From Candidatus Fermentibacterota bacterium (GTDB taxonomy: Bacteria; Fermentibacterota; Fermentibacteria; Fermentibacterales; JCC-6), in assembly GCA_014728175.1 (NCBI GenBank), contig WJMA01000017.1:62001-126000 (forward strand): 64,000 nucleotides of DNA, given 5' to 3'. Below are positions 1 through 64,000 of the stretch, piece by piece. The notes under the pieces are model-generated. The model worked only from the letters and a program-made list of their open reading frames with translations. It made no database searches and was not told the origin of the DNA. Each line of letters begins with the position of its first letter. Within the stretch, counting starts at the first letter, position 1. Made by a program: the position numbers and the translations under genes.

Positions 1-1212
1 GTCTGGTGGGAGAACGCCGACGGGGCAGGCGGCTCGTGGGTCGAGCACACCATCGAACAGGTTTTCGGCGGTCCCCTTTACGTTCATTCCAGCGACATCG
101 ACGGTGACGGTGACCTGGACGTGCTGGCTTCCACCGATGCCGGCGACGACCTAACCTGGTGGGAGAACGCCGATGGCGCTGGTACATTCTGGGTCAAGCA
201 CAGAGTTGATGAGAACTACTACGACTACGCGGTCTGCCTGTCGACGGACGATGTAGATGGCGACGGCGACATGGACATTTTGGGAGCCGACTACGGGGAC
301 TGGGCGATAAAGTGGTGGGAGAACCTCGACGGAGTGGGCACGTCATGGCTTGAGCACACTGTCGACGACAGATTCGATGGAGCTTACTCAGTCCGAACGG
401 CCGACTTCGACGGGGACGGTGACGTGGACGTACTCGGTGCGGGCTACGGTGCGGACGAAGTAGCTTGGTGGGAGAACATAGACAGCATAGGCACCACCTG
501 GATGAAGCACCAGATTGCCGAACTCTTCTACAATGCTTCCACTTGCTGTGCGGACATCGATGGTAACGGTAACCCTGATGCCGTGGGCGCAGCGAATTAT
601 ACCGGGTACGTAAACTGGTGGGACCTGTCGCAACGTTGTCCCAGCGGCTCGGTGGAGTCCAGCATTCTGGATGCTCGGTGCAGCCCCGACTGGGAGAATC
701 TCTACTGGAGCTGTTCGGAGCCTGAGTCGACCAGCATTGCATTCCAGGTAAGAGCCTCCAGCGACCCCGACAACATGGGTCCTTGGTCGGACACCCTGGC
801 AGCGCCATGCGGTCTTGAGGGCATCCTGGAGGATGGGGACAGCCTCCTGCAGTACAGGGCGATTCTCGAGACCTCCGATACCGAGGTCACGCCCAGGCTG
901 TTCGATGTTGCAGTCATCTGGAATTCTCTAGGTATAGAAGGGGAATGCCAAAGTGATCGTCCCCGGCTTCTTCGCTTCACCCCGAACCCCACCGTTGGCA
1001 CTCCTGTGGCCAGGTTTTTCCTACCGGAGCCGTCCAATGTGGGGTTCTCGGTTTACGATTTGGCCGGCAGACTGGTAATAACCGTTCCCCAGAGAGAGTA
1101 CCAGGCGGGAAGCGGAGAGGTGGAGCTTGCCGCTACACCTCCCGGCGTCTACTTCTGCCGGATGAGGTCGGCCGGCTTCGACCTGGTTCGACGCTTCTGC
1201 GTTCTGGAATAG
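1..1212 (+). CDS. Secreted FG-GAP/VCBS-repeat protein with C-terminal sorting domain (5' partial)
   Basis: The frame is open from the first base, so the N-terminus lies outside the window; 403 residues are visible. The first 210 or so residues hold at least four FG-GAP/VCBS-type repeats. Each has an acidic calcium-loop-like motif (DxDGDGDxD) followed by WWEN-D-G-G--W--H, the pattern of a beta-propeller on surface or secreted proteins. The last 75 residues or so (PNP-----F-LPEP--V-F-VYDLAGRLV ... GVYFCRM) match the type A C-terminal sorting domain of type IX secretion substrates and the FlgD-like Ig fold. The protein is inferred to be exported and cell-surface attached or released. Its ligand is unknown. 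The peptidase at 43290-45539 carries a related tail. Confidence 0.85.
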   Translation, partial: VWWENADGAGGSWVEHTIEQVFGGPLYVHSSDIDGDGDLDVLASTDAGDDLTWWENADGAGTFWVKHRVDENYYDYAVCLSTDDVDGDGDMDILGADYGDWAIKWWENLDGVGTSWLEHTVDDRFDGAYSVRTADFDGDGDVDVLGAGYGADEVAWWENIDSIGTTWMKHQIAELFYNASTCCADIDGNGNPDAVGAANYTGYVNWWDLSQRCPSGSVESSILDARCSPDWENLYWSCSEPESTSIAFQVRASSDPDNMGPWSDTLAAPCGLEGILEDGDSLLQYRAILETSDTEVTPRLFDVAVIWNSLGIEGECQSDRPRLLRFTPNPTVGTPVARFFLPEPSNVGFSVYDLAGRLVITVPQREYQAGSGEVELAATPPGVYFCRMRSAGFDLVRRFCVLE

Positions 1213-1278
1213 GATGCTCTGGAGAAGCAGCGAGCAATCCGATCTGTTAACCACTGGCAAATGTGTTCGAGACAAGGT

Positions 1279-1354
1279 TGGCTCCCCGAGCAGGACTCGA
1301 ACCTGCGACCTAGTGGTTAACAGCCACCCGCTCTACCAGCTGAGCTATCGGGGA
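1279..1354 (-). tRNA. tRNA-Asn (GTT)
   Basis: The minus strand folds as a full cloverleaf. The acceptor stem is TCCCCGA/TCGGGGA, the D arm is GCTC...GAGC, the anticodon arm is GGTGG-CTGTTAA-CCACT with anticodon GTT, and the T arm is GCAGG-TTCGAGT-CCTGC. The discriminator base is G, as expected for Asn. The 3' CCA is encoded in the chromosome (1279-1281); without it the gene is 1282-1354. It stands alone between the VCBS protein and the RRM gene. Confidence 0.96.
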
Positions 1355-1456
1355 GCGCAAAAAGGTTGGCTGGAAGCGAGGCTGAAGATAGACGGGGGGC
1401 TCGAATCTGTCAAGATTTTGGGTTCTTGAGAGTTTTGGTTGCCGGAGATGTGGAGT

Positions 1457-1491
1457 GGGGGAGAGGACGGGTTGATTCCGCTCTCTCCCCC
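1457..1491 (-). terminator. Hairpin downstream of the RRM gene
   Basis: A perfect 9-bp inverted repeat (GGGGGAGAG / CTCTCCCCC) with a 17-nt loop lies 15 bases past the stop codon of the RRM gene. There is no clear T-run on the minus strand, so it may be a weak or factor-assisted terminator or an mRNA 3'-end stabiliser. Confidence 0.5.
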
Positions 1492-1505
1492 GGTCTTGTT
1501 CGGTT

Positions 1506-1766
1506 CTAGGGACGGCGTCTCTTGTCGTGAGCGTAGTCTACGCGCACTGTCCGCCCGTCGATGTCCTGGTTGTCCATGGCGTTCTTGGCTGTCTCCGCAC
1601 TTTCCGCTTCTGCGAAAGTAACGAAGCCGAAGCCTCTGGATCTCCCGGTATTCCTGTCCAGGATCACCTTGGCGTCGGTCACCTCGCCGTACTCCGAGAA
1701 AGCCTCCTTAAGGCTTTCGTCGGTCGTTGCCCAAGCCAGACCACCAACGAAGAGCTTATTGTTCAT
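1506..1766 (-). CDS. RRM-domain RNA-binding protein (RNP-1 type)
   Basis: This 86-residue protein is a single RNA recognition motif. RNP2 is LFVGGL (residues 5-10) and RNP1 is RGFGFVTF (about 44-51), followed by a short basic tail (HDKRRRP). Small single-RRM proteins of this kind occur in cyanobacteria and many Gram-negative phyla; they bind single-stranded RNA and in several species are induced by cold. The ATG is preceded by AGAAGG at good spacing. The gene is monocistronic, with a leader of up to about 250 bases upstream that contains a perfect hairpin (1838-1856), compatible with post-transcriptional control. The RNA targets cannot be told from sequence. Confidence 0.93.
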   Translation of the reverse strand: MNNKLFVGGLAWATTDESLKEAFSEYGEVTDAKVILDRNTGRSRGFGFVTFAEAESAETAKNAMDNQDIDGRTVRVDYAHDKRRRP

Positions 1767-1837
1767 AGCACCTTCTCAGCGTGCTGGAGCTTGATGAGCC
1801 CCGTGGTTCAATCGAGCGGAAGCGCAGGCCGCCGCCC

Positions 1838-1856
1838 CTCCCAGTACTTCTGGGAG
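1838..1856 (-). promoter_or_regulatory. Leader hairpin upstream of the RRM gene
   Basis: A perfect 7-bp inverted repeat (CTCCCAG / CTGGGAG) with a 5-nt loop sits about 70 bases upstream of the RRM start codon, in the presumed 5' untranslated region. A possible -10 (TATCAT, minus strand 1883-1888) lies further upstream, but no convincing -35 was found. A role in temperature or autogenous control is a guess. Confidence 0.35.
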
Positions 1857-2013
1857 CGAAATACCTATGGAATTCCAAAGGAATGATAGCCTTGGGGAAA
1901 ACGGGAACGGGAAGATGTGCTCTTGCGTCAAACTCAGATTCGATCCGGCCAGATGAGAAATAGCAATTACGAACGTCTCGAATGGCGATTATCGATGAAG
2001 CCTTATGCCGTTG

Positions 2014-4095
2014 TCAAGGCCCGTCTTCTGAGGGCTGCGGGGCCCGATTGTCCGGAGGTTGGCCGTTCTGGGGAATTCTCCAGAGAAGCCAGAGGCAGCA
2101 CAGCAGAACGCCCAGGGCAGCGAGAAAGGTGGCTGAACCTATCTGCTCTACCGCAAGTCCTTCTCTGGTAAGGATTAGCGCAAGACCGTTGTTCATGGTG
2201 TGCCACAGCATGGCGGGGAATATGGAGCCGGTCGCGAGAACGACTGCGGTGAGCAGCATCCCCAGGAAGGCGGTGGGGAGCAGGCGGAACAGGGTGATGT
2301 GGAACAGGCCGAAGATGATACCCACTGTGGGGATCAGTGCCCAGGGTTTCAGCTTTTTGCGCAGCCCGTACACCAGGAGCCCCCGGAAGGGAAGCTCTTC
2401 TATTATGCCCGGGAGGATGGCCACCCAGAGCAGCAGCTCCCACGTGGACAGAGAAGGCTGGTTGATGCTCTGGGCGAATGTCCTGAGCGTCTCCTCGGAT
2501 ATGGGCAGGAACCTGCTGGAGATCTCGAACAATCCCGCGCTGGCTACTATCCCCGCCGAGGCCCCTATCAGTACGATTGGCCAGGTATGCCATTTGGGCA
2601 AGCACAGCTTAAAGGCCTTTCTTGCGGGAAGTCTGTAATGCCTTACCACCAGGATAGACCCTCCGAGGAAGATGAGGAAGAGGTTGAGGGCCAGCTGATG
2701 CCTTATGTCGGCCGTAAACCTTCCGGAAAGAAGAAATAACGCGGCCCACATGACCGAGAAGATGGGAACTATCCGGCGTGAGAACTGCTCGGGGCCCCGG
2801 CCGGGGAAGCGGGAAATACTTACATCCTCCAGCATTCTGCCGGTTCGAAGCAGCGAAGAGGCGTATGCGGTGGCGCAGATCCCGGCTCCGAAGGTAACGA
2901 TCCATGCTACGCTTGCCTGCAGCCATCCAATCTGCCCCATCATCAGCCCTTTCAGGGCCAGAGCGACGTTGGCCAGGGGGACGATCAGCAGTACCGATCC
3001 CAGTTCCAGCTGGGGGGCCAGGGGAGCCGCCGCGGGAAGCAGCATCAGCAGGAAGAGGGGAAGGAAGAAGAGCTGGGCCTCCTTGTAGCTTCTGGCCTGG
3101 GCGGATATGGCCAGCAGGAGGCCGGAGCTCAGGACCGCAACCGGGAGCAGGAACAGGAAGGCCAGGGCGGCGTAGGACGGGGGTACGTAGAAGGCGATAT
3201 CACCGGGAATGGGAAGGATCTGCAGGGAGAGGTAAAAAAGCAGGTTCGCCGCCTGGATGAGGCATATGGCTACGGCCACCGTCGCTATGAGCAGATGCTT
3301 GGACAGGACTATCTCCATGCGGGTGGCCGCAGTGGTGAGCAGCGATTCCAGGGTTCCCCGCTCGCGCTCGCCGGCTACGCTGTCTATGGCCACCAGAGCT
3401 CCCCCGGTGAGCACGAAGAATAGAGTAAGTATGGTTGCGTACCGTCCCACAGTGCTGCGTGATTTTTCTCCCGAGGTGGCCAGGTCCTCCGATCTCACTG
3501 TTGCCGTGCTCTCCGGATTGGCGGGGAAGCCCGCCTGCCTCAGGAGGTAGTACTGGTGCTCGACCCTGACGTCCTCCAGTAGCGACAGCAGCCTTTGAGC
3601 TCCACTTTGACCGTCCTCGTGGTCGGCTCTGTAGAGAACGGTGAGCCTGGGAACCGGGGACTGGAGGGGATGCTCCAGGGAATCGGGGTAGCCGGGTCTC
3701 AGGGTGTCCGCCTTGCTCTTCCTGGCCACGTCGATGATGAAGTGGATGTCCTGGTCGGCGAGGCTTTGAAATACGCTGTCGGTCTCGACCTCCCTCAGGG
3801 CCATCTCGGTCACGTCATCCTCGTCGTAGGCCCATACGGTGGAGGACCGCATAAGCTGCCTGGTCTTCTCCGGTTGATCGCCCTGAATCGCATAGATGTA
3901 CTCGGTTTTCTTCTCGTGCTCCTCTTTCTTCTGGTAGACCCAGAAGTTCACCATGAGGATCAGAGGAACCACGATCAGAGGAAGCAGGACGGCCACGAAA
4001 ATGGTCCGCTTGTCCCTGCAGACCATCCTCAGCTGGGTGAGATACAGGCGGGCTATCCGGCCCCGGGAGCCCAAGCGGCGGTCGGGACTCGTCAT
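2014..4095 (-). CDS. ABC-2 exporter permease fused to a CPBP (CAAX-like) intramembrane protease
   Basis: This 693-residue membrane protein has two parts. Residues 1-420 or so form an ABC-2/NatB-type permease: TM1 (about 32-53), a long extracytoplasmic domain to about 215, then a block of TM helices including the hallmark VAGERERGTLESLL motif. Residues 440-680 or so are a CPBP-family (Abi/Rce1-like) protease with EELPFRG, a downstream GLFHITL histidine and the HTMNN motif, which are the expected glutamate, arginine and histidine signatures. The fusion is known as a family in databases but its substrate is not. The start overlaps the end of the upstream ATPase gene by 4 bases (ATGA), so it is the last gene of the exporter operon. 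Inferred role: export coupled to membrane proteolysis of a peptide or sensing partner. Confidence 0.9.
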   Translation of the reverse strand: MTSPDRRLGSRGRIARLYLTQLRMVCRDKRTIFVAVLLPLIVVPLILMVNFWVYQKKEEHEKKTEYIYAIQGDQPEKTRQLMRSSTVWAYDEDDVTEMALREVETDSVFQSLADQDIHFIIDVARKSKADTLRPGYPDSLEHPLQSPVPRLTVLYRADHEDGQSGAQRLLSLLEDVRVEHQYYLLRQAGFPANPESTATVRSEDLATSGEKSRSTVGRYATILTLFFVLTGGALVAIDSVAGERERGTLESLLTTAATRMEIVLSKHLLIATVAVAICLIQAANLLFYLSLQILPIPGDIAFYVPPSYAALAFLFLLPVAVLSSGLLLAISAQARSYKEAQLFFLPLFLLMLLPAAAPLAPQLELGSVLLIVPLANVALALKGLMMGQIGWLQASVAWIVTFGAGICATAYASSLLRTGRMLEDVSISRFPGRGPEQFSRRIVPIFSVMWAALFLLSGRFTADIRHQLALNLFLIFLGGSILVVRHYRLPARKAFKLCLPKWHTWPIVLIGASAGIVASAGLFEISSRFLPISEETLRTFAQSINQPSLSTWELLLWVAILPGIIEELPFRGLLVYGLRKKLKPWALIPTVGIIFGLFHITLFRLLPTAFLGMLLTAVVLATGSIFPAMLWHTMNNGLALILTREGLAVEQIGSATFLAALGVLLCCLWLLWRIPQNGQPPDNRAPQPSEDGP

Positions 4096-4859
4096 TCTTC
4101 TTCCCGAAGAAGATGGAGGAATACGTCCTCCAGGTAATGCAACCCTGTTCTCCGCCGCAGCTCTTCCATGGTGCCGCAGGCCAGGAGACGCCCTTCGTGG
4201 ATTATGGCTATGCGATCGCAGAGCTTTTCCGCCTCGCTCATGACGTGGGTGGAGAACAGGACGGTCTTGCCCTGGTCCCTCAGCTCGGTGATGATCTTCC
4301 TGGTCCTGACGGCGTTGATCACGTCCAGACCCATCGTGGGCTCGTCAAAGACCAGCACCGGCGGGTCATGGGCCACGGTCCTGGCCAGGGACACCTTCTG
4401 CTTCATACCCTGGGAAAGCTTCTCCACCCTGGTGTTGGCGAAGCTCTCCATGTCGAAGGAGCGAATGAGGTCCTCGGCCCTGTTCCGGATCTTCGCTTCC
4501 GGATAGCCGTTGATTCCGGCGAAGAACTCCACGGTCTCTCTGGCGGTGAGCTTCTGGTACAGGGCGGTGGTGGAGGAGTAGAAGCCCATCGATCTCCGGG
4601 TGAGAACGGGGTGTTTCCTGGTGTTTCTGCCCAGTACGGATATCCTTCCCGAGGTGGGCTCCAGAACGGTGGCCACCATCCGGAGGGTGGTGGTCTTGCC
4701 GGCCCCGTTGGGGCCCAGAAGGCCGAATATCTCCCCCGACGAGCAGCCGAAATCGATACCGTCCACCGCCCTCACCTCGCCCCGGGACTTGTCGTGGAAG
4801 ATCTTGGTCAGATTCTCCGCGGTTACCGTGGCCCTGGATACGTCCTCGGAATGGATCAT
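4092..4859 (-). CDS. NatA-like ABC transporter ATP-binding protein
   Basis: This 255-residue ABC ATPase has Walker A GPNGAGKTT (about 49-57), Q-loop, signature LSQGMKQKVSLA, Walker B VLVFDEPT and H-loop FSTHV. The order and the MGLDV D-loop match the NatA/CcmA-like exporter group. It lies between two membrane genes with 4-base overlaps on both sides (4092-4095 and 4856-4859), so the three genes are translationally coupled and form one exporter with two different permeases. Hydrolysis drives efflux. NatAB exports sodium in Bacillus, but the substrate here is unknown. Confidence 0.95.
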   Translation of the reverse strand: MIHSEDVSRATVTAENLTKIFHDKSRGEVRAVDGIDFGCSSGEIFGLLGPNGAGKTTTLRMVATVLEPTSGRISVLGRNTRKHPVLTRRSMGFYSSTTALYQKLTARETVEFFAGINGYPEAKIRNRAEDLIRSFDMESFANTRVEKLSQGMKQKVSLARTVAHDPPVLVFDEPTMGLDVINAVRTRKIITELRDQGKTVLFSTHVMSEAEKLCDRIAIIHEGRLLACGTMEELRRRTGLHYLEDVFLHLLREEE

Positions 4860-6100
4860 CTTCTACTCCTAAGAAGCCTTTTGAAGGGGCTGGCCTTGAA
4901 ATCCCCCGTGGTTATCTCTTCCCTCTGGATTACGCCGGCGGCAAGCTTTAGAAAAAGCATTATCCATAGAACGCCCGCCAGAACCGCCACCGCCGCGGCC
5001 GGCCATTCGAAGGTACCCAGAACGGCCTCCTTCATCAAAAGCCCCATGCTGGCCACCGGAACCAGCGCGGTAAATTCGGTCAACCGTACCCCGGGGACCA
5101 TCAAAAGCCAGATGGGTAGGATGGAGAAGATGTAGAAGGGCTGGATCATCGCCTGCCCCTCCTTGAAGTTGCGGGCGAATACGGCCAGCAGCATCATCCC
5201 CGCTCCCACGAATCCGGCCAGCAGGACCGCGGACACGATTATCAGGGGCAGAACCTGCAGGGGAAGGGAGAACTCCGGCATGTCCCCTCCGGCTACGGGG
5301 CCCAGGATCATCTTCATGCTCAGGGTCATCGCCAGGACATTTAAGAGGCCGGCTATGGTGCCCAGAGTCATCACAGACATGTATTTGGCCGATATGATCT
5401 TGAATCTGGAGACTCCGGTGGACATCAGGGTCTCCCAGGTGGAGCGCTCGCGCTCTCCGGCCGTTGAGTCGACGGCCGTGTAGAAGCAGCTTACGGCTAC
5501 CATTACCACGAAGAACATCGGCAGGATCATCCCCAGAAGAAAAGAGCCCATCTCCCTCCCTGTGGAGAGGTTGAGCTCCCTCAGCTCGTAGAGCCGCCAT
5601 TCCTGGGGAGATATGCCTCTCTTTATGGCCCGGGAACGAAGGTAGCCGTTCCGATAGCTTTCGAGGATCGACCGAAGGCGATTCGCGGCCTCTTTGCTCC
5701 TGCCCAGGGAGCTGTTGTAGCCGATGAGGGTGGAGTAGCGGACCGCTCCGGGAACCGAGTCGGGCGCGGTGCGGGAGAACGAGAGATGGGCGTCTATCCT
5801 CCCGGAGGCGATGTCCCGGTGTACCTGCGCTCCGGTGCTGCACGGAATCACTTCCAGGCGGTTGTTTTCGTGCAGCATGCCTGTCAGCCTCGAGTACTCT
5901 TCGGGGGGAGTCTCCATGGAGATTCTGGAGACTTCCCGCTCTTGTCCCTTTCTGACCAGCATGGTGGCAGAGAACATCACCCACATCAGAAGTGGATACA
6001 GCACCACGGGGAGAACAATGGTATACATGACCACGGTTTTCTCCCGGAGGGAGGTGGTCATCTCACGTCCGTAGAGCCGTCCGATGGCTCGAAAGCTCAA
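4856..6100 (-). CDS. NatB-like ABC-2 exporter permease
   Basis: With the chosen start this is a 414-residue ABC-2 permease. TM1 (TVVMYTIVLPVVLYPLLMW) lies close to the N-terminus, an extracytoplasmic domain spans about 50-185, and five or six TM helices follow. The STAGERERSTWETLMST motif parallels the one in the second permease. I choose TTG at 6100 because family members begin a few residues before this point, and a -10-like TATATT lies at 6143-6148. An in-frame ATG at 6193 would place 31 unconserved residues upstream of that site. It is the first gene of the three-gene exporter, and the divergent GAF gene starts 168 bases away. Confidence 0.88.
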   Translation of the reverse strand: MSFRAIGRLYGREMTTSLREKTVVMYTIVLPVVLYPLLMWVMFSATMLVRKGQEREVSRISMETPPEEYSRLTGMLHENNRLEVIPCSTGAQVHRDIASGRIDAHLSFSRTAPDSVPGAVRYSTLIGYNSSLGRSKEAANRLRSILESYRNGYLRSRAIKRGISPQEWRLYELRELNLSTGREMGSFLLGMILPMFFVVMVAVSCFYTAVDSTAGERERSTWETLMSTGVSRFKIISAKYMSVMTLGTIAGLLNVLAMTLSMKMILGPVAGGDMPEFSLPLQVLPLIIVSAVLLAGFVGAGMMLLAVFARNFKEGQAMIQPFYIFSILPIWLLMVPGVRLTEFTALVPVASMGLLMKEAVLGTFEWPAAAVAVLAGVLWIMLFLKLAAGVIQREEITTGDFKASPFKRLLRSRR

Positions 6101-6142
6101 ACCTTGCAGTTCCTCTCTTTGATGGACCCCGGACTGCCCAAG

Positions 6143-6148
6143 AATATA
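6143..6148 (-). promoter_or_regulatory. Putative -10 element for the NatAB-like operon
   Basis: TATATT on the minus strand, about 43 bases upstream of the proposed TTG start, within an AT-rich pocket in otherwise GC-rich DNA. No good -35 hexamer is visible at 16-18 bases. Confidence 0.35.
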
Positions 6149-6268
6149 ATTCTTCTGGGTGTTGGTACACCCGAGGAACTGGCCACTTGTCACCGGACGG
6201 TTTGTTCTTATGCTTACGATTCGACCTTAGCTCAATCGATGCTCCTGCAATACCGGGAGGGGGGTCCG

Positions 6269-7567
6269 GTGTCGATAGGACGGCTGGCTGCAGCCCTGCT
6301 CGTCGCCGTGTGTTTCTGGGTTCTGGTATCCCTGGTGGGCCTTGTTCTGGGCGACTACCCCGTATGGCACCGGGCGCTGGCTGGGTCCTCCGCCGTCGAG
6401 TTGCTTACCCGTCTGCTGGGAGCGCTGGCCTCGGGCACGTTGTTCCTGGTGCTGGCCGGGCCCGAAGGGGCCGGTGGGAGTGCCGGCCGCGACGAAGAGC
6501 AGATCCCCTGCGGAGATCTCTCGGAAGCCGGACTGAGGCTGTCGCTGGCCGAAGACCGTGACGAGCTGTTTCGCAGGCTGGGCGAGGAGATCGCCGCCCT
6601 GGTCGGAGAGGCCCTGGTCTTCGTAAGCGCCTACGACCGGCGCACGGGATTCATAACCACCGTCTACTCCTCCGGTCTGGGCAAGGTGGCCACCGGCCTG
6701 GTCAAGCGGTTGGGCGAGGGCAGACACAGCATATCCTTCGCCATAGATCCGGAAAGCGTTACCGAGCTAAAGAAGGGCCAGCTCCTGCGGTTGTCCGAGG
6801 GTCTGCACCAGACCACTTTCTTCAGGGTCAGCCGCAGCCTGTGCAGGCTGGTGGAGAGGATCTACGGTCTTAGTACCATCTACGGAGTGGGCCTTTCCTG
6901 GCGGGACGTCATCTACGGTTCGGTGTGCATAGCCCCCAGGGGTACGGAGGATCTACCCCACGGGCAGACCGTGGAGATGCTGTGCCGGGAGACCTCGGCG
7001 GCTCTGCATTCGATCGGGCTGGAGAAGAACGTTGACATCCTACGGGAGGAGTGTGACAGCCTGATGACCAGGCTGGGCGAGGTGATAGCCTGCGGGGCTG
7101 AGCTGTCAGCAGTAGAGGATCCTGACCTGCTGTTCCGGACCGCCGTGGAGCACGCCGTCGGCAGGCTGGGCGTGGACCGGTTCTCATTCTGGCTCGCCAC
7201 CGATGAGCCGGATGAGGTCCAGGGCACCTACGGAACGGACGAGGAAGGCAACGTTCGCGACGAGCGGGGCACCAGGAGGCTGATCCCCTCCGACAACGCG
7301 GTATGGGATATGCTGAGGGAGGATGCGCATTACAGGCTGGACAAGAGTGTTTCACTTTTAAACTACAAGGGCAGCACCGTGGGTACCGGGGACCGGATAT
7401 ACGCCCCGGCCCGGGTGGGGGAGGATCTAGTGGGATTGGTCTCGGCGGACAACCTGACATCCGGGAAGCCTCTCCAGGAGAGCGACGGTCTTCTGATGGC
7501 CCTGTACGGAGGGATGATCGGAACGCTTTACGAAGGCCTGCGGCTCAGAAGCCGAAGAAGCTCCTGA
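6269..7567 (+). CDS. Membrane-anchored tandem GAF-domain protein
   Basis: The 432-residue product has two N-terminal hydrophobic segments (about 5-27 and 38-60), then two GAF-like regions (about 85-235 and 265-425). No kinase, cyclase or HD domain follows. The region upstream of 6269 in this frame is antisense to the exporter permease, so the long upstream extension is not real. GTG at 6269 is preceded by GGGAGGGGGG at good spacing; ATG at 6239 is an alternative with no ribosome site. The 3' end overlaps the convergent MscS gene by 23 bases. The output mechanism is unknown; it may sense a small molecule and act through a partner, for example one of the nearby kinase or cyclase genes. Confidence 0.8.
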   Translation: MSIGRLAAALLVAVCFWVLVSLVGLVLGDYPVWHRALAGSSAVELLTRLLGALASGTLFLVLAGPEGAGGSAGRDEEQIPCGDLSEAGLRLSLAEDRDELFRRLGEEIAALVGEALVFVSAYDRRTGFITTVYSSGLGKVATGLVKRLGEGRHSISFAIDPESVTELKKGQLLRLSEGLHQTTFFRVSRSLCRLVERIYGLSTIYGVGLSWRDVIYGSVCIAPRGTEDLPHGQTVEMLCRETSAALHSIGLEKNVDILREECDSLMTRLGEVIACGAELSAVEDPDLLFRTAVEHAVGRLGVDRFSFWLATDEPDEVQGTYGTDEEGNVRDERGTRRLIPSDNAVWDMLREDAHYRLDKSVSLLNYKGSTVGTGDRIYAPARVGEDLVGLVSADNLTSGKPLQESDGLLMALYGGMIGTLYEGLRLRSRRSS

Positions 7568-9038
7568 TCCTTCCCAGCAGGTCCTCGTCCTCTCTGTTGT
7601 CTGCGGTGCGGACGTGTTTACGCTTCTTGGTGAGAGCTTCCTTCTGGGTACTGATCTCCGAAAGCCTCTGTTCCAACATCCGGGACAGCTCTTCAAGCAT
7701 CCTGGAGTCTTCCTCCAGCAGCGCGGATAGCCCTTCCTTGTCCACCACCACCACCTCGGTCTCCTCCACGGCGGTAACGGTGGCCGACCGCTCCTCTCCG
7801 GTGAGAAGGCTCATCTCGCCGAAGTAATCGCCGGGTTGAAGGGTTGCCAGTTGGGTGATGGAGCCGTCCTCGACCAGCTCTACCTTGACCCTCCCCGAAC
7901 GGATCAGGTACAGCGAGTCACCTTTGGCGCCCTGCTTGACCAGGACCTCGCCCGCCGCGTAGCGCAGCTTGGAGCACCTGGCGGCCAGTTGCTGCAGCTG
8001 TTCCTCGGACAGGGGTTCGAAGAGCTCGACGGACCTCAGCTCCTCGGTCAGGTCCTCCCGAAGCTGGCTGCGGATCCTGGTCTTGAAGTCCTCTGGAACA
8101 GTGTACAGGTTGACGTCCGTGATGGGGAAGGGGATCCTCAGCCCGGCCCGGTGAAGCGAGTACCAGATGCGGCACTTAACGGCGTCGTCTATCTTGGGCA
8201 TGCTGGCGTAATCGGTTATCCAGTAGCGGACGTCGTACACTATCGAGAAGTCGGCGAACTCCTGCACCAGCACGTCAGGACAGGGGTCCTTCTGAACCCC
8301 CCTGGTCTCCATGACCGCCTTGGTGACGACGTCCTTGACTATTCCCGGGGGATGGTCGTAGGCCACTCCCACCCGAGCATGGCCCATCCTCAGTGGCTCC
8401 GGCCGGGAGAAGTTGATCAGCATTTCCTTCGACGCGGTCGCGTTGGGGATTATCACCAGGTCGTTCTCCCGGGTACGGATGGTCAGGGTTCTCCAGTTTC
8501 TCTCCACTATCTGTCCCGTCTGGCTCCCGGCCTCCACCCAGTCGTTTATGCTGAAAGGTTTCTCGATCTGCAGGGCCAGGCCCGCGAACACGTTGCCCAG
8601 TATGTCCTGCAGCGACAGACCAATGACCGCCGATATGACCGTCGAGGTAACCAGGAAGGCCGTGAGTTGGACGTCGAAGATGCTGTTGAGAACGGCTATG
8701 GCCACCACCGCCAGGATAACGAAATTGATGACGTCTATGATCAGCCTGGGAACCATGACCCCCTGCCTGCTCTTCAGCAGGGAGTCCCAGACCAGGTAGT
8801 TGAAGAACTGAAGCAGCATGTTGGAGCCCAGTAGAATCGTTGCCGCCAGGACAATCTTGGATCCGGTGGATTCCGGGTCGACCCCCATTATGCTCAGAAC
8901 CAGGTACAACCCGCCGGAGGCGCCACTCAGGAGCACCCACAGCTTCATCCTCCTGCCCGGGGCCCGCTTCCTTATCAGCCACAGAAGCAGCCCCACCGCC
9001 AGGCCCAGGGCGACGGCCTCGATGGTGTGATAAATCAT
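7545..9038 (-). CDS. MscS-type mechanosensitive channel with cyclic-nucleotide-binding domain
   Basis: This 497-residue protein begins with about four TM helices (residues 1-150). The MscS pore and beta domain follow: VIGLSLQDILGNVFAGLALQ, then EKPFSINDWVEAG and the NDLVIIPNA signature. Residues 340-455 or so form a cNMP-binding domain with GDYFGEMSLLTGEERSATV, which contains the phosphate-binding cassette glutamate and arginine. A coiled coil (RMLEQRLSEIS) and basic tail close the protein. Family knowledge: bCNG/MscS-like channels may couple tension and cyclic nucleotide signals. A CHASE2 adenylate cyclase lies in the same minus-strand gene run (15152-17275), which suggests but does not prove cAMP as ligand. 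It starts 8 bases past the stop of the histidine kinase. Confidence 0.94.
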   Translation of the reverse strand: MIYHTIEAVALGLAVGLLLWLIRKRAPGRRMKLWVLLSGASGGLYLVLSIMGVDPESTGSKIVLAATILLGSNMLLQFFNYLVWDSLLKSRQGVMVPRLIIDVINFVILAVVAIAVLNSIFDVQLTAFLVTSTVISAVIGLSLQDILGNVFAGLALQIEKPFSINDWVEAGSQTGQIVERNWRTLTIRTRENDLVIIPNATASKEMLINFSRPEPLRMGHARVGVAYDHPPGIVKDVVTKAVMETRGVQKDPCPDVLVQEFADFSIVYDVRYWITDYASMPKIDDAVKCRIWYSLHRAGLRIPFPITDVNLYTVPEDFKTRIRSQLREDLTEELRSVELFEPLSEEQLQQLAARCSKLRYAAGEVLVKQGAKGDSLYLIRSGRVKVELVEDGSITQLATLQPGDYFGEMSLLTGEERSATVTAVEETEVVVVDKEGLSALLEEDSRMLEELSRMLEQRLSEISTQKEALTKKRKHVRTADNREDEDLLGRIRSFFGF

Positions 9039-9046
9039 CTCGGTGT

Positions 9047-12000
9047 TCAGTTGTTCTCTCCCTTTTCGGCCGACTGGACCGCAGAGCCGCCCGTCGTCCT
9101 GGTGTATCTAAGCACGACCTCCCTGAGCGTCTGCAGGAACTGGTCCACCCTTATCGGTTTGGGGATGTAGCCGTCCATTCCGGCATCCAGGCATTTTTCC
9201 TTGTCGCCGACCATGGCATGGGCGGTCATGGCTATTATGGGAATGTGGTCGCCGGTCTCCCTCTCCCTCTCCCGTATCTTCTCGGTGGCCTCCAACCCGT
9301 CCATTTTCGGCATTTGTACGTCCATCAGAATGGCGTCGAAATCGGTCTTGGCCGAGAACTCCAGCGCCTCGATGCCGTTCCTGGCCACCTCCACTATATG
9401 GCCGTACTTCTCCAGGATCTTTATGGCCAGCTTCCTGTTGACCGGGTTGTCCTCGGCCAGGAGGATGTGAAGCGATTGCTCGTCGGGGGATTCCATGAGG
9501 GTGTACCTGGTGAGAAGCTTCTCGCTGGGCCTGTCGGTCGTCTCCGCGCCCAGGAGCTTCCTCATGGTGCTTACCACCTCGGTGAGGCGGATGGGCTTGG
9601 GTAGATAGGCCTCTATGCCCAGCTCGCGGCACTTGGCCGCGTCTCCCCGCACCCCTATCGAGGTGAGAATGATCACCTTGATGTTGGAGATCAGGGGATC
9701 GCCCTTGATCTTTTTCGACAGCTCGAAACCGTCCATGAACGGCATCTGCACATCCAGAAGCGCGAAGTCGTACGGCTCCCCTCTGGCCGCGGCCTCCCGC
9801 AGCAGGCTCAGGCCGTTCGGAGCGTTGGACACCTCGTCCGTGATGATTCCCAACGGTCTTAGCATCTCGGTTAATATCAAGCGGTTGGTCTTGTTGTCGT
9901 CTACGATGAGCACCCGGAGTCCCTTCAGGTCGTCCAGCCCGGGCACCTCCATCTGTTCACGCTGCTTCCTGAGATCGAAGCGGGCCAGGAAGTGGAAGGT
10001 GCTTCCCACCTCCACCTCGCTCTCCGCCCACATCCTGCCTTCCATCATCTCCGCTATCTGCCTGGATATGGTCAGGCCCAGGCCCGTTCCCTCGTGACGC
10101 CTGGTGTAGGAGCCGTCGGCCTGCCGGAAGGTCTTGAAGATCTCCTCCAGCATGCTCTGTTCTATCCCTCTTCCGGTATCGCTCACCGAGAAGTGCAGCA
10201 GCACCGAGTCGGCGTCTTCCTCCTTCACCTTGCACTCCACCAGGATCTCACCCTCGTCCGTGAACTTGATCGCGTTGCCCACCAGGTTGACTATCACCTG
10301 CTTCAGCCTCCCGGGATCTCCACTCAGCTCGGTGGGCACGTCCGGGAGTATCCTGCAGGCCAAGGCTATCCCCTTCTCGTGAGACCTCAACGCCAGGGCC
10401 TTTATGGTGGTTTCCAGGGTGGTCCTCAGGTTGAAGTCTATCTCCTCCAGCTCCAGGCGTCCGGCCTCCATCTTGGAAAAGTCCAGTATGTCGTTGAGCA
10501 GGTTCAGAAGCGATTCGGCGGATTCGATCAACAGCTCCAGGTACTCCCTCTGCTCGGCGGTGACATCGGTGCTCAGGGTTAGGTCGGCCATTCCCATTAT
10601 CGCGTTCATGGGAGTCCTGATCTCGTGGGACATGTTGGCCAGGAACTGACTCTTGGCCCGGTTGGCCCTCTCTGCCTCGTCGCGGGACTCGATCAGCTCC
10701 TGCTCCATCTGCTTGCGGGCGGTGATGTCTATGAAGCTGTCTATGATGTATTGCTTGCCCTGGTACTCCACCTTCTTCACGGTCTTTATCACCGGGATCT
10801 CGGTGCCGTCCGGGCGGAGGGCGGTCGACTCCGCCTTGACCGAGTCGGAGCCGGCGGCCTCGATCAGACACTCGTCCTCTTTCTCGCAGGGGCAAATCAG
10901 CCCGTAGCAGTTCTTGCCCAGCAGTTTGTCCAGGGTCAGGCCGAGTACCTCCTCGGCCGCGGGGTTGGCGTCCTCAATTACTTTGCTTTCGTAGTCTATC
11001 AGCACCACGGGGATCATCAGGGAGTCCAGAACCGTCTTCAGCCACCGCTGGCTGTTGCGCACCGCCTGCTCGGCCCGCTTGCTCTGAACCACCTTGGCTA
11101 TGGTCTCCGAGACGTAGACCAACAGGTCCAGGTCGTCATCGGTGTATCCCTTCTCCGCGGTGAACTTCTGCACCGCCACCACCCCTATAACCTCGTCTCC
11201 TATCAGCAGGGGAACCCCCAGCCATTCCTCGGAGGGCTCACCGATGATCTTCAGCTCGCCCATCTCGCTGAGGCGTTTCTGGTCTTCCTTGGTGGCCAGG
11301 AGAGGCTTGCCGGTCCTTCTGACGTAGTCGGTCAGACCGTCGGATACGTCCATGGGAATCCCGATCTCGATCTGGGGCTCGTCGTACTTGTCCGCGAAGT
11401 AGGGGAAGGTGTACAGGCCGGTCTCGATGTCGTACAGGGATACGTAGAAGTTCTCGGCGTCCAGGAGCCTTCCCAGCTCCTTGTGGATCCGCTCCAGGAG
11501 CTCTTCCAGGGTACGGGACTCCGTCGAGGCCTGGGCGATGTTGTACAGCACCTCGTTCCTGCGCTCGGCCCGCACCCTCTCCCGGATGTCCTTGTAAATG
11601 GCGAATACACCTATCTGCTCTCCGTCCATGGTAATGGGGTATCCCAATAGGGCGACGTCGATGGGGGTTCCGTCCTTGTGCATTCTTACGGACTCCCCGA
11701 TCACCCCGTGTCCGTTCAGAACCTCGGCGGAGAGCTTGCTGGCCCCGTTGCGAAGCTCCTCGGGGACGATGAGATCGTTAATGCACCGCCCGGCGGTCTC
11801 CTCCTGGGTGTATCCGAACATCTCCCGGAAGGCCTTGTTGGCGCGGATTACCATATCGTTGTTGTCCAGCATGACTATGGCCTCGGGGGAGTTCTCGAAC
11901 AGCTGCCTGAAGTGGGCCCTCTCGAAGTCCAGCTTGGTCTCGGCCTCCTTCTGGGGGGTGATGTCCTCCAGTATGCCCTCGTAGAGGAGGGACTCCCCCG

Positions 12001-12712
12001 AGGAGCCCTTTATCACCCTGGCGCTGTCCCTGGCCCAGAAGACCTCGCCGTCCCGGTTCCTGAACCGGTTCTCGAAACCGGTTATCCCGCCTTCCCGGTC
12101 GGCTATGGCCCGCCAGCGCTCCTGGTCCTCCGAATCCACGTAGAACTCGCTTACGTTAAGGCCCTCGACCTCGGGTCGGGCGGAGTAGCCGAACATGTCG
12201 GCGAACCTGGCGTTGGCGTACTTGATCTTACCCCGGCGGTCGGTCACGTAGAAGCCCACCGGCAGGGATTCCAGCAACTGCATGTTCCAGGCCGGCCTGA
12301 CGGATCTGTCCTCCTGGAGATGGGATACGCCGAACCATCGCCGCAGGATCATCCCCACGCTGCCCCGGTAGTTCCCCACCAGCGATATCACCGCGGAGTC
12401 CTCGGTGGGAAGCAAGCTCTTCGGAACCTCCGAGCTGTCCTCGCTCAACAGCAGCAGGGGGTAGTCGGCCCATCTTCTTCGTAGCTCGGTGGCCAGGTCC
12501 TCCGACTCGCTCTCCCTGACGCAGGAGGACTCGAAGATGATCAGATCGGGGAAGGTGTCGGGGGGGAGGCGGTCCAGGTCTTCGGTTCCTTCCAGGCGTA
12601 GTATGGAGAACAGGGACAGCCCTGCGGAGAGCTCTTCCCTTATCAGCTCATGCAGGTCGTCTTTGACGCACACCAGAAGCGTGAAGCTGTGCATGTCCGA
12701 TGTTACTCCCAT
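9047..12712 (-). CDS. Hybrid sensor histidine kinase (PAS-PAS-GAF-PAS-HisKA-HATPase-REC-REC)
   Basis: This 1221-residue soluble kinase has no TM segment. Order: a degenerate receiver-like N-terminus (1-130), PAS (140-260), PAS (265-385), GAF (395-550) and a third PAS (555-680) with a cysteine cluster (ICPCEKEDEC). HisKA follows with phospho-acceptor His696 in MSHEIRTPMN, then HATPase_c with NAIKFTDEG, DTGRGI and GTGLGL. Two receivers carry phospho-acceptors Asp987 (FALLDVQMPF) and Asp1131 (AILMDVQMPK). No output or HPt domain is present, so phosphotransfer to a separate HPt or regulator is expected. ATG at 12712 is chosen over ATG at 12718 because the GAGGA ribosome site is 7 bases from the former and abuts the latter. 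It lies in the long minus-strand signalling gene run. Confidence 0.95.
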   Translation of the reverse strand: MGVTSDMHSFTLLVCVKDDLHELIREELSAGLSLFSILRLEGTEDLDRLPPDTFPDLIIFESSCVRESESEDLATELRRRWADYPLLLLSEDSSEVPKSLLPTEDSAVISLVGNYRGSVGMILRRWFGVSHLQEDRSVRPAWNMQLLESLPVGFYVTDRRGKIKYANARFADMFGYSARPEVEGLNVSEFYVDSEDQERWRAIADREGGITGFENRFRNRDGEVFWARDSARVIKGSSGESLLYEGILEDITPQKEAETKLDFERAHFRQLFENSPEAIVMLDNNDMVIRANKAFREMFGYTQEETAGRCINDLIVPEELRNGASKLSAEVLNGHGVIGESVRMHKDGTPIDVALLGYPITMDGEQIGVFAIYKDIRERVRAERRNEVLYNIAQASTESRTLEELLERIHKELGRLLDAENFYVSLYDIETGLYTFPYFADKYDEPQIEIGIPMDVSDGLTDYVRRTGKPLLATKEDQKRLSEMGELKIIGEPSEEWLGVPLLIGDEVIGVVAVQKFTAEKGYTDDDLDLLVYVSETIAKVVQSKRAEQAVRNSQRWLKTVLDSLMIPVVLIDYESKVIEDANPAAEEVLGLTLDKLLGKNCYGLICPCEKEDECLIEAAGSDSVKAESTALRPDGTEIPVIKTVKKVEYQGKQYIIDSFIDITARKQMEQELIESRDEAERANRAKSQFLANMSHEIRTPMNAIMGMADLTLSTDVTAEQREYLELLIESAESLLNLLNDILDFSKMEAGRLELEEIDFNLRTTLETTIKALALRSHEKGIALACRILPDVPTELSGDPGRLKQVIVNLVGNAIKFTDEGEILVECKVKEEDADSVLLHFSVSDTGRGIEQSMLEEIFKTFRQADGSYTRRHEGTGLGLTISRQIAEMMEGRMWAESEVEVGSTFHFLARFDLRKQREQMEVPGLDDLKGLRVLIVDDNKTNRLILTEMLRPLGIITDEVSNAPNGLSLLREAAARGEPYDFALLDVQMPFMDGFELSKKIKGDPLISNIKVIILTSIGVRGDAAKCRELGIEAYLPKPIRLTEVVSTMRKLLGAETTDRPSEKLLTRYTLMESPDEQSLHILLAEDNPVNRKLAIKILEKYGHIVEVARNGIEALEFSAKTDFDAILMDVQMPKMDGLEATEKIRERERETGDHIPIIAMTAHAMVGDKEKCLDAGMDGYIPKPIRVDQFLQTLREVVLRYTRTTGGSAVQSAEKGENN

Positions 12713-12807
12713 GATCATTCCTCGGCTTGACCAAGCATCTACAAGCTAAACCTATGAAGCGCGGTGATCGAAGGCAAAGACGTAGAGTCTCCCCCTTCGG
12801 CCCCTGG

Positions 12808-13611
12808 TCAGTCTTGGCCGCGTGGATTCAGCCGTTCCAGCCATTCCAGTCCTACGGTAAAGCTGTAGGGCCAGTTCTTCCCGGTTACCAGGAGCCCGGT
12901 GGAGTCTGGAAGAAGGGCCGTGCCGTTGAGTACTCCGGCCCGTGGAAAGCGGCGCCGGTCGAGAAGGGCCGAGCAGTCCAGAATCAGCACCACCTCTCCG
13001 GTGGAGGGATCGATCACCAGTATCCGGTCCGATCGGTACCGGTTGGCCAGAACGAAGCGACCGACGCTCTCCAGCTCGTTCAAACCGCCTTGGGGCCGTC
13101 CGCTCACGGTTACCTGAAAGGAGTCGACCGGCAGAAAGCTTTCCGGGTTCCGGACCCTGATGACGTTGGAACCGTCGCTGGTAAGCAGATTGCCCCGGTA
13201 CTCGCATATTCCCCATCCTTCGGTCTCCAGAGGGAGCCGGGAGAGGATGCGCAGGCTCTCGGGGTCGAAGGTGTACGCCGTTCCCTCCCTCCAGGTGAGA
13301 AGGTAGCCCACTCCGTCCAGTAGCGTTAGGCCCTCTGCGAAGACGCTGTCCGGAAGGGATACGGTGAGCGATACCCGGTAGTCGGAAAGGTCCAGGATGG
13401 AGATGGTCGACGAGCCGTAACCCCCGCCGCTCTCGTACACACGGTCTTGGTAGGCTTCCAGCCCCTGGGTGAATACGGTGGCCCGATGGGAGCGGACGTC
13501 GATAATCCGCGGTCTGTGTACGGGCACCCCGCCCGTTTCGCCGGGAGGGCTGCTGCAGCCCGGCAGGAGAAGAGCGCAAACGAAGGCCAGTGCCTTGAGG
13601 CGGGCCGACAG
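12808..13611 (-). CDS. Lipoprotein glutaminyl-peptide cyclotransferase (Glu_cyclase_2 family)
   Basis: The product matches the plant/bacterial-type glutamine cyclotransferase five-bladed propeller: FTQGLE--QDRVYES-G-YG-S, FAEGLTLL, LNELE-V-----AN----D-I--IDP, and VLNG-A--P----L-VTGK-WP. The enzyme converts N-terminal Gln to pyroglutamate on exported proteins. An in-frame GTG at 13527 gives 239 residues and no signal peptide. Upstream in the same open frame the sequence reads LKALAFVCALLLPGC, a clear lipoprotein signal with lipobox. No ATG, GTG or TTG exists upstream, so a CTG at 13611 (267 residues) or ATA at 13617 is the likely start; an AAGGA lies 14 or 8 bases before them. The gene begins 17 bases after the M48 gene, whose stop codon overlaps that ribosome site. 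Confidence 0.82.
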   Translation of the reverse strand: MSARLKALAFVCALLLPGCSSPPGETGGVPVHRPRIIDVRSHRATVFTQGLEAYQDRVYESGGGYGSSTISILDLSDYRVSLTVSLPDSVFAEGLTLLDGVGYLLTWREGTAYTFDPESLRILSRLPLETEGWGICEYRGNLLTSDGSNVIRVRNPESFLPVDSFQVTVSGRPQGGLNELESVGRFVLANRYRSDRILVIDPSTGEVVLILDCSALLDRRRFPRAGVLNGTALLPDSTGLLVTGKNWPYSFTVGLEWLERLNPRGQD

Positions 13612-13628
13612 ATTTATTCGTCGCGTCC

Positions 13629-14573
13629 TTACCGTCCGCCCGAGCCCCGTCTTCCTCCGGAGCCCTCCCGACCGCCGCTCTCCTCCGTCCGGGGATCTGC
13701 CGAGCCTTCCTTGGAGGAGATGTAGAGCTGGAACCTGTGGTTCCTGGCTTGCTCTCCCGTTGGATCATAGTCGGCTCCGGAGGAGTTCTCCGCGACCACT
13801 TCCAGCCTGTCCTCCGGCGAGGGATGGGTCTGCCAGAATCCCGGCCCGGACCGCTCGTCGATGAGACTCATGCGCTCCAGGACCCTCTCCAGGGCGTTCG
13901 GATCGTAGCCGGACTTGTCCAGAATGTTCACCGCCAGGCTGTCCGCCTGCTTCTCCGATTCCCTGCTGTATCCCTTGGTGACCAGGTTGGAGGTTATGTC
14001 CTCCACCACGTCGCCGTACTGCTCGGATATCTCCCGGACCTGGTCGCTGCCCCATCTCTCCGCGGCCTCCGTGCCCATGAGAGAGAGCGCGCCCACCATC
14101 TTGGCCTTTTCCACGGACCGCAGCCCGTGCTCGAGGGCCACATGGGCCACCTCGTGGGCCAGGATTCCCGCCAGCTCGTCCTCGCTTTCGGCGAGGTCGA
14201 ACAATCCCCTGGTGACGAAGATCAGGCCACCGGGGCAGGCCATTGCGTTTATCTCCTCGCTGTCCAGGAGGAGGAAATGGTAGCCGCCGTACGTCGTGGG
14301 ACGGGGTGAGAAGCAGGCCACCGCCGTCCCCACCATGTTCAGGTACTGCTGCAGCGAATCGTTCTGCACCGAATCGTACCTGTAGAGGATGTTCGCGGCC
14401 ACCGCTCTTCCTATGAAGTACTCCTCGGACTCGGTTATCTCACGGGCGGCGTCGCTCAGGGCGGTGCCCACCTCAATGGCCGTGCTGACGTCGTCGCTGG
14501 TGACCACGTCCGCCACGTCACCCAGGCCGAAAGCCACTAGAGACATCGCTAGAAGAAGGGTTGCGGTCGTCAT
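13629..14573 (-). CDS. M48-family zinc metalloprotease (periplasmic)
   Basis: This 314-residue protein has an N-terminal signal peptide (TTATLLLAMSLVAFGLG). It carries the zincin motif HEVAH with zinc ligands His140 and His144 and catalytic Glu141; the third ligand is in EKQADSLAV about 65 residues later. The C-terminal tail is Ser/Gly/Arg-rich and low-complexity. The family (BepA/LoiP-like) performs quality control of outer-membrane and periplasmic proteins. The start overlaps the SH3 gene by 4 bases (ATGA), and the glutaminyl cyclase follows closely, so three envelope-directed proteins are co-expressed. Confidence 0.93.
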   Translation of the reverse strand: MTTATLLLAMSLVAFGLGDVADVVTSDDVSTAIEVGTALSDAAREITESEEYFIGRAVAANILYRYDSVQNDSLQQYLNMVGTAVACFSPRPTTYGGYHFLLLDSEEINAMACPGGLIFVTRGLFDLAESEDELAGILAHEVAHVALEHGLRSVEKAKMVGALSLMGTEAAERWGSDQVREISEQYGDVVEDITSNLVTKGYSRESEKQADSLAVNILDKSGYDPNALERVLERMSLIDERSGPGFWQTHPSPEDRLEVVAENSSGADYDPTGEQARNHRFQLYISSKEGSADPRTEESGGREGSGGRRGSGGR

Positions 14574-15109
14574 CTTCTACCACCCCTTCCTTCTCCCTGG
14601 GATTCCGACTCGGGTGTATCCTGCTGCTGCGATTCGGAGGAGGGTATCAGGCCGCCCTGGGCCAGGAAATCCCTCAACTCGTCCGGGGTAACCTCCAGGC
14701 TCTCCATGTCGTCTACCAGCTCGAAGTCCAGGTCGGGGTGGTCGCTGCTGTAGGCGTCCTCCACGTCGGAGTTGAACCCTCGGCCGGCCAGCATTACCTC
14801 GTCGGAGCTGACCTCTCCGGAGCCTTCTCCGACCTCACCCTCGCCTATCACCGCTCCGGTGAGGCTGGTGCCGTGAATCCAACCGGCAAGGCCCCCAGAG
14901 GTGGAGCAATGGAACCAATCGTCCTCGCTCTCCAGTACGTCCACAACCTCCCCGAAATCCAGCCCGCAAACCGGTTGCGCGTAGAAGACCGGCCGGGGAA
15001 ACATGTGCTGGCCCCTTACCTTTACCGTTGCCTGCTGCCCGACCTCCGGCTCGTCGTCAGCGAACGAGGCCGCCAATAGCAGCAAGGCGATCATCGAAAT
15101 CACTCTCAT
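14570..15109 (-). CDS. Exported SH3-like domain protein
   Basis: The 179-residue product has a signal peptide (MRVISMIALLLLAASFA) and a bacterial SH3-like fold at about 25-90. The fold signature is VRGQHMFPRPVF ... DFGEVVDVLESEDDWFHCST-GGLAGWIHG. A long acidic, low-complexity C-terminus rich in Ser, Glu, Asp and Gly follows. SH3b domains usually bind cell-wall peptides or partner proteins. It is translationally coupled to the downstream M48 protease and may act as its recruiter or inhibitor (inference). A GAGG ribosome site lies before the ATG. Confidence 0.8.
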   Translation of the reverse strand: MRVISMIALLLLAASFADDEPEVGQQATVKVRGQHMFPRPVFYAQPVCGLDFGEVVDVLESEDDWFHCSTSGGLAGWIHGTSLTGAVIGEGEVGEGSGEVSSDEVMLAGRGFNSDVEDAYSSDHPDLDFELVDDMESLEVTPDELRDFLAQGGLIPSSESQQQDTPESESQGEGRGGRR

Positions 15110-15151
15110 ATCGTCCTCACTCTCGGCTGTATTCCCACGGTGTAGTAGGTT

Positions 15152-17275
15152 CTACTTGCTTGTAAGAATGAATATTCCATCCCGGTAATCGTTCGTCTCC
15201 CCCCTCATGATGCTCTCGCACCTCGTTCTCATGGCCCGGGAGGGCGGGTCGTCGGGGATCGTGGAGAAGAGCTCCGCGGCTTCCTTCAAATCTCCCCGCC
15301 TGTACGTGGTCAGTGCCTTTTCGTAGGCCTTCAGCCTACGGAGGGTTTCGTCCGAGGCGTCGCTCCTGAAGCCCAGAAGCTCCCGGATGGTAACCGGCCT
15401 TTTCTGGCCTACCACCCTAACCGTGTCCAGCTCCCGGAAGAGGAACTCCGGACCGGCCGCCTCGGCGGTGGCCGAGCTGGCCATGGTTTTCGTACCGTAA
15501 ACCTTGTTGGTCCCCTCCAGCCTGGAGGCCAGGTTCACCGCCTCTCCCATCATGGTGTAATCGAACCGCTTCTGCGACCCCATGTTCCCCACGACCATGC
15601 TTCCGGTATTGAGCCCGATTCTGGTGCGCAGCTCGGGAAATCCCTGCTCCACCAGTTGGGGGTTAAGGCTGTCGTGGAGCTCCTGGCACCGAACCGCGGA
15701 GGTGCAGGCCCTACGGGCGTGGTCGTCGAATCTCAATGGGGCCCCCCAAAAAGCAATGATAGCATCCCCCTCGAACTTGTCCACCGTTCCGCCGGTCTCC
15801 ATTACGATGTCGGCCATCCTGGTCAGGTAGATGTTCAGAAGGCCTACCAATCTCTCCGGGTCCAGCCCCTCGGAGATGGAGGTGAATCCCTGCACGTCGG
15901 AGAAGAAGGCGGTCATGACCCTCTTCTCCCCGCCCAGTCTCAGCTTATCCGGGGACTCGATGACTTCCCTGACCACGTCCGGAGAGAGGTACTGGCTGAA
16001 GGCCCGCCTTATCATCCTTTTCTGCCTGGTTGCGTGGCTGTAGGAGACCACCCCCCCGAACAGAAGCGTAAGCACCCCCGAGGACAGGGGGAAGGCGGCG
16101 TCCAGCCACAGGCCCTGCCGGAAGGCCAGAATGGTGGCCGCGGCGTACAGCAGCACCACCAGCCATCCGGATACCGCGGCCGCGGTAACCGACCGCCACA
16201 CGGCGAATCCGATGCCCGCCAGCAGAGAGACCAGAAGGGCCAGTAGAAGGGAGTAGGTCCCCGAAACTCTTCCCAGGCCGTTCCCCCACAGCAGGTTGTC
16301 CGTGGCCGTGGCCAATACCTCCACCCCCGGATACACGGCGGAGTAGGGAGTAGGCTTCAGGTCCATCAGGGCCGCCGCGGTGTAACCTACCAGAACCACC
16401 GCTCCATCGAACACGGTGGAATCCAGCCCGGGGGAGCCGCCGGCAGCCATGGCGTCCATCGCGGCGAACAGGTCGGCGATGGGAACGTACCTGTAGGTCT
16501 CCCTGGGGCCGTGGAAGCGTAGGATCAACCTTCGGTCTTCGTCCAGACGGACCGTTCTATCGCCCAGGTGTATGCCGTCCGAATCCAGTGAGGTTTCCGG
16601 CCGCCCGGAGGCCAGCCAGGCTAAAGCCAAAGGCAGGGAAGGGACGATGCCTTCCGGGGTGGCGGTCGCTACCCTGATTCTTCTGAACACTCCGTCGGGG
16701 TCCGGTCTCTGGGAGGTGCTTCCCAGGATCGTCGCCCCGCGCAGTATCTCCGGGGCGGGGGGATTGCAGGCCAGGGCGGAGTCCACCTGCGGCCCGCACG
16801 TTTCCAAAGGCATAAGGGCTTGCGGAGGAAAGTCGGTAGTTGCCTCGGAAGGTCCGTGGGAGCGGCTGTGGAGCTCCACGGCAAAGACCGTGGACAGCTT
16901 GGAGGCGCTGGCTCCCAGAATGGAGTCGTCCGCCGTTCCGTACATGGAGGGTAGCTCGAAGAGAATGTCGAAGGCCACGATGCGCGCTCCCCACCTTCTC
17001 ATCAGGTCCAGGACCTGTCCGTACATCTGTCTGGGCCAGGGCCAGCTGAGCCAGGACAGCCTCTCCATGGAATCGTTGTTTAGCACCACGATGACTATGC
17101 TGTCGCTGGCCTGGTCCGGGGTGGGGAAGAGCTGGAAGCGGAGGTCCAGGGTCTGGCCCTCCAGAGCCCTGAAGAATCCCAGACCGGAGACCGTCCATAC
17201 CACGAGCACCGAGAGAACCGCGATTCCGGTCAGCCTTATCCACAGGTCGGTGGGGAGCTTGCGGAGAAGCTCCAT
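15152..17275 (-). CDS. CHASE2-domain adenylate/guanylate cyclase
   Basis: This 707-residue protein has one N-terminal TM helix (about 13-32), an extracytoplasmic CHASE2 sensor (about 35-330), three TM helices (about 335-410) and a class III cyclase domain (about 450-625). The cyclase carries the metal aspartates FSDVQGFT and KFEGDAIIAFWG, and the transition-state region VNLASRLEG. The Lys before FEGD and the Asp in RFDYT fit an ATP-specific cyclase (inference). The C-terminus (KAYEKALTTYRRGDLKEAAELF) is the helical tail usual for CHASE2 cyclases. cAMP could serve the cNMP-binding MscS channel nearby. The upstream HD-GYP gene ends 11 bases away. Confidence 0.93.
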   Translation of the reverse strand: MELLRKLPTDLWIRLTGIAVLSVLVVWTVSGLGFFRALEGQTLDLRFQLFPTPDQASDSIVIVVLNNDSMERLSWLSWPWPRQMYGQVLDLMRRWGARIVAFDILFELPSMYGTADDSILGASASKLSTVFAVELHSRSHGPSEATTDFPPQALMPLETCGPQVDSALACNPPAPEILRGATILGSTSQRPDPDGVFRRIRVATATPEGIVPSLPLALAWLASGRPETSLDSDGIHLGDRTVRLDEDRRLILRFHGPRETYRYVPIADLFAAMDAMAAGGSPGLDSTVFDGAVVLVGYTAAALMDLKPTPYSAVYPGVEVLATATDNLLWGNGLGRVSGTYSLLLALLVSLLAGIGFAVWRSVTAAAVSGWLVVLLYAAATILAFRQGLWLDAAFPLSSGVLTLLFGGVVSYSHATRQKRMIRRAFSQYLSPDVVREVIESPDKLRLGGEKRVMTAFFSDVQGFTSISEGLDPERLVGLLNIYLTRMADIVMETGGTVDKFEGDAIIAFWGAPLRFDDHARRACTSAVRCQELHDSLNPQLVEQGFPELRTRIGLNTGSMVVGNMGSQKRFDYTMMGEAVNLASRLEGTNKVYGTKTMASSATAEAAGPEFLFRELDTVRVVGQKRPVTIRELLGFRSDASDETLRRLKAYEKALTTYRRGDLKEAAELFSTIPDDPPSRAMRTRCESIMRGETNDYRDGIFILTSK

Positions 17276-17286
17276 CTTCCGCTCTC

Positions 17287-18846
17287 TTATCCTTCTTCTC
17301 CGAAGAGATCCCGGCTCGAGCCAGATTCCTGGGCCAATACCTTCACCATGCTGTCGATTACCTCCTCGGAGAAGAGGGTTCTGCAGCCCTCCCGGATGAC
17401 CTCCAGAGCCTCCGATCGGCTCATCGGGTCTCTGTAGTGGCGCTGGGAGGTGAGTGACTCGTAGACGTCCGCAACCGCTATTATCAGGCCGCCTATGGAG
17501 ATGTCCTCACCGGTGAGGCCGTCGGGGTAGCCACTGCCGTCCAGACGCTCGTGGTGTTGAACCGCGTACTCGGGAACCACGCGGAGCCTGTCCTCGAAAT
17601 CGATGTTGGATAGTATTTTGCGCGTATGCTCCACGTGGGTCTTGATTATCTTCCTCTCCTCGCCGGTCAGCGGTCCGTTCTTCTTGAGTATGCTGTCCGG
17701 CACTCCTATCTTGCCGTAGTCGTGCAGGAGGGCGGAGTATCGGATGGCCTCTACGGTGTCCCGGTCCAACCCCATCTCCCTGGCGATGGCCACCGAGTAC
17801 CTCATGACCTCGTAGCTGTGGCCGGCGGTCAGGGGATCTCTGGACTCGATCGATTCGGCGAGGGCGTTTATGAGGCTGTCGAACATCCTCTTCCGGGCTT
17901 CGAACAGCTGGAAGTTCTCGATGGTGACCGAGGCCTCGGCCGCCATCCCCTCCATGAACTCCCGGTCACCCTCGTTGAAATCCCCCGACTCCTTGTTCAC
18001 CACCTGGAATACACCCAAAACCTTACCCTCGGCGTTACGTACCGGAACGGTGAGCAGGCTTCTGGTGGTGAAACCGGTTTTCTCGTCTATCTCCCGGTTG
18101 AACCGCTGGTCGCATCTGGCGTCGTTGGAGGTGATCGGCACCCCGGTCTGGAAGACGTGGCCGGCTATGCCCAGGTCGGCGTCGAACCTTATCTCCCTGC
18201 TCTCACCCTCGGCGAGGAAGGACCACAGCTCATCGGTTCGGGGGTCGTACAGGAATAGCGTGGAGCGTTCGGCGTCCAGCACCTCGGTGGTCTCGGAGGC
18301 CAGAAGAGACACCAGCGTGTGAAGGTCGCGCGCGGCCTCGGAGGCCCTGAGGATTCTGAGTATCGCCGATAGCTTCCTGTACTCGCCCTCCCTCTTCCTC
18401 AGGTAGCCTATCTGTCCCAGGAGGGGGGCGAGCCTGCGTGATACCCTCAAAAGAAGCGTTCGGTTTTCCTCCGATACCGAGCTGCCCGGCTCGAGAACCA
18501 CGGTCAGGACCCCTATGGGCTGCTCGCTGGCCAGCGAGACCGGGACCGACACTACGGTGGAGCCTTCCAGATCTGATTCCACCAGCAATCTGTCGCTCAT
18601 GGCCTCAGAGGCTGCAAGCGAAAGTTGGTGAACGTGGTCGCTCTCTCCGTAGGGTGAGAGGTCGACGGAACGCTCGGACCTTACGAAAAGAACCAAGTTA
18701 TCCACCGGCATTACCTCGCCCAGGGCCTGCAGCAGGATACTGGAGAGACTGGAAAAGTCCCTAACCCGACTGGAAACCTCCAGCGACGACAGAAAGGCCT
18801 CCATGTCGAAGGCGACCGAAGGGCTATCGGGTCTATCGGGAGACAT
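17287..18846 (-). CDS. GAF/HD-GYP domain phosphodiesterase
   Basis: The 519-residue protein has a divergent GAF-like N-terminus (about 15-145), a clear GAF domain (about 165-315: SLLASETTEVLDAERSTLFL ... NKESGDFNEGDREFMEGMA) and an HD-GYP domain (about 325-500). The HD-GYP motifs HDYGKIGVPDSIL, the later histidines HTRKIL and VQHHE, and RLDGSGYPDGL are intact. HD-GYP enzymes hydrolyse cyclic di-GMP, or 3',3'-cGAMP in some lineages. GAGGTGAGGG precedes the ATG. It heads the minus-strand gene run that continues with the adenylate cyclase, so two second-messenger enzymes share an operon. Confidence 0.94.
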   Translation of the reverse strand: MSPDRPDSPSVAFDMEAFLSSLEVSSRVRDFSSLSSILLQALGEVMPVDNLVLFVRSERSVDLSPYGESDHVHQLSLAASEAMSDRLLVESDLEGSTVVSVPVSLASEQPIGVLTVVLEPGSSVSEENRTLLLRVSRRLAPLLGQIGYLRKREGEYRKLSAILRILRASEAARDLHTLVSLLASETTEVLDAERSTLFLYDPRTDELWSFLAEGESREIRFDADLGIAGHVFQTGVPITSNDARCDQRFNREIDEKTGFTTRSLLTVPVRNAEGKVLGVFQVVNKESGDFNEGDREFMEGMAAEASVTIENFQLFEARKRMFDSLINALAESIESRDPLTAGHSYEVMRYSVAIAREMGLDRDTVEAIRYSALLHDYGKIGVPDSILKKNGPLTGEERKIIKTHVEHTRKILSNIDFEDRLRVVPEYAVQHHERLDGSGYPDGLTGEDISIGGLIIAVADVYESLTSQRHYRDPMSRSEALEVIREGCRTLFSEEVIDSMVKVLAQESGSSRDLFGEEG

Positions 18847-18888
18847 CCCTCACCTCTTCATCCGGGGTTCTCCGAAAAAGGCGTCCCA

Positions 18889-18917
18889 ATGATATTAGCC
18901 CGAACTGCAACGGAAAA
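18889..18917 (-). promoter_or_regulatory. Weak sigma70-like promoter candidate for the HD-GYP/cyclase operon
   Basis: TTTTCC and TATCAT are separated by 17 bases on the minus strand, about 43 bases before the HD-GYP ATG, in the 107-bp divergent gap. The -10 is fair and the -35 is poor. Confidence 0.3.
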
Positions 18918-18953
18918 GGCTGACCGAGATCGGACACCGGAAGGAAGGGGAAG

Positions 18954-19877
18954 GTGGATCGGAGAGCGAAGGCCCGGCTTCATCTGGGATTGGCTACCTT
19001 GTTCTGGGGGCTGACGTTCGTGGTGATAAGGCCCCTGGTGGCGGTGGTGCCCCCCTTGCCCCTGGTGCTTCTGAGGTTCGCGGTGGCCACTCTGGTGGTG
19101 GGGGGATTGCTGGCCGCCCGCAGGCTTCGTCTGTCGCGCACCGTCCGCAGAAGGGGAGCGCTGATGGGACTGGTTCTCTTCGGAGGATACTTCCTCCAGA
19201 CCGCGGGCCTGCAGTTCACCGGAGCCGGTAAATGCGCATTCATAACCGCTCTGTACGTGGTTCTGACCCCTCTGATAGTCTGGCCGGTAATGGGTCGAAG
19301 GCCGGTGCGCACGGAGTTCATGGCGGCGTTTCTGGCCCTGGCCGGCATGTACCTTCTGTCCAATCCCTCCAGCCGGTTGAATCCCGGCGATCTTCTCACC
19401 CTGGGCAGCGCCTTCTGCTGGGCTATACACCTGGCTCTGATAGACAGACTTCACCTCCCGGGAAAGGAGCTGGAGCTCTGTTTCGTGCAGCTGGCCGTGG
19501 TGACGGTGGTCAGCCTTCCTCTGGCCCTGGTGAGCGGTGTACCTGCCCGGGCGTTTGATCTGCGGCCCGTTCTGGGGCTTCTCTATTTGGCCCTTCCGGC
19601 CACCGCGCTGGTGGTTCTGTGGCAGTTCAGATGGCAGCCCCATCTGGGAGCGCCCTCCTCGGCGCTGATCTACGTGGGGGAGGCGGTGGTGGCTTCCACG
19701 GGGGGAGTGATTCTGTTCGGAGAGAGCCTTCCCTGGTTCGGCTGGCTGGGCGGGGCGATGATACTGGCCTCGACCGGATGGTCGGTGTATGCTTCCAGGC
19801 GCTCGGAGTCCGCAGCCGGTGTGAGGCCTAAGGAAATCATGGAGGCATCCGGCCGACGGAGGAGCGGCTCGGAATGA
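18954..19877 (+). CDS. EamA/DMT-superfamily transporter
   Basis: This 307-residue protein has ten predicted TM helices as two EamA repeats of five. The first begins LHLGLATLFWGLTFVVIRPLV; the second begins near residue 150 (LLTLGSAFCWAIHLALID) and ends with GGVILFGESLPWFGWLGGAMILASTG. The family exports metabolites or amino acids; the substrate cannot be predicted. The GTG start follows GGAAGGGGAAG. It overlaps the rhomboid gene by 4 bases (ATGA), implying co-expression. Confidence 0.92.
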   Translation: MDRRAKARLHLGLATLFWGLTFVVIRPLVAVVPPLPLVLLRFAVATLVVGGLLAARRLRLSRTVRRRGALMGLVLFGGYFLQTAGLQFTGAGKCAFITALYVVLTPLIVWPVMGRRPVRTEFMAAFLALAGMYLLSNPSSRLNPGDLLTLGSAFCWAIHLALIDRLHLPGKELELCFVQLAVVTVVSLPLALVSGVPARAFDLRPVLGLLYLALPATALVVLWQFRWQPHLGAPSSALIYVGEAVVASTGGVILFGESLPWFGWLGGAMILASTGWSVYASRRSESAAGVRPKEIMEASGRRRSGSE

Positions 19878-20650
19878 TACCCCTAAAAGACGAGACCCCG
19901 GTACGCAGAACTCCTTTTGTGACCAGAACCATCGCGCTGCTCAACGTTATCCTGTTCCTGGTCGCGGGAGCCACAGGGTTGCACCGGGTGGTGGAGCGCT
20001 ACGGGGCGGTCCCGGCCCTGATAACCGACCCCTCCATGTCCGACCGGAAGGTGGCCACGGTTGAGGAGGAGCGGGTGATCAGAGGGTTCTTCGGGGAGGA
20101 GTACACCGAGACGGTCAGCCGCAAGGTGTCCGTGCCCCAGCAGCCCATACCGCCGCTGCTGACCCTTATTACCTCTATGTTCATGCACGGGGGCCTGTTC
20201 CATCTGCTGGGAAACATGTGGTTCCTGTGGATCTTCGGGGACAACGTGGAAGACCTGGTGGGGCACGGGCGGTTCGTGGTCTTCTACCTGGTCTGCGGGG
20301 TGGCCGCCTCGCTGTCCCACATTCTACTGCAGCCGGACTTGGTCATGCCCATGGTCGGAGCCTCCGGAGCGATCTCAGGGGTCATGGGGGCCTATCTGAG
20401 GAAGTTTCCCACCTCCAGGATTCTTACCCTGCTGCCCATATTCTTCTTCTTCCACGTGGTCCGGGTACCTGCCTTCCTCTTCCTGGGGGTGTGGTTCCTG
20501 CTGCAGCTCCTCAGCGCCGGAGGCGACCAGGGAGTAGCCTGGTACGCACACATAGGCGGCTTCGTGGTGGGCTTCGTCCTGATCGGATTTTTAGCCAGGA
20601 GGCGCTTCGCAATGGGAACCACTGGTTTCGTCCGGACGGGAATCAGTTAA
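19874..20650 (+). CDS. Rhomboid-family intramembrane serine protease
   Basis: The 258-residue protein has six or seven TM helices. The catalytic dyad is present: Ser164 in GASGAISG (TM4 position) and His226 in AHIGGF (TM6 position). The HxxxN-type motif is present as HLLGNMWFLWIFGDNVED. A loop of about 60 residues after TM1 (about 40-100) is charged and is typical of the bacterial rhomboid subgroup that starts MIPLKDETP. It cleaves TM segments of substrate proteins; substrates are unknown. The last codon and stop lie inside a perfect hairpin (20644-20664). Confidence 0.95.
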   Translation: MIPLKDETPVRRTPFVTRTIALLNVILFLVAGATGLHRVVERYGAVPALITDPSMSDRKVATVEEERVIRGFFGEEYTETVSRKVSVPQQPIPPLLTLITSMFMHGGLFHLLGNMWFLWIFGDNVEDLVGHGRFVVFYLVCGVAASLSHILLQPDLVMPMVGASGAISGVMGAYLRKFPTSRILTLLPIFFFFHVVRVPAFLFLGVWFLLQLLSAGGDQGVAWYAHIGGFVVGFVLIGFLARRRFAMGTTGFVRTGIS

Positions 20651-20664
20651 CGAGCCGTTAACTG
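20644..20664. terminator. Bidirectional hairpin between convergent genes
   Basis: A perfect 9-bp inverted repeat (CAGTTAACG / CGTTAACTG) with a 3-nt loop covers the stop codon of the rhomboid gene and ends 13 bases before the stop of the convergent ABC permease. There is no U-tract on either side, so efficiency as an intrinsic terminator is uncertain. Confidence 0.55.
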
Positions 20665-20677
20665 TACGATCGTCCCC

Positions 20678-21493
20678 CTAGTATCCGGACAGGGTTCCGT
20701 CCCTGCGGACCTTTGCCAGGGCCCAGCGGAAGCAGAGGGCCCCCGCCGGCAGGCTGACCAGAGCGAACACAAGCAGTATGAGCAGCTGGGTAAGCACCTC
20801 GGACGGGGGGGCACCGGTCAGCAGAGCCATGCGCATACCCTCCAGCGAATGGGTGATGGGGAATAGGACCGAGAAGGGTCGCAACCAGTCGGGCAGCATG
20901 GACAGAGGATAGTAAACACCGCCCAGAAGGGTGGCCGCTCCCCCGTACAGCCAGCGGATCGGGTTGCCCTGCTTGTAGACCAGTATGAAACTGCCGGATA
21001 TCGCCCCTATTCCGGAGAAGGCCAGAATGCTAAGCACCATGATGAGCAGCGCGGAGAGAAAGTTCGCTCCCTGCAGCTGCAGGCCGAATAGCAGAACGCC
21101 GAACAGGATGTAGACGACGACCCTGTAGCTGGCGAACAGGAACTGCCACAGAGCGGTACCGGCCGCAAAAACGGTAAGAGGGGTGGGGGTGACCGCCACG
21201 GCCTCCAGGGTGCCCAGCAGCTGCTCGCTACGCAGAGAGTTTCCCAGGGCGTCCATGCTCAGGTTGAGATAGCTCTGAAAGGCTATGCCTATTATCACGA
21301 AAGCGAAGTAGCTGCCCCCGTAGCGCTGCAGAACCCCCTCCGCACCGCCCTGGATCAACCGGGAGAGGAAGAAGAACATCGTCGCGCCCATCAGAGCGCT
21401 TACGAGGCTCATGAAGAAGGAAAGCCTGTAGCTCACGGTGAGCTTCATCTCCTTCACCGCTGCGGCCAGCATCCTGCCTGCGGTCCGGGTCAC
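20678..21493 (-). CDS. ABC-2-type exporter permease
   Basis: The 271-residue protein has six TM helices typical of ABC-2 permeases (YRLSFFMSLVSALMGATMFFFLSRLIQGG, ending WLRPFSVLFPITHSLEGMRMALLTG ... ). GTG at 21493 is chosen because it overlaps the stop of the upstream ATPase gene (GTGA) and has a GAGGG ribosome site; starts further upstream lie inside the ATPase frame. Together the two genes make a Wzm/Wzt- or drug/polysaccharide-type exporter. The adjacent glycosyltransferase genes suggest a glycan or lipid substrate (inference). Confidence 0.9.
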   Translation of the reverse strand: MTRTAGRMLAAAVKEMKLTVSYRLSFFMSLVSALMGATMFFFLSRLIQGGAEGVLQRYGGSYFAFVIIGIAFQSYLNLSMDALGNSLRSEQLLGTLEAVAVTPTPLTVFAAGTALWQFLFASYRVVVYILFGVLLFGLQLQGANFLSALLIMVLSILAFSGIGAISGSFILVYKQGNPIRWLYGGAATLLGGVYYPLSMLPDWLRPFSVLFPITHSLEGMRMALLTGAPPSEVLTQLLILLVFALVSLPAGALCFRWALAKVRRDGTLSGY

Positions 21494-22395
21494 GATTGGA
21501 CGCCCTCGGGAATGTGAAGGCCGCTCACCGTTATTCCCCTGGCGTGTACCCATCCCAGAACCTCGGCCAGCATGGCCAGTGGACAGGTAAGCTCGTTCCC
21601 GGTGATCACCGCGCCTTGTGGGGGTCTCGCCGTCGGGCAGACCGACAGTTCCACCCGGACTTCGGTGGTCTCCAGCTCGGTCTGGGTATCGATCTCCACC
21701 AGTTTTCCCTGCACGATGTTGAAGGTTCTATCGCACAGCTGGGCCGCCTCTCTGAGGCTGTGGGTGGCCATGATCACCGTTCTGCCCCTGACGGCAAGCG
21801 CGGACAGCGTCCTGCGGAAACCATCCGAGGACTCGGCATCCAGGCTCCTGGTGGGCTCGTCCAGAACCAGCAGCTCGGGGTCGTGCAGCAAAGCCCTGGC
21901 CAGAGACAGACGTTGCCTGAAACCGGTGGAGAGATCCGCGAACCTCCGGTGCAGAACGGTACGTACCTCCAGGCTCTCTGCGACCTCATCGATCCTGCGC
22001 CTCAGGTCGGTGCCCCTCAGATCGTGCAGCCTTCCGAAGAACCTGAGGTTCTCATTTACCGAGAGCCTCCAGTAGAAGCTCCGCTCGGAGGAGGAGAGGT
22101 ATCCGGTCAGCCTGGAGGTCTGGGCTCGATGGGTGGAGGGAACCCGGCCCATGATCCCGACCGTTCCGGATTCCGGCTGGAGGATTCCGGCCACTATCCT
22201 GAGCAGGGTGCTCTTGCCCGAGCCGTTCGGCCCCATGATGCCTATCACCGACCCCCGCTCGACCTTCAGATCCACGCCCTTGAGAACCTGGATGGTCTCC
22301 GGTCTGGATAAGTGCAGCGCCTGTCTCAGAGTTCTACGGGGGCGGAAGGACTTGACTATGCCCTTCAGTTGGAGGGCGGGAGGGGGGCGGCTCAA
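21490..22395 (-). CDS. ABC exporter ATP-binding protein
   Basis: This 301-residue ABC ATPase has Walker A GPNGSGKST, signature LSTGFRQRLSLARAL, Walker B LLVLDEPT and H-loop MATHSLREA. A C-terminal extension of about 50 residues (VELSVCPTARPPQGAVITGNELTCPLAML...) follows the core and may be regulatory. TTG at 22395 overlaps the glycosyltransferase stop codon (TTGA) and is the only start giving a family-like N-terminus; longer versions would run through the glycosyltransferase gene in another frame. The ribosome site is weak, so expression may depend on translational coupling. Confidence 0.88.
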   Translation of the reverse strand: MSRPPPALQLKGIVKSFRPRRTLRQALHLSRPETIQVLKGVDLKVERGSVIGIMGPNGSGKSTLLRIVAGILQPESGTVGIMGRVPSTHRAQTSRLTGYLSSSERSFYWRLSVNENLRFFGRLHDLRGTDLRRRIDEVAESLEVRTVLHRRFADLSTGFRQRLSLARALLHDPELLVLDEPTRSLDAESSDGFRRTLSALAVRGRTVIMATHSLREAAQLCDRTFNIVQGKLVEIDTQTELETTEVRVELSVCPTARPPQGAVITGNELTCPLAMLAEVLGWVHARGITVSGLHIPEGVQS

Positions 22396-23399
22396 CTTTC
22401 GGTCTCGTCGTCTTCGGTCTTCTTCCGGTCCCGGTCGCTGCCTTGCCCATTCCTCCTCAGCCTTACGTTCTCGGCGATGGTCTGCTCTATCAGATGCCTG
22501 TTGTGAGACGAGGTGTCGGCCAGGGAGGCTATTAGCACCAGCAGCGCTCCAAAGACTATCAGGAACAGACCGGAAATGGCTATTCCCTTGAAGGGGGTGA
22601 CCATTCCCAGAAGGAGCCACCTGATGCCCACGAACAGCTCGCAGGCGATTCCCAACAGCAGAAGGATCAGAGCGGGTATGCCGTAGAAGCGCCACGGCTT
22701 GTGGTCGTGGGCGGTGGAGTACATCGCCGCCAGGGAGAGCACCGCGTAGCGGGATATGCTCGCAGCTATTCGGGAGTCACCCACCGGCCGCTCGGCCAGG
22801 ACCTTCAAGGGCACCTCTTCTATCCTCAGGCCCTTGCTGGCGAGGTCGATTATCACCTCCTGGGTGTATGTGAAGCTGCTGAAGGAGGAAAGCTTCTCCA
22901 GCGCGACCGGGCCGTAGGCCCTGAAGCCGCAGGTGGCATCCCTGACGGTAACCCCGCTGAGCATGCTTACCAGGCGGGCCACCACCCGGTTTCCCCAGCG
23001 TTTCAGAGCGGGCATTTTGGGTTCCAGCTCGGGGTCGAGAAACCTGCTGGCAGTGGCGAAGTCCGCACCGGAACGAATCAGGGGGGCGAGCAGCAGGGGT
23101 ATGTCCTTCGGGTCGAACTGCCCGTCGGCGTCTATGGTAACCATGTAGTGGTACCCGTTGGACCGGGCGAAATCCAGGGCGGTACGGAACGCTTTTCCCA
23201 AACCCAGGTTGCGGCCGTGCCGGATGACCATGGCCCCGCTATCCCGGGAGGTCTCGGCGGTGGCGTCGGCCGACCCGTCGTCGACCACCAACACGTCGAT
23301 TCCGTCCAGACCTTCCATGATTCGGGGGATGGAGGAAATCACCCGTCCCACGGTGGGTGCCTCGTTCAAGGCGGGTATCGCTACCAGTAGCTTCCTCAT
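22392..23399 (-). CDS. GT2 family glycosyltransferase with C-terminal membrane segments
   Basis: The 335-residue protein starts MRKLLVAIPALNEAPTVGRVI and has the GT-A signatures VLVVDDGSADAT, GLGKAFRTAL, TIDADGQFDP and the downstream acceptor region ATCGFRAYG. Two TM helices near the C-terminus (about 245-310) and a charged tail follow. This layout matches dolichol/undecaprenyl-phosphate mannose or glucose synthases. It probably loads a sugar on polyprenyl phosphate for a GT-C enzyme; the divergently transcribed gene at 23490 is such a candidate. ATG at 23399 is preferred; GGGAGGT lies 12 bases upstream. Confidence 0.92.
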   Translation of the reverse strand: MRKLLVAIPALNEAPTVGRVISSIPRIMEGLDGIDVLVVDDGSADATAETSRDSGAMVIRHGRNLGLGKAFRTALDFARSNGYHYMVTIDADGQFDPKDIPLLLAPLIRSGADFATASRFLDPELEPKMPALKRWGNRVVARLVSMLSGVTVRDATCGFRAYGPVALEKLSSFSSFTYTQEVIIDLASKGLRIEEVPLKVLAERPVGDSRIAASISRYAVLSLAAMYSTAHDHKPWRFYGIPALILLLLGIACELFVGIRWLLLGMVTPFKGIAISGLFLIVFGALLVLIASLADTSSHNRHLIEQTIAENVRLRRNGQGSDRDRKKTEDDETES

Positions 23400-23489
23400 G
23401 GTCCAAAGATTACCTCCCACCGCCCGCATCGGCAAGACTGAAGGATCCGGGTGGCCCCTTTGGGCGCCGCTGCCTATCTTCGAGATGCA

Positions 23490-25238
23490 ATGATGGCCTT
23501 TCTTCTCTCACCGTTTCTGCTGGCCCTGCTCGGAGCCTGCGTCCTGGGCTGGGGTACGCTGCTTCTTCCCGACCTCTCCTGGTCCAGGCGCTACGGGGCC
23601 GGAGCGATCGCGCTGTACCTGGCTCTGGCCATGGTGGGCTGGATCGGGGGGCTACATCCGTTTGCGCTGTGGCCGTTTTTGGCGGCCGGTTTGGTGTTCG
23701 CCCTGAAACGTCCCCGCAGGCTTCTTCCACCCTCACCGATAGTTCTGTTGGTGGGCGCGGTGGTACTTCTTCCCCTGGCCGGGCTGCCACCGTTCAGCCG
23801 GGACGCCATGAACCATCACCTCTATCTTCCCCGTCTGTGGCTGGAGCACGGCGAGATCTTACGTCCGGGATGGAGCCCGTACTTCAGCTACCCCTACCTT
23901 ACCGAGGCTCTTTACTCCCTGGTGGGGGGAACGGTGGGATTCAGGGTGTCCAGACTGGTCAGTCTCAGTGGCCTGCTGGCGGCGGGGGCGGCCGTGTCGG
24001 AGGCCTGGCGACGGAGGGGGAGGGCGGCCCTGCTGGCACCGGTGGTTCTGTTGAGCATGCCCGAGGCACTGAGAAACGCCACCTGGTCGTACGCGGACTC
24101 CTATCTGGTGTTGTTCTCCGTTCTGGCCTTCGTCGATCTTGGACGGAAGGGGCACCCCGCCGCCATGAGGGCCCTGGTCTGGGCCAGTGCGGCCGCCTGC
24201 TGCAAGTACAACGGGTTGATCGTGCTTCTGCTGGTGTGCGTGTTTCTGGTGGCGCAGAGATGGCGGACCATGGAGGCGAGAGTGGTGGGGCGGGGAGCGG
24301 TGGTGGTCCTGGTTCTGTCGGCCACCTGGGCTCTCCCCAACCTCCTTCGCTGGGGTAACCCCGTCCATCCTCTGCTGGAGAAAGCCGACCCGGTCTGCGA
24401 ACGGGAGGAGCGGCTTCTCAGGGATCGAAGGGAATTCGGGGCGGCGATTGACGATGTGGGCGACGTGCTGCTGCTTCCGGTGAGATTGTCCGTGTACGGG
24501 GAATGGGACGATCCCCGCAGGTTCGATGGAAGCAGTGGGCCGCTGTTACTGGCGGGGGTGGTGCTGGCTTTGTTCCTGCTAAGGAGTGAAAGGATGCGCC
24601 TGCTGGGACTCCCCCTGTGCTACCTGATCGTAGCGCAGGTATCCAGGGGTACCTCGGTGAGGGTGAGATACCTGCTGCCGGGCCTGGCAATGTTGAGCGT
24701 CCCTGCCGCCAAGGCTCTGCAAAGGACAATGGAGCGGGGGAGGTTGATCAGATGGGTGGTGTCCGGGCTGATACTGGTTTGCCTGGCCTGGACCGGTGCG
24801 CGCGTAAGCCGTCTGTACGAAAAAGACAAGCCCTGGAAAGCCATCACCGAGGAGAGCTACCTCGAACACAGGCTGCCCTACCTTCGTTTCTACCGCATGG
24901 CTGCGGGGGTCGCCGAAGAGGACCATCTTACACTCTTCGTGAACATGGGCAACCGGGCCTTCTACTTCCCCTCGGAGGTGGTCTACGACCCGGACCGGCT
25001 TCCAATGCGGCTCCTCAGAATGCTGTGGAGCGGAAGAACCTCATCCGAGATGGCTGGAGAGTTGGCCTCGGATGGTGTCGACTTCGTGGCGGCGAACATG
25101 GTGTACACATCGATCAACATGCCGAGCCAGCTGAGCGGCCCGGAGATGGACCGGCTGAGAGCTTTCTTCGCCCGGGAGCTGGATCCCCTGCTGAGCTACG
25201 GGCCTTACGTTTTGTTCAAGCTGAACGGGCGGCCTTAA
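23490..25238 (+). CDS. Multi-spanning GT-C-like glycosyltransferase (ArnT/GT39-related)
   Basis: The 582-residue protein has about 11 TM helices with a first extracytoplasmic loop containing PFSRDAMNHHLYLPRLW. Its acidic residue is placed like the catalytic Asp of GT-C enzymes that use polyprenyl-phosphate sugars. The C-terminal 120 residues or so are soluble and presumably periplasmic (EEDHLTLFVNMGNRAFYFPSE...). It is divergent from the GT2 gene across a 90-bp gap, so the pair may act in sequence on protein or envelope glycan. The acceptor is unknown. ATG at 23490 or 23493 is chosen; an in-frame start at 23451 has no support. It overlaps the convergent small gene by 4 bases. Confidence 0.8.
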   Translation: MMAFLLSPFLLALLGACVLGWGTLLLPDLSWSRRYGAGAIALYLALAMVGWIGGLHPFALWPFLAAGLVFALKRPRRLLPPSPIVLLVGAVVLLPLAGLPPFSRDAMNHHLYLPRLWLEHGEILRPGWSPYFSYPYLTEALYSLVGGTVGFRVSRLVSLSGLLAAGAAVSEAWRRRGRAALLAPVVLLSMPEALRNATWSYADSYLVLFSVLAFVDLGRKGHPAAMRALVWASAAACCKYNGLIVLLLVCVFLVAQRWRTMEARVVGRGAVVVLVLSATWALPNLLRWGNPVHPLLEKADPVCEREERLLRDRREFGAAIDDVGDVLLLPVRLSVYGEWDDPRRFDGSSGPLLLAGVVLALFLLRSERMRLLGLPLCYLIVAQVSRGTSVRVRYLLPGLAMLSVPAAKALQRTMERGRLIRWVVSGLILVCLAWTGARVSRLYEKDKPWKAITEESYLEHRLPYLRFYRMAAGVAEEDHLTLFVNMGNRAFYFPSEVVYDPDRLPMRLLRMLWSGRTSSEMAGELASDGVDFVAANMVYTSINMPSQLSGPEMDRLRAFFARELDPLLSYGPYVLFKLNGRP

Positions 25239-25537
25239 TCCTGTAGGGATTCCTGAATGCGGTCCAAAAGGGTGCGCTCGTCGCTTATGTTCTCCATGTC
25301 GAAGGGTATGGAGGCCAGGGCGTCTATGTAGGCGCGGATTATAGTCGCCTTGGTTATCCTTTGATTTCTGTGCTCCTTGTCACGGCTCTGCGATATCGTG
25401 CGCGAGATGCGAGTAAGTATCTCCTCCTGGCTTGGCCTGACGGGCACGGTTAGGCGTACCGACGGCTTTTCGCGCTCGTTGATGTCCTCGATACTGTTTA
25501 TTATCAGACCGGATGAATCGTTCTCATCTGGAAACAT
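25235..25537 (-). CDS. Hypothetical protein, possible RHH-like DNA-binding protein
   Basis: This 100-residue protein is not recognised. ATG at 25537 has a strong GGGAGGT ribosome site, so the 22 residues upstream in frame are leader. The N-terminus is acidic (MFPDENDSSG). The central part SVRLTVPV could be a beta strand, and RITKATIIRAYIDALASI resembles the second half of a ribbon-helix-helix fold (helix, turn, helix); the link is weak. A good sigma70-like promoter lies immediately upstream. It is convergent with and overlaps the GT-C-like gene by 4 bases. Confidence 0.6.
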   Translation of the reverse strand: MFPDENDSSGLIINSIEDINEREKPSVRLTVPVRPSQEEILTRISRTISQSRDKEHRNQRITKATIIRAYIDALASIPFDMENISDERTLLDRIQESLQD

Positions 25538-25553
25538 GTGAACCTCCCGCGAA

Positions 25554-25581
25554 AACATATCCGGTGTGATCTTGGCGTCAA
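25554..25581 (-). promoter_or_regulatory. Sigma70-like promoter for the 100-residue gene
   Basis: TTGACG, a 16-base spacer and TATGTT on the minus strand; the -10 ends 17 bases before the ATG. The transcript would have a very short leader starting close to the GGGAGGT ribosome site. Confidence 0.45.
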
Positions 25582-25703
25582 GTGATTCTATGAAATTGCA
25601 CACTTATGAAATTAGGGTATTGACGCGGGTATACAGCATAAAGTAAACTCTGAATACCAAAGAAACCTCTTGAGGTCAGAAGGTAGGCTTTTGGCGCGTG
25701 GAG

Positions 25704-25709
25704 TATAAT
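25704..25709 (+). promoter_or_regulatory. -10 element for the pilMN operon
   Basis: An exact TATAAT lies 60 bases upstream of the pilMN ATG in an AT-rich stretch. The -35 region is not consensus, so an activator or alternative recognition is possible. Confidence 0.45.
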
Positions 25710-25768
25710 GGATATACTTGATACATTAACCGGCCTGCTGGGTAACGGAGGCGCTGGGGAGGGACACA

Positions 25769-27505
25769 ATGCTGCTATTCGGTAAATCAAAGAAGGCGGC
25801 CGTAGGACTGGACGTCGGAAGCCACTCCATAAAGGTGGTCGAGATATCCCGGTCCGGTAAGGCCCTCAAGCTTTCGCGTTTCGCGATACAAGACCTTTCG
25901 CCGGGCACCGTGGTCGACGGTGAGGTGGTAAACAGAGACCACCTCGTTGCCACCATACGGGACGTGATAGCCACGTCGGGGATAAAGGCCAAGAGTGTAT
26001 ACTCGGCAGTCTCGGGCCGAAGCGTCATCGTCCGCAGGATACCGATGGAGAAGATGTCTGAGGACGAGGCCCGTCAAGCCATACACTGGGAGGCCGAACA
26101 GCACATCCCCTTCCGGATAGACGAGGTCAGCCTGGATTTCAAGATTATAAACGAGGAGATAGCACCCGGGCAGATGGAGGTGCTGCTGGTAGCCGCCAAG
26201 AGAGAGGTCGTAGACCTCCACAGATCCCTCCTGGCGGGCGGCGACCTGAAGGCCGAGGCCATAGAGCTGGAGCAGTTCGCCCTGCAGCGGGTGTACGAGC
26301 ATGCCTACCAGCCCGACGAGGAAGAATGCGTCACCCTCCTCAACATAGGGGCAGAGGTGACCAACATGATCGTGGTCAAGGGCGGCCTTCCCAGCTTCAA
26401 CCGCGATCTCTCCATCGGTGGAAACCGTTTCATAGAGGCTCTACAGAGATCACTGGGCCTGGAGTACGACGTGGCCGAGGCGGTCCTGAAGGGTGATATT
26501 CCCGAGGAGGTTTCCGAGGAAGAGGTAAGGTCTGCGATAGGTTACGTGATAGAGGAGCTGTCTACGAGCGTACGCAGATCGTTCATCTCCTTCCAGGCCT
26601 CCGGAGAGAGCACCAGGATTGACCGCATGCTGGTCAGCGGCGGATGCTCGCTGGTTCCCGGCCTGGCCGACATACTGAGCGAGCAGCACGGCCTGCCGGT
26701 AGAGCCCCTGGAGCCTTTCCGCAACCTCGAGGTGGAGCCCGCGCTTATACCCGAGGGGCAGAAACAGCCGACCGGAGCCATACTGGCCATGTCCATAGGT
26801 CTCGCCCTGAGGCAGTACGAGCCCGGCCTGGTGGACATAGACATCATTACAGAGCCGGAGGAGAAGAAGAAGGCCAAGAGGGCCCCGGCCGAGGAGTCCG
26901 TTGCCACAAACGTCCTCAGCTACGTCCCCCTGGTTCTCATCGTCGCGGGAATCGTCCTGATGGTTTTCCACTACGTCGGCCTGAACAACAGGGAAGAGGA
27001 GCTTCAGGACGAGATAGCTAGCGTCGAGCAACAGATAACCGAGATGCAGGAACAACTTACGCAGCAGAGGGAAGCCAACGAGCTGGCCGCGCAGCTGGAA
27101 CAGAAACGGGCAGCGATACGTCAGCTGGCTCTTTCCCAGAAATATACCGTTTACGTGATGGAGTACCTGTGCCGGGCGCTCTATCCTCAGCAGGCGGCCC
27201 TGGCGGAAGAGGCCGAGAAGGGGATCTACCTTACGGCCATGGTTCTGGAACAGGGAAGCATGAGGATAGGCGGAATAGCCCGGACCTGGGGCGAGGTGGT
27301 GGAGTTCCAGCGCAGGCTTACCGAACAGAAGCCCGACGGAACCACCCCTCTGTTTTCCATGGACGATTATGGACAGAGCTACAGTCTTACCACTGAGAGG
27401 CTGGAGAACAGGGCCGGCGAGGAAACCCGGTACCAGTTCGAGATGCAGGTGGGCGTGAACTCGGCCTCCCTGGAGCCTCTTGTCGGTGATTACGCCGAGA
27501 TTTGA
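25769..27505 (+). CDS. Fused PilM-PilN type IV pilus alignment protein
   Basis: This 578-residue protein joins two usually separate proteins. Residues 1-350 or so are PilM, an actin-like ATPase fold (GLDVGSHSIKVVEIS, LLNIGAEVTNMIVV, LVSGGCSLVPGLADIL). A linker follows, then a PilN-like part: one TM helix (about 388-408), a coiled coil (about 410-455) and a periplasmic alpha/beta domain to the end. In known pili PilM binds the cytoplasmic N-terminal peptide of PilN; here that link is covalent. GGGGAGGGACACA precedes the ATG. It leads an operon with pilO, pilP and pilQ; pilA, B, C and T are not in the window. Confidence 0.92.
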   Translation: MLLFGKSKKAAVGLDVGSHSIKVVEISRSGKALKLSRFAIQDLSPGTVVDGEVVNRDHLVATIRDVIATSGIKAKSVYSAVSGRSVIVRRIPMEKMSEDEARQAIHWEAEQHIPFRIDEVSLDFKIINEEIAPGQMEVLLVAAKREVVDLHRSLLAGGDLKAEAIELEQFALQRVYEHAYQPDEEECVTLLNIGAEVTNMIVVKGGLPSFNRDLSIGGNRFIEALQRSLGLEYDVAEAVLKGDIPEEVSEEEVRSAIGYVIEELSTSVRRSFISFQASGESTRIDRMLVSGGCSLVPGLADILSEQHGLPVEPLEPFRNLEVEPALIPEGQKQPTGAILAMSIGLALRQYEPGLVDIDIITEPEEKKKAKRAPAEESVATNVLSYVPLVLIVAGIVLMVFHYVGLNNREEELQDEIASVEQQITEMQEQLTQQREANELAAQLEQKRAAIRQLALSQKYTVYVMEYLCRALYPQQAALAEEAEKGIYLTAMVLEQGSMRIGGIARTWGEVVEFQRRLTEQKPDGTTPLFSMDDYGQSYSLTTERLENRAGEETRYQFEMQVGVNSASLEPLVGDYAEI

Positions 27506-27515
27506 TGGGGGGATC

Positions 27516-27944
27516 ATGAAAAGGATACTGCTGGTAGTCTCTGCGGCGCTGATCCTCGTCGCCGCGGGATGCGATCTGTTCGGAATGGAAGACACAAGGG
27601 TGTACGTGTGGGGGAACATCTACGAGGATGATCTGCACACAGTACCTGCACAGGGAATAGGTGTCTACGTGTACGGTGACACTGCCAACGTCTACTGCTA
27701 CGACGACTTCACCAACGCCGACGGCAGGTTCTTCATCGAGGCCCAGATCTACCCGAACATGGGCGGGGACGAAGAAGGCGGCTTCGGCTACAACATGAAC
27801 GAGAACGCGATGTTCGGGGTCGAGGCGCACCACAGCGGCGACTACTACATGTACTTCGATATAAAGAACGACCCTCTGATCATGGAGATCGGAGACACCG
27901 TGCGCGTCGAAGATGTAGATCTCCTCGACTTCAAGGTCCACTAG
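27516..27944 (+). CDS. Lipoprotein inside the pilus operon, unknown function
   Basis: The 142-residue product has a lipoprotein signal with lipobox LVAAGC (Cys near residue 19). The mature part is acidic, aromatic-rich and predicted mostly beta (VYVWGNIYEDD, YMYFDI), with a FTNADGRFFIEAQ segment resembling a carboxypeptidase-regulatory or Ig-like fold. It sits between pilMN and pilO, where the order is normally uninterrupted, so it may be a lineage-specific pilus accessory or pilotin-like lipoprotein (inference). ATG at 27516 follows GGGGGGATC. Confidence 0.82.
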   Translation: MKRILLVVSAALILVAAGCDLFGMEDTRVYVWGNIYEDDLHTVPAQGIGVYVYGDTANVYCYDDFTNADGRFFIEAQIYPNMGGDEEGGFGYNMNENAMFGVEAHHSGDYYMYFDIKNDPLIMEIGDTVRVEDVDLLDFKVH

Positions 27945-27989
27945 GGAGTGGTGGAGATGTACCCGAGCAAACGTGGAGGGAGGTAGGCA

Positions 27990-28550
27990 GTGGCTTTCGA
28001 CCTGAGAGACCCCAGAATAATAAGGATAATCCTGGGGATCGTGGTCCTCGCTGCGCTGATTTTCGTCTACTTCAACTTCGTTGCCAGCGGGGTTCAGGAA
28101 TCGATCGCTGAGGCCGAGGACACCCTCCAGATGAAAGAGATGGAGTTAAGGCAGCTCCAATCCCAAACCTCGGAGGACATGGCCAGACTGGCCCAGCAGA
28201 TCGAGATGTACAGACAGGAACTACAGAGCCTGGACCGCTTCCTACCCCGGACCTACGACCAGGAAGAGGTACTGGAGATGCTGACCGAAAAGGCCAGCGC
28301 CAGCGGTCTGCAGGTTCTGAGGCTGGACCCGTTGGCTCCTTCGGTGGAGGGCGAATACACGGTCTACACCTGGGACATAAGGCTCACCGGAAGGTACCAC
28401 CGCTTCGGCGTCTTCCTGGATCAGCTGACCCAGGAGACGATGATGACCTCGATAAGCAATCTGCAAATGCAGCAATTAAAGGCGGCGGAGGGGAAGTTCG
28501 ACAACGTAGAGGCGACTTTCACCTTCTCCACCTACGTGCAGCCTTACTAG
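27990..28550 (+). CDS. pilO: PilO-like type IV pilus inner-membrane protein
   Basis: The 186-residue protein has a short cytoplasmic N-terminus, one TM helix (about 12-33), a coiled coil (about 35-85) and a ferredoxin-like periplasmic domain (about 90-186). Its signature is LTEKASASGLQVLRLDP ... VRLTG-YH-F--FLDQLTQ, as in PilO. It pairs with the PilN part of the upstream fusion to form the alignment subcomplex. GTG start with GGAGG. Length is normal for PilO (about 200). Confidence 0.88.
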   Translation: MAFDLRDPRIIRIILGIVVLAALIFVYFNFVASGVQESIAEAEDTLQMKEMELRQLQSQTSEDMARLAQQIEMYRQELQSLDRFLPRTYDQEEVLEMLTEKASASGLQVLRLDPLAPSVEGEYTVYTWDIRLTGRYHRFGVFLDQLTQETMMTSISNLQMQQLKAAEGKFDNVEATFTFSTYVQPY

Positions 28551-28562
28551 GCGGGAAGGGGG

Positions 28563-29972
28563 ATGACGAACATGGCTAAGACCAGAATTCTGGCTGCCGC
28601 ATTCCTCCTAGCGATCCTTGTGATCCTGCCTGCAGGCTGCGACAGCCAAGCCGAGGAAGCCAGCCAGAGCGAGATGTCGAGCCCACCCGTGGTTCTATCC
28701 GAGAGCCCGGGGGTGTCGGGCTGGATGGCCCTGGACTTCGAGACCGAGGGGCCGGTTCTCTTCGACACCGATGATGGCAACTCATGGGCGCTCTTCCCCT
28801 CGGGGATGTTGCTTTGTCTCGATGCTTCTTCGGGGCACTGGAGATCTTACCTCTTGGACGGCCGTCCGACGGTCGTCGATCTGGAGGTGAGTGACGGTAC
28901 CGCCTACCTGTTGACCAACACCGATCTGGTGGTTTACGAGCCCGGCGAGCCCGCGGTCGTTCATGGGCTTCCGGAGGGGTTCTCGCCACTGGATATGGCG
29001 GTTGGTGACGGACCGGCCGTTCTGGGAGAGAACGGTCGGCTGGCGCTGCTCGAAGAAAGCGAGTTCGAGCTGGCATCTCCCGAGGAGTCGATGACTCCGA
29101 TCGGCAGCCTTAACTGGTTGGCCCCCGATTGGGTGTTCTCGGCTCAGGGCCCAGAGCTGGTCCGGGTGGATCCGGAGGTTGCTCTGTGGCAGAGAGAGGA
29201 AATGCCCTTCCAGGCCCCGGTCGCGGTGCGCGGCGGCGGGATCTTCGCCGAGTCTGATAACATCGTCTACCGCAGACGGGGACCTTCGGAATGGACCGAG
29301 GTGGCTCAGGGCCGCCTGTATCCCGACGGGTCGGTACTGGGTGTCGACGGCATCTACACCGTGAACGAGCCCGGCGAGCCCGTAGCCACCAGACCGGCCA
29401 TCGAGCCAAGCAACGTTATGACCGTCGCCGACGGGGGCCCGGTATGGGCCTACGATGACGAGGGAATTCTAGCATACTCGGCCCTCGGCGAGATAGAGAC
29501 CAGACTCCCCAACTACGAGATGGAGAGGATTACTTGCACCCTCGCCGGTCAAGGACCGCAGGAGGACACCGGCTCGCCGTCGGGCGTTTCCCCGGTAACT
29601 GCCGTGGGTGGCGCCGCGTTCCGGGTTTACGAGTCAGTTTCCAGCAGACCCGATCCCTTCACCGAGTTCCCCCCCCGGAGAAGGGACCTGAGGAGACCGC
29701 TGGAGGAGATATCGATCGAAGAGCTAAGACTGGTCGGTATCACTCTGGATCCGGTTGGCGGAGACCAGGCGATGGTCGAAGATATGAACGGCGTCCCCTA
29801 CCTGCTCTACGAGGACTCCGAACTGGCGAACAATACACACGTTGCCGAGATAACGAGCAACGAGGTGATCGTTGTACAGGAAGTTAGTGTTGGGACCGGT
29901 GAGGAAGGGGAAGCCGAGGCTTCCATCCCCACCATCTTTTCGATGCGGCTACATGAAGAGGGTGGTCTGTGA
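28563..29972 (+). CDS. PilP-domain lipoprotein with N-terminal propeller-like domain
   Basis: This 469-residue lipoprotein (lipobox ILPAGC, Cys near 26) is far longer than classical PilP (about 180). Residues 50-330 or so are repetitive beta segments with the look of a beta-propeller or beta-rich sensor (LLCLDASSGHW, TDLVVYEPGEP, GLDVSEL-like turns). Residues 360-469 or so match PilP: RPDPFTEFPP, ISIEELRLVGITLDPVGGDQAMVEDMNGVPYLLYEDSELANN. PilP links PilNO to the secretin. The extra domain may be a periplasmic scaffold; its function is unknown. The stop overlaps the pilQ ATG (TGATG). Confidence 0.83.
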   Translation: MTNMAKTRILAAAFLLAILVILPAGCDSQAEEASQSEMSSPPVVLSESPGVSGWMALDFETEGPVLFDTDDGNSWALFPSGMLLCLDASSGHWRSYLLDGRPTVVDLEVSDGTAYLLTNTDLVVYEPGEPAVVHGLPEGFSPLDMAVGDGPAVLGENGRLALLEESEFELASPEESMTPIGSLNWLAPDWVFSAQGPELVRVDPEVALWQREEMPFQAPVAVRGGGIFAESDNIVYRRRGPSEWTEVAQGRLYPDGSVLGVDGIYTVNEPGEPVATRPAIEPSNVMTVADGGPVWAYDDEGILAYSALGEIETRLPNYEMERITCTLAGQGPQEDTGSPSGVSPVTAVGGAAFRVYESVSSRPDPFTEFPPRRRDLRRPLEEISIEELRLVGITLDPVGGDQAMVEDMNGVPYLLYEDSELANNTHVAEITSNEVIVVQEVSVGTGEEGEAEASIPTIFSMRLHEEGGL

Positions 29973-31708
29973 TGCGTACGTACTTAGCATGTCTGTTGCT
30001 CCTGACCCTACCCGCTCTAGCCTACAGGGTCACGGACATCTCGGTCGAACCTAGCGGGGACCGCACGCAGATAACTGTGGTCGCCGATGGGCCGATCGAC
30101 TACGAGAAGTTCCTGCTTACCGACCCGATGCGGGTGGTGCTGGACCTAAACGGCGCTGTCCACTCGCTCTCGGCGACCGACTTCGCGGTCTCCAGAGGTG
30201 GGTGCAGCTCGATCAGGACCAGTCAGTACAAGGCTCCCCCCGACGGGATAGTCAGAGTGATCGTCGACGTCGAGGGTGAGTTGATGAACTACACCACAGA
30301 GGAGGAAAGCAATAAGCTCATCCTCTACCTGCAAACGGATCCGACGGGTATACCCTTCACCGCGTGGTCGGCTTCCTCGCAGTCTCCCTCCGTAACGGTG
30401 AGTGGAGGAGACGTTCCTCCCCTTTCCAACCCGACGGCGGCCAGCGCAACCATGTCCGGCTCGGGGAGCCAGGGAATAACTGTGAGCAGGCCCATGACCG
30501 CTCCCAGCGACGGATTCCCCGTGGAGTGGAGAGGAACCGGTGGCAGGCGTATAACCATCGATGTAACCGAGGCCGACATCCGTACGGTCTTCAGGTCCAT
30601 ATCCGACGTCAGCGGATACAACATCCTACTTCCGGAGGACTACGAGGCCACGGTCTCCGCCAGGCTGCGGAACGTGGGCTGGAGAGACGCCCTGATGTCG
30701 ATCCTGAATACCCAGGGCCTGGTGGCCACCAAGGAGGGCACCAACGTTCTGCGCATAGCAAGGAGGGACGACTTCTACGACGAGATCAGCGAAGCCGCCT
30801 CCAGTCGTCACGAGCGTCAGAACCTGCAGGACCTGCAGACCGAGGTGTTCATAGTCCGTTACGCCACCGCCCAGGACATAAGCTCGGCCACCGAGCCGGT
30901 ACTCAGCGATAGGGGGCAGATCTCTGTCGACGAGAGAACGAACTCCCTCATCGTTACCGACATTCCCCAGAAGCTGGACGAGGTGGGCAGGATGCTTCCC
31001 ATACTCGACAGCCCGACCGCGCAGGTGATGATAGAGGCCAAGCTGGTCGAGGTCGACGCCGGTGCGTCGCGGGAGTTCGGTATAGACTGGTCCGTGGGAA
31101 ATCTAGGCCGGACCGATAACCTGACCCACGGTGGCGGAAACCTCGGTCTGGGCGTGGGAACGCCACACGGGACCATAAGCTTCGGGCAGATTACCAACCT
31201 TATAGACGTGGAGAGCACCCTAAGCTACCTCGAGGAGAGCAACAGGGCGCGCATACTGTCCGAGCCCAGAATAGCCATCGTTGACAACAAAGAAGGTAAC
31301 GTACTCTCGGGCAAACAGGTCCCGCTCACCATGAGCGACGAGTCGGGTAACACGGTGGTAAGGCTCTACAGCATAGGCGTGAGCCTTACGGTTACCCCCC
31401 ATATAAACGCCGATAACAACGTGACCCTGGAGCTCAACCCCAAGGTGAGCGATCTCTCGGGGGAGAGCAGCGGTGATAATCCAATAATCCTGACCCAGGA
31501 AGCCACGACCACCCTGATGATAGATGATGGAGCCACCGGGGTCATAGGCGGAATCATGAGAAGCAAGACCTCCGAGGTAGAGAAGAGGGTTCCGGTTCTG
31601 GGGTACATACCCCTGATCGGCGACCTCCTGTTCTCCTATACCTCGGAAACCAGTGACCAAACAGAGCTGGTGATATTCGTAACTCCTCATATCATCAGAC
31701 CGTACTAG
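29972..31708 (+). CDS. pilQ: Type IV pilus secretin
   Basis: The 578-residue protein has a signal peptide (MRTYLACLLLLTLPALA), an AMIN domain (about 18-120: VTDISVEPSGDRTQITVVADG) and a Ser/Gly linker. STN/N0 (about 185-255: ITIDVTEADIRTVFRSISDVSGYNILL), N1 and the secretin beta-barrel gate (about 380-578: VTPHINADNNVTLELNPKVSDLSG, IGGIMRSKTSEVEKRVPVLGYIPLIGDLLF) follow. It forms the outer-membrane pore for the pilus. One AMIN domain is fewer than in some PilQs. The genes rsmD and coaD follow closely and are probably cotranscribed. Confidence 0.94.
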   Translation: MRTYLACLLLLTLPALAYRVTDISVEPSGDRTQITVVADGPIDYEKFLLTDPMRVVLDLNGAVHSLSATDFAVSRGGCSSIRTSQYKAPPDGIVRVIVDVEGELMNYTTEEESNKLILYLQTDPTGIPFTAWSASSQSPSVTVSGGDVPPLSNPTAASATMSGSGSQGITVSRPMTAPSDGFPVEWRGTGGRRITIDVTEADIRTVFRSISDVSGYNILLPEDYEATVSARLRNVGWRDALMSILNTQGLVATKEGTNVLRIARRDDFYDEISEAASSRHERQNLQDLQTEVFIVRYATAQDISSATEPVLSDRGQISVDERTNSLIVTDIPQKLDEVGRMLPILDSPTAQVMIEAKLVEVDAGASREFGIDWSVGNLGRTDNLTHGGGNLGLGVGTPHGTISFGQITNLIDVESTLSYLEESNRARILSEPRIAIVDNKEGNVLSGKQVPLTMSDESGNTVVRLYSIGVSLTVTPHINADNNVTLELNPKVSDLSGESSGDNPIILTQEATTTLMIDDGATGVIGGIMRSKTSEVEKRVPVLGYIPLIGDLLFSYTSETSDQTELVIFVTPHIIRPY

Positions 31709-31720
31709 CTTTAGAGGAGC

Positions 31721-32245
31721 ATGATCAGGCTGGGGCGGGGAAAGTGGAAAGGCCACATTCTCCGCCCCGCTTGTCGTTGCAGGCCCACCTGCTCGGTTAC
31801 CAGGGAAGCGGTTTTCGACATCCTGGGGCCCGGATGGATGGAGGCTAGAATCGTGTGGGATCTATGCTGCGGCAGTGGGGCCCTGGGCATAGAGTCTCTC
31901 AGCTGCGGAGCGGGCAGATGCTCCTTCGTGGATCTCAGCGCCCGGGCTCTAAAGGGGGTGCTGCAGTTTCTGAGGGAAAGGGAGGCCTCCGAAAGGGCGG
32001 TGACCAAACGCTGCGATGTCCGGAGGGCCCCCGAGCTTTTAGAAAAGCCGGTGGACCTGGTTTTCATGGATCCACCCTACCGCAGCTTAGAGCTCTACGA
32101 CTGGGCGTCTTCCTATAATTGGGAGGATTTGCTCTCGTCCGACGGCGTCGTATTCGTGGAGGGAACGGCGAAAATGTCTTTGCCCGGTTGGCGTAAGAGG
32201 AGGTACGGAGCCTCGGCTCTATTCCAGAGGGAATGTGCCTCGTGA
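31721..32245 (+). CDS. rsmD: RsmD-like 16S rRNA (guanine-N2)-methyltransferase
   Basis: The 174-residue SAM-dependent enzyme has the RsmD order: IRLGRGKWKG at the N-terminus, SVTREAVFDIL, the SAM-binding LCCGSGALGIESLS and the catalytic DPPY motif (FMDPPYRS). RsmD methylates G966 of 16S rRNA in E. coli. It is directly followed by coaD with a 4-base overlap, a pairing seen widely in bacteria, which supports the call. Confidence 0.93.
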   Translation: MIRLGRGKWKGHILRPACRCRPTCSVTREAVFDILGPGWMEARIVWDLCCGSGALGIESLSCGAGRCSFVDLSARALKGVLQFLREREASERAVTKRCDVRRAPELLEKPVDLVFMDPPYRSLELYDWASSYNWEDLLSSDGVVFVEGTAKMSLPGWRKRRYGASALFQRECAS

Positions 32246-32736
32246 GCGCAAAAGTGATCTATCCCGGCAGTTTCGATCCCATAACCATAGGCCACCTGGA
32301 CATAGCGGGAAGGGCACTGGAGATATTCGGCGAGTTGAAGATCTCCGTCGTTAGGCGTAGCCGGAAAGAGCTGCTCTTCGATGTGAGGGAGCGCGAGAGG
32401 CTGGCCAGGCTGTCCGTTGAAGAGGCGGGGATGGAAGAAAAGGTGGTGGTGGAGTCCTTCGAGGGACTGCTGGTGGATTATATGCGCCGAACGGGAGCCA
32501 GGATTTTCGTCAGGGGGCTGAGAGCTACGTCCGATTTCGAGTACGAGTTCCAGATGGAGCTTATGAACAGGAGGCTGGCTCCGGAGATAACCGGGGTTTA
32601 CCTCATGCCCTCGGAAAGCAATATCTACCTTTCGTCGACAGTGGTTAAGGAGATCGCCTCCTACGGGGGTGAGCTGAGCACGTTGGTAATGCCGGCGGTG
32701 GAAAGCGCTCTCAGGGAGAGATTCGGGGAGGAATGA
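32242..32736 (+). CDS. coaD: Phosphopantetheine adenylyltransferase
   Basis: The 164-residue enzyme catalyses the penultimate step of coenzyme A synthesis. GSFDPITIGHLDI contains the T/HxGH nucleotidyltransferase motif, followed by RGLRATSDFEYE and the ISSTxVKE-like SSTVVKEIA motif. GTG at 32242 overlaps the rsmD stop (GTGA) and has GAGGG ten bases upstream; ATG at 32233 directly abuts that site and is less likely. It overlaps the next gene by 4 bases. Confidence 0.96.
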   Translation: MSAKVIYPGSFDPITIGHLDIAGRALEIFGELKISVVRRSRKELLFDVRERERLARLSVEEAGMEEKVVVESFEGLLVDYMRRTGARIFVRGLRATSDFEYEFQMELMNRRLAPEITGVYLMPSESNIYLSSTVVKEIASYGGELSTLVMPAVESALRERFGEE

Positions 32737-33932
32737 TGGAGCCCAGCGGGGTGGAAACGGGAAGGTTCTCGAACAAGGTCATGTCCATGTCGCCCTCGGC
32801 CACTCTGGCGATTACGGCCAAAGCGATGGAGCTGAAGAGGAAAGGCGTGGACGTCGTATCCCTGTCTGCGGGTCAACCCGATTTTCCCACCCCGGAGCCT
32901 ATAATCCAGGCCGCGATCAAGGCCCTGAAGGAAGGGAAGACCCGTTACACGGCCACTGCAGGCATACCCGAGCTCAGGGAGGAGATCGCCTCCAAGTACA
33001 CCGCCCGGAGAGGGGTGAGCTTCGACGCCGGGCAAGTTCTGGTCAGCTGCGGGGCCAAACATTCGTTGAGCAACCTCCTGGAAGTGGCCATACAGCCCGG
33101 GGACGTGGTGGTGATTCCCAAACCCCACTGGGTAAGCTATCCGGAGATAATAAGAAGGGTGGGAGGAGTTCCGTTTCCCGTAGGCAGAGACGGCATGCTG
33201 ACCGGAGCGGAGGACGTGGCCAAGGCCGTAGAGGTCGGGGCCAAGGGCCTGTTGATCAACTCACCGTGTAATCCCACGGGGCTGACGTACGATAGGGAAC
33301 AGTACGAGGAACTGGCGGATGTGGTGTCGAAAACAGGGTTGTGGGTGATCACCGATGATATCTACGAGGATTTGATATACGAGGGCAAGGAGTCGCTGAA
33401 CATACTCAATGTCAGGCCCGAACTGTCCTCCCGCGTGGCCGTGGTATCCGGAGTTTCCAAGACCTACGCCATGACCGGCTGGAGAATAGGTTATAGTATT
33501 GGCCCGGAGAAGTGGTTGAAACTGGCAACCACGGTTCAGTCGCACACCACTTCCAACGCCTGCTCCGTGTCCCAGTACGCAGCCCTGGCGGCATTGTCCG
33601 GCCGGGCAGAGAATGAGAAGCGGAGCATGTTGGAGCGGTTCGAGAAGCGGCGCACGCTGATATGTGACCTTCTCGAGAACGTGGAGAAGGTGAGTTTCGC
33701 GGTCCCCGACGGCGCATTCTATGTTTTCGTGGACGTGAGCTCTCATCCGCTGGGAGACGACAGCAGCGAGTTTTGCCGCAGGCTGCTCGAGGAAGAAGCT
33801 CTGGCAGTGGTTCCCGGAATCGCTTTCGGAACGGAAGGTTACGTAAGAGTTTCCTTCGCGGCTTCGGAGGAAGATATTACGGAAGGTATAGATAGACTGA
33901 GAAGATTCGTTTCCAGAGGGGACGAAGCATGA
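32733..33932 (+). CDS. aspC: Class I aspartate aminotransferase
   Basis: This 399-residue fold-type I PLP enzyme has LSAGQPDFPTPEPI at the substrate region, NSPCNPTGLTYDR, and Lys243 in SVSKTYAMTGWRIGY, which forms the Schiff base with PLP. Length and motifs match the Thermus-type (Ib) aspartate aminotransferases. It transfers amino groups between aspartate or glutamate and 2-oxoacids. It is coupled by overlap to coaD upstream and to the zinc-ribbon gene downstream. Confidence 0.93.
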   Translation: MMEPSGVETGRFSNKVMSMSPSATLAITAKAMELKRKGVDVVSLSAGQPDFPTPEPIIQAAIKALKEGKTRYTATAGIPELREEIASKYTARRGVSFDAGQVLVSCGAKHSLSNLLEVAIQPGDVVVIPKPHWVSYPEIIRRVGGVPFPVGRDGMLTGAEDVAKAVEVGAKGLLINSPCNPTGLTYDREQYEELADVVSKTGLWVITDDIYEDLIYEGKESLNILNVRPELSSRVAVVSGVSKTYAMTGWRIGYSIGPEKWLKLATTVQSHTTSNACSVSQYAALAALSGRAENEKRSMLERFEKRRTLICDLLENVEKVSFAVPDGAFYVFVDVSSHPLGDDSSEFCRRLLEEEALAVVPGIAFGTEGYVRVSFAASEEDITEGIDRLRRFVSRGDEA

Positions 33933-34345
33933 TCGTCACGTGTCCGAACTGCGGGAAGAAGTACCGCATTAAGGACGAGAAGATAGGACGGAGCCCCAAG
34001 AGACTGCGATGCAAGAAATGCTCCGAGGTCTTCATCGTCCATCCACCCAAGAAGGAAAAGAAGAAAAAGACTCCCGCCGAGGAGCCCGACGTGAAGAGGG
34101 CGGGCAGATTGGCAAGGGTCCTGGCCAGCGACATGGTCGTTTACAACAAGGAGGCCGTGGAAAAGGCCCGGAGCAACGGTAGCCTCAGAACCGCGATGAG
34201 TTCGGAGATCGAAAGATCGTGGGATCTCTGGAAGAGCAGGTTTCCCAGGGAGAGCAACGAACGGATAGACCTCTTCAGAAATGCTCTGAACGAGATACTG
34301 GCCGACGGGTCGGACGAGTTCTCCGATTGGGTACCTCCAGAGTAG
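33929..34345 (+). CDS. MJ0042-type zinc-ribbon protein
   Basis: The 138-residue protein opens with a MJ0042-family zinc ribbon: IVTCPNCGKKYRIKDEKI ... LRCKKCSEVFIVHPP, with four cysteines in two CxxC pairs. A lysine-rich linker leads to a helical domain (about 60-135) with no clear homology. In other bacteria the ribbon often heads membrane or regulatory proteins in FCB and delta-proteobacterial genomes; here it is soluble. Function unknown. The 4-base overlap with aspC suggests cotranslation. Confidence 0.85.
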   Translation: MIVTCPNCGKKYRIKDEKIGRSPKRLRCKKCSEVFIVHPPKKEKKKKTPAEEPDVKRAGRLARVLASDMVVYNKEAVEKARSNGSLRTAMSSEIERSWDLWKSRFPRESNERIDLFRNALNEILADGSDEFSDWVPPE

Positions 34346-34352
34346 GAAACGC

Positions 34353-34371
34353 CGGGCCGGCATTCGGCCCG
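34353..34371. terminator. Bidirectional hairpin between convergent genes
   Basis: A perfect 7-bp GC-rich inverted repeat (CGGGCCG / CGGCCCG) with a 5-nt loop sits in the 33-bp gap between the zinc-ribbon gene and the convergent nucleotidyltransferase-like gene. No T-run. Confidence 0.6.
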
Positions 34372-34378
34372 CCCACGA

Positions 34379-35290
34379 TCATTCCCCGTCCCATCCGATC
34401 ACGCTCAGATACTTATCCTCCATAATGGTTCGGGGTTTGACCCTGCATCCGGGCAGGACCAGGACGTGTTTAAGCCTGCAACCCTCCCCTACGAAAGCCT
34501 CACTCATAACCACACAGCTCTCGATGCAGCAGTTGGTTCCTATCCTGGCTCCCTCTCCGATCCAGCAATGGCCCTGCAGGGGCGAGAGAACGGTAGCCGG
34601 TTCCTCCACCACGGTTCCTTCCTTCGGAATCGGGCTCCCGAACCAGGGGACGACCTTTCGACTCAGGACATCGTGGCAACAGAGTAGAAAGGACCGCGGG
34701 GAATCCACGCATCTGAAGTATCCGCCCACCGTCTCCACGGCCACTACTGCCGGATCGATGAGGGCCGTAGGGTCGGACGGGTCGAAGGCCTGCGGGTTGG
34801 AGGCGATCAGGGCCGCGGAGGAGCCGGAGGCGACCGCAGTACCGGTAAGCGAGAGGTTGGTCATCCGGGGGCCGGAGTCTACCTCTTGAATGCTTTGCAG
34901 CATTGCATCCGGACGGCCCAAGGCCAAAGGTCGGCGGGCATCATTGCCAGTGGGCGAAAGCGGGCATAGCAGTTCTGCGCTCGATCTCTCCAGAACATCG
35001 AGCGCGACGTCCAACCGCATCCTCTGGAGGGCTATGCAGTCGACCGCCACCAGGGGCTCGGAAAATGGGGGCAGGTCTTCCGGAGCGAACAGCTCTAAGG
35101 GGGAATCCCAGGACGGGGAAGGGGCATACTTGCCGGAGGCGGAAACGACGGACGCCCGGTCTACACCCCAGTGCGCCAGCCACGCCAGTGTGTCTCTCAC
35201 CAGGCTGGTTCCCACTATCTCCACATCGGAGACCAGTCCGGCGGAGGGATGCCATTGACAAGGTTTTCGGGCGTAAACCACGGCGATCAT
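34379..35290 (-). CDS. Degenerate nucleotidyltransferase-like protein with C-terminal beta-helix repeats
   Basis: The 303-residue product resembles sugar-phosphate nucleotidyltransferases in layout: a Rossmann-like N-terminal part (about 1-210) and a C-terminal left-handed beta-helix (about 225-300: GHCWIGEGARIGTNCCIESCVVMSEAFVGEGCRLKHVLVLPG). The nucleotide-binding loop expected near residue 10 (GG-GTR/M) is absent, as is the PKP motif, so catalysis is doubtful. It may be a pseudoenzyme partner or a diverged enzyme with an unusual nucleotide site. GGAGGG precedes the ATG. It is transcribed alone, facing away from rpoD. Confidence 0.72.
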   Translation of the reverse strand: MIAVVYARKPCQWHPSAGLVSDVEIVGTSLVRDTLAWLAHWGVDRASVVSASGKYAPSPSWDSPLELFAPEDLPPFSEPLVAVDCIALQRMRLDVALDVLERSSAELLCPLSPTGNDARRPLALGRPDAMLQSIQEVDSGPRMTNLSLTGTAVASGSSAALIASNPQAFDPSDPTALIDPAVVAVETVGGYFRCVDSPRSFLLCCHDVLSRKVVPWFGSPIPKEGTVVEEPATVLSPLQGHCWIGEGARIGTNCCIESCVVMSEAFVGEGCRLKHVLVLPGCRVKPRTIMEDKYLSVIGWDGE

Positions 35291-35412
35291 CTTCCAGCCC
35301 TCCTTAAGATACCTTTAACAGGGCCAATGGGGGCGGTTTACGGCGCATCGAAAGCCATCCTGGAACAATAACCCCTCCTTAGTGTTAAAACATTCGAGAG
35401 AGGCGATGAAGG

Positions 35413-35472
35413 CCGTCTGCCCGGTTTGGCCGTCAAGTGAAGATAAGGGGGCCACTGAATTCCGGGCAACGG
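35413..35472 (+). other. Nested inverted repeat, possible structured RNA or operator
   Basis: Three stacked helices pair in register: CCGT with ACGG, TGCCCGG with CCGGGCA, and TGGCC with GGCCA. Small internal loops separate them, and the terminal loop of 18 bases is purine-rich (GTCAAGTGAAGATAAGGG). The structure is 60 bases long and lies upstream of the rpoD promoter candidate. It does not match tRNA, SRP, tmRNA or RNase P patterns known to me. The strand, if transcribed, is uncertain. Confidence 0.4.
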
Positions 35473-35528
35473 TTGGTTGTATGCGTCCTTTTTGGGGAGA
35501 TGCGGTATCGTCCCTGAAAGCTGGAGCC

Positions 35529-35556
35529 TTGACAGAGAGGCGAATAATCAGATATT
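35529..35556 (+). promoter_or_regulatory. Promoter candidate for rpoD
   Basis: TTGACA (perfect -35), a 16-base spacer and GATATT (-10, four of six). It would give a leader of about 130 bases before the rpoD start. Confidence 0.5.
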
Positions 35557-35693
35557 CCGCTGGTTCTGGCTCGTTGCGCGAGGTACGCGGTATCCCACCA
35601 AAACGGAAAATGCATCATTGATCGCAAAGAGAGTCGGCAGAAGAAAACTGCAACCGCATTTTAGTACCATCCAAAGCGGAAGGACTGGTGGAA

Positions 35694-36536
35694 TTGGCCA
35701 CACGTAGAACGGAGGGCAGGTCCCTCGAGCTTTACCTGAGAGAGATCGGATCCAAGGAAACGTTGACGTCCGAGCAGGAGGCCGAGCTGGCCAGGCGCAT
35801 ACGGAGCGAAGAGCAGGCAGCGCTCAACGAGCTCACGGAGTCCAACCTGAGGTTCGTGGTCAGCATAGCCAAACAGTACGCCAATCAGGGCGTAGCCCTG
35901 GAAGACCTGATAAACGAGGGAAACGTGGGGCTAATAAGGGCGGCCAAGGGCTTCGACGAAACGAAAGGGTGCCGGTTCATAACCTACGCTGTCTGGTGGA
36001 TCCGCCAGGCCATTCTGCAGGCTCTCGCCGAGCAGTCCAGGATCGTACGTCTGCCACTGAACAGGGTGGGAGAGCTGTACAAGATGGGCAGGGCCACCAG
36101 AGAGCTCGGACATACCCTGGGCCGTGATCCCACCACGGAGGAGATCGCGGACGAGCTCGACGTCTCCCGGGGGGAGGTCGAGGGGATGATGTCCATACAC
36201 AGCACGCATCTGTCCCTGGACAGCCCGGTCTACGAGGGCAGCGACAAGACCTTCCAGGAGATGATCTCCGACGACGAGGAAATCGGGCCCAACGAGGCGG
36301 TGGTTGACGAGGCGATGAAGAAGAGCGTGGAGAGAATGCTGCAGATACTCGACCACCGCGAGAAGACCATCATCCAGCTATTCTTCGGGATCAACACCGA
36401 CCGGCGCCATACCCTGGCCGAGATAGGCCGTACCATGGGAATCAGCAGAGAGCGGGTCAGGCAGCTCAAGAACAGGGCGATAGCGAAGCTCTACGAGAAC
36501 ACGGACAGCAAAACGCTCCTGCTGTACCTCCGCTAA
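35694..36536 (+). CDS. rpoD: Primary sigma factor, short RpoD/SigA type
   Basis: The 280-residue protein carries region 1.2 ([24 protein letters not shown]), region 2 ([26 protein letters not shown], and the promoter-melting [20 protein letters not shown]), region 3 ([12 protein letters not shown]) and region 4 ([18 protein letters not shown]). It lacks the long region 1.1, as do housekeeping sigma factors of Bacteroidota and relatives. TTG at 35694 lies 9 bases after GGAAGGA; GTG at 35688 is the alternative but only 3 bases away. The M23 peptidase gene follows after 10 bases. Confidence 0.95.
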   Translation: [280 protein letters not shown]

Positions 36537-36546
36537 AGGACCCCGA

Positions 36547-37449
36547 ATGCCTTTGGGAACGCTTCACTGGGTCCCCCATAGCACGGGAAGAACCAGACCC
36601 TTCAAGCTTACCCGTAGAGGCTTGCAGGCGATAGGACTGGTAAGCGCGCTGGTGCTGTGCGTCCTCCTCGGAGCGGCCTTCATGCTGGGGAAGCACCTGG
36701 GTAGCATCGGTACCCGGACCAGACGGGCCGGAGACAGGCCGATCGTGGAGGGCGAGCTGGTCCAACTCAGACAGAGGGTGGACGACCTCGCCGAGCAGCT
36801 GGTCCGCATCTCCGAGAGGGAGGAGCAGATCTTGGTCGCCGGTGCCGGGCTCAACATGGATTTCAGCAACCTTACCCCTCATGCGATGTCGTCGGCGGAC
36901 AAAAGCGGGGACCTCTTCGAGTACATAGACGACATAGAGCTTAAGATCGTTCTGTCCGAGAGGCTGGCCAGGGCCGAGCTGATGGCGTACGACTCTCTGG
37001 CCGGCTACTTCGTCGATATAAAGGAGGAGCTGGATCACACCCCCTCCATCTGGCCGGCGAGGGGAACGTTCGTCAGCGGGTTCGGTCCCCGGGTCGACCC
37101 GTTCACCGGGGCGGTTCGCTACCACAAGGGGATCGACGTAGCCAACATGTCTGGAACTCCGGTATACGCCCCGGCGGAGGGAATGGTGGTGTTCTGTGGA
37201 TGGACCGGAGGATGGGGCCTGAACATGGTGATAAGGCACTCCGACCGGATTTCCACCCGGTACGCTCACTGCGCCACCTTCGAGACGGTGGTAGGCCAGA
37301 AGGTGAGCCGGGGTGACCTGGTTGCCAGGATGGGCAGCACCGGCAGATCGGTGGGCCCGCATCTGCATTACGAGGTCCTGGTGGACGGCACCCAGGTGGA
37401 CCCGGAGGACTACATAATAAGGGAGGGCCCAGACGCGGCGGTATTCTGA
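36547..37449 (+). CDS. M23-family (LytM-like) peptidase, membrane-anchored
   Basis: The 300-residue protein has one N-terminal TM helix (about 28-48), a coiled coil (about 65-95) and a C-terminal peptidase M23 domain (about 175-290). The zinc-site motifs are RYHKGIDVA (H..D) and HLHYEV (HxH). Active LytM enzymes cut peptidoglycan cross-links; the intact zinc ligands argue for activity. It is 10 bases downstream of rpoD and probably cotranscribed, an unusual but tight pairing. The ATG follows AAAGGA. Confidence 0.93.
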   Translation: MPLGTLHWVPHSTGRTRPFKLTRRGLQAIGLVSALVLCVLLGAAFMLGKHLGSIGTRTRRAGDRPIVEGELVQLRQRVDDLAEQLVRISEREEQILVAGAGLNMDFSNLTPHAMSSADKSGDLFEYIDDIELKIVLSERLARAELMAYDSLAGYFVDIKEELDHTPSIWPARGTFVSGFGPRVDPFTGAVRYHKGIDVANMSGTPVYAPAEGMVVFCGWTGGWGLNMVIRHSDRISTRYAHCATFETVVGQKVSRGDLVARMGSTGRSVGPHLHYEVLVDGTQVDPEDYIIREGPDAAVF

Positions 37450-37477
37450 TCGAGCCAGTGCTCCGGGGTTTCGCTGA

Positions 37478-38239
37478 TTGACTTACCCCGCATCCTTTTG
37501 GGATAGCTATTCTCGTTTCTTCCAGCTGGAGGAAGAGCTGGTATTTCCGCCGGACCATCGGGAGATGGCTTTCTACGAGTGGCTGGTGGGCGTGTATCCG
37601 GGTAACTGCCTGGAACTGGGAGCGGGTTACGGCAGATTGGCCGGCTGTCTGTCCGGCGCTTCGCGGCTGGTGGCCCTGGAGCCGTCGAAGGGGATGCTGT
37701 CGCTCTGGCAGCCCTCCGATAAGGGCCGGACGATGCCGGTTCGCGGCCTGGGCCAGCACTTGCCTCTTTCCGAGGGTAGCATCGATCTGGTCGTTTTCGC
37801 CTACAACGGGTACCATTGCCTTCTGCGCCGGAAGTCCCGGATAGCTTTGCTTCGTGAGTGTCGCCGGGTGCTTGCATCCGGCGGGGCGTTGTGTATGGAG
37901 ACCTGTCCGGCGTTCGGATGGCGGGAAGAGACCGGTTCGGAGCGGAAGTATGACTGTCGAGGGGAGAGTGTGCGGCTCAGGCTGGACGAAACCTTCCGAC
38001 GCCTGGACGCCACGGGTACTGTGGAGTTCGAGATGGTTTATACTTCCGGATGCGGTGACGATTGCCGGCTCCTGCTGGAGCTAGCCCTCCTCGGCTTCGA
38101 TGACGTGCTATCGGAGGTCGGGGAGGCCGGCTTGGAGATCGTACGTATATGGGGAGACTACGACAGGTCGGATTACGCCGAGGAGCTTTCCCCCAGGATG
38201 CTGCTACTGGCCCGTAGGCCCCGAAAGGAAAACCCATGA
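37478..38239 (+). CDS. Class I SAM-dependent methyltransferase
   Basis: The 253-residue protein starts TYPASFWDSYSRFF and has motif I LELGAGYGRLAG, the post-I acidic LVALEPSKGML, motif II FDLVVFAYNGYHC and motif III LASGGALCMET. These assign it to class I methyltransferases without naming a substrate. TTG at 37478 is the only start giving the conserved N-terminus, but its ribosome site is weak. It overlaps the Tricorn-like gene by 4 bases. Confidence 0.85.
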   Translation: MTYPASFWDSYSRFFQLEEELVFPPDHREMAFYEWLVGVYPGNCLELGAGYGRLAGCLSGASRLVALEPSKGMLSLWQPSDKGRTMPVRGLGQHLPLSEGSIDLVVFAYNGYHCLLRRKSRIALLRECRRVLASGGALCMETCPAFGWREETGSERKYDCRGESVRLRLDETFRRLDATGTVEFEMVYTSGCGDDCRLLLELALLGFDDVLSEVGEAGLEIVRIWGDYDRSDYAEELSPRMLLLARRPRKENP

Positions 38240-41200
38240 GCGGTATGACGGTGATCATGCTACTATTGGCGGGTACCGTCGGCTCGTCGCTGGAGGAGCT
38301 TTCGCAGGTAAGTGATCCCCGCACCCCGGCGGTGTCACCGGACGGTCGGACCGTAATCTTCTGCTGGAGGGGCGATCTGTGGGAGACGGCGTCGGGCGGA
38401 GGAAGAATCCGCTGCCTTACGCCGGGCCCCGGCCGGGAGACCGAGCCTGCCTACTCGCCGGACGGCAGTATGCTGGCCTTCACCAGCTACCGCTCCGGGG
38501 AGGGAGACGTTTACGTGATGGATTCCAGGGGAGGCCCGGCCCGCAGGCTGACCTACCATGACGGCGAGGATTTGGTTCTGGGCTGGACGGAAAGCGGAGA
38601 CAGCGTTCTTTTCGCATCTTCCCGGGAGCTGGGACAGGGCTGGGTGTACGGCGTTTCTCCCGAGGGCGGAACTCCCCGGCGATCCCTGCCCGTCACCACG
38701 AGGAACCTGGCATTTCACAACGGCATCCCCCTGATTGAGAGAGGCGTTACGTCCTGGTGGAGGCTTCACTATAGAGGCTCCGGCTCCAGCGATATATGGG
38801 TTCGTGACTCCGGGGGATGGGTTCCGCTGGTGGCCACCGGGATGGACGAGAGATGGCCCATGGTCATCCCGGGTGAAGGTACCGTCGTGTTTGTGAAGGA
38901 GGGCGGTTCAGGTCATTGCAACCTCTGGACCGTGGAGAACGGCGAAGAGCCGGTTCAGCGAACCTTCCTGGACCGGGGACACGTGACCTTTCCCTCGATA
39001 AGCACCGACGGCTCGCTGGTGGCTTTCGAGTACGAGGGGAGTCTCTGGGCCGTGAGTACAGAGGACTGGCAGCCCGAGGAAATCCAGCTTTCGGCCGACA
39101 CCGATCTTCCCCTGAGGCTCGAGCAGTATGCATACACCGGCGGGGTTACGGACGAGTACTCCGTCTCCTCCGACGGAAGCCTGATCGCGATGGTTTCCAC
39201 GGGAATGTTGTTCGCGGGAAAGTTGGAGGGCTCTTCGATCGAAGAGGAGCGGAGGGTGTACGCTGGCGATTCGATTGCCGCATCCCCCGCCTGGCAGCCC
39301 GCTAAGGAGGCCCTGCTGCTTACGCTGGAGAAGAAGGGCGGGGTGGGGATGATGCTGATGCGACCCCAGCCGGGGGACAGCTCTTTGCTGCTGTCCTGGC
39401 CTCCCGTAACCAGACTCCTGTCCGGATCCGCAGGGGTAGTCGAGAATCCCGTATGGTCGCCCTCCGGCAGGCAGGTAAGCTACACCGACGCCGACGGTGT
39501 TCTACGCACTTTCGACGTGTACACGGAGGAGGATCTGCAGGTTTGCCCGGTGCGGGGGGTGCTTCACCATTCCTGGTCCCCCGACGAGCGGTGGCTGGCC
39601 TTTAGCGTACCGGTCATGGCTCATCGGGAGGACGTTTTCGTGGTTCCCGCCGCCGGGGGAGAGCCGGTCAACGTCAGCAGACACCCCAACGACGACTTCC
39701 AGCCCCTGTGGACGTCTGACGGCAACAGGCTGGTCTACGCCAGCAGGACCGACGAGGGCGACTATTTCATGAAACAGGTATGGCTGACCGAGACCGCATG
39801 GGAGATGGACCGCGATTCCAGGGAGGAGCTCCTGGAGGATAGCCTGGAGTACGTCACGATCGATTTCGAGGACATCCATCGCAGAACGGAGTCCCTCTGC
39901 CACGTGAGGGGCTACTACGACTTCTACGGCATGTCCGTCGACGGCAAGACCCTCTACTTCCCCGCCTGGGATCTGGAGGAGTCGATGGACCTGTGGAGCG
40001 TGGACTGGACGGGAGAGGACCTGCAGAGGCTTACCTACTCAGATGCCCGTCCGGAGATGATAAGGACCACCGCCGGCGGAAACGTGTTCTACCTGGCCCA
40101 CGGCTCGTTTCTTCGTCACCTGAGCGACACCGGAGGAAGCACGGGGCTGTCGTGGTCCGTTCCGGTATCCCACAACGTGGCCCAAAGGCAGACCGCCAAG
40201 TTCGACCAGGCCTGGAGGCTGCTGCGGGACAACTTCTACGACCCGGCCATGCACGGCACCGATTGGGACTCGATTCGGGCCGAGTACAGGCCCAGGGCCT
40301 CCGTGGCTCTTATCAACAGCGAGTTCAACGACGTCTGCCGGAGGATGCTGGGGGAGCTCTCCGCATCCCATCTGGGTATCTGGGGCCCCTGGGAGTACGG
40401 AGGCAAAGAGAGCATCGGGGAGATAGGCGTAGTGCCCGACTACTCCAGGACCAGCCCCGAGGGGATCTACGTGGACAGCGTGATACCAGGCTCTCCGGCC
40501 GATCTACCGGATTCCAGGATACTGCCGGGAGACCTGATTACCAGAATAGACGGCGTGCATGTGGGTTCGCAGAGCAACATGTACAGGCCTCTGGTCCAGA
40601 GAAGGGGAAGGTCCACCGCCGTGGACGTAGTTAGGGACGGCCTTACGATCGGCCTTACCATCGAACCGGTTTCCGGATGGAAGCTGCAGAATCTGTGGTA
40701 CGAGGAGTGGGTGAGAGCGAACGCCGATCGGGTACACCGGAACACCGACGATCGGGTGGGGTACCTGCACGTGCCGTCCATGAACGAGTCCAGCGTGAGG
40801 AACTTCCGTAGGGATCTGTTCGCAGAGGGGCTGGATCGAGAAGGGATGATAATCGACATAAGGGGCAACGGGGGCGGAAGCACCCACGATCAGATACTGA
40901 GGCAGCTACGCAGGCCAACGTACGCCTACTCCCTCGACCGCACCGGCAACCTGACCACCGAGCCTCTGGGGGTGTGGAACAAGCCTCTGATTCTGCTGAT
41001 AGACGAGACCTGCTTCTCGGACGCGGAGATATTCCCGGCGGCGTGGAAGGAGCTTGATCTGGGCCCGGTGGTGGGCAACACCACCTTCGGGGGAGTAATA
41101 GGTACTAGGGACGTGGAGTTGTTCGACGGCACCGGGTTCAGACTTCCGTCCACCGGATGGTACACTTTACAGGGAGGTAACCTGGAGAACGCTGGCGTGG

Positions 41201-41334
41201 AGCCGGACGTACGGGTGATCTCACTGCCCGGCGAGTTGGGAGAGGGAACCGACAGGCAGGTGGAGAGGGCGGTGGAGGTTATGCTCGAGCTCCTTCGAAG
41301 CGAGCGGGCCGAATCCGCTTCTCGGGAGAATTGA
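38236..41334 (+). CDS. Tricorn-type S41 protease
   Basis: This 1032-residue protein has an N-terminal hydrophobic segment, tandem WD40/PD40-like beta-propellers (about 20-640: SPDGRTVIF, YSPDGSMLAF, WSPSGRQVSY, WTSDGNRLVY), a helical core, a PDZ domain (about 745-840) and a C-terminal S41 domain. The Tricorn residues can be placed: Ser-His in SASHLGI (His about 712), the nucleophile Ser about 927 in CFSDAEIF, and Glu about 983 in NLENAGVEPDV. Tricorn homologues degrade peptides released by larger proteases. The short hydrophobic N-terminus suggests export to the periplasm (inference). The ATG follows AAAGGA. Confidence 0.93.
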   Translation: MSGMTVIMLLLAGTVGSSLEELSQVSDPRTPAVSPDGRTVIFCWRGDLWETASGGGRIRCLTPGPGRETEPAYSPDGSMLAFTSYRSGEGDVYVMDSRGGPARRLTYHDGEDLVLGWTESGDSVLFASSRELGQGWVYGVSPEGGTPRRSLPVTTRNLAFHNGIPLIERGVTSWWRLHYRGSGSSDIWVRDSGGWVPLVATGMDERWPMVIPGEGTVVFVKEGGSGHCNLWTVENGEEPVQRTFLDRGHVTFPSISTDGSLVAFEYEGSLWAVSTEDWQPEEIQLSADTDLPLRLEQYAYTGGVTDEYSVSSDGSLIAMVSTGMLFAGKLEGSSIEEERRVYAGDSIAASPAWQPAKEALLLTLEKKGGVGMMLMRPQPGDSSLLLSWPPVTRLLSGSAGVVENPVWSPSGRQVSYTDADGVLRTFDVYTEEDLQVCPVRGVLHHSWSPDERWLAFSVPVMAHREDVFVVPAAGGEPVNVSRHPNDDFQPLWTSDGNRLVYASRTDEGDYFMKQVWLTETAWEMDRDSREELLEDSLEYVTIDFEDIHRRTESLCHVRGYYDFYGMSVDGKTLYFPAWDLEESMDLWSVDWTGEDLQRLTYSDARPEMIRTTAGGNVFYLAHGSFLRHLSDTGGSTGLSWSVPVSHNVAQRQTAKFDQAWRLLRDNFYDPAMHGTDWDSIRAEYRPRASVALINSEFNDVCRRMLGELSASHLGIWGPWEYGGKESIGEIGVVPDYSRTSPEGIYVDSVIPGSPADLPDSRILPGDLITRIDGVHVGSQSNMYRPLVQRRGRSTAVDVVRDGLTIGLTIEPVSGWKLQNLWYEEWVRANADRVHRNTDDRVGYLHVPSMNESSVRNFRRDLFAEGLDREGMIIDIRGNGGGSTHDQILRQLRRPTYAYSLDRTGNLTTEPLGVWNKPLILLIDETCFSDAEIFPAAWKELDLGPVVGNTTFGGVIGTRDVELFDGTGFRLPSTGWYTLQGGNLENAGVEPDVRVISLPGELGEGTDRQVERAVEVMLELLRSERAESASREN

Positions 41335-41369
41335 TCCCGTTTGAATGGCAGCCAAGGGAAGGAATCGGA

Positions 41370-42563
41370 ATGGCTAGAACCGTAGTTACCATGCCCGGCG
41401 ACGGGGTGGGAGCGGACGTTTTAAAGGAAGCCCTGAAGGTCCTGGAGGCCGTCGGATTCGAGGCCGACTACGTGCATGCCGATATTGGGTGGGAATTCTG
41501 GAAGAAAGAGGGCAATCCCCTTCCCCAGAGAACGTTGGACCTTATAGAAGAGCACAAGGTGGCGCTGTTCGGGGCCATCACCTCCAAACCCAAGGACAAG
41601 GCTGCCGAGGAGCTGGCCCCCGCCCTCAGGGGGAAGGGCTTTGTCTACTACAGCCCCATAGTTGGCCTGAGGCAGCACTTCGACCTCTACGTCTGCTGCC
41701 GGCCCTGCCGGGCCTTCAAGGGCAACCCCCTCAACTTCGTCCGCAGGGGGCCGGAAGGAAAGATGGAAGAGCCGCCGATAGACGTGGTGATATTCCGTCA
41801 GAACACCGAGGGTCTGTACAGTGGGGTGGAGTGGACCAACCCCCCAGAGCATGTTTACAAGGCTCTCAATGCCCATCCGAAGTTCGAGAAGTTCACCCGC
41901 TGCGCCCCGGAGGATCTGGCGGTCTCCACCAGGATATTCACCCGGGAAGCCTGTCACAAGATTCTCAAGGCCGGCTTCGAGCACGCGAAGAGGTTCGGCT
42001 ACCGTAGCGTGACCATATGCGAGAAGCCCAACGTAATAAGGGAGACCAGCGGCATGATGCGGGAGGAAGGCCGGAAGCTGGCCTCGCAGTACGATGGTAT
42101 AGAGTTGTGGGAGACAAATATAGACGCCCAGATGATGTGGATGACCAAGAATCCAGAGGACTACGGGGTGATAGTGAGCGGCAACATGTTCGGGGACATC
42201 GTCTCCGACGGCTTCGCCGGACTGGTCGGTGGTCTGGGTTTCGCCAACAGCGCCAACATCGGTGACCGGGTGGCCGTATTCGAGCCTACCCACGGGTCGG
42301 CGCCCAAGTACGCCAGCTACGACGTATCCATAATCAACCCCCTGGCGATGATACTATCCTCCTGCAGCATGCTGGAGCACGTGGGAGAGGTCGATAAGGC
42401 CCGGAAGGTGAGGAAGGCCATTGAGCTGGTGATATCCGAAGGCAAGGTAAGAACCTACGATATGCTCAAGATGAAGGGCTCTCCCGATGTTATCGAGAAG
42501 GGGGCGGCGAGTACGGCCCGGATGGGTGATGCCGTCTGCGAGGCTCTGGAAAGGGTGGACTAG
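41370..42563 (+). CDS. icd: Isocitrate dehydrogenase (isocitrate/isopropylmalate dehydrogenase family)
   Basis: The 397-residue enzyme has the decarboxylating dehydrogenase signatures: PGDGVGADV, the substrate arginines in GLRQHFDLYVCCRPCR, NTEGLYSGVEW, and the metal/substrate aspartates in NMFGDIVSDGFAGLVGG. The cofactor loop EPTHGSAPKYASYD keeps the Lys-Tyr pair that gives NADP preference in E. coli ICDH, so NADP use is inferred. It converts isocitrate to 2-oxoglutarate in the TCA cycle. ATG at 41370 with GGAAGG is preferred over the longer in-frame start at 41331. The HD gene follows after 3 bases. Confidence 0.9.
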   Translation: MARTVVTMPGDGVGADVLKEALKVLEAVGFEADYVHADIGWEFWKKEGNPLPQRTLDLIEEHKVALFGAITSKPKDKAAEELAPALRGKGFVYYSPIVGLRQHFDLYVCCRPCRAFKGNPLNFVRRGPEGKMEEPPIDVVIFRQNTEGLYSGVEWTNPPEHVYKALNAHPKFEKFTRCAPEDLAVSTRIFTREACHKILKAGFEHAKRFGYRSVTICEKPNVIRETSGMMREEGRKLASQYDGIELWETNIDAQMMWMTKNPEDYGVIVSGNMFGDIVSDGFAGLVGGLGFANSANIGDRVAVFEPTHGSAPKYASYDVSIINPLAMILSSCSMLEHVGEVDKARKVRKAIELVISEGKVRTYDMLKMKGSPDVIEKGAASTARMGDAVCEALERVD

Positions 42564-42566
42564 GGT

Positions 42567-43127
42567 ATGAGAGAAGAGATCGAACGGCTCTTTTCGGGCC
42601 TTCTGGGGAAGATCTCGGACCAGGATCTAAGGCAGAAGGTCGTCCAGGCCTGGGTCAGGGCCGCCGAGGCCGGGGGTTGGAAGCCGGGCGAGCTGAAGTC
42701 CATTCCCTTTACCCTTCTCACCGAGACCCACGGCCAGAATCTGATCCAGCACACCATAGCGGTTACCGAGGGTGCTCTGGGACTGGCGCGGGCGCTTACC
42801 GAGTACGCCGACCCTCCGTACAGCATAAACACCGAATGGCTGATCGCGGGCGGTATGCTGCACGATGTGGGCAAGCTCCTGGAGATTGAGCGCTACGAGG
42901 GAGGCTTCAGAAAGAGCCACTGGGGAAGGTGCGCGCGCCATCCCATATCCGGAGCGGCCCTGGCCACCGAGCTGGGTTTGCCCCTAGAGGTGGTAAACGC
43001 CATAGCCTGCCACTCCCGGGAGGGAGACGGGCGTCCCCAGCGCATAGAGACCGTTCTTCTGCACCAGGCCGACTTCGCCTGCTTCAACCCCCTGGTCATG
43101 CTGGAAAAGGGTATGCTCATAACCTAA
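42567..43127 (+). CDS. HD-domain phosphohydrolase (HDIG type)
   Basis: The 186-residue protein holds a HD metal-binding domain: HTIAVTEGAL, the HD pair in GGMLHDVGKLLEIE, HPISGAALATEL and CHSREGDG. The soluble single-domain form is common and acts on nucleotides or other phosphate esters; the substrate is unknown. It is coupled to icd by close spacing. The ATG start is 3 bases past the icd stop, so ribosome readthrough or re-initiation is likely. Confidence 0.85.
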   Translation: MREEIERLFSGLLGKISDQDLRQKVVQAWVRAAEAGGWKPGELKSIPFTLLTETHGQNLIQHTIAVTEGALGLARALTEYADPPYSINTEWLIAGGMLHDVGKLLEIERYEGGFRKSHWGRCARHPISGAALATELGLPLEVVNAIACHSREGDGRPQRIETVLLHQADFACFNPLVMLEKGMLIT

Positions 43128-43170
43128 GCCCGTACCGATAGATACGCGATATTCAGCGGATGAATAACCA

Positions 43171-43199
43171 TTGACCCATCTGCGGCGGAACGCTATATC
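43171..43199 (+). promoter_or_regulatory. Strong sigma70-like promoter for the gingipain-like gene
   Basis: TTGACC, a 17-base spacer and TATATC; the predicted start of transcription is near 43206, giving a leader of about 85 bases. This is the best promoter match found in the window. Confidence 0.65.
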
Positions 43200-43289
43200 C
43201 CCCAAAAGCGTTTGACTCTTGAAGATCAGCTACTCGACCCCAGCGGGTTAGACGACGCTGTGTTGTTCCATCTGTCGGAGAGGGGTTCA

Positions 43290-45539
43290 ATGATGTTGCG
43301 TGTTTTTGTTGCTTTGGTTCTGCTGGCCGGTCTTTCCACGGCTGGCGTAGTTTACCGATGTCCGGACCCGGAGTCGGTTCAGCCGGCTACGTACGTCGGC
43401 TCGGACGACGAAGGGATCCTGGTCAGATTCGACCTGATGGCCCTTACCGAGACCGAGACGTCCGTGGGCGAGTTCGGAGAGGGAAGCCTCTTCCGCATTC
43501 CCTCCCACGGAGGCTATCTGGCCAGGATAGGCGAGCCCGATTTACCCACCGTCAGGCGAATGGTAAAGATCCCGAACACCGGCGGCATAGAGCTGGAAGT
43601 GGTCAGCGAGGAGACCGCCCCGCTGGGCGTTTACTCCGTACCACCCTATCAGCCCTCCCCGCCCAGAAGCGGTGAAGCTCTTCCCTATATCATCAAGGAA
43701 GACGTTTACAACCAGCCGGGCATTTATCCCGAAGATGTGGTCTCGGTGGAGTCGGTCGAGATTCTGCGCGACCTGAGGGTGGCCTGGCTCCGCTACACGC
43801 CCGTACGCATTGATCCTACGACCGGCCAGGCCTGGCTTACCACCAGCGTCACCGTAAGGCTGGTAAGCTCCGGTTCCGGAGAGAACGAGCTGGTGCGGAC
43901 GTTCGACGGGTACACCAGGAGTTTCCTTCCCTTCTACGAGGAGGTTCTGGGCTTCGAGCCGATGGGCAATGCGGTGAATGGTTGCTACCTGGTCATAGGT
44001 CCCTCCGACTGCTACGACATATGCCAGGGCCTGATAGACTGGAAGAGACAGAAGGGATACGAGGTCAGGTACGGGATAGTTCCGGACATTGGCAGCACCT
44101 CCGACGACATCGACGATTACATCGAGGATGCTTTCAACACCTGGAGCAATCCTCCGGAATGGATACTGATAGTCGGTGGAGAGGATGCCGTACCCACGCC
44201 GTACTACAGCGGCCACGCCGCCGACAACATCTACGGGGTCGTTGGCTCCGGCTGTGTGCCCGATATACACGTGGGTAGGTTTACGGGCTCCGATACCGAC
44301 GATATCACCTACATGTCCTGGAAGATCCACCAGTACGAGTCCGATCCCTACGAGCCGGCGACCAGCTGGTTCCAGAAGGCCATAAGCATAGGTTCAACGG
44401 ACTTCCAGGATCCATCCCATTCCTGGGAGTACGCAGAGATCTTCATGGCCGCCGGAATGACCGTAGATTACTTCTGCGATCAGGGCGGCGAGCCTCCCAC
44501 CACCCAGAACGTCTTCAACTCCATAGAGGAGGGCAAGTCCCTGATAAGCTTCATCGGCCACGGAAGCTCGACCGGCTGGTCCTCACCTCCGTGCGGCAGC
44601 ATTAGCGACGTTCAGGGCTTGACCAACGGCCGGATGCTTCCATGGGTCAACTCCATTGCCTGCTATAATGGCCAGTTCGACGGCGGATACTGCTACGGAG
44701 AGTCATGGTTGGCCGAGGGCTCGGAGAGCGACGTCAAGGGCGGCATCGGCTTCATGGGCGCTACCACGGCCAGCCCGGTGGGTCAGACCGACTCATTGGC
44801 CGAGTACACCTTCCGCGGCTACTTCGAGGAAGAGATCTGGAACATGGGTGCCGCCGTGGATTACGGCAAGATGAAGGTTGACGAGTTCTACGGCTCTAGT
44901 GCAACCGACAACAACCACATGCACATGATCTTCGGTTGCCCCGAGACCGACATCTTCTACGACACGTCTCCCATAACCTCTCTTGTAGTGACCCATGACG
45001 ATGTGATCTACACGGGAACATTCACGGTTACCGTGGCCAACTCCGACGCCCCCATCGAGGGAGCCCTGGTGGGAGCCGTGCAGGACACCACGTACTTGGA
45101 TGGCGCCTACACCAACTCTTCCGGCGTGGCTACACTGAGTATACCCTCGCTGGAGAACTCCCCGGACGTCACCATCACCGCGACGTATCACAACCACCAT
45201 CCTTCGGTGACGTATGCAGAACCCGGCGTGGGCATAGGCTCGGAACAGAGTGCCGAGGTAGGCTCGCTGTCTCTGGCGGCCGCCTCGCCCAATCCGTTCC
45301 AGAGCAGCACCGCGATAGGCTTCTCGGTGCCCTCTGCAGGCAACGCGGAGCTCTGCATCTACGACATGAGCGGCCGTCTGGTCCGCACCCTACATGAGGG
45401 CGAGCTGGAGGCCGGAAGCCACAGCCTGACCTGGGACGGAACCGACCATACAGGTAGGATGGTCTCCGACGGTGTCTACCTCTACAGGTTGAGGACGCCC
45501 GGCGGAACCACCGTACGCTCCTGCGTGCTACTCAGGTAG
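43290..45539 (+). CDS. Gingipain-like C25 cysteine peptidase with type IX sorting domain
   Basis: This 749-residue secreted protein has a signal peptide (MMLRVFVALVLLAGLSTA), a propeptide (about 20-215) and a C25 catalytic domain (about 225-570). The catalytic dyad is His424 in FIGHGSSTGW and Cys458 in SIACYNGQFD, as in gingipains. An Ig-like domain follows (about 570-650), and a C-terminal FlgD-like/type IX sorting domain (about 660-749: PNPFQSSTAIGFSVP ... GVYLYRLRTPGG). ATG at 43290 follows GGAGAGGGG; the longer in-frame start at 43212 has no ribosome site. It implies that a type IX-like secretion system is encoded elsewhere in the genome. Confidence 0.92.
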   Translation: MMLRVFVALVLLAGLSTAGVVYRCPDPESVQPATYVGSDDEGILVRFDLMALTETETSVGEFGEGSLFRIPSHGGYLARIGEPDLPTVRRMVKIPNTGGIELEVVSEETAPLGVYSVPPYQPSPPRSGEALPYIIKEDVYNQPGIYPEDVVSVESVEILRDLRVAWLRYTPVRIDPTTGQAWLTTSVTVRLVSSGSGENELVRTFDGYTRSFLPFYEEVLGFEPMGNAVNGCYLVIGPSDCYDICQGLIDWKRQKGYEVRYGIVPDIGSTSDDIDDYIEDAFNTWSNPPEWILIVGGEDAVPTPYYSGHAADNIYGVVGSGCVPDIHVGRFTGSDTDDITYMSWKIHQYESDPYEPATSWFQKAISIGSTDFQDPSHSWEYAEIFMAAGMTVDYFCDQGGEPPTTQNVFNSIEEGKSLISFIGHGSSTGWSSPPCGSISDVQGLTNGRMLPWVNSIACYNGQFDGGYCYGESWLAEGSESDVKGGIGFMGATTASPVGQTDSLAEYTFRGYFEEEIWNMGAAVDYGKMKVDEFYGSSATDNNHMHMIFGCPETDIFYDTSPITSLVVTHDDVIYTGTFTVTVANSDAPIEGALVGAVQDTTYLDGAYTNSSGVATLSIPSLENSPDVTITATYHNHHPSVTYAEPGVGIGSEQSAEVGSLSLAAASPNPFQSSTAIGFSVPSAGNAELCIYDMSGRLVRTLHEGELEAGSHSLTWDGTDHTGRMVSDGVYLYRLRTPGGTTVRSCVLLR

Positions 45540-45559
45540 CGCAGCGAATCATCGAGGAG

Positions 45560-45590
45560 AAGGGGGCCGGCGGTCCGACCGTCGGCCCTT
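45560..45590 (+). terminator. Hairpin after the gingipain-like gene
   Basis: An imperfect GC-rich inverted repeat (AAGGG--CCG-CGGT with ACCG-CGGCCCTT) lies 20 bases past the stop codon. No clear T-run follows. Confidence 0.4.
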
Positions 45591-45609
45591 CCTCATGCGC
45601 TGGTGCAGG

Positions 45610-45638
45610 TTGACTTTAGAATCGGGTAAGGAGTAGAT
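45610..45638 (+). promoter_or_regulatory. Promoter candidate for rpsD
   Basis: TTGACT, a 17-base spacer and GTAGAT. The predicted leader of about 100 bases before rpsD could carry a ribosomal-protein autoregulation site, but none was recognised. Confidence 0.4.
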
Positions 45639-45745
45639 TCCCTTAACTTTCGCCCCGTAGAAGGATTTAGAGGGCAGCATGCGGCGGCTGAATCAAGCTG
45701 TATAGTCGTCGTACGAGACTCGATATGAAACGGGAGGTATCTTAG

Positions 45746-46360
45746 TTGGCTAGATACAGAGGACCTAGACTGAAGAAGATAAGGGCGCTGGGCACCAACT
45801 TGCCCGGACTGGCCCGCAAGGAGCCCACCAAGAGGACTAACACCCCGGGCGAGCAGGGCGCGATGCGCAGACGCAGACGGGTGTCCACGTTCAGGCTGCA
45901 ACTTCAGGAGAAGCAGAAGATAAGGTACAACTACGGCCTGTCCGAGAAGCAGCTCCGGCTGTATTACAAGAAGGCCTCCCGAATGAAGGGCGAGACCGGC
46001 GTGAACATGCTCCAGCTCATCGAGAGAAGGTTGGACAACGTAGTCGCCCGCTCCGGGTTTCTTCCCACCATCCCCTCGGCCCGCCAGATGGTTTCCCACG
46101 GGCATTTCAAGGTCAACGGCAGGAAGGTGGACGTACCTTCCTATAGCGTCCGGGTGGGAGACGCAATAACCCTCCGCGAGCAGAGCAGGAACATCAAGTT
46201 CATAACCGACAACATCGCCTCCGGCTCAGGCATCGGCGTCCCCGGCTACCTCGACGTCGACCCCGCCAAGCGGACCATAAAGATGAATTCCCTGCCGGGC
46301 AGAGAGGACGTCCCCCTCGAAGTCGACGAACGAATGGTCGTCGAGTTCTACTCCAAATAG
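45746..46360 (+). CDS. rpsD: 30S ribosomal protein S4
   Basis: The 204-residue protein matches S4 along its length: ARYRGPRLKKIRALGT, a KQKIRYNYGLSEKQLR core, and an S4 RNA-binding domain ending RNIKFITDN. The TTG start is 7 bases after GGGAGGT. Zinc-binding cysteines found near the N-terminus of some S4 proteins are absent. It is not next to rpsK, rpsM or rpoA as in many bacteria; it stands alone, and the transposase element begins on the base after its stop codon. Confidence 0.97.
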   Translation: MARYRGPRLKKIRALGTNLPGLARKEPTKRTNTPGEQGAMRRRRRVSTFRLQLQEKQKIRYNYGLSEKQLRLYYKKASRMKGETGVNMLQLIERRLDNVVARSGFLPTIPSARQMVSHGHFKVNGRKVDVPSYSVRVGDAITLREQSRNIKFITDNIASGSGIGVPGYLDVDPAKRTIKMNSLPGREDVPLEVDERMVVEFYSK

Positions 46361-46389
46361 CAGGGACGTTCCTAAACCTTTTGAACTAT
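46361..46389 (+). repeat. Left 29-bp terminal inverted repeat
   Basis: Perfect reverse complement of 47480-47508. It begins CAGGGACGTTCC and immediately follows the TAG of rpsD, so it also lies in the 3' untranslated region of that mRNA. Confidence 0.9.
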
Positions 46390-46406
46390 CGACTGTTTCG
46401 AAAGTG

Positions 46407-47408
46407 TTAGTCCAACGGGACGGGTATACGAGATCTAGATAAGAGCGGGAAATCCTCCATAGAACTCGTTCCCCTCAAGGCCGCTTTCCTGACACCAGCA
46501 GCTGACATGTTTAGAAGCGTTCCAGCATGCTCCAACTTCATACCAAGCCTTCTTATGCAGTAGTGACACAGTATTGCCCTGGCACAAGAAACGTGTCTCC
46601 TGCTGCGACCCGGCTTCCGTAGTTCCGCCCATGAGACGTCGAGTTCTTCTAGAATCTTTGCTGCGAAGGTATTAAAGGTCTGTTCAGGATTTACTGGAAG
46701 CTCATCATCAACACCAGAGTGAACTTGGCTACTCGGATCTATGCTATTCGCCGAGGTAGTTTTACCCGCTTCGGTCACTTCGTTGGAAGGAATCAAGAGA
46801 TCATCGGCCAATAGATCACGCAGTTCTCTCTCGGGCTCGTCAGAGTCCATTATCCTGACGCCATGTGAGTATAGGTGGGATATATAATTCGGGAGAGCTG
46901 TTTTCTTGTCTCCGAACTCGCGAAGAAGGAAATCAACGTCCTGCCACTGAGGGCGGGCTCTCCCTACTATTGCCGCATGGCCGGACCACGGGAAGACGGC
47001 TAACTCCGAGAGATTGTTTACCAGACCTGCGGCAAGAGGATTGAGGTGAACATAGCTAACAAGAATTCTCAGGTAACCGACATCCCCTACATTGATGGAT
47101 TTGTACCTATTCTGAAACAGATGACCCTTACGGTCGTACTTGTGGTTGAAAGCCATCGCATACCCTGTAAGCACGCACTGCATCAATTGAGAGAGAGGCT
47201 GGTTGCCCGTACGAATGACGAAATGAAGATGATTGGGCATGAGAGCCCAAGCTAGCGCACGAGTAGTCGTATCGCAAAGAACGGTCCCGATTCTGTCTAG
47301 GAAATCCGTTCTGTCGGAGATCGAATAAAATATAGGTCGACCATTTACACCACGAGCCATCACATGGTGTATTGCTCCCGGATAGTCCTCCCGCGCGCTT
47401 CTTGCCAT
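46407..47408 (-). CDS. REP-associated tyrosine transposase (RAYT, Y1_Tnp family)
   Basis: The 333-residue protein has the Y1 transposase core: YHVMARG-type start (HHVMARGVNGRPIF), HUH motif MPNHLHFVI, GHLFQNRYKS and the catalytic-tyrosine segment YVHLNPLAAGLV. A C-terminal DnaA-C-like helix-turn-helix (about 255-315: ARAILCHYCIRRLGMKLEHAGTLLNMS) follows a linker. This two-domain form is typical of RAYTs that act on REP/BIME-like palindromes. The frame is intact and long enough to be active. Codon and base composition differ from flanking genes, which supports transfer. Confidence 0.9.
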   Translation of the reverse strand: MARSAREDYPGAIHHVMARGVNGRPIFYSISDRTDFLDRIGTVLCDTTTRALAWALMPNHLHFVIRTGNQPLSQLMQCVLTGYAMAFNHKYDRKGHLFQNRYKSINVGDVGYLRILVSYVHLNPLAAGLVNNLSELAVFPWSGHAAIVGRARPQWQDVDFLLREFGDKKTALPNYISHLYSHGVRIMDSDEPERELRDLLADDLLIPSNEVTEAGKTTSANSIDPSSQVHSGVDDELPVNPEQTFNTFAAKILEELDVSWAELRKPGRSRRHVSCARAILCHYCIRRLGMKLEHAGTLLNMSAAGVRKAALRGTSSMEDFPLLSRSRIPVPLD

Positions 47409-47479
47409 ACCATGATTGTACCCTCGGCTGACTGTTTTTTCCAGTGCTTTTCTGTCTGGCTATCACCCTTTCTGGTGGA

Positions 47480-47508
47480 ATAGTTCAAAAGGTTTAGGAA
47501 CGTCCCTG
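47480..47508 (-). repeat. Right 29-bp terminal inverted repeat
   Basis: Perfect reverse complement of 46361-46389. Read on the minus strand in the SHMT frame, it encodes the last residues QGRS and the TAA stop of the SHMT gene (stop at 47494-47496), so the repeat and the coding sequence overlap by 15 bases. Confidence 0.9.
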
Positions 47509-48927
47509 GAGGTTTTGGGAGATGGCCTTGGCGTAGTCGTTGTTGGGGAAGGCCGAGTGGAGCGCGTTCGTGAACAGCTCCAGGGTCTTCTCCAGCGGTA
47601 GGATGTATCGCATGTTCAAGAACTTGCTGCGGTAGTCGGCCACCTCTTCCGCTACTTCCTCGTCGTTCTTTATCACTCTGGCCATGAGTTCCGCCACCGG
47701 GCCGAAGTCGTCCTCGTCCATGCCGAACCGGGTCATCTCAGAGACGCCGGTGCGGATGCCGCTGGACACCAGGAAGCTCTTGTCGTCGGGCAGGCCCTGG
47801 TAGTTCACGATTATGTTGTTCTCCTCCAGCCTGCGGGCTATGTCCGCTCCGTCTCCGTGGTCTGATACCCGAATCAAGACCTGATGGGTGCTGGTGTAAC
47901 CATCGGCGGGGTCTCCCTCCACCGTCAGACCGTTGTCGGCCAGATGTTTGGCAAAGGCCTTAGCGTTGGCCAGAACCTGGCTCTGGTAGTCCTTCTTGAA
48001 GGCGTTCATCTCCATGGTGGCTGCCAGAAGGCCCACCAGGGTGGCCAGATGATGGTTGCTGGTGCTTCCGGGGAAGGCCCTGCTCTTGACGTCCAGCCAC
48101 AGCTTCCGCAGAGGGGTCTTCTTGTCCATGTTGCTTATCACAACGCCCCTCTGGGGCCCGAAGAAGGTCTTGTGCGTGGAGCCCGTCACCAGATCCGCGC
48201 CCTCCTTCAGCGGATCCTGGAAGGCGCCGTAGATGCCCAGCACGTGAGCCATATCGTACATTATCACCGGCCGATCCTCCCAGCTTTCCACGTGCTCGGC
48301 CAGCTCTGTCACCGGCTCGGGGTAGATGAACATGCTCTTGCCGAATACGACCAGCTCGGGACGGTGCCTGTCCACCAGCTCGAGCATCCGATCCACGTCT
48401 ATCTTGTAGGAATTGTCCTCTCGGACGGGGAGGTTTATGCAGTTCTCCTTGCCCGTATCCGGGTCGATCTCCACGTAGTTGAACAGCGCGCCCATCGGCT
48501 GGCTGGAGAGATGGCCGCCCTTGGCCAGCTCGTTGTTCATGACGCATCTGAGTTTGCGGAACACTCCGTCGGGGGTGCTTCGGTTCCTGAACTTCACGTT
48601 GGCCTTGAAGGCCACCTCGTTGGCCATCTGGCCGCTTATGGGGCGGGGCTCCACCTGGGTGCAGTCGAAGTACTCGCAGAGGGCATCCTTAACCTGGTTC
48701 TCTATCTCCCTTATGAAGTCGGTGCCCTGGTAGAAGTAGACCTCCTTGCCCTTCATGGTCCTGTGCTCGGCGTACCTGCCAGCGGGGTCGGCTATCTCGC
48801 AGGCCTTAACCAGAGGGCTGGTAGTGTTCTCGGAGGGTATGAGGTTTATGCACCTCCGTTGCCTCCAGAGGTTGTTCTCGGTGATGCGCTCGAAAAGCTC
48901 CTCCATGCTTCCGGATAGATCGGCCAC
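47494..48927 (-). CDS. Serine hydroxymethyltransferase-like PLP enzyme (archaeal-like branch)
   Basis: The 477-residue protein matches SHMT in order: NLIPSENTTSPLV near the N-terminus, a GRYAEHRTMKGKEVYF region in place of the usual YPGKRYYGG, and Lys253 in TGSTHKTFFGPQRGVV, which binds PLP. FPGSTSNHHLATLVGLLAA resembles archaeal SHMTs more than bacterial GlyA. The likely reaction is serine to glycine with one-carbon transfer to a pterin, though a different substrate is possible. GTG at 48927 follows AAGGAGA. The final four residues and the stop codon are supplied by the inverted repeat of the transposase element, so the original C-terminus has been replaced. Confidence 0.85.
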   Translation of the reverse strand: MADLSGSMEELFERITENNLWRQRRCINLIPSENTTSPLVKACEIADPAGRYAEHRTMKGKEVYFYQGTDFIREIENQVKDALCEYFDCTQVEPRPISGQMANEVAFKANVKFRNRSTPDGVFRKLRCVMNNELAKGGHLSSQPMGALFNYVEIDPDTGKENCINLPVREDNSYKIDVDRMLELVDRHRPELVVFGKSMFIYPEPVTELAEHVESWEDRPVIMYDMAHVLGIYGAFQDPLKEGADLVTGSTHKTFFGPQRGVVISNMDKKTPLRKLWLDVKSRAFPGSTSNHHLATLVGLLAATMEMNAFKKDYQSQVLANAKAFAKHLADNGLTVEGDPADGYTSTHQVLIRVSDHGDGADIARRLEENNIIVNYQGLPDDKSFLVSSGIRTGVSEMTRFGMDEDDFGPVAELMARVIKNDEEVAEEVADYRSKFLNMRYILPLEKTLELFTNALHSAFPNNDYAKAISQNLQGRS

Positions 48928-48969
48928 TTTTTCTCCTTTCGTATCGGCAACGTCCCCAATCGGGGGAAA

Positions 48970-49797
48970 TCAGATGGTTTCCAAAGATCCTCTCACCATA
49001 TCCGGGCTAAGTACCATTATGCAGGCTCCCCGGTAGGAGTCCAGATCCCCGGTTATCTCCTCGATCCCGGCCAGCATGTCGTCCAGCGATGTCTCCGGAA
49101 CCAGGGCGAGGACGGTCCGGGTCTCGGGCTTGGATCTTCCCAGAACGTCCATGAACCCGGCGAAGAGGGGGACCGCCGAAAGCGTTTCGCTCATTAGGCT
49201 TCCCTTGTGGGTTACCGCTCCGGGTATGTCCATCTCCAGAAACAGCTCCATGATCTCCTGGTACGCTCTTTCCTCTTGCAGGACGATGACCAGCAGCTTG
49301 CGGCACTCCTCTCCGGAGGCCCGGCAGGAGGCTGAGATCGAGGTGTGGTACAGAAAGGCCTCCCGCAGTGCGAACCTGCTCGCGCTGCGTACCATCTCGT
49401 ATCTGATCCGTCCTATGGATAGCATTCTGGCCGCGGCGGCCAAAAGCCTGAGATGGGTATCCGGATCGCCCTCGGGCCCTATTATGCCGCAAACTATGTG
49501 CACGCTCCTGCCGTCCATGGCGCCGAACGGTACGCCTCGGGGCGAAACGGCGAGAGCCATGCAGAAGTCCTCTATGCCTTCTATCTTGCAGTGGGGCACC
49601 GCTACTCCGTTGCCCAGACCGGTGGTGCCCAGCTCTTCCCTCTCCATCAAGCCGGCCACGATGCTCTCCAGGGGGATATCCTTGGCGGCGGGGGATTTGG
49701 ACAGAAGTTCTGCAATTCTACGAATCACCGCCTCCTTGTCCTCTGCCTCCAGGCCTATGGCGCAGCTCTCCTGGGCGAGGTACTGGTCTATTTGCAT
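48970..49797 (-). CDS. PTS EIIA-like domain protein with C-terminal PII-like domain
   Basis: The 275-residue protein has an EIIA(fru/Ntr) domain (about 1-150) with the phospho-acceptor His69 in VAVPHCKIEG. A second domain follows (about 170-265: KLLVIVLQEERAYQEIMELFLEMDIPGAVTHKGS) with the spacing of a PII-like ferredoxin fold. ATG at 49797 with GAGAGGG is preferred over the in-frame start at 49839. It lies 13 bases after the antiporter gene, so it is inferred to regulate that antiporter in response to a phosphate or metabolite signal. No other PTS component is in the window. Confidence 0.85.
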   Translation of the reverse strand: MQIDQYLAQESCAIGLEAEDKEAVIRRIAELLSKSPAAKDIPLESIVAGLMEREELGTTGLGNGVAVPHCKIEGIEDFCMALAVSPRGVPFGAMDGRSVHIVCGIIGPEGDPDTHLRLLAAAARMLSIGRIRYEMVRSASRFALREAFLYHTSISASCRASGEECRKLLVIVLQEERAYQEIMELFLEMDIPGAVTHKGSLMSETLSAVPLFAGFMDVLGRSKPETRTVLALVPETSLDDMLAGIEEITGDLDSYRGACIMVLSPDMVRGSLETI

Positions 49798-49810
49798 AAG
49801 TGGATCCCTC

Positions 49811-51052
49811 TCATAGCGTCGCTCCCCTGACCACCGCAAACTTGGATACAGGAGGACCGATTAGCTCGTTGATCAAAACCGAGAACAGGACCATGTTCAC
49901 CATTACGTCCGACAGCTGCTGTACAGCTTCGGGCGCCTGTTGGAAGTACGGGGCTGCCTGCAGGAAAAGAACCAGACCGATGGCTACGCCGGCCTGGGGC
50001 AGCATGGCAAAGCCCAGGTAGTTCCGTACCAGGGGGCCGGAGCGAGCTGCCGTCGCTCCCAGGAAGACTCCGCCGTACTTGCCGACCGCCCTGGCGACCA
50101 CGAAAACGGCTCCCAGCAAGAGCGCATGGCCGCCGGAGAAGGCTTTCAGCGACAGCTCCGTACCGGCTATGGCGAAGAAGGCCGCGTAGAGTGGGGGGGA
50201 GAGGTTCTCCAAGAGAGAGAGAATCCGATGACTTTTGCGGGAGAGGTTGGCCATCGTGGCCCCTACGGCCATGCTGGCCAGAAGGGGACTCAGGGACAGC
50301 GAGGTAGCCATGGCGGTAAGGATGCATACGATTCCCAGGGATATGATGAACATCTCGTTGTCTCTGCCGAGTTTCTTGGTGAGCAGGTGGAGTAGTATTC
50401 CGGCCCCGATTCCCAGGGCGATCGAGAAGACTATCTCCGAGAGCGCGTGGAGGATGTTGGTGGAAAGAGATATGGAGACCTCCCCCAATGCCGATCCGGC
50501 GATGGCGAAGACCGCGCTGAACAGAAGAACGCAGCCGGCGTCGTCCAGGGCGACCACTCCGTACAGATGATCTATGAAAGGTCCTCTGGCCTTCAAGTTA
50601 CGGACCACGGCCACCGTGGCCGCCGGGGCGGTAGCGGAGGCAATTGCGCCCATTATGGCGGCCGCGGGAAGGCTCATTCCCACCGCCACCAGGGCCAGGC
50701 AGACCACGATCATGGTGGCGAATAGCTGGACCATGGTTATTAGAACGACGGAGCGCCCAACCTTGCGGAGCTTCCGAAGGCTGAACTCGCTTCCTATGAC
50801 CAGCGCGATTATAGCCAAGGCAATCTCGGTTACGGAGGCCAGGCTCTCCCGGTGGGCTACGTGAACCAGACCCAGGCATGAGGGGCCCAGCAGAAGGCCG
50901 GCCACGATGAAGCCGGTTATGGCGGGTATACCCAGTTTTTCGGCCAGCCGACCTACGAAGTAGCTGCCGGAAAGGAGTACGCCCAGGCCGAAAACCAAAT
51001 GAGCGTTAAATATGTCCCTAACACTAGCCAGTAGCTCGAGAATGCTCTGCAT
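49811..51052 (-). CDS. CPA2-family cation/proton antiporter
   Basis: This 413-residue protein has about 12 TM helices and the Na_H_Exchanger fold: GIPAITGFIVAGLLLGPSCLG, then ALDDAGCVLLFSAVFAIAG with the double-Asp-like pair in TM5-6, and AGTELSLKAF. No TrkA-N or TrkA-C domain follows; regulation may instead come from the EIIA/PII-like protein encoded next. It exchanges Na+ or K+ for H+ across the inner membrane. A sigma70-like promoter lies 32 bases upstream of the ATG. Confidence 0.92.
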   Translation of the reverse strand: MQSILELLASVRDIFNAHLVFGLGVLLSGSYFVGRLAEKLGIPAITGFIVAGLLLGPSCLGLVHVAHRESLASVTEIALAIIALVIGSEFSLRKLRKVGRSVVLITMVQLFATMIVVCLALVAVGMSLPAAAIMGAIASATAPAATVAVVRNLKARGPFIDHLYGVVALDDAGCVLLFSAVFAIAGSALGEVSISLSTNILHALSEIVFSIALGIGAGILLHLLTKKLGRDNEMFIISLGIVCILTAMATSLSLSPLLASMAVGATMANLSRKSHRILSLLENLSPPLYAAFFAIAGTELSLKAFSGGHALLLGAVFVVARAVGKYGGVFLGATAARSGPLVRNYLGFAMLPQAGVAIGLVLFLQAAPYFQQAPEAVQQLSDVMVNMVLFSVLINELIGPPVSKFAVVRGATL

Positions 51053-51083
51053 CAGCCCGTCCAGTCGGTTCTGCGTTCATGGC

Positions 51084-51113
51084 AGGATACTCCAGCGGGT
51101 GCCTCCCGGTCAA
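51084..51113 (-). promoter_or_regulatory. Promoter for the antiporter-EIIA operon
   Basis: TTGACC, an 18-base spacer and TATCCT on the minus strand; transcription would begin near 51077 with a leader of about 25 bases. Confidence 0.5.
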
Positions 51114-51215
51114 GGACGTGGCTCGAGTTGTAGGTTGCTTTATATTATTCGGTTCAAGTCGAGCCGAAAGGGTAGCGCTCTGACTGCCGGGCGTACCTCA
51201 GAGGAAGGTGATTCG

Positions 51216-52317
51216 ATGGGACTTCAGGAGCTGCAGGAACGGGTCGCGGAGGCCGGGAGAAGACTGGCCGAGCTCAAGGAGCGCCTTTGACTACGACGAG
51301 CTTCGCAAAAAGGAACGGTCGCTTTCGGCCGAGATGGCCAACCCCGATTTCTGGGACGACCATTCCCAGGCCATCCGGGTGGTATCAAGACTGAAGAGGA
51401 TACAGCTCTGGACCAAGCCCCTCGAGGAGCAGAGGGAGGGGCTGGAGGATTTGCGGACTGCGCTGGAGCTTCTGAGCGAGGAAAGCGACGAGGAGCTGAT
51501 GGAGGACAGCTCCTCCGAGTTGGCGAAGATAGAGAAGCAGCTGGACAGCCTGGAATTTCGACAGATGCTCTCCGGGGAGAACGACTCGGAGGACGCCATC
51601 CTTCAGATCCGCTCCGGAGCGGGAGGCATAGACAGCCAGGACTGGGCGGAGATGCTTCTGCGCATGTACACCTACTGGGCGGAGAAACAGGGCTTCGAGC
51701 TGGAGGTTATGACCCATCAGGAGGGTGACGAGGCTGGGATAAGGGAAGCGGCCGTATCGGTAAAGGGCCCTTATGCCTACGGTTACCTCAGGGCGGAATC
51801 GGGCATACACAGGCTGGTGCGCAAATCGCCCTTCGACCAGAATCACAGAAGACACACCAGCTTCGCCTCGGTCTTCGCCCTTCCCGACCTCGACGACTCG
51901 ATCGAGGTGGAGATAAAGAGCGACGACCTCCGAGTGGATACGTTCAGGGCCAGTGGAGCGGGCGGCCAGCACGTGAACAAGACCTCGTCGGCGGTCAGGA
52001 TAACGCACGAGCCGACGGGTATAGTGGTGAGTTGTCAGAACCAGAGGTCGCAGCACAGGAACCGAGAGGTGGCAATGAGGATCCTCAGGGCGCGCCTGTA
52101 CGAGCTGGAGCAGCGCAAGAGGGAGGACGAGAAGGCCAAGCTGGAAGAGGACAAGAAGGACGTTTCCTGGGGCAATCAGATTAGGTCCTACGTGCTTCAT
52201 CCATACCGGATGGTAAAGGACCACCGGACCAATCTGGAAACGTCCGACGTCGACGCCGTCCTATCCGGAGACTTGCAGGAGTTCATAGAGGCTTACCTCA
52301 GGGAAGGCAGCAGCTGA
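51216..52317 (+). CDS. prfB: Peptide chain release factor 2 (programmed +1 frameshift)
   Basis: The gene is join(51216..51287, 51289..52317), 366 residues. The first 24 codons end CTT and are followed by an in-frame TGA at 51288-51290; a +1 shift continues at GAC. The C-terminal part has the SPF codon-recognition motif (VRKSPFDQNHRRHTSF) and GGQ (SGAGGQHVNKTSSAVR). RF2 releases chains at UGA and UAA. The frameshift autoregulates RF2: when RF2 is scarce the TGA is read slowly and the shift occurs. The ATG follows GGAAGG. lysS follows immediately, as in E. coli. Confidence 0.98.
51276..51291 (+). promoter_or_regulatory. prfB +1 frameshift site
   Basis: An internal Shine-Dalgarno AAGGAG, three bases, then CTT TGA C. 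The spacing and slippery CTT match the canonical bacterial prfB site. Confidence 0.97.
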
Positions 52318-53780
52318 TGGCCATAGACGAGCACATCGAGGCTAGACGGAGCAAGCTTGCGGAGCTGAGGCGCAGCGGGGTGGAGCCCTATCCGGTCAGA
52401 GCGGTGGACACGGTGGCGATTCCGGAGGCGAGGAAAGCCGGAGATACGGAGGATCCGGTAGGTATAGCCGGAAGGCTTACCGCCAGGCGGGAGCACGGGA
52501 AGACCCTCTTCGCCGACCTGAAAGGCCAGGGAGGTAGCATCCAGCTGTACTTCAGAAGGGACCAGCTGCCCGAGGAACTGTGGCGGATGTTAGAGCTTCT
52601 GGACCTGGGAGACATCGTTTGGGTCAAGGGCCCCGTATTCACCACCAGGATGGGCGAGCTGACTGTTCGGGTTGTGGAAGCGAGGCTGTTGGCCAAGAGC
52701 CTGCGTCCCATCCCCGTCGTAAAGACCGACTCTGAAGGTGTGGCACACGACGAGGTCACGGACAGGGAGCTGCTTTACCGACACAGGTGCGTAGACCTGC
52801 TGGTCAACCCCTCCTCCAGGAAGAGGTTCGAGGACAGGGCTCGAATAATATCCGCTTTGCGCAGCTATTTGGACGGCAATGGGTTCCTGGAGGTGGAAAC
52901 CCCAATTCTGCAGCCGCTTTACGGGGGTGCGGCGGCGGAGCCGTTCGTAACCCATTACCAACACCAGAAGAGGGACTACTACCTGAGGATAGCCACCGAG
53001 CTCTACCTGAAACGGGCCATGGTGGGAGGATTCGAAAGGGTCTACGAGCTGGGCAAGGACTTTCGCAACGAAGGCGTCGACCGGACCCACAGCCCCGAAT
53101 TCACCCAACTGGAGCTCTACGAGGCTTACGGAGACTACCAGGTTATGATGAGGCGTATGGAGGACATGGTGGAGTGCTCTCTGGAAGCCTGCGGGCTCGA
53201 CCACTCGATAGTCTACCAGGGCACGGAGGTCGACCTGAGCCCTCCCTTCCGCAGGATAGGTTACGTGGACTCACTTAGGGAGGCCAGCGGGGAGGATCTA
53301 CTCTCCCGGCCCGCGGCAGACCTCCGCAAGCTGGCCGACCGGGTTGATGTCGCTCCCGGCACCACCGACAGATGGACCCTTATAGACAAGCTGTTCGACC
53401 ACTACGTAGCGGACAGGATCGTGCAGCCCACCTTCGTCGTCGACTACCCCGAGGAGCTCTCGCCCCTGGCCAAGGCTCGCCCGGGTACCGAGGGGCTGAC
53501 CGAGCGTTTCGAGGTGTTCGTGTCCGGCCTGGAGCTGGGCAACTCGTTCAGCGAGCAGAACGCCCCGACCGTTCAGAGGGAGAAGCTGGTAGCGCAGGCC
53601 CGGGAGGATGGGGTCCGGGAGGGGAGCGTGGACGAGGACTTCCTGTACGCCCTGGAGACAGGAATGCCCCCGGCTGGGGGCCTGGGTGTAGGGCTGGACA
53701 GACTGGTGATGCTGCTGACCGACGCGGACTCCATCCGGGACACGATCCTGTTCCCGCACCTGCGCCTGAGGGAAGGATAA
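52317..53780 (+). CDS. lysS: Lysyl-tRNA synthetase, class II
   Basis: The 487-residue enzyme has an OB-fold anticodon domain (about 40-150: VGIAGRLTARREHGKTLFADL) and the class II core. Motif 2 is FRNEGVDRTHSPEFTQLELYEAY; motif 3 is GGLGVGLDRLVMLLTDADSIRD with FPHLR at the end. It charges tRNA-Lys. It overlaps the prfB stop (TGATG), so the two are coupled. Confidence 0.97.
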   Translation: MAIDEHIEARRSKLAELRRSGVEPYPVRAVDTVAIPEARKAGDTEDPVGIAGRLTARREHGKTLFADLKGQGGSIQLYFRRDQLPEELWRMLELLDLGDIVWVKGPVFTTRMGELTVRVVEARLLAKSLRPIPVVKTDSEGVAHDEVTDRELLYRHRCVDLLVNPSSRKRFEDRARIISALRSYLDGNGFLEVETPILQPLYGGAAAEPFVTHYQHQKRDYYLRIATELYLKRAMVGGFERVYELGKDFRNEGVDRTHSPEFTQLELYEAYGDYQVMMRRMEDMVECSLEACGLDHSIVYQGTEVDLSPPFRRIGYVDSLREASGEDLLSRPAADLRKLADRVDVAPGTTDRWTLIDKLFDHYVADRIVQPTFVVDYPEELSPLAKARPGTEGLTERFEVFVSGLELGNSFSEQNAPTVQREKLVAQAREDGVREGSVDEDFLYALETGMPPAGGLGVGLDRLVMLLTDADSIRDTILFPHLRLREG

Positions 53781-53791
53781 GCCACCGCCTT

Positions 53792-55045
53792 ATGAACGTC
53801 CCCCTGGTACTCCAGGTAGCCTACAGGCAGCTCTTCAGCCGGGCCCATTCCGGGTTCCTGAGAACCGTATCGGTGCTTTCGATCTGCGGGTTGGCCATAG
53901 GGGTGGCGGCCCTTCTGGTCATGGACTCCTTCATGACCGGGTTCAGGGGGTCGATCATGGATGCGCTGTCTCGTATAAATCCCTCCATCGTGGTAACCGC
54001 CCCGGGTTCGAATGAATTGCTGGAAAGCGACTTGACGTTCCTAAGGCACCTGGCCGACCAATCCCCCCATCTGGGACGGGTCTGCCCCATGCTGGAGAAC
54101 ACCGCCATAGCCTCCGGACGGGGTGGCGAGGTGGCCGGGGTCATGGTTAGGGGAGTGGACTGGGACGATATGGCCCGGGTGACCTTCCTGGACGAGCTGG
54201 TGGGGGAGAGCTACGCCCATGGCTTGATACTGGGAGGGCCCCTGGCAGAAAGGCTGGGGGTCGCCGGCGGGGATACACTCAGGCTGGCCTCGACCGAGAA
54301 CGCCATGCTCTCGGGCATGGGCAGCGCCGTGGTGGACACCATAATAAGCGCCCGGGTCGGTAGCGTGGTGGATATGGGCATAGAGGACTATAACACCGGT
54401 CTGGTGGTGATCGACCTGTCTACGGCCCAGGCCCTTTTTTCTTCGGAGCTGGAGGCCACCTCGGCGGGAGTGGCGGTGGTGGGAACCGACGCCGATCCGG
54501 TGTCCGAGGCCGCAAGCCTGGATGCAGCGCTTCGCGATGGATACGTGAATTCCCGACACCAAAGGTTCCTCTCCGCCCAAGCTTTCGTACAGCGCCACCG
54601 GAACCTTTTCAGGGCCCTGGGCCTGGAGCACCTGGCCATGACCGTGGTCCTGGCTCTCATAACCGTCGTCGCTCTGCTCAACCTTTCCAGCGCCCTGGCC
54701 ATGATAGCCCTGGAGCACAGGCGTGATCTGGGGGTCATGCGGGCCATGGGAGCCAGCCCGGGATTCGTGGCCAGGGCCTCGCTCCTGCAGGGAGGGTTGA
54801 TAGGCACCATGGGCTCCGTGGCGGGGATAGCTTTCTCGCTATTTCTTATTTTTCTGGCCAACAATGTGTTTCAAATACGTCTGGAGAGCAGCATCTATTG
54901 GATAAGCGTTCTGCCGGGAAGGTTCCAGCCGGAGGTCGCCGGATTGATCGCGGTCTGTACCGTGCTGGCCTGCCTCCTGGCCGCCCTGTTTCCGGCCATG
55001 ACCAACCTGTCGGTATCACCCTCTGAGGCAGTGAGATATGAGTGA
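53792..55045 (+). CDS. lolC: LolC/LolE-like lipoprotein-releasing permease
   Basis: The 417-residue permease has a TM helix (about 22-45), a large periplasmic MacB/PCD domain (about 45-270) and three C-terminal TM helices. FtsX-domain signatures are present: SSALAMIALEHRRDLGVMRAMGAS and the final NLSVSPSEAVRYE. It works with LolD to extract lipoproteins from the inner membrane. Only one LolC/E gene is here, so the complex is probably homodimeric (LolCD2-like or LolF). ATG at 53792; AAGGA lies about 15 bases upstream. Confidence 0.88.
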   Translation: MNVPLVLQVAYRQLFSRAHSGFLRTVSVLSICGLAIGVAALLVMDSFMTGFRGSIMDALSRINPSIVVTAPGSNELLESDLTFLRHLADQSPHLGRVCPMLENTAIASGRGGEVAGVMVRGVDWDDMARVTFLDELVGESYAHGLILGGPLAERLGVAGGDTLRLASTENAMLSGMGSAVVDTIISARVGSVVDMGIEDYNTGLVVIDLSTAQALFSSELEATSAGVAVVGTDADPVSEAASLDAALRDGYVNSRHQRFLSAQAFVQRHRNLFRALGLEHLAMTVVLALITVVALLNLSSALAMIALEHRRDLGVMRAMGASPGFVARASLLQGGLIGTMGSVAGIAFSLFLIFLANNVFQIRLESSIYWISVLPGRFQPEVAGLIAVCTVLACLLAALFPAMTNLSVSPSEAVRYE

Positions 55046-55742
55046 CGAGACCGCAACGGATATCGTACTCAGGGCCCGGAGCGTATGGAAGGCCTACGGC
55101 CAGGGGTACGCGACGGTGGAGGTTCTCAAGGGCACCGACCTCGACGTTCATCGGGGAGAGGTGGTGGCGGTGACCGGTCCCAGCGGTTCGGGCAAGAGCA
55201 CTCTTCTCAACGTCCTGGGCATACTGGACAGGCCGGACAGGGGAAGCGTCGTACTGAACGGGGTTTCGGCCTGGAAGGCGGGCGAGGTGAGAAGGGCGAG
55301 AATGAGGAATCGTCACCTGGGATTCGTGTTTCAGTTCCATCATCTCCTGGAGGAGTTCACCGTGCTGGAGAACGTTGCCCTGCCGGGGATGCTGGCGGGC
55401 ATGGACCGCGGGGAAGCCTTGCAGGCGGCGCGGTCTCTGGTGGAGACCGTGGGCATATCGGACCGAGCGGAGCATTTTCCGTCCGAGGTATCGGGTGGGG
55501 AGAGACAGAGGGCCGCGGTGGCCAGAGCCCTGGTCTGCAAACCGGACGTGGTGCTGGCCGACGAGCCGACCGGGAATCTCGACGCGGCAAGCAGAAGGAA
55601 GGTGGAAGACCTCATCTTCGGGCTCTCCGGCTCGCTGGGGCAGGCGATGGTCATAGCCACCCACAGCCCCGAGCTTGCGGGTAGGGCCGCGAGGATGTAC
55701 GCTCTGAACGGGGGAAAGCTCGATTCGATGGAGGTTTCGTAG
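55038..55742 (+). CDS. lolD: LolD-like ABC ATPase
   Basis: The 234-residue ATPase has Walker A GPSGSGKST, signature VSGGERQRAAVARAL, Walker B VVLADEPTGNLD and H-loop THSPELA, matching LolD/MacB-type ATPases. It overlaps lolC by 8 bases and supplies ATP hydrolysis for lipoprotein release. Several lipoproteins in this window, such as the cyclase and PilP, are plausible clients. Confidence 0.92.
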   Translation: MSDETATDIVLRARSVWKAYGQGYATVEVLKGTDLDVHRGEVVAVTGPSGSGKSTLLNVLGILDRPDRGSVVLNGVSAWKAGEVRRARMRNRHLGFVFQFHHLLEEFTVLENVALPGMLAGMDRGEALQAARSLVETVGISDRAEHFPSEVSGGERQRAAVARALVCKPDVVLADEPTGNLDAASRRKVEDLIFGLSGSLGQAMVIATHSPELAGRAARMYALNGGKLDSMEVS

Positions 55743-55773
55743 CGCTCTTCGGAAGGCGTTGATCGGAGTGAGA

Positions 55774-55806
55774 TTGCACAAAAGCCGCCGGCAGGTTATT
55801 TTTTTG
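55774..55806 (+). other. Regulatory gap between lolD and clpC
   Basis: This spot holds GCCG-C-CGGC, a short palindrome, followed by a T-rich stretch, which could end lolD transcription. TTGCAC with TATTTT after 17 bases could be a clpC promoter. The two readings overlap and neither is strong. No CtsR-like operator was recognised in the 138-bp gap. Confidence 0.3.
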
Positions 55807-55880
55807 TTGGAACCGGCCTTCGGCTGCAAGGTAGAGCAAAGCAGTAACGAAAAAGGTCGGAGGAAGGCAAAGGAGGCGTT

Positions 55881-58337
55881 TTGCCCGAACAGTTCAGCGA
55901 CAGGGCCCGCAGCGCTCTAAACATAGCCAGGGCCGAGGCCAGCAAGGCCGGACAGACCAAGGTGGGCTCGGAGCACATCCTCTACGGCCTTCTATCCGTC
56001 AAGGCGGCCAAGGCGGTAACCGTCCTGAAGAACCTGGACGTAAAGCCAGCGGAGCTCCGCTTCAGACTGGAAGGCTACATGCGCAAGCCACCGGGGGTCA
56101 CCGTCCCCAGGCATGAGGTTGGCTGGACCACCAAGGCCCGTCTGGTGCTGCACGAGGCCAGCAGGCAGGCGGGCATGCTGAAGCACCGCAAGGTGGGAAC
56201 GGAGCATCTGCTCCTCGGCCTTCTGGCCGTCGGCTCCTGCATGGCGTCCACCCTGTTGAGGGAGATGAACGTCACCCTGGAGAACGCGGTATCCGAGGTC
56301 CAGCACCTCCCCTCCACCAAGGAGTTGGCCAAGGAGGAGGAGAGCACTTCCGCGCTGGAGTTCTTCTGCCGCGACCTGACGGAGATGGGGAAAGAGAACA
56401 AGCTGGACCCGGTGATAGGCCGGAAGCGGGAGATAGACAGGGTCATACAGGTTCTGTGCCGGCGCAAGAAGTCCAATCCGGTGCTCATAGGGGAGCCGGG
56501 GGTGGGCAAGACGGCGATTGTGGAGGGTCTGGCGCAGATGATAGTGGGCGACCAGGTTCCCGAGGCCCTCAAGAAGCACCGCCTGCTGGCCCTGGACATG
56601 GCCGGCGTCATAGCTGGCACCAAGTACAGGGGGCAGTTCGAGGAACGGCTGAAGGTACTGATTAAGGAGATCGTCGAGGCCGGCAACATCATCCTGTTCA
56701 TAGACGAGGTGCACTCGGTGGTGGGCGCCGGCGCCGCCGAGGGAGCCATAGACGCCGCCAATCTCCTCAAGCCCGCCCTGGCCAGAGGACAGATACAGTG
56801 CATAGGGGCCACCACCCTGGACGAGTACCGAAAGAGGATAGAGAAGGACGGCGCGCTGGAGAGAAGGTTCCAGCCCGTGCCGATCGAGCCTCCGGGGGTC
56901 GAGCAAACCATAGAGATCCTCGAGGGCCTTCAGGATAGCTACGAGCAACATCACGGCACCACCTACACCCGGACTGCAATCGAGGCCTGCGCCCGTCTGG
57001 CCGACAGGTTCATCAGTGGAAGATTCCTACCGGACAAAGCCATAGACCTCCTGGACGAATCGGGGGCCAAGACCAGACTGAAATCCTCGGAGGTACCCAC
57101 AGAGATATTGAACCTGGAGAAGCGCATAAGGAAGCTGGAGGAGGAGAAGAGCGCCTGCAGCGAGAAGCGCGACTTCGACCGGGCGGTACGTCTCCGGGAG
57201 AGGATCGGCGAGCTGCGGAGCAAGCTGTCCCGGAGGAGAGCCTCCTGGCATGCCAGCAACGAGGTGGGCGACGTCACCGAGGTGGTCATAGCCGACGTGG
57301 TATCGGAGATGACCGGAATTCCCATAAGCAGGTTGGGTGACAACGAGTTACAGCAGCTCATAGACCTCGAGGAACGGTTGCAGAAATCCATAATCGGCCA
57401 GAAGACGGCCATATCGGTCATATCCAGGGCGATAAGAAGGAGCAGGGTGGGTCTGCGCAGCCGCCAGAGACCCTCGGGAGCATTCCTCTTCCTGGGGCCT
57501 TCCGGCGTGGGCAAAACGGAGACGGCCAGAGTGCTGGCTGAGCAAGTGTTCGGAGACCAACACGCCCTTATCCGAGTCGACATGTCCGAATACCAGGAGA
57601 GTTTCTCCGGATCCAGGCTGGTCGGAGCCCCTCCCGGGTACGTGGGCTACGACGACGGCGGCCAGCTGACCGAGAGGGTAAGGCGCCGCCCCTACTCCGT
57701 GGTGCTCCTGGACGAGATAGAAAAGGCTCACGCCGACCTGTTCAACATGCTGCTCCAGGTGATGGATTACGGAAAGCTCACCGACAGCTACGGCCGGGAG
57801 GTCGATTTCACCAACGCCATTCTCATCATGACCAGCAATCTGGCCTCGAAGGAGCTTCAGAGCGGCAGCCTGGGATTCATCAGCAGCGACGAGGTTTCCT
57901 TGGGCGAGAGAACCAGAGACATCGCGATGGATAAGGTCAAGCATTTCTTCAACCCCGAGTTCATCAACCGCCTGGACGAGATCGTAGTCTTCAACACCCT
58001 GACTCCCGAGGACATAAAGAAGATCGTCGATCTACAGCTCAAAGAGGTCAGAGAGAGGCTCAACGAGCTCAGACTCACCCTGGAGCTTACCCCCGAGGCC
58101 CACAGCCTGATAGCGGAGAGGGGATACGATCCCAAGAGCGGTGCCAGAAGGCTGAGAAGGGTTATCCAGCGGATGGTCGAGGACGAGCTAACCGACGCCC
58201 TGCTGCGAGGCAGGTTCGCTCCGGGTGACCAGATAAAGGCCGCTCGCAGGGACGACTCCCTGGTGTTCATGAAGACCGGTCACCACGATGAGGAAGAGCG
58301 GGAAGTAGCAACCGCGTCCGGAAGCAAGAGCAATTGA
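55881..58337 (+). CDS. clpC: ATP-dependent Clp protease ATP-binding subunit ClpC
   Basis: The 818-residue AAA+ protein has an N-terminal Clp_N repeat domain (about 1-145) and AAA1 with [14 protein letters not shown] short UVR-motif middle region (about 415-455: [31 protein letters not shown]) and AAA2 with [17 protein letters not shown] follow. The UVR motif and short middle region place it with ClpC, not ClpB. The TTG start follows AAAGGAGG. It unfolds substrates for ClpP; no clpP is in the window. It overlaps bamA by 4 bases (TTGA). Confidence 0.95.
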
Positions 58338-60562
58338 GATTATTCCCCGTTCTGTTCCTCTTCGCCGTCGCCTCCTCCAGTGCCCTCCCCATAAACGAAA
58401 TTCGTGTTGAGGGAAACGTATTCGTAAGCGATACCCTGATAGTAAGGGCCATGGGCATGCCCAGGGGAGGCGAATTCCTGGACGCTGCAGTCAGCCGGGC
58501 CGTAAGGAACCTCTACCGGATGGGCTACTTCAGCCAGGTCGAGGTCCTGGCCGACACGGTCGAAGGGGGCGTAGACCTGTTGGTCAGGGTGGACGAAAGC
58601 CCCATTCTCAGTGACTACCGCTTCGAGAATCCCGGTGATCTGGACGTAGGTGATGTCAGAGACAGTCTGAGGCTGTTTCCCGGACGAACCGTCTCGATGA
58701 TGGACGTAGAACGGGCCAAGAGGATAATCATGCACTTCTACCGGGAGGATCACCGCCATCATGCTGAGGTATTCGCCAGGTGGGAGCCGCCGGACAGCGA
58801 CGGCAGGAGCGTCCTGGTGTTCGAATGCGACCAGGGTCCGGAGATAAAGGTCGGGGAGATAGACTTCGTGGGCAACACCGTTTTCACCGATGACGACCTG
58901 CGGGACGAGATGAAGACCAAGCAGGATTCCTTCTGGAGGTCGGGCAGGTTCAGGGAGTCGGACTTCAGGGAGGACCTGGGCAAGGTGGAGGGCTACTACG
59001 CGGAGCACGGCTACCCCTACGCCCGGGTGGTGGACGTGGAAAGATTGATGCTTGCAGACAGTACGCACATGCGCCTTAGAATCAGCGTGGAGGAGGGACG
59101 GCACTTCGATTTCGGTCGCGTGACCCTCACCGGCAACGCCAGGGTTCCCGACAGCGTCCTGGTTCGGGCCCTGGAGTTCGAACCCGGGGATGAGTACGAC
59201 TCGGAGAAGCTTCAGAAGACTCTGGAGAAGATGTACGAGATCCTTCAGAACAGGGGCTACTTCTACGCCGAGGTGGCTCCGGACGTGGTCTCGGAGAGCG
59301 ACTCCATCCTGGGGGTCGACTTCCTGGTCACCGAGGGGGAGAGAGCGCACATAAGGAAGGTGGACATAGTCGGCAACACCCGGACCCATGACAACGTCAT
59401 CAGGCGCGAGCTGCTGATCTACCCCGGCGATCTCTTCGGGAGAACGAGTCTCGTAAGAAGCCTTAGGAACGTGTATTACCTAAATTACTTCAAGGATGTC
59501 GTTCCCGATTTCCGAATGATAGAGGGCTCCTCTGACGTCGACCTCATACTGCAGGTGGAAGAGAAGAGCACCGGAAGGGCGGGCATCGGAGCGGGCTACA
59601 GCGCGGAGTACGGATTGAACGGTTACATCGAGCTGGGGGAGGACAACCTGCTGGGCAGGGGGCAGAGGGTAACCCTGAACTACAGGTTCTCCAAGAAGAC
59701 CCAGGACATAGAGCTGGGATTCACCGAGCCCTGGTTCAGGGACACCCCTCTCAGCCTGGGCTTTCAGCTGTTCCATACCACGGCCAACAGGTCGGAGTAC
59801 GACCGCAGGAGGACCGGGGGAGCGGTAATCGTGGGACGGCCCCTGCCGTGGGTCGATTATACCAGGACCTCCGTAAGATACATGCTGGAAAAGGTAAACG
59901 TATTCAACATAACCGACGACTCCACCAGCTTCTATTACGACCTCAGGGAAACTGATTGGCCCAGGTGGACCAGCTCGGTCAGGCTGACCCTCACCAGGGA
60001 TAGCCGAGACCGGAAGATTTTTCCCGGTTGGGGCTCGAAGAACAGCCTTACCGCAGAGTTCGCCGGAGGGGGCCTGGGAGGGAACATAGGTTTCCAGAAG
60101 TACCTTGTGGACAGCAGTTGGTACCTTCCCGTCTTTTGGAGGTTTTTCCTGACGCTGCGGGCCCGGGCTGGAACCATCGCCGCCCTGGCCGGCAACCAGC
60201 CCCCGGCCTACGAGCTCTTCGAGCTGGGGGGGACCGGATTCTACGGTCTGAGGGGCTACGACGACAACGGTATAGGTGCCTCATCGGGATTCCAGACCGT
60301 CGGCGGAAAAACCATGCTCATATTCAGCTGCGAGTACAGGTTCAGGATCATCGACCAGCTGCAGCTTTCGTTGTTCGCAGATGCCGGGAACACTTGGAAC
60401 TCCTGGGCAGACTCGGATTTCTGGAATCTCAACAGGGGCGCCGGAATGGGAGTGCGGGTGGAGGTTCCCATGTTGGGCATAATCGGTTTCGACTACGCGT
60501 ACGGGTTCGACGGTCCGGACAGTGGCTGGAAGCCCCATTTCCAGATAGGCACGGAGTTCTAG
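58334..60562 (+). CDS. bamA: Outer-membrane assembly factor BamA
   Basis: The 742-residue protein has a signal peptide ([19 protein letters not shown]), five POTRA domains (about 20-390) and the C-terminal Omp85 barrel (about 400-742), with YELGGTGFYGLRGYDDNGIG (the VRGF-like loop), and ends in a phenylalanine (IGTEF). It inserts beta-barrel proteins in the outer membrane. The TTG start overlaps the clpC stop. Skp, lpxD, lpxC and lpxA follow in the usual order. Confidence 0.95.
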   Translation: MRLFPVLFLFAVASSSALPINEIRVEGNVFVSDTLIVRAMGMPRGGEFLDAAVSRAVRNLYRMGYFSQVEVLADTVEGGVDLLVRVDESPILSDYRFENPGDLDVGDVRDSLRLFPGRTVSMMDVERAKRIIMHFYREDHRHHAEVFARWEPPDSDGRSVLVFECDQGPEIKVGEIDFVGNTVFTDDDLRDEMKTKQDSFWRSGRFRESDFREDLGKVEGYYAEHGYPYARVVDVERLMLADSTHMRLRISVEEGRHFDFGRVTLTGNARVPDSVLVRALEFEPGDEYDSEKLQKTLEKMYEILQNRGYFYAEVAPDVVSESDSILGVDFLVTEGERAHIRKVDIVGNTRTHDNVIRRELLIYPGDLFGRTSLVRSLRNVYYLNYFKDVVPDFRMIEGSSDVDLILQVEEKSTGRAGIGAGYSAEYGLNGYIELGEDNLLGRGQRVTLNYRFSKKTQDIELGFTEPWFRDTPLSLGFQLFHTTANRSEYDRRRTGGAVIVGRPLPWVDYTRTSVRYMLEKVNVFNITDDSTSFYYDLRETDWPRWTSSVRLTLTRDSRDRKIFPGWGSKNSLTAEFAGGGLGGNIGFQKYLVDSSWYLPVFWRFFLTLRARAGTIAALAGNQPPAYELFELGGTGFYGLRGYDDNGIGASSGFQTVGGKTMLIFSCEYRFRIIDQLQLSLFADAGNTWNSWADSDFWNLNRGAGMGVRVEVPMLGIIGFDYAYGFDGPDSGWKPHFQIGTEF

Positions 60563-60593
60563 ACGAAGGTATTTTCCCTATCGGAAGGTGGCC

Positions 60594-61103
60594 ATGATTC
60601 GAATCCTTGCACTGTTGATCGTTACGCTTTCGGTGGGAGTATCTGCATCCGAAATCGTGGTGATCGATTCCGAGAAGATCTTCGACTCTCTGGGGGAGGT
60701 TGCGGATGCCCGCGAGCTTCTCCAGACGGAGATAGAGGAATGGCAAGCCCACGCCGACTCGCTCCAGGAAGAGATCGACGAGCTGGAGGACGATCTATCG
60801 AGAACCCTGATGATGAGCCCGGAAACCCGCCGGGAGAAAGAGAGGCTTCTGGAGCAGAAGCGTGGCGAGCTCGACTCGTTCATATCGGAGACCTTCGGCC
60901 CCGATGGGCTGGTGGAGTCCAGGAACGAGCAGCTGGTATCACCCATCGTGGCCAGCATAAACGAGGCGGTCCGAGAGATAAGCTCGGAGGAGGGGTACAG
61001 CCTGGTTCTGGACGCCTCGAAGGGCCACGTGGTGTTCGCCGATCCATCCATTGACATCACCAACGAGGTCATCGACAGGCTGACCACCCGTGGCGAGGAC
61101 TGA
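60594..61103 (+). CDS. OmpH/Skp-like periplasmic chaperone
   Basis: The 169-residue protein has a signal peptide (MIRILALLIVTLSVGVSAS), then IVVIDSEKIFDSLGE, a long coiled coil (about 40-115) and a C-terminal segment with SPIVASINEAVREISSEEGYSLVLDAS, as in the OmpH family. It escorts unfolded outer-membrane proteins to BamA. ATG at 60594 has GGAAGG 5 bases upstream; the in-frame GTG at 60588 is inside that site. It overlaps lpxD by 14 bases. Confidence 0.9.
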   Translation: MIRILALLIVTLSVGVSASEIVVIDSEKIFDSLGEVADARELLQTEIEEWQAHADSLQEEIDELEDDLSRTLMMSPETRREKERLLEQKRGELDSFISETFGPDGLVESRNEQLVSPIVASINEAVREISSEEGYSLVLDASKGHVVFADPSIDITNEVIDRLTTRGED

Positions 61104-62136
61104 TCCGCTCACCCTGGCCGAGCTGGCCGAAAGGCTCGGCGGCAGGCTGATCGGCAAGCAGGGGGACCGTGCCGTGGAGGGGGTTTCCACGCTCGCCGAC
61201 GCGGGGCCCTCCGAGGTATGCTACTACGGCAATCCGAAGTATCACGATCAGCTGTCCTCGACCTCCGCTCTGGCCGTGATCGTCACCGAGGAGGTGGAGA
61301 CCAGCTCCCCCAACCAGATCGTTGTGGACAGCGCCTACGCGGGCTTCAGGGAGGCTCTGATGCTATTTCGACCTCCGGACGCCAGCGGTTTCGGGGGAGT
61401 TCACCGGCTGGCCTTGGTTCATGATTCCGCCCTGGTCGGGGAGAACGTTTCCATCGGACCATTCGCCGTAGTGGACAGAGACGTGGAGATAGGGGAGGGG
61501 AGCCGCATAGGCCCCTGTTGCTACCTGGGCCCGGAGGTAAAGGTGGGCCGGGAGTGCGAGCTGCATTCCGGGGTGAGGCTGGAGGCCAGAACCGAGGTGG
61601 GTAACCGGGTCAGGATTCACTCCGGAAGCGTTCTGGGATCCGACGGTTTCGGCTTCGTGCCGGACCCGGAAGGCGCCCACCGGAAGGTTCCGCAGAACGG
61701 CAACGTGCTGGTCGGGGATCACGTGGAGATAGGTGCGAACTGTGCCATCGACAGGGGGGTTACGGGAAGCACGATGATAGGGGAACACACCAAGCTAGAC
61801 AATCTAGTTCAAGTGGCTCATAATGTCATACTTGGGCGGGGCTGTCTCCTGGCGGCGCAGACCGGGATCGCAGGTAGCACCAGGGTCGGTGACGGTGTGG
61901 TCTTCGGCGGACAGGCCGGGATCGTCGGGCATGTGCGGATAGGAGACGGAGCCAGGATCGGCGCGCAGGCCGGGGTGACCAAGGACGTACCCGCCGGCGA
62001 GACCTATTCCGGTTATCCGGCCCGTCCCCATCGGGAGGCACTTCTGAGAGACGCCCTGGTCTCCAGGCTCCCTCGACTGTTCGAAAGGTTGTCTGCCTAC
62101 TTGAGCGATCGTACCGAACGGAAAGACGACGAGTGA
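61090..62136 (+). CDS. lpxD: UDP-3-O-acylglucosamine N-acyltransferase
   Basis: The 348-residue enzyme has the LpxD N-terminal domain (about 1-95) and a left-handed beta-helix of hexapeptide repeats (about 100-315). The catalytic His is in NLVQVAHNVILG. It adds the second acyl chain in lipid A synthesis from acyl-ACP. The GTG start lies inside the skp-like gene. It is the first of the lpx genes, followed by lpxC-fabZ and lpxA. Confidence 0.95.
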   Translation: MARTDPLTLAELAERLGGRLIGKQGDRAVEGVSTLADAGPSEVCYYGNPKYHDQLSSTSALAVIVTEEVETSSPNQIVVDSAYAGFREALMLFRPPDASGFGGVHRLALVHDSALVGENVSIGPFAVVDRDVEIGEGSRIGPCCYLGPEVKVGRECELHSGVRLEARTEVGNRVRIHSGSVLGSDGFGFVPDPEGAHRKVPQNGNVLVGDHVEIGANCAIDRGVTGSTMIGEHTKLDNLVQVAHNVILGRGCLLAAQTGIAGSTRVGDGVVFGGQAGIVGHVRIGDGARIGAQAGVTKDVPAGETYSGYPARPHREALLRDALVSRLPRLFERLSAYLSDRTERKDDE

Positions 62137-63455
62137 TGGACCTTCCTCAGACCACATTGGAGAAAGCGATTTCCTACAGCGGGGTAGGGCTGCATACCGG
62201 CAAGAATACCACGGTGACATTCGTACCTGCTTCGGCGAATACGGGCGTAGTCTTCAAACGGATGGACGTCGAGGGCAAGCCCAGCATCCGCGTCTGTTGC
62301 GAGAACGTCAGAGAGGTGGAGGAGCAGTCCAGGCGAACCACTCTGGGTGAGGACTACTACGAGGTACATACGGTGGAGCACGTACTTTCGGCCTTGTACG
62401 GCCTGGGCATAGACAATTGCATAATCGAGCTGGATGCCGACGAGCCCCCCGAGCCGGAGGACGGCTCCGTTCGACCGTACGTGGAGGTACTGCAGAAGGC
62501 GGGCACCAAGGATATTGCCGGAAGCAGGAGAAAGGTGCTCAAGATTGCGGAGCCGGTGAGCGTAAGCACCCTGAGCGCAGACCTGACCGTGGTACCGCAC
62601 GACGAGTTGAAGATCAGCTTCACCATAGACTACGATCATCCCGTGCTGGGAGCCCAGTTCGCCAGCTTCGAGATCACCCCCGAGGTGTTCATCGAAGAGA
62701 TTGCCCCGGCCAGGACCTTCTGCTTCTACAGCGATGTCAAATCCCTGCAGAACAAGGGTTTGATAAAGGGAGGCACCCTGGACAACGCGGTGGTGATAGG
62801 CGAGGACGGAATAATAAACCCCGAGCCCTTGCGGTTCAAGGACGAGTTCGTCAGGCACAAGATCCTCGACCTATTGGGCGACCTGTCCCTGCTGGGATCC
62901 AGGCTGGAGGGGCACGTGATATCCGCGAAGTCGGGCCATGCCTCCAACGTCAAACTCATCAAAGAGATAAGAAGTAGATACAGACCGAAGAAGAAGGGCA
63001 AGGACCTATCGCAGACCAGGAAGTGGGACGTGGGAGATATCATGAGCCTGATGCCCCACAGGTACCCCTTCCTCCTGGTGGACAGAGTTCTGGAGATAGA
63101 GCCCGACAAGAGGATCGTGGGGTTGAAGAACGTCACTATAAACGAGCATTTCTTCCAGGGCCACTTCCCGGGCGAGCCTATCATGCCGGGTGTGCTGGTG
63201 ATCGAGGCCATGGGACAGGTCGGAGGTCTCATGCTGTTCAACTCGGTGGACAACCCGGAGAAATGGCTGGTCTACTTCGCCGGCCTGGACAAGGTCCGGT
63301 TCAGAAATCCCGTGGTTCCGGGCGATCAAGTCGTTTTCGATCTGCAGATGGTCAGGCACAGGGGAACAACCTGCCGGATGAAGGGAGTGGCCAGGGTGGG
63401 TGACAAGGTTGCCGCCGAGGCCGAGCTGTTGGCGATGCTGGTGGAAAAGTCATGA
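62136..63455 (+). CDS. lpxC-fabZ: Bifunctional LpxC deacetylase / FabZ dehydratase
   Basis: The 439-residue fusion has LpxC at about 1-285, with zinc ligands in TVEHVLSAL and RHKILDLLGDL. FabZ lies at about 300-439, with the catalytic His in HFFQGHFPGEPIMPGVLVIEAMGQ and the preceding MPHRYPFLLVDRV. LpxC commits UDP-acyl-GlcNAc to lipid A; FabZ dehydrates 3-hydroxyacyl-ACP, which competes for the same acyl pool. Fusion of the two occurs in Bacteroidota and relatives. ATG at 62136 overlaps the lpxD stop. Confidence 0.96.
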   Translation: MDLPQTTLEKAISYSGVGLHTGKNTTVTFVPASANTGVVFKRMDVEGKPSIRVCCENVREVEEQSRRTTLGEDYYEVHTVEHVLSALYGLGIDNCIIELDADEPPEPEDGSVRPYVEVLQKAGTKDIAGSRRKVLKIAEPVSVSTLSADLTVVPHDELKISFTIDYDHPVLGAQFASFEITPEVFIEEIAPARTFCFYSDVKSLQNKGLIKGGTLDNAVVIGEDGIINPEPLRFKDEFVRHKILDLLGDLSLLGSRLEGHVISAKSGHASNVKLIKEIRSRYRPKKKGKDLSQTRKWDVGDIMSLMPHRYPFLLVDRVLEIEPDKRIVGLKNVTINEHFFQGHFPGEPIMPGVLVIEAMGQVGGLMLFNSVDNPEKWLVYFAGLDKVRFRNPVVPGDQVVFDLQMVRHRGTTCRMKGVARVGDKVAAEAELLAMLVEKS

Positions 63456-64000
63456 TCCACCCGACGGCCCTGATAGATTCGGACCTGCCCGACGACGCCG
63501 AAGTGGGACCCTACGCGGTCGTAGGGCCCGAAGTAACCCTGGGGTCCGGATGCAGCATAGGCCCCCATGCCGTGGTTATGGGGCCTACAGACATCGCAAG
63601 TGGAGTGAAGATTGGTCCGGGCGCGGTGGTGGGGACCGACCCCCAGGACATGAAGTACTCCGGGGAGAGGACCACTCTGGAGATAGGTGAGGGTACGGTG
63701 ATACGCGAGTTCGCGAACCTGAACAGGGGTACGGCGGCGACGGGTAGCACTGTGGTGGGAAAAAATTGCCTGGTGATGGCTTACGTTCATATCGCGCACG
63801 ATTGCAAGATAGGTGACAATGTGGTTCTGGCCAACGCTGTGAACCTTGCCGGCCACGTTAGGATCGGGGACCACGCCCGGGTGGGAGGAGTGGTTCCGGT
63901 CCATCAGTTCGTAAGGATCGGAGCCCACTCGATGATAGGCGGCGGTTATAGGGTGAGCAAGGACGTCCCGCCGTTCGCGCTCGCCGGCGGTTACCCTCTC
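63452..64000 (+). CDS. lpxA: UDP-N-acetylglucosamine acyltransferase (3' partial)
   Basis: The first 183 residues are visible and the window ends inside the gene (usual length about 260). Hexapeptide repeats form the beta-helix: IHPTALIDSD, GPYAVVGPEVTLG, NLNRGTAATGSTVVG, and the catalytic His region YVHIAHDCKIGDN. LpxA adds the first acyl chain to UDP-GlcNAc. The start overlaps the lpxC-fabZ stop (ATGA). Confidence 0.95.
   Translation, partial: MIHPTALIDSDLPDDAEVGPYAVVGPEVTLGSGCSIGPHAVVMGPTDIASGVKIGPGAVVGTDPQDMKYSGERTTLEIGEGTVIREFANLNRGTAATGSTVVGKNCLVMAYVHIAHDCKIGDNVVLANAVNLAGHVRIGDHARVGGVVPVHQFVRIGAHSMIGGGYRVSKDVPPFALAGGYPL

Follow-up and report, generated by a model that had tools for sequence, protein, structure and literature searches.

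The pil locus of this Candidatus Fermentibacterota (Hyd24-12) genome is an operon for the alignment complex and secretin of a retractable type IVa pilus, in which PilM and PilN form a single GspL-like chain, an additional lipoprotein gene lies between pilMN and pilO, and PilP carries a predicted N-terminal beta-propeller. As part of what we regard as the best explanation of these features as a whole, it is reasonably probable that the operon was remodelled in the ancestor of the Fermentibacterota. The five genes occupy the plus strand of the window (the whole stretch of 64,000 nucleotides that was analysed) at positions 25769-31708, where an earlier sequence-only reading had correctly placed them. 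The genes and the parts of their products are as follows.

25769..27505, plus strand: pilMN, PilM and PilN in one frame (578 aa)
25769..26815, plus strand: actin-like PilM part of PilMN (residues 1-349; best Foldseek matches 5eou, 2ych and 3jc8)
26837..26848, plus strand: retained PilN N-terminal motif (residues 357-360; IDII in the window)
26924..26992, plus strand: transmembrane segment, a hydrophobic stretch with which the long PilN helix begins (residues ~386-408)
27218..27484, plus strand: PilN periplasmic domain (residues 484-572; strands and helices alternate in the AF2 model)
27516..27944, plus strand: lipoprotein gene between pilMN and pilO (142 aa; start ATG 27516)
27990..28550, plus strand: pilO (186 aa; Pfam PilO E 3.1e-14, 53.8 bits, over the cut-off)
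28563..29972, plus strand: pilP, encoding an enlarged lipoprotein (469 aa; size alike in relatives)
28713..29510, plus strand: predicted PilP beta-propeller domain (residues 51-316; AF2 and Foldseek)
29511..29618, plus strand: PilP flexible linker (residues 317-352; A328 G329 Q330 (AGQ) invariant)
29619..29969, plus strand: conserved C-terminal PilP domain (residues 353-469; 49/117 columns invariant)
29972..31708, plus strand: pilQ, secretin with AMIN, N0, N1 and secretin domains (ATG overlaps the pilP stop)

The gene order pilMN-lipoprotein-pilO-pilP-pilQ is kept to the contig limits at 38 named Fermentibacterota loci, across which the length of PilP is ~462-479 aa; all five genes are present at 29 of the 38, some with pilQ cut by the contig end. 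Because this order recurs across the phylum, the operon represents more than a chance arrangement, and the search for the same architecture in related genomes that had been proposed with the sequence-only reading found it at these 29 loci. The literature yielded no experimental data on any Fermentibacterota pilus.

The N-terminal part of PilMN matches Pfam PilM_2 over residues 13-349 (E 2.8e-65, 220.9 bits, over the cut-off), with 142 of 341 alignment columns invariant. The match of residues 478-519 to Pfam PilN falls below the cut-off (E 0.003, 18 bits against 22.8); the layout of transmembrane helix, coil and fold in the C-terminal half, as read from the AF2 model (pLDDT 78, a single helix at 386-471) and the sequence, agrees with PilN. 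The frame runs from end to end without a break in each of the 24 Fermentibacterota genomes that are at least 90% complete, the window's own genome included; frame breaks occur at two loci (L063 and L064), each of them in a single genome. Given these 24 unbroken frames, a sequencing error at the pilMN junction is rejected, and PilM and PilN in one chain, as had been claimed from the letters, represent a genuine fusion. In Aegiribacteria and close relatives (L038-L061 and L068), the PilMN C-terminus bears ~28 extra acidic residues, an extension that is absent from the window and from the other genera.

The junction itself is suggestive of how the two parts are disposed. In related bacteria, the product of pilM closes with GLALR and a few further residues and that of pilN opens with MIRINLLP, the stop and start of the two genes commonly overlapping. 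In Fermentibacterota, the INLLP-type motif of PilN lies exactly 8 residues after the GLALR/K end of PilM in 34/34 aligned sequences, reading INIL or IDIL in most relatives and a close variant in the others (IDII in the window), and the tether from the motif to the transmembrane helix varies between 25 and 33 residues. Constant spacing ahead of the motif combined with a variable tether behind it is the pattern to be expected of a docked motif. The alignment of window PilMN with PDB 5EOU, the chain of which carries the annotations PilM and PilN, further runs across the junction without interruption, and the AF2 model of window PilMN fits the PilN-bound structures 5EOU (the best match) and 2YCH (Foldseek TMt 0.85-0.87) better than PilN-free P. 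aeruginosa PilM (TMt 0.76-0.79). Because the linker at residues 361-387 is disordered in the AF2 model (below pLDDT 50, about 30) and the motif is unplaced, we infer rather than observe the contact between PilM and PilN in the fusion. The proposal that this contact has been made permanent is thus upheld as far as a motif at a fixed distance from PilM suits docking in cis, and is held back by the disordered linker.

Fusion of PilM to PilN is not new in kind. GspL/PulL has been described as a natural PilM-PilN fusion (PMC10191384), as has EpsL/XpsL, which also stimulates its ATPase (PMC6325625). Beyond the phylum we surveyed 103 loci, which include a few duplicates, and at six of them (L246-L251), in as many sampled lineages, the frame of PilM extends through a membrane helix to a PilN-like part; in each of the six, a short spacer (~5-11 aa) precedes a retained INLLP-like motif. 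In a tree of 40 PilM sequences, which is limited by long branches, a single shared origin of all sampled fusions was rejected (AU p 0.007), and shared ancestry of the L246 fusion with those of the Fermentibacterota was not rejected (p 0.495). Of the rebuilt alignment complex that the sequence-only reading had put forward, the architecture is real and phylum-wide, but the PilM-PilN fusion is in itself no novelty.

Docking of the motif in the PilM part of its own chain has to be weighed against two other readings of the same junction. The motif could instead dock in trans on the PilM of a neighbouring PilMN, linking the subunits into a chain or ring; the fixed 8-residue spacer could equally set the spacing of subunits, and the monomeric AF2 model leaves the motif unplaced. 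The short spacers of the six other natural fusions suit docking in cis as well, however, and we consider an arrangement in trans rather unlikely. Far less credence is due to a fusion that is nominal, with an internal start codon or a protease giving separate PilM and PilN. A GTG in the window, or an ATG in several relatives, does lie near the ancestral PilN start, but in three of 20 genomes examined the surroundings of the motif contain no start codon, and the window GTG has a Shine-Dalgarno energy of -2.2, the true starts within the operon having -6.8 to -12.8. The internal site of a few relatives is somewhat better (-5 to -8), still weaker than their own true starts. An internal PilN start is accordingly unsupported, given the genomes that have no start codon and a window site almost devoid of Shine-Dalgarno signal.

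The resemblance of PilMN to GspL also raises the question of whether the locus might encode a type II secretion system, with pilMN as its gspL: GspL has the same PilM-PilN layout, and PilO weakly matches GspM models. This identity, to which we attach hardly any probability, is rejected. A search of the own genome for GspL (PF05134) gave no match whereas the E. coli and Caulobacter controls matched, and the PilM_2 and PilQ models fit. PilQ scores over the cut-off with Pfam Secretin (E 6.9e-44), Pfam AMIN (E 2.8e-11) and TIGR02515 (289.5 bits, cut-off 284.35), and below it with the GspD model TIGR02517 (226.8 bits, cut-off 351.35). PilT ATPases are present, three of them over the cut-off and accompanied by further related ATPases, as are PilC and five matches to N_methyl, the pilin N-terminus. 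Part of these pilus genes is found ~55-67 kb downstream of the operon on the same contig. Outside the window, G000:C65:143486-148721 encodes two PilB-like ATPases, a PilT and a PilC (~55 kb downstream), and pilins lie near this cluster, at 153317-153956.

The lipoprotein gene between pilMN and pilO, also noticed in the initial reading, was confirmed (ATG 27516 to 27944). Its product has the lipobox AAGC, the cysteine of which (C19) is invariant in 36 sequences, and the corresponding profile matches in 23 of the 24 near-complete Fermentibacterota genomes. Weak matches to CarboxypepD_reg (PF13620) were found in 6 of the 36 relatives (best E 0.0021) and none in the window protein, and a PDB sequence search with the profile gave no match; the protein is probably to be counted as a candidate beta-sandwich. 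Outside the phylum, two tandem homologues lie between pilN and pilO at L168:1972-2923 (E 3e-11 and 3e-10), another follows a fused pilMN and precedes pilO at L246:2071-2478 (E 3e-4), and a weaker candidate (E 0.017), likewise between pilN and pilO, maps to the minus strand of L171 (1921-2370 in reverse-complement coordinates). The recurrence of relatives at the same place of the operon in two or three lineages is suggestive of a pilus-related role, and the protein looks like an undescribed accessory pilus component or family. We note that apparently unrelated lipoproteins are encoded in other pil operons, in the pilO-pilP or the pilN-pilO interval (L074:10336-10761, L229 minus strand 2674-3117 and L245:1950-2618).

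The PilP of the window carries ~300 residues ahead of its PilP domain. Its lipobox cysteine, C26, is invariant in 31/31 sequences and the RPDPF motif is present; the Pfam PilP score is 15.8 bits, below the cut-off of 25.6, with matches in 12 of 31 relatives (best E 9.5e-4), while the place of the gene in the operon, like the lipobox and the RPDPF motif, is consistent with PilP. A PF04351 search of the own genome gave no match, the control being equally without one. A profile of the Fermentibacterota PilP matches in all 24 near-complete genomes, in one of them partially. The AF2 model built from 31 sequences predicts residues 51-316 as all strands, about 27 in number, with pLDDT values mostly of 88-97, followed by a disordered stretch (residues 326-373, pLDDT < 50) and a second beta domain (strands 389-462). 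Foldseek matched the N-terminal domain to BamB (the best match) and WD40 propellers (E 3e-9, probability 1.00), and the strand list would correspond to some 6-7 four-stranded blades. These results support the prediction that residues 51-316 form a beta-propeller, and give PilP the predicted order lipid anchor, short tether, propeller, flexible arm and PilP domain.

At the sequence level, self-alignment of the PilP N-terminus gave a weak repeat signal at an offset of ~115 residues (P 0.044), with a top score of 20.9 where five shuffles reached no more than 13.1, and obvious sequence repeats are thus rejected. The extra N-terminus with propeller-like repeats that had been read from the letters therefore holds as to its size and, structure prediction having returned a propeller, its predicted fold, but shows hardly any repetition in sequence. 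PDB sequence searches with the PilP profile gave no convincing match; BamB/PQQ family models did not match window PilP, and PQQ_2 matched 2 of 31 relatives (E 0.0011 or worse). Outside the Fermentibacterota, three of the genomes searched had a match to the PilP profile, in each case to the C-terminal domain only, and the propeller was found nowhere beyond the phylum.

With 10 of 266 columns invariant against 49 of 117 in the PilP domain, the propeller evolves much faster than the domain to which it is joined, so that a conserved binding face on it is not obvious. Such fast evolution hints at a lineage-specific partner and, the closest solved fold being that of BamB, a propeller lipoprotein, the domain may serve to dock another partner, such as peptidoglycan, the BAM complex or the lipoprotein of the operon, instead of bracing the pilus. 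We regard this as possible but doubtful, as every Fermentibacterota genome has the propeller joined to PilP, and the PilP profile search never found it on its own.

Reading of sequences outside the phylum revealed other rearrangements of PilP and PilO. The PilP proteins of L169:2551-4527 and L223:2710-4440 have a long, low-complexity, AMIN-looking N-terminal extension and no propeller; Pfam AMIN did not match the extension in L169. PilO and PilP are apparently encoded in one frame at L222:1802-2758, L231:2533-3468 and L238:2223-3158, and PilP follows an N-terminal membrane helix and an NTF2-like-looking domain at L221:2662-3585, L226 minus strand 2827-3753 and L218:2461-3357.

Considered as one explanation, a remodelled type IVa pilus base that combines docking in cis, a propeller scaffold and an accessory lipoprotein is the account towards which we lean. 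In Thermus, PilMN stimulates the assembly ATPase ~2-fold and neither PilM nor PilN alone does so (PMC6325625). In the Fermentibacterota fusion, the PilN motif would dock in the groove of its own PilM, and PilM so docked would stay bound to the membrane and in its PilN-bound, ATPase-stimulating state, as is the case of GspL in type II secretion. In the periplasm, the lipid-anchored propeller of PilP may add a scaffold layer around PilN and PilO, the flexible arm may let the C-terminal PilP domain reach N0 of PilQ, and the lipoprotein could belong to the PilN/PilO/PilP layer as an accessory subunit in the periplasm. The tethered PilM of this scheme draws on sequence and literature, the periplasmic layer solely on topology, from which the new periplasmic module between PilNO and the secretin that had been suggested at the outset is plausible. 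An extra periplasmic ring of PilP propellers and lipoprotein, absent from known machines and with PilM locked to PilN, is a more speculative and, in our estimate, improbable extension.

These findings bear on the coupling of the assembly and retraction ATPases to the remainder of the machine, a coupling that PilM makes through its contact with PilN. A natural experiment on it is offered by a phylum that has PilT ATPases and yet keeps its PilM tethered to PilN: should these pili retract, retraction cannot depend on PilM being fully released from PilN. To judge from the survey, PilP is a hub for domain additions, and these domains, together with a lipoprotein family associated with pilN and pilO, are testable new parts of a well-studied machine. 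A widely shared pilus machine can thus be rebuilt with new parts.

Compared with known systems, the locus shares with type IVa PilMNOP-PilQ its components, their gene order, the INLLP-type motif, the RPDPF motif of PilP, an AMIN-N0-N1-secretin PilQ, and PilT, PilC and pilins elsewhere in the genome; it differs in having PilM and PilN in one chain, an extra lipoprotein between pilN and pilO, and an N-terminal propeller of ~266 residues on PilP. PilMN resembles GspL (PulL, EpsL, XpsL) as a single chain that runs from the cytoplasm to the periplasm, but its cytoplasmic part is PilM by sequence and keeps the INLLP-type motif, and its system, unlike the type II secretion system of GspL, has PilT and a PilQ secretin. 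Related layouts are those of the Amuc_1101 family (NF045709), against which the window protein scores 160.9 bits, below the equivalog cut-off of 650, and of the fusions at L246-L251, which have a PilM-like N-terminus, a transmembrane segment and a PilN-like C-terminus in one frame and keep an INLLP-like motif. BamB, the closest solved fold to the PilP propeller, is also an envelope lipoprotein with a propeller; that of PilP shows ~14% identity to it and is fused to PilP. A parallel to the junction is 5EOU (P. aeruginosa PilM:PilN1-12), in which the PilN N-terminus is likewise joined after the GLALR end of PilM, with a spacing of 9 residues against 8 in Fermentibacterota PilMN, although 5EOU is a laboratory crystallographic construct that stops after 12 PilN residues.
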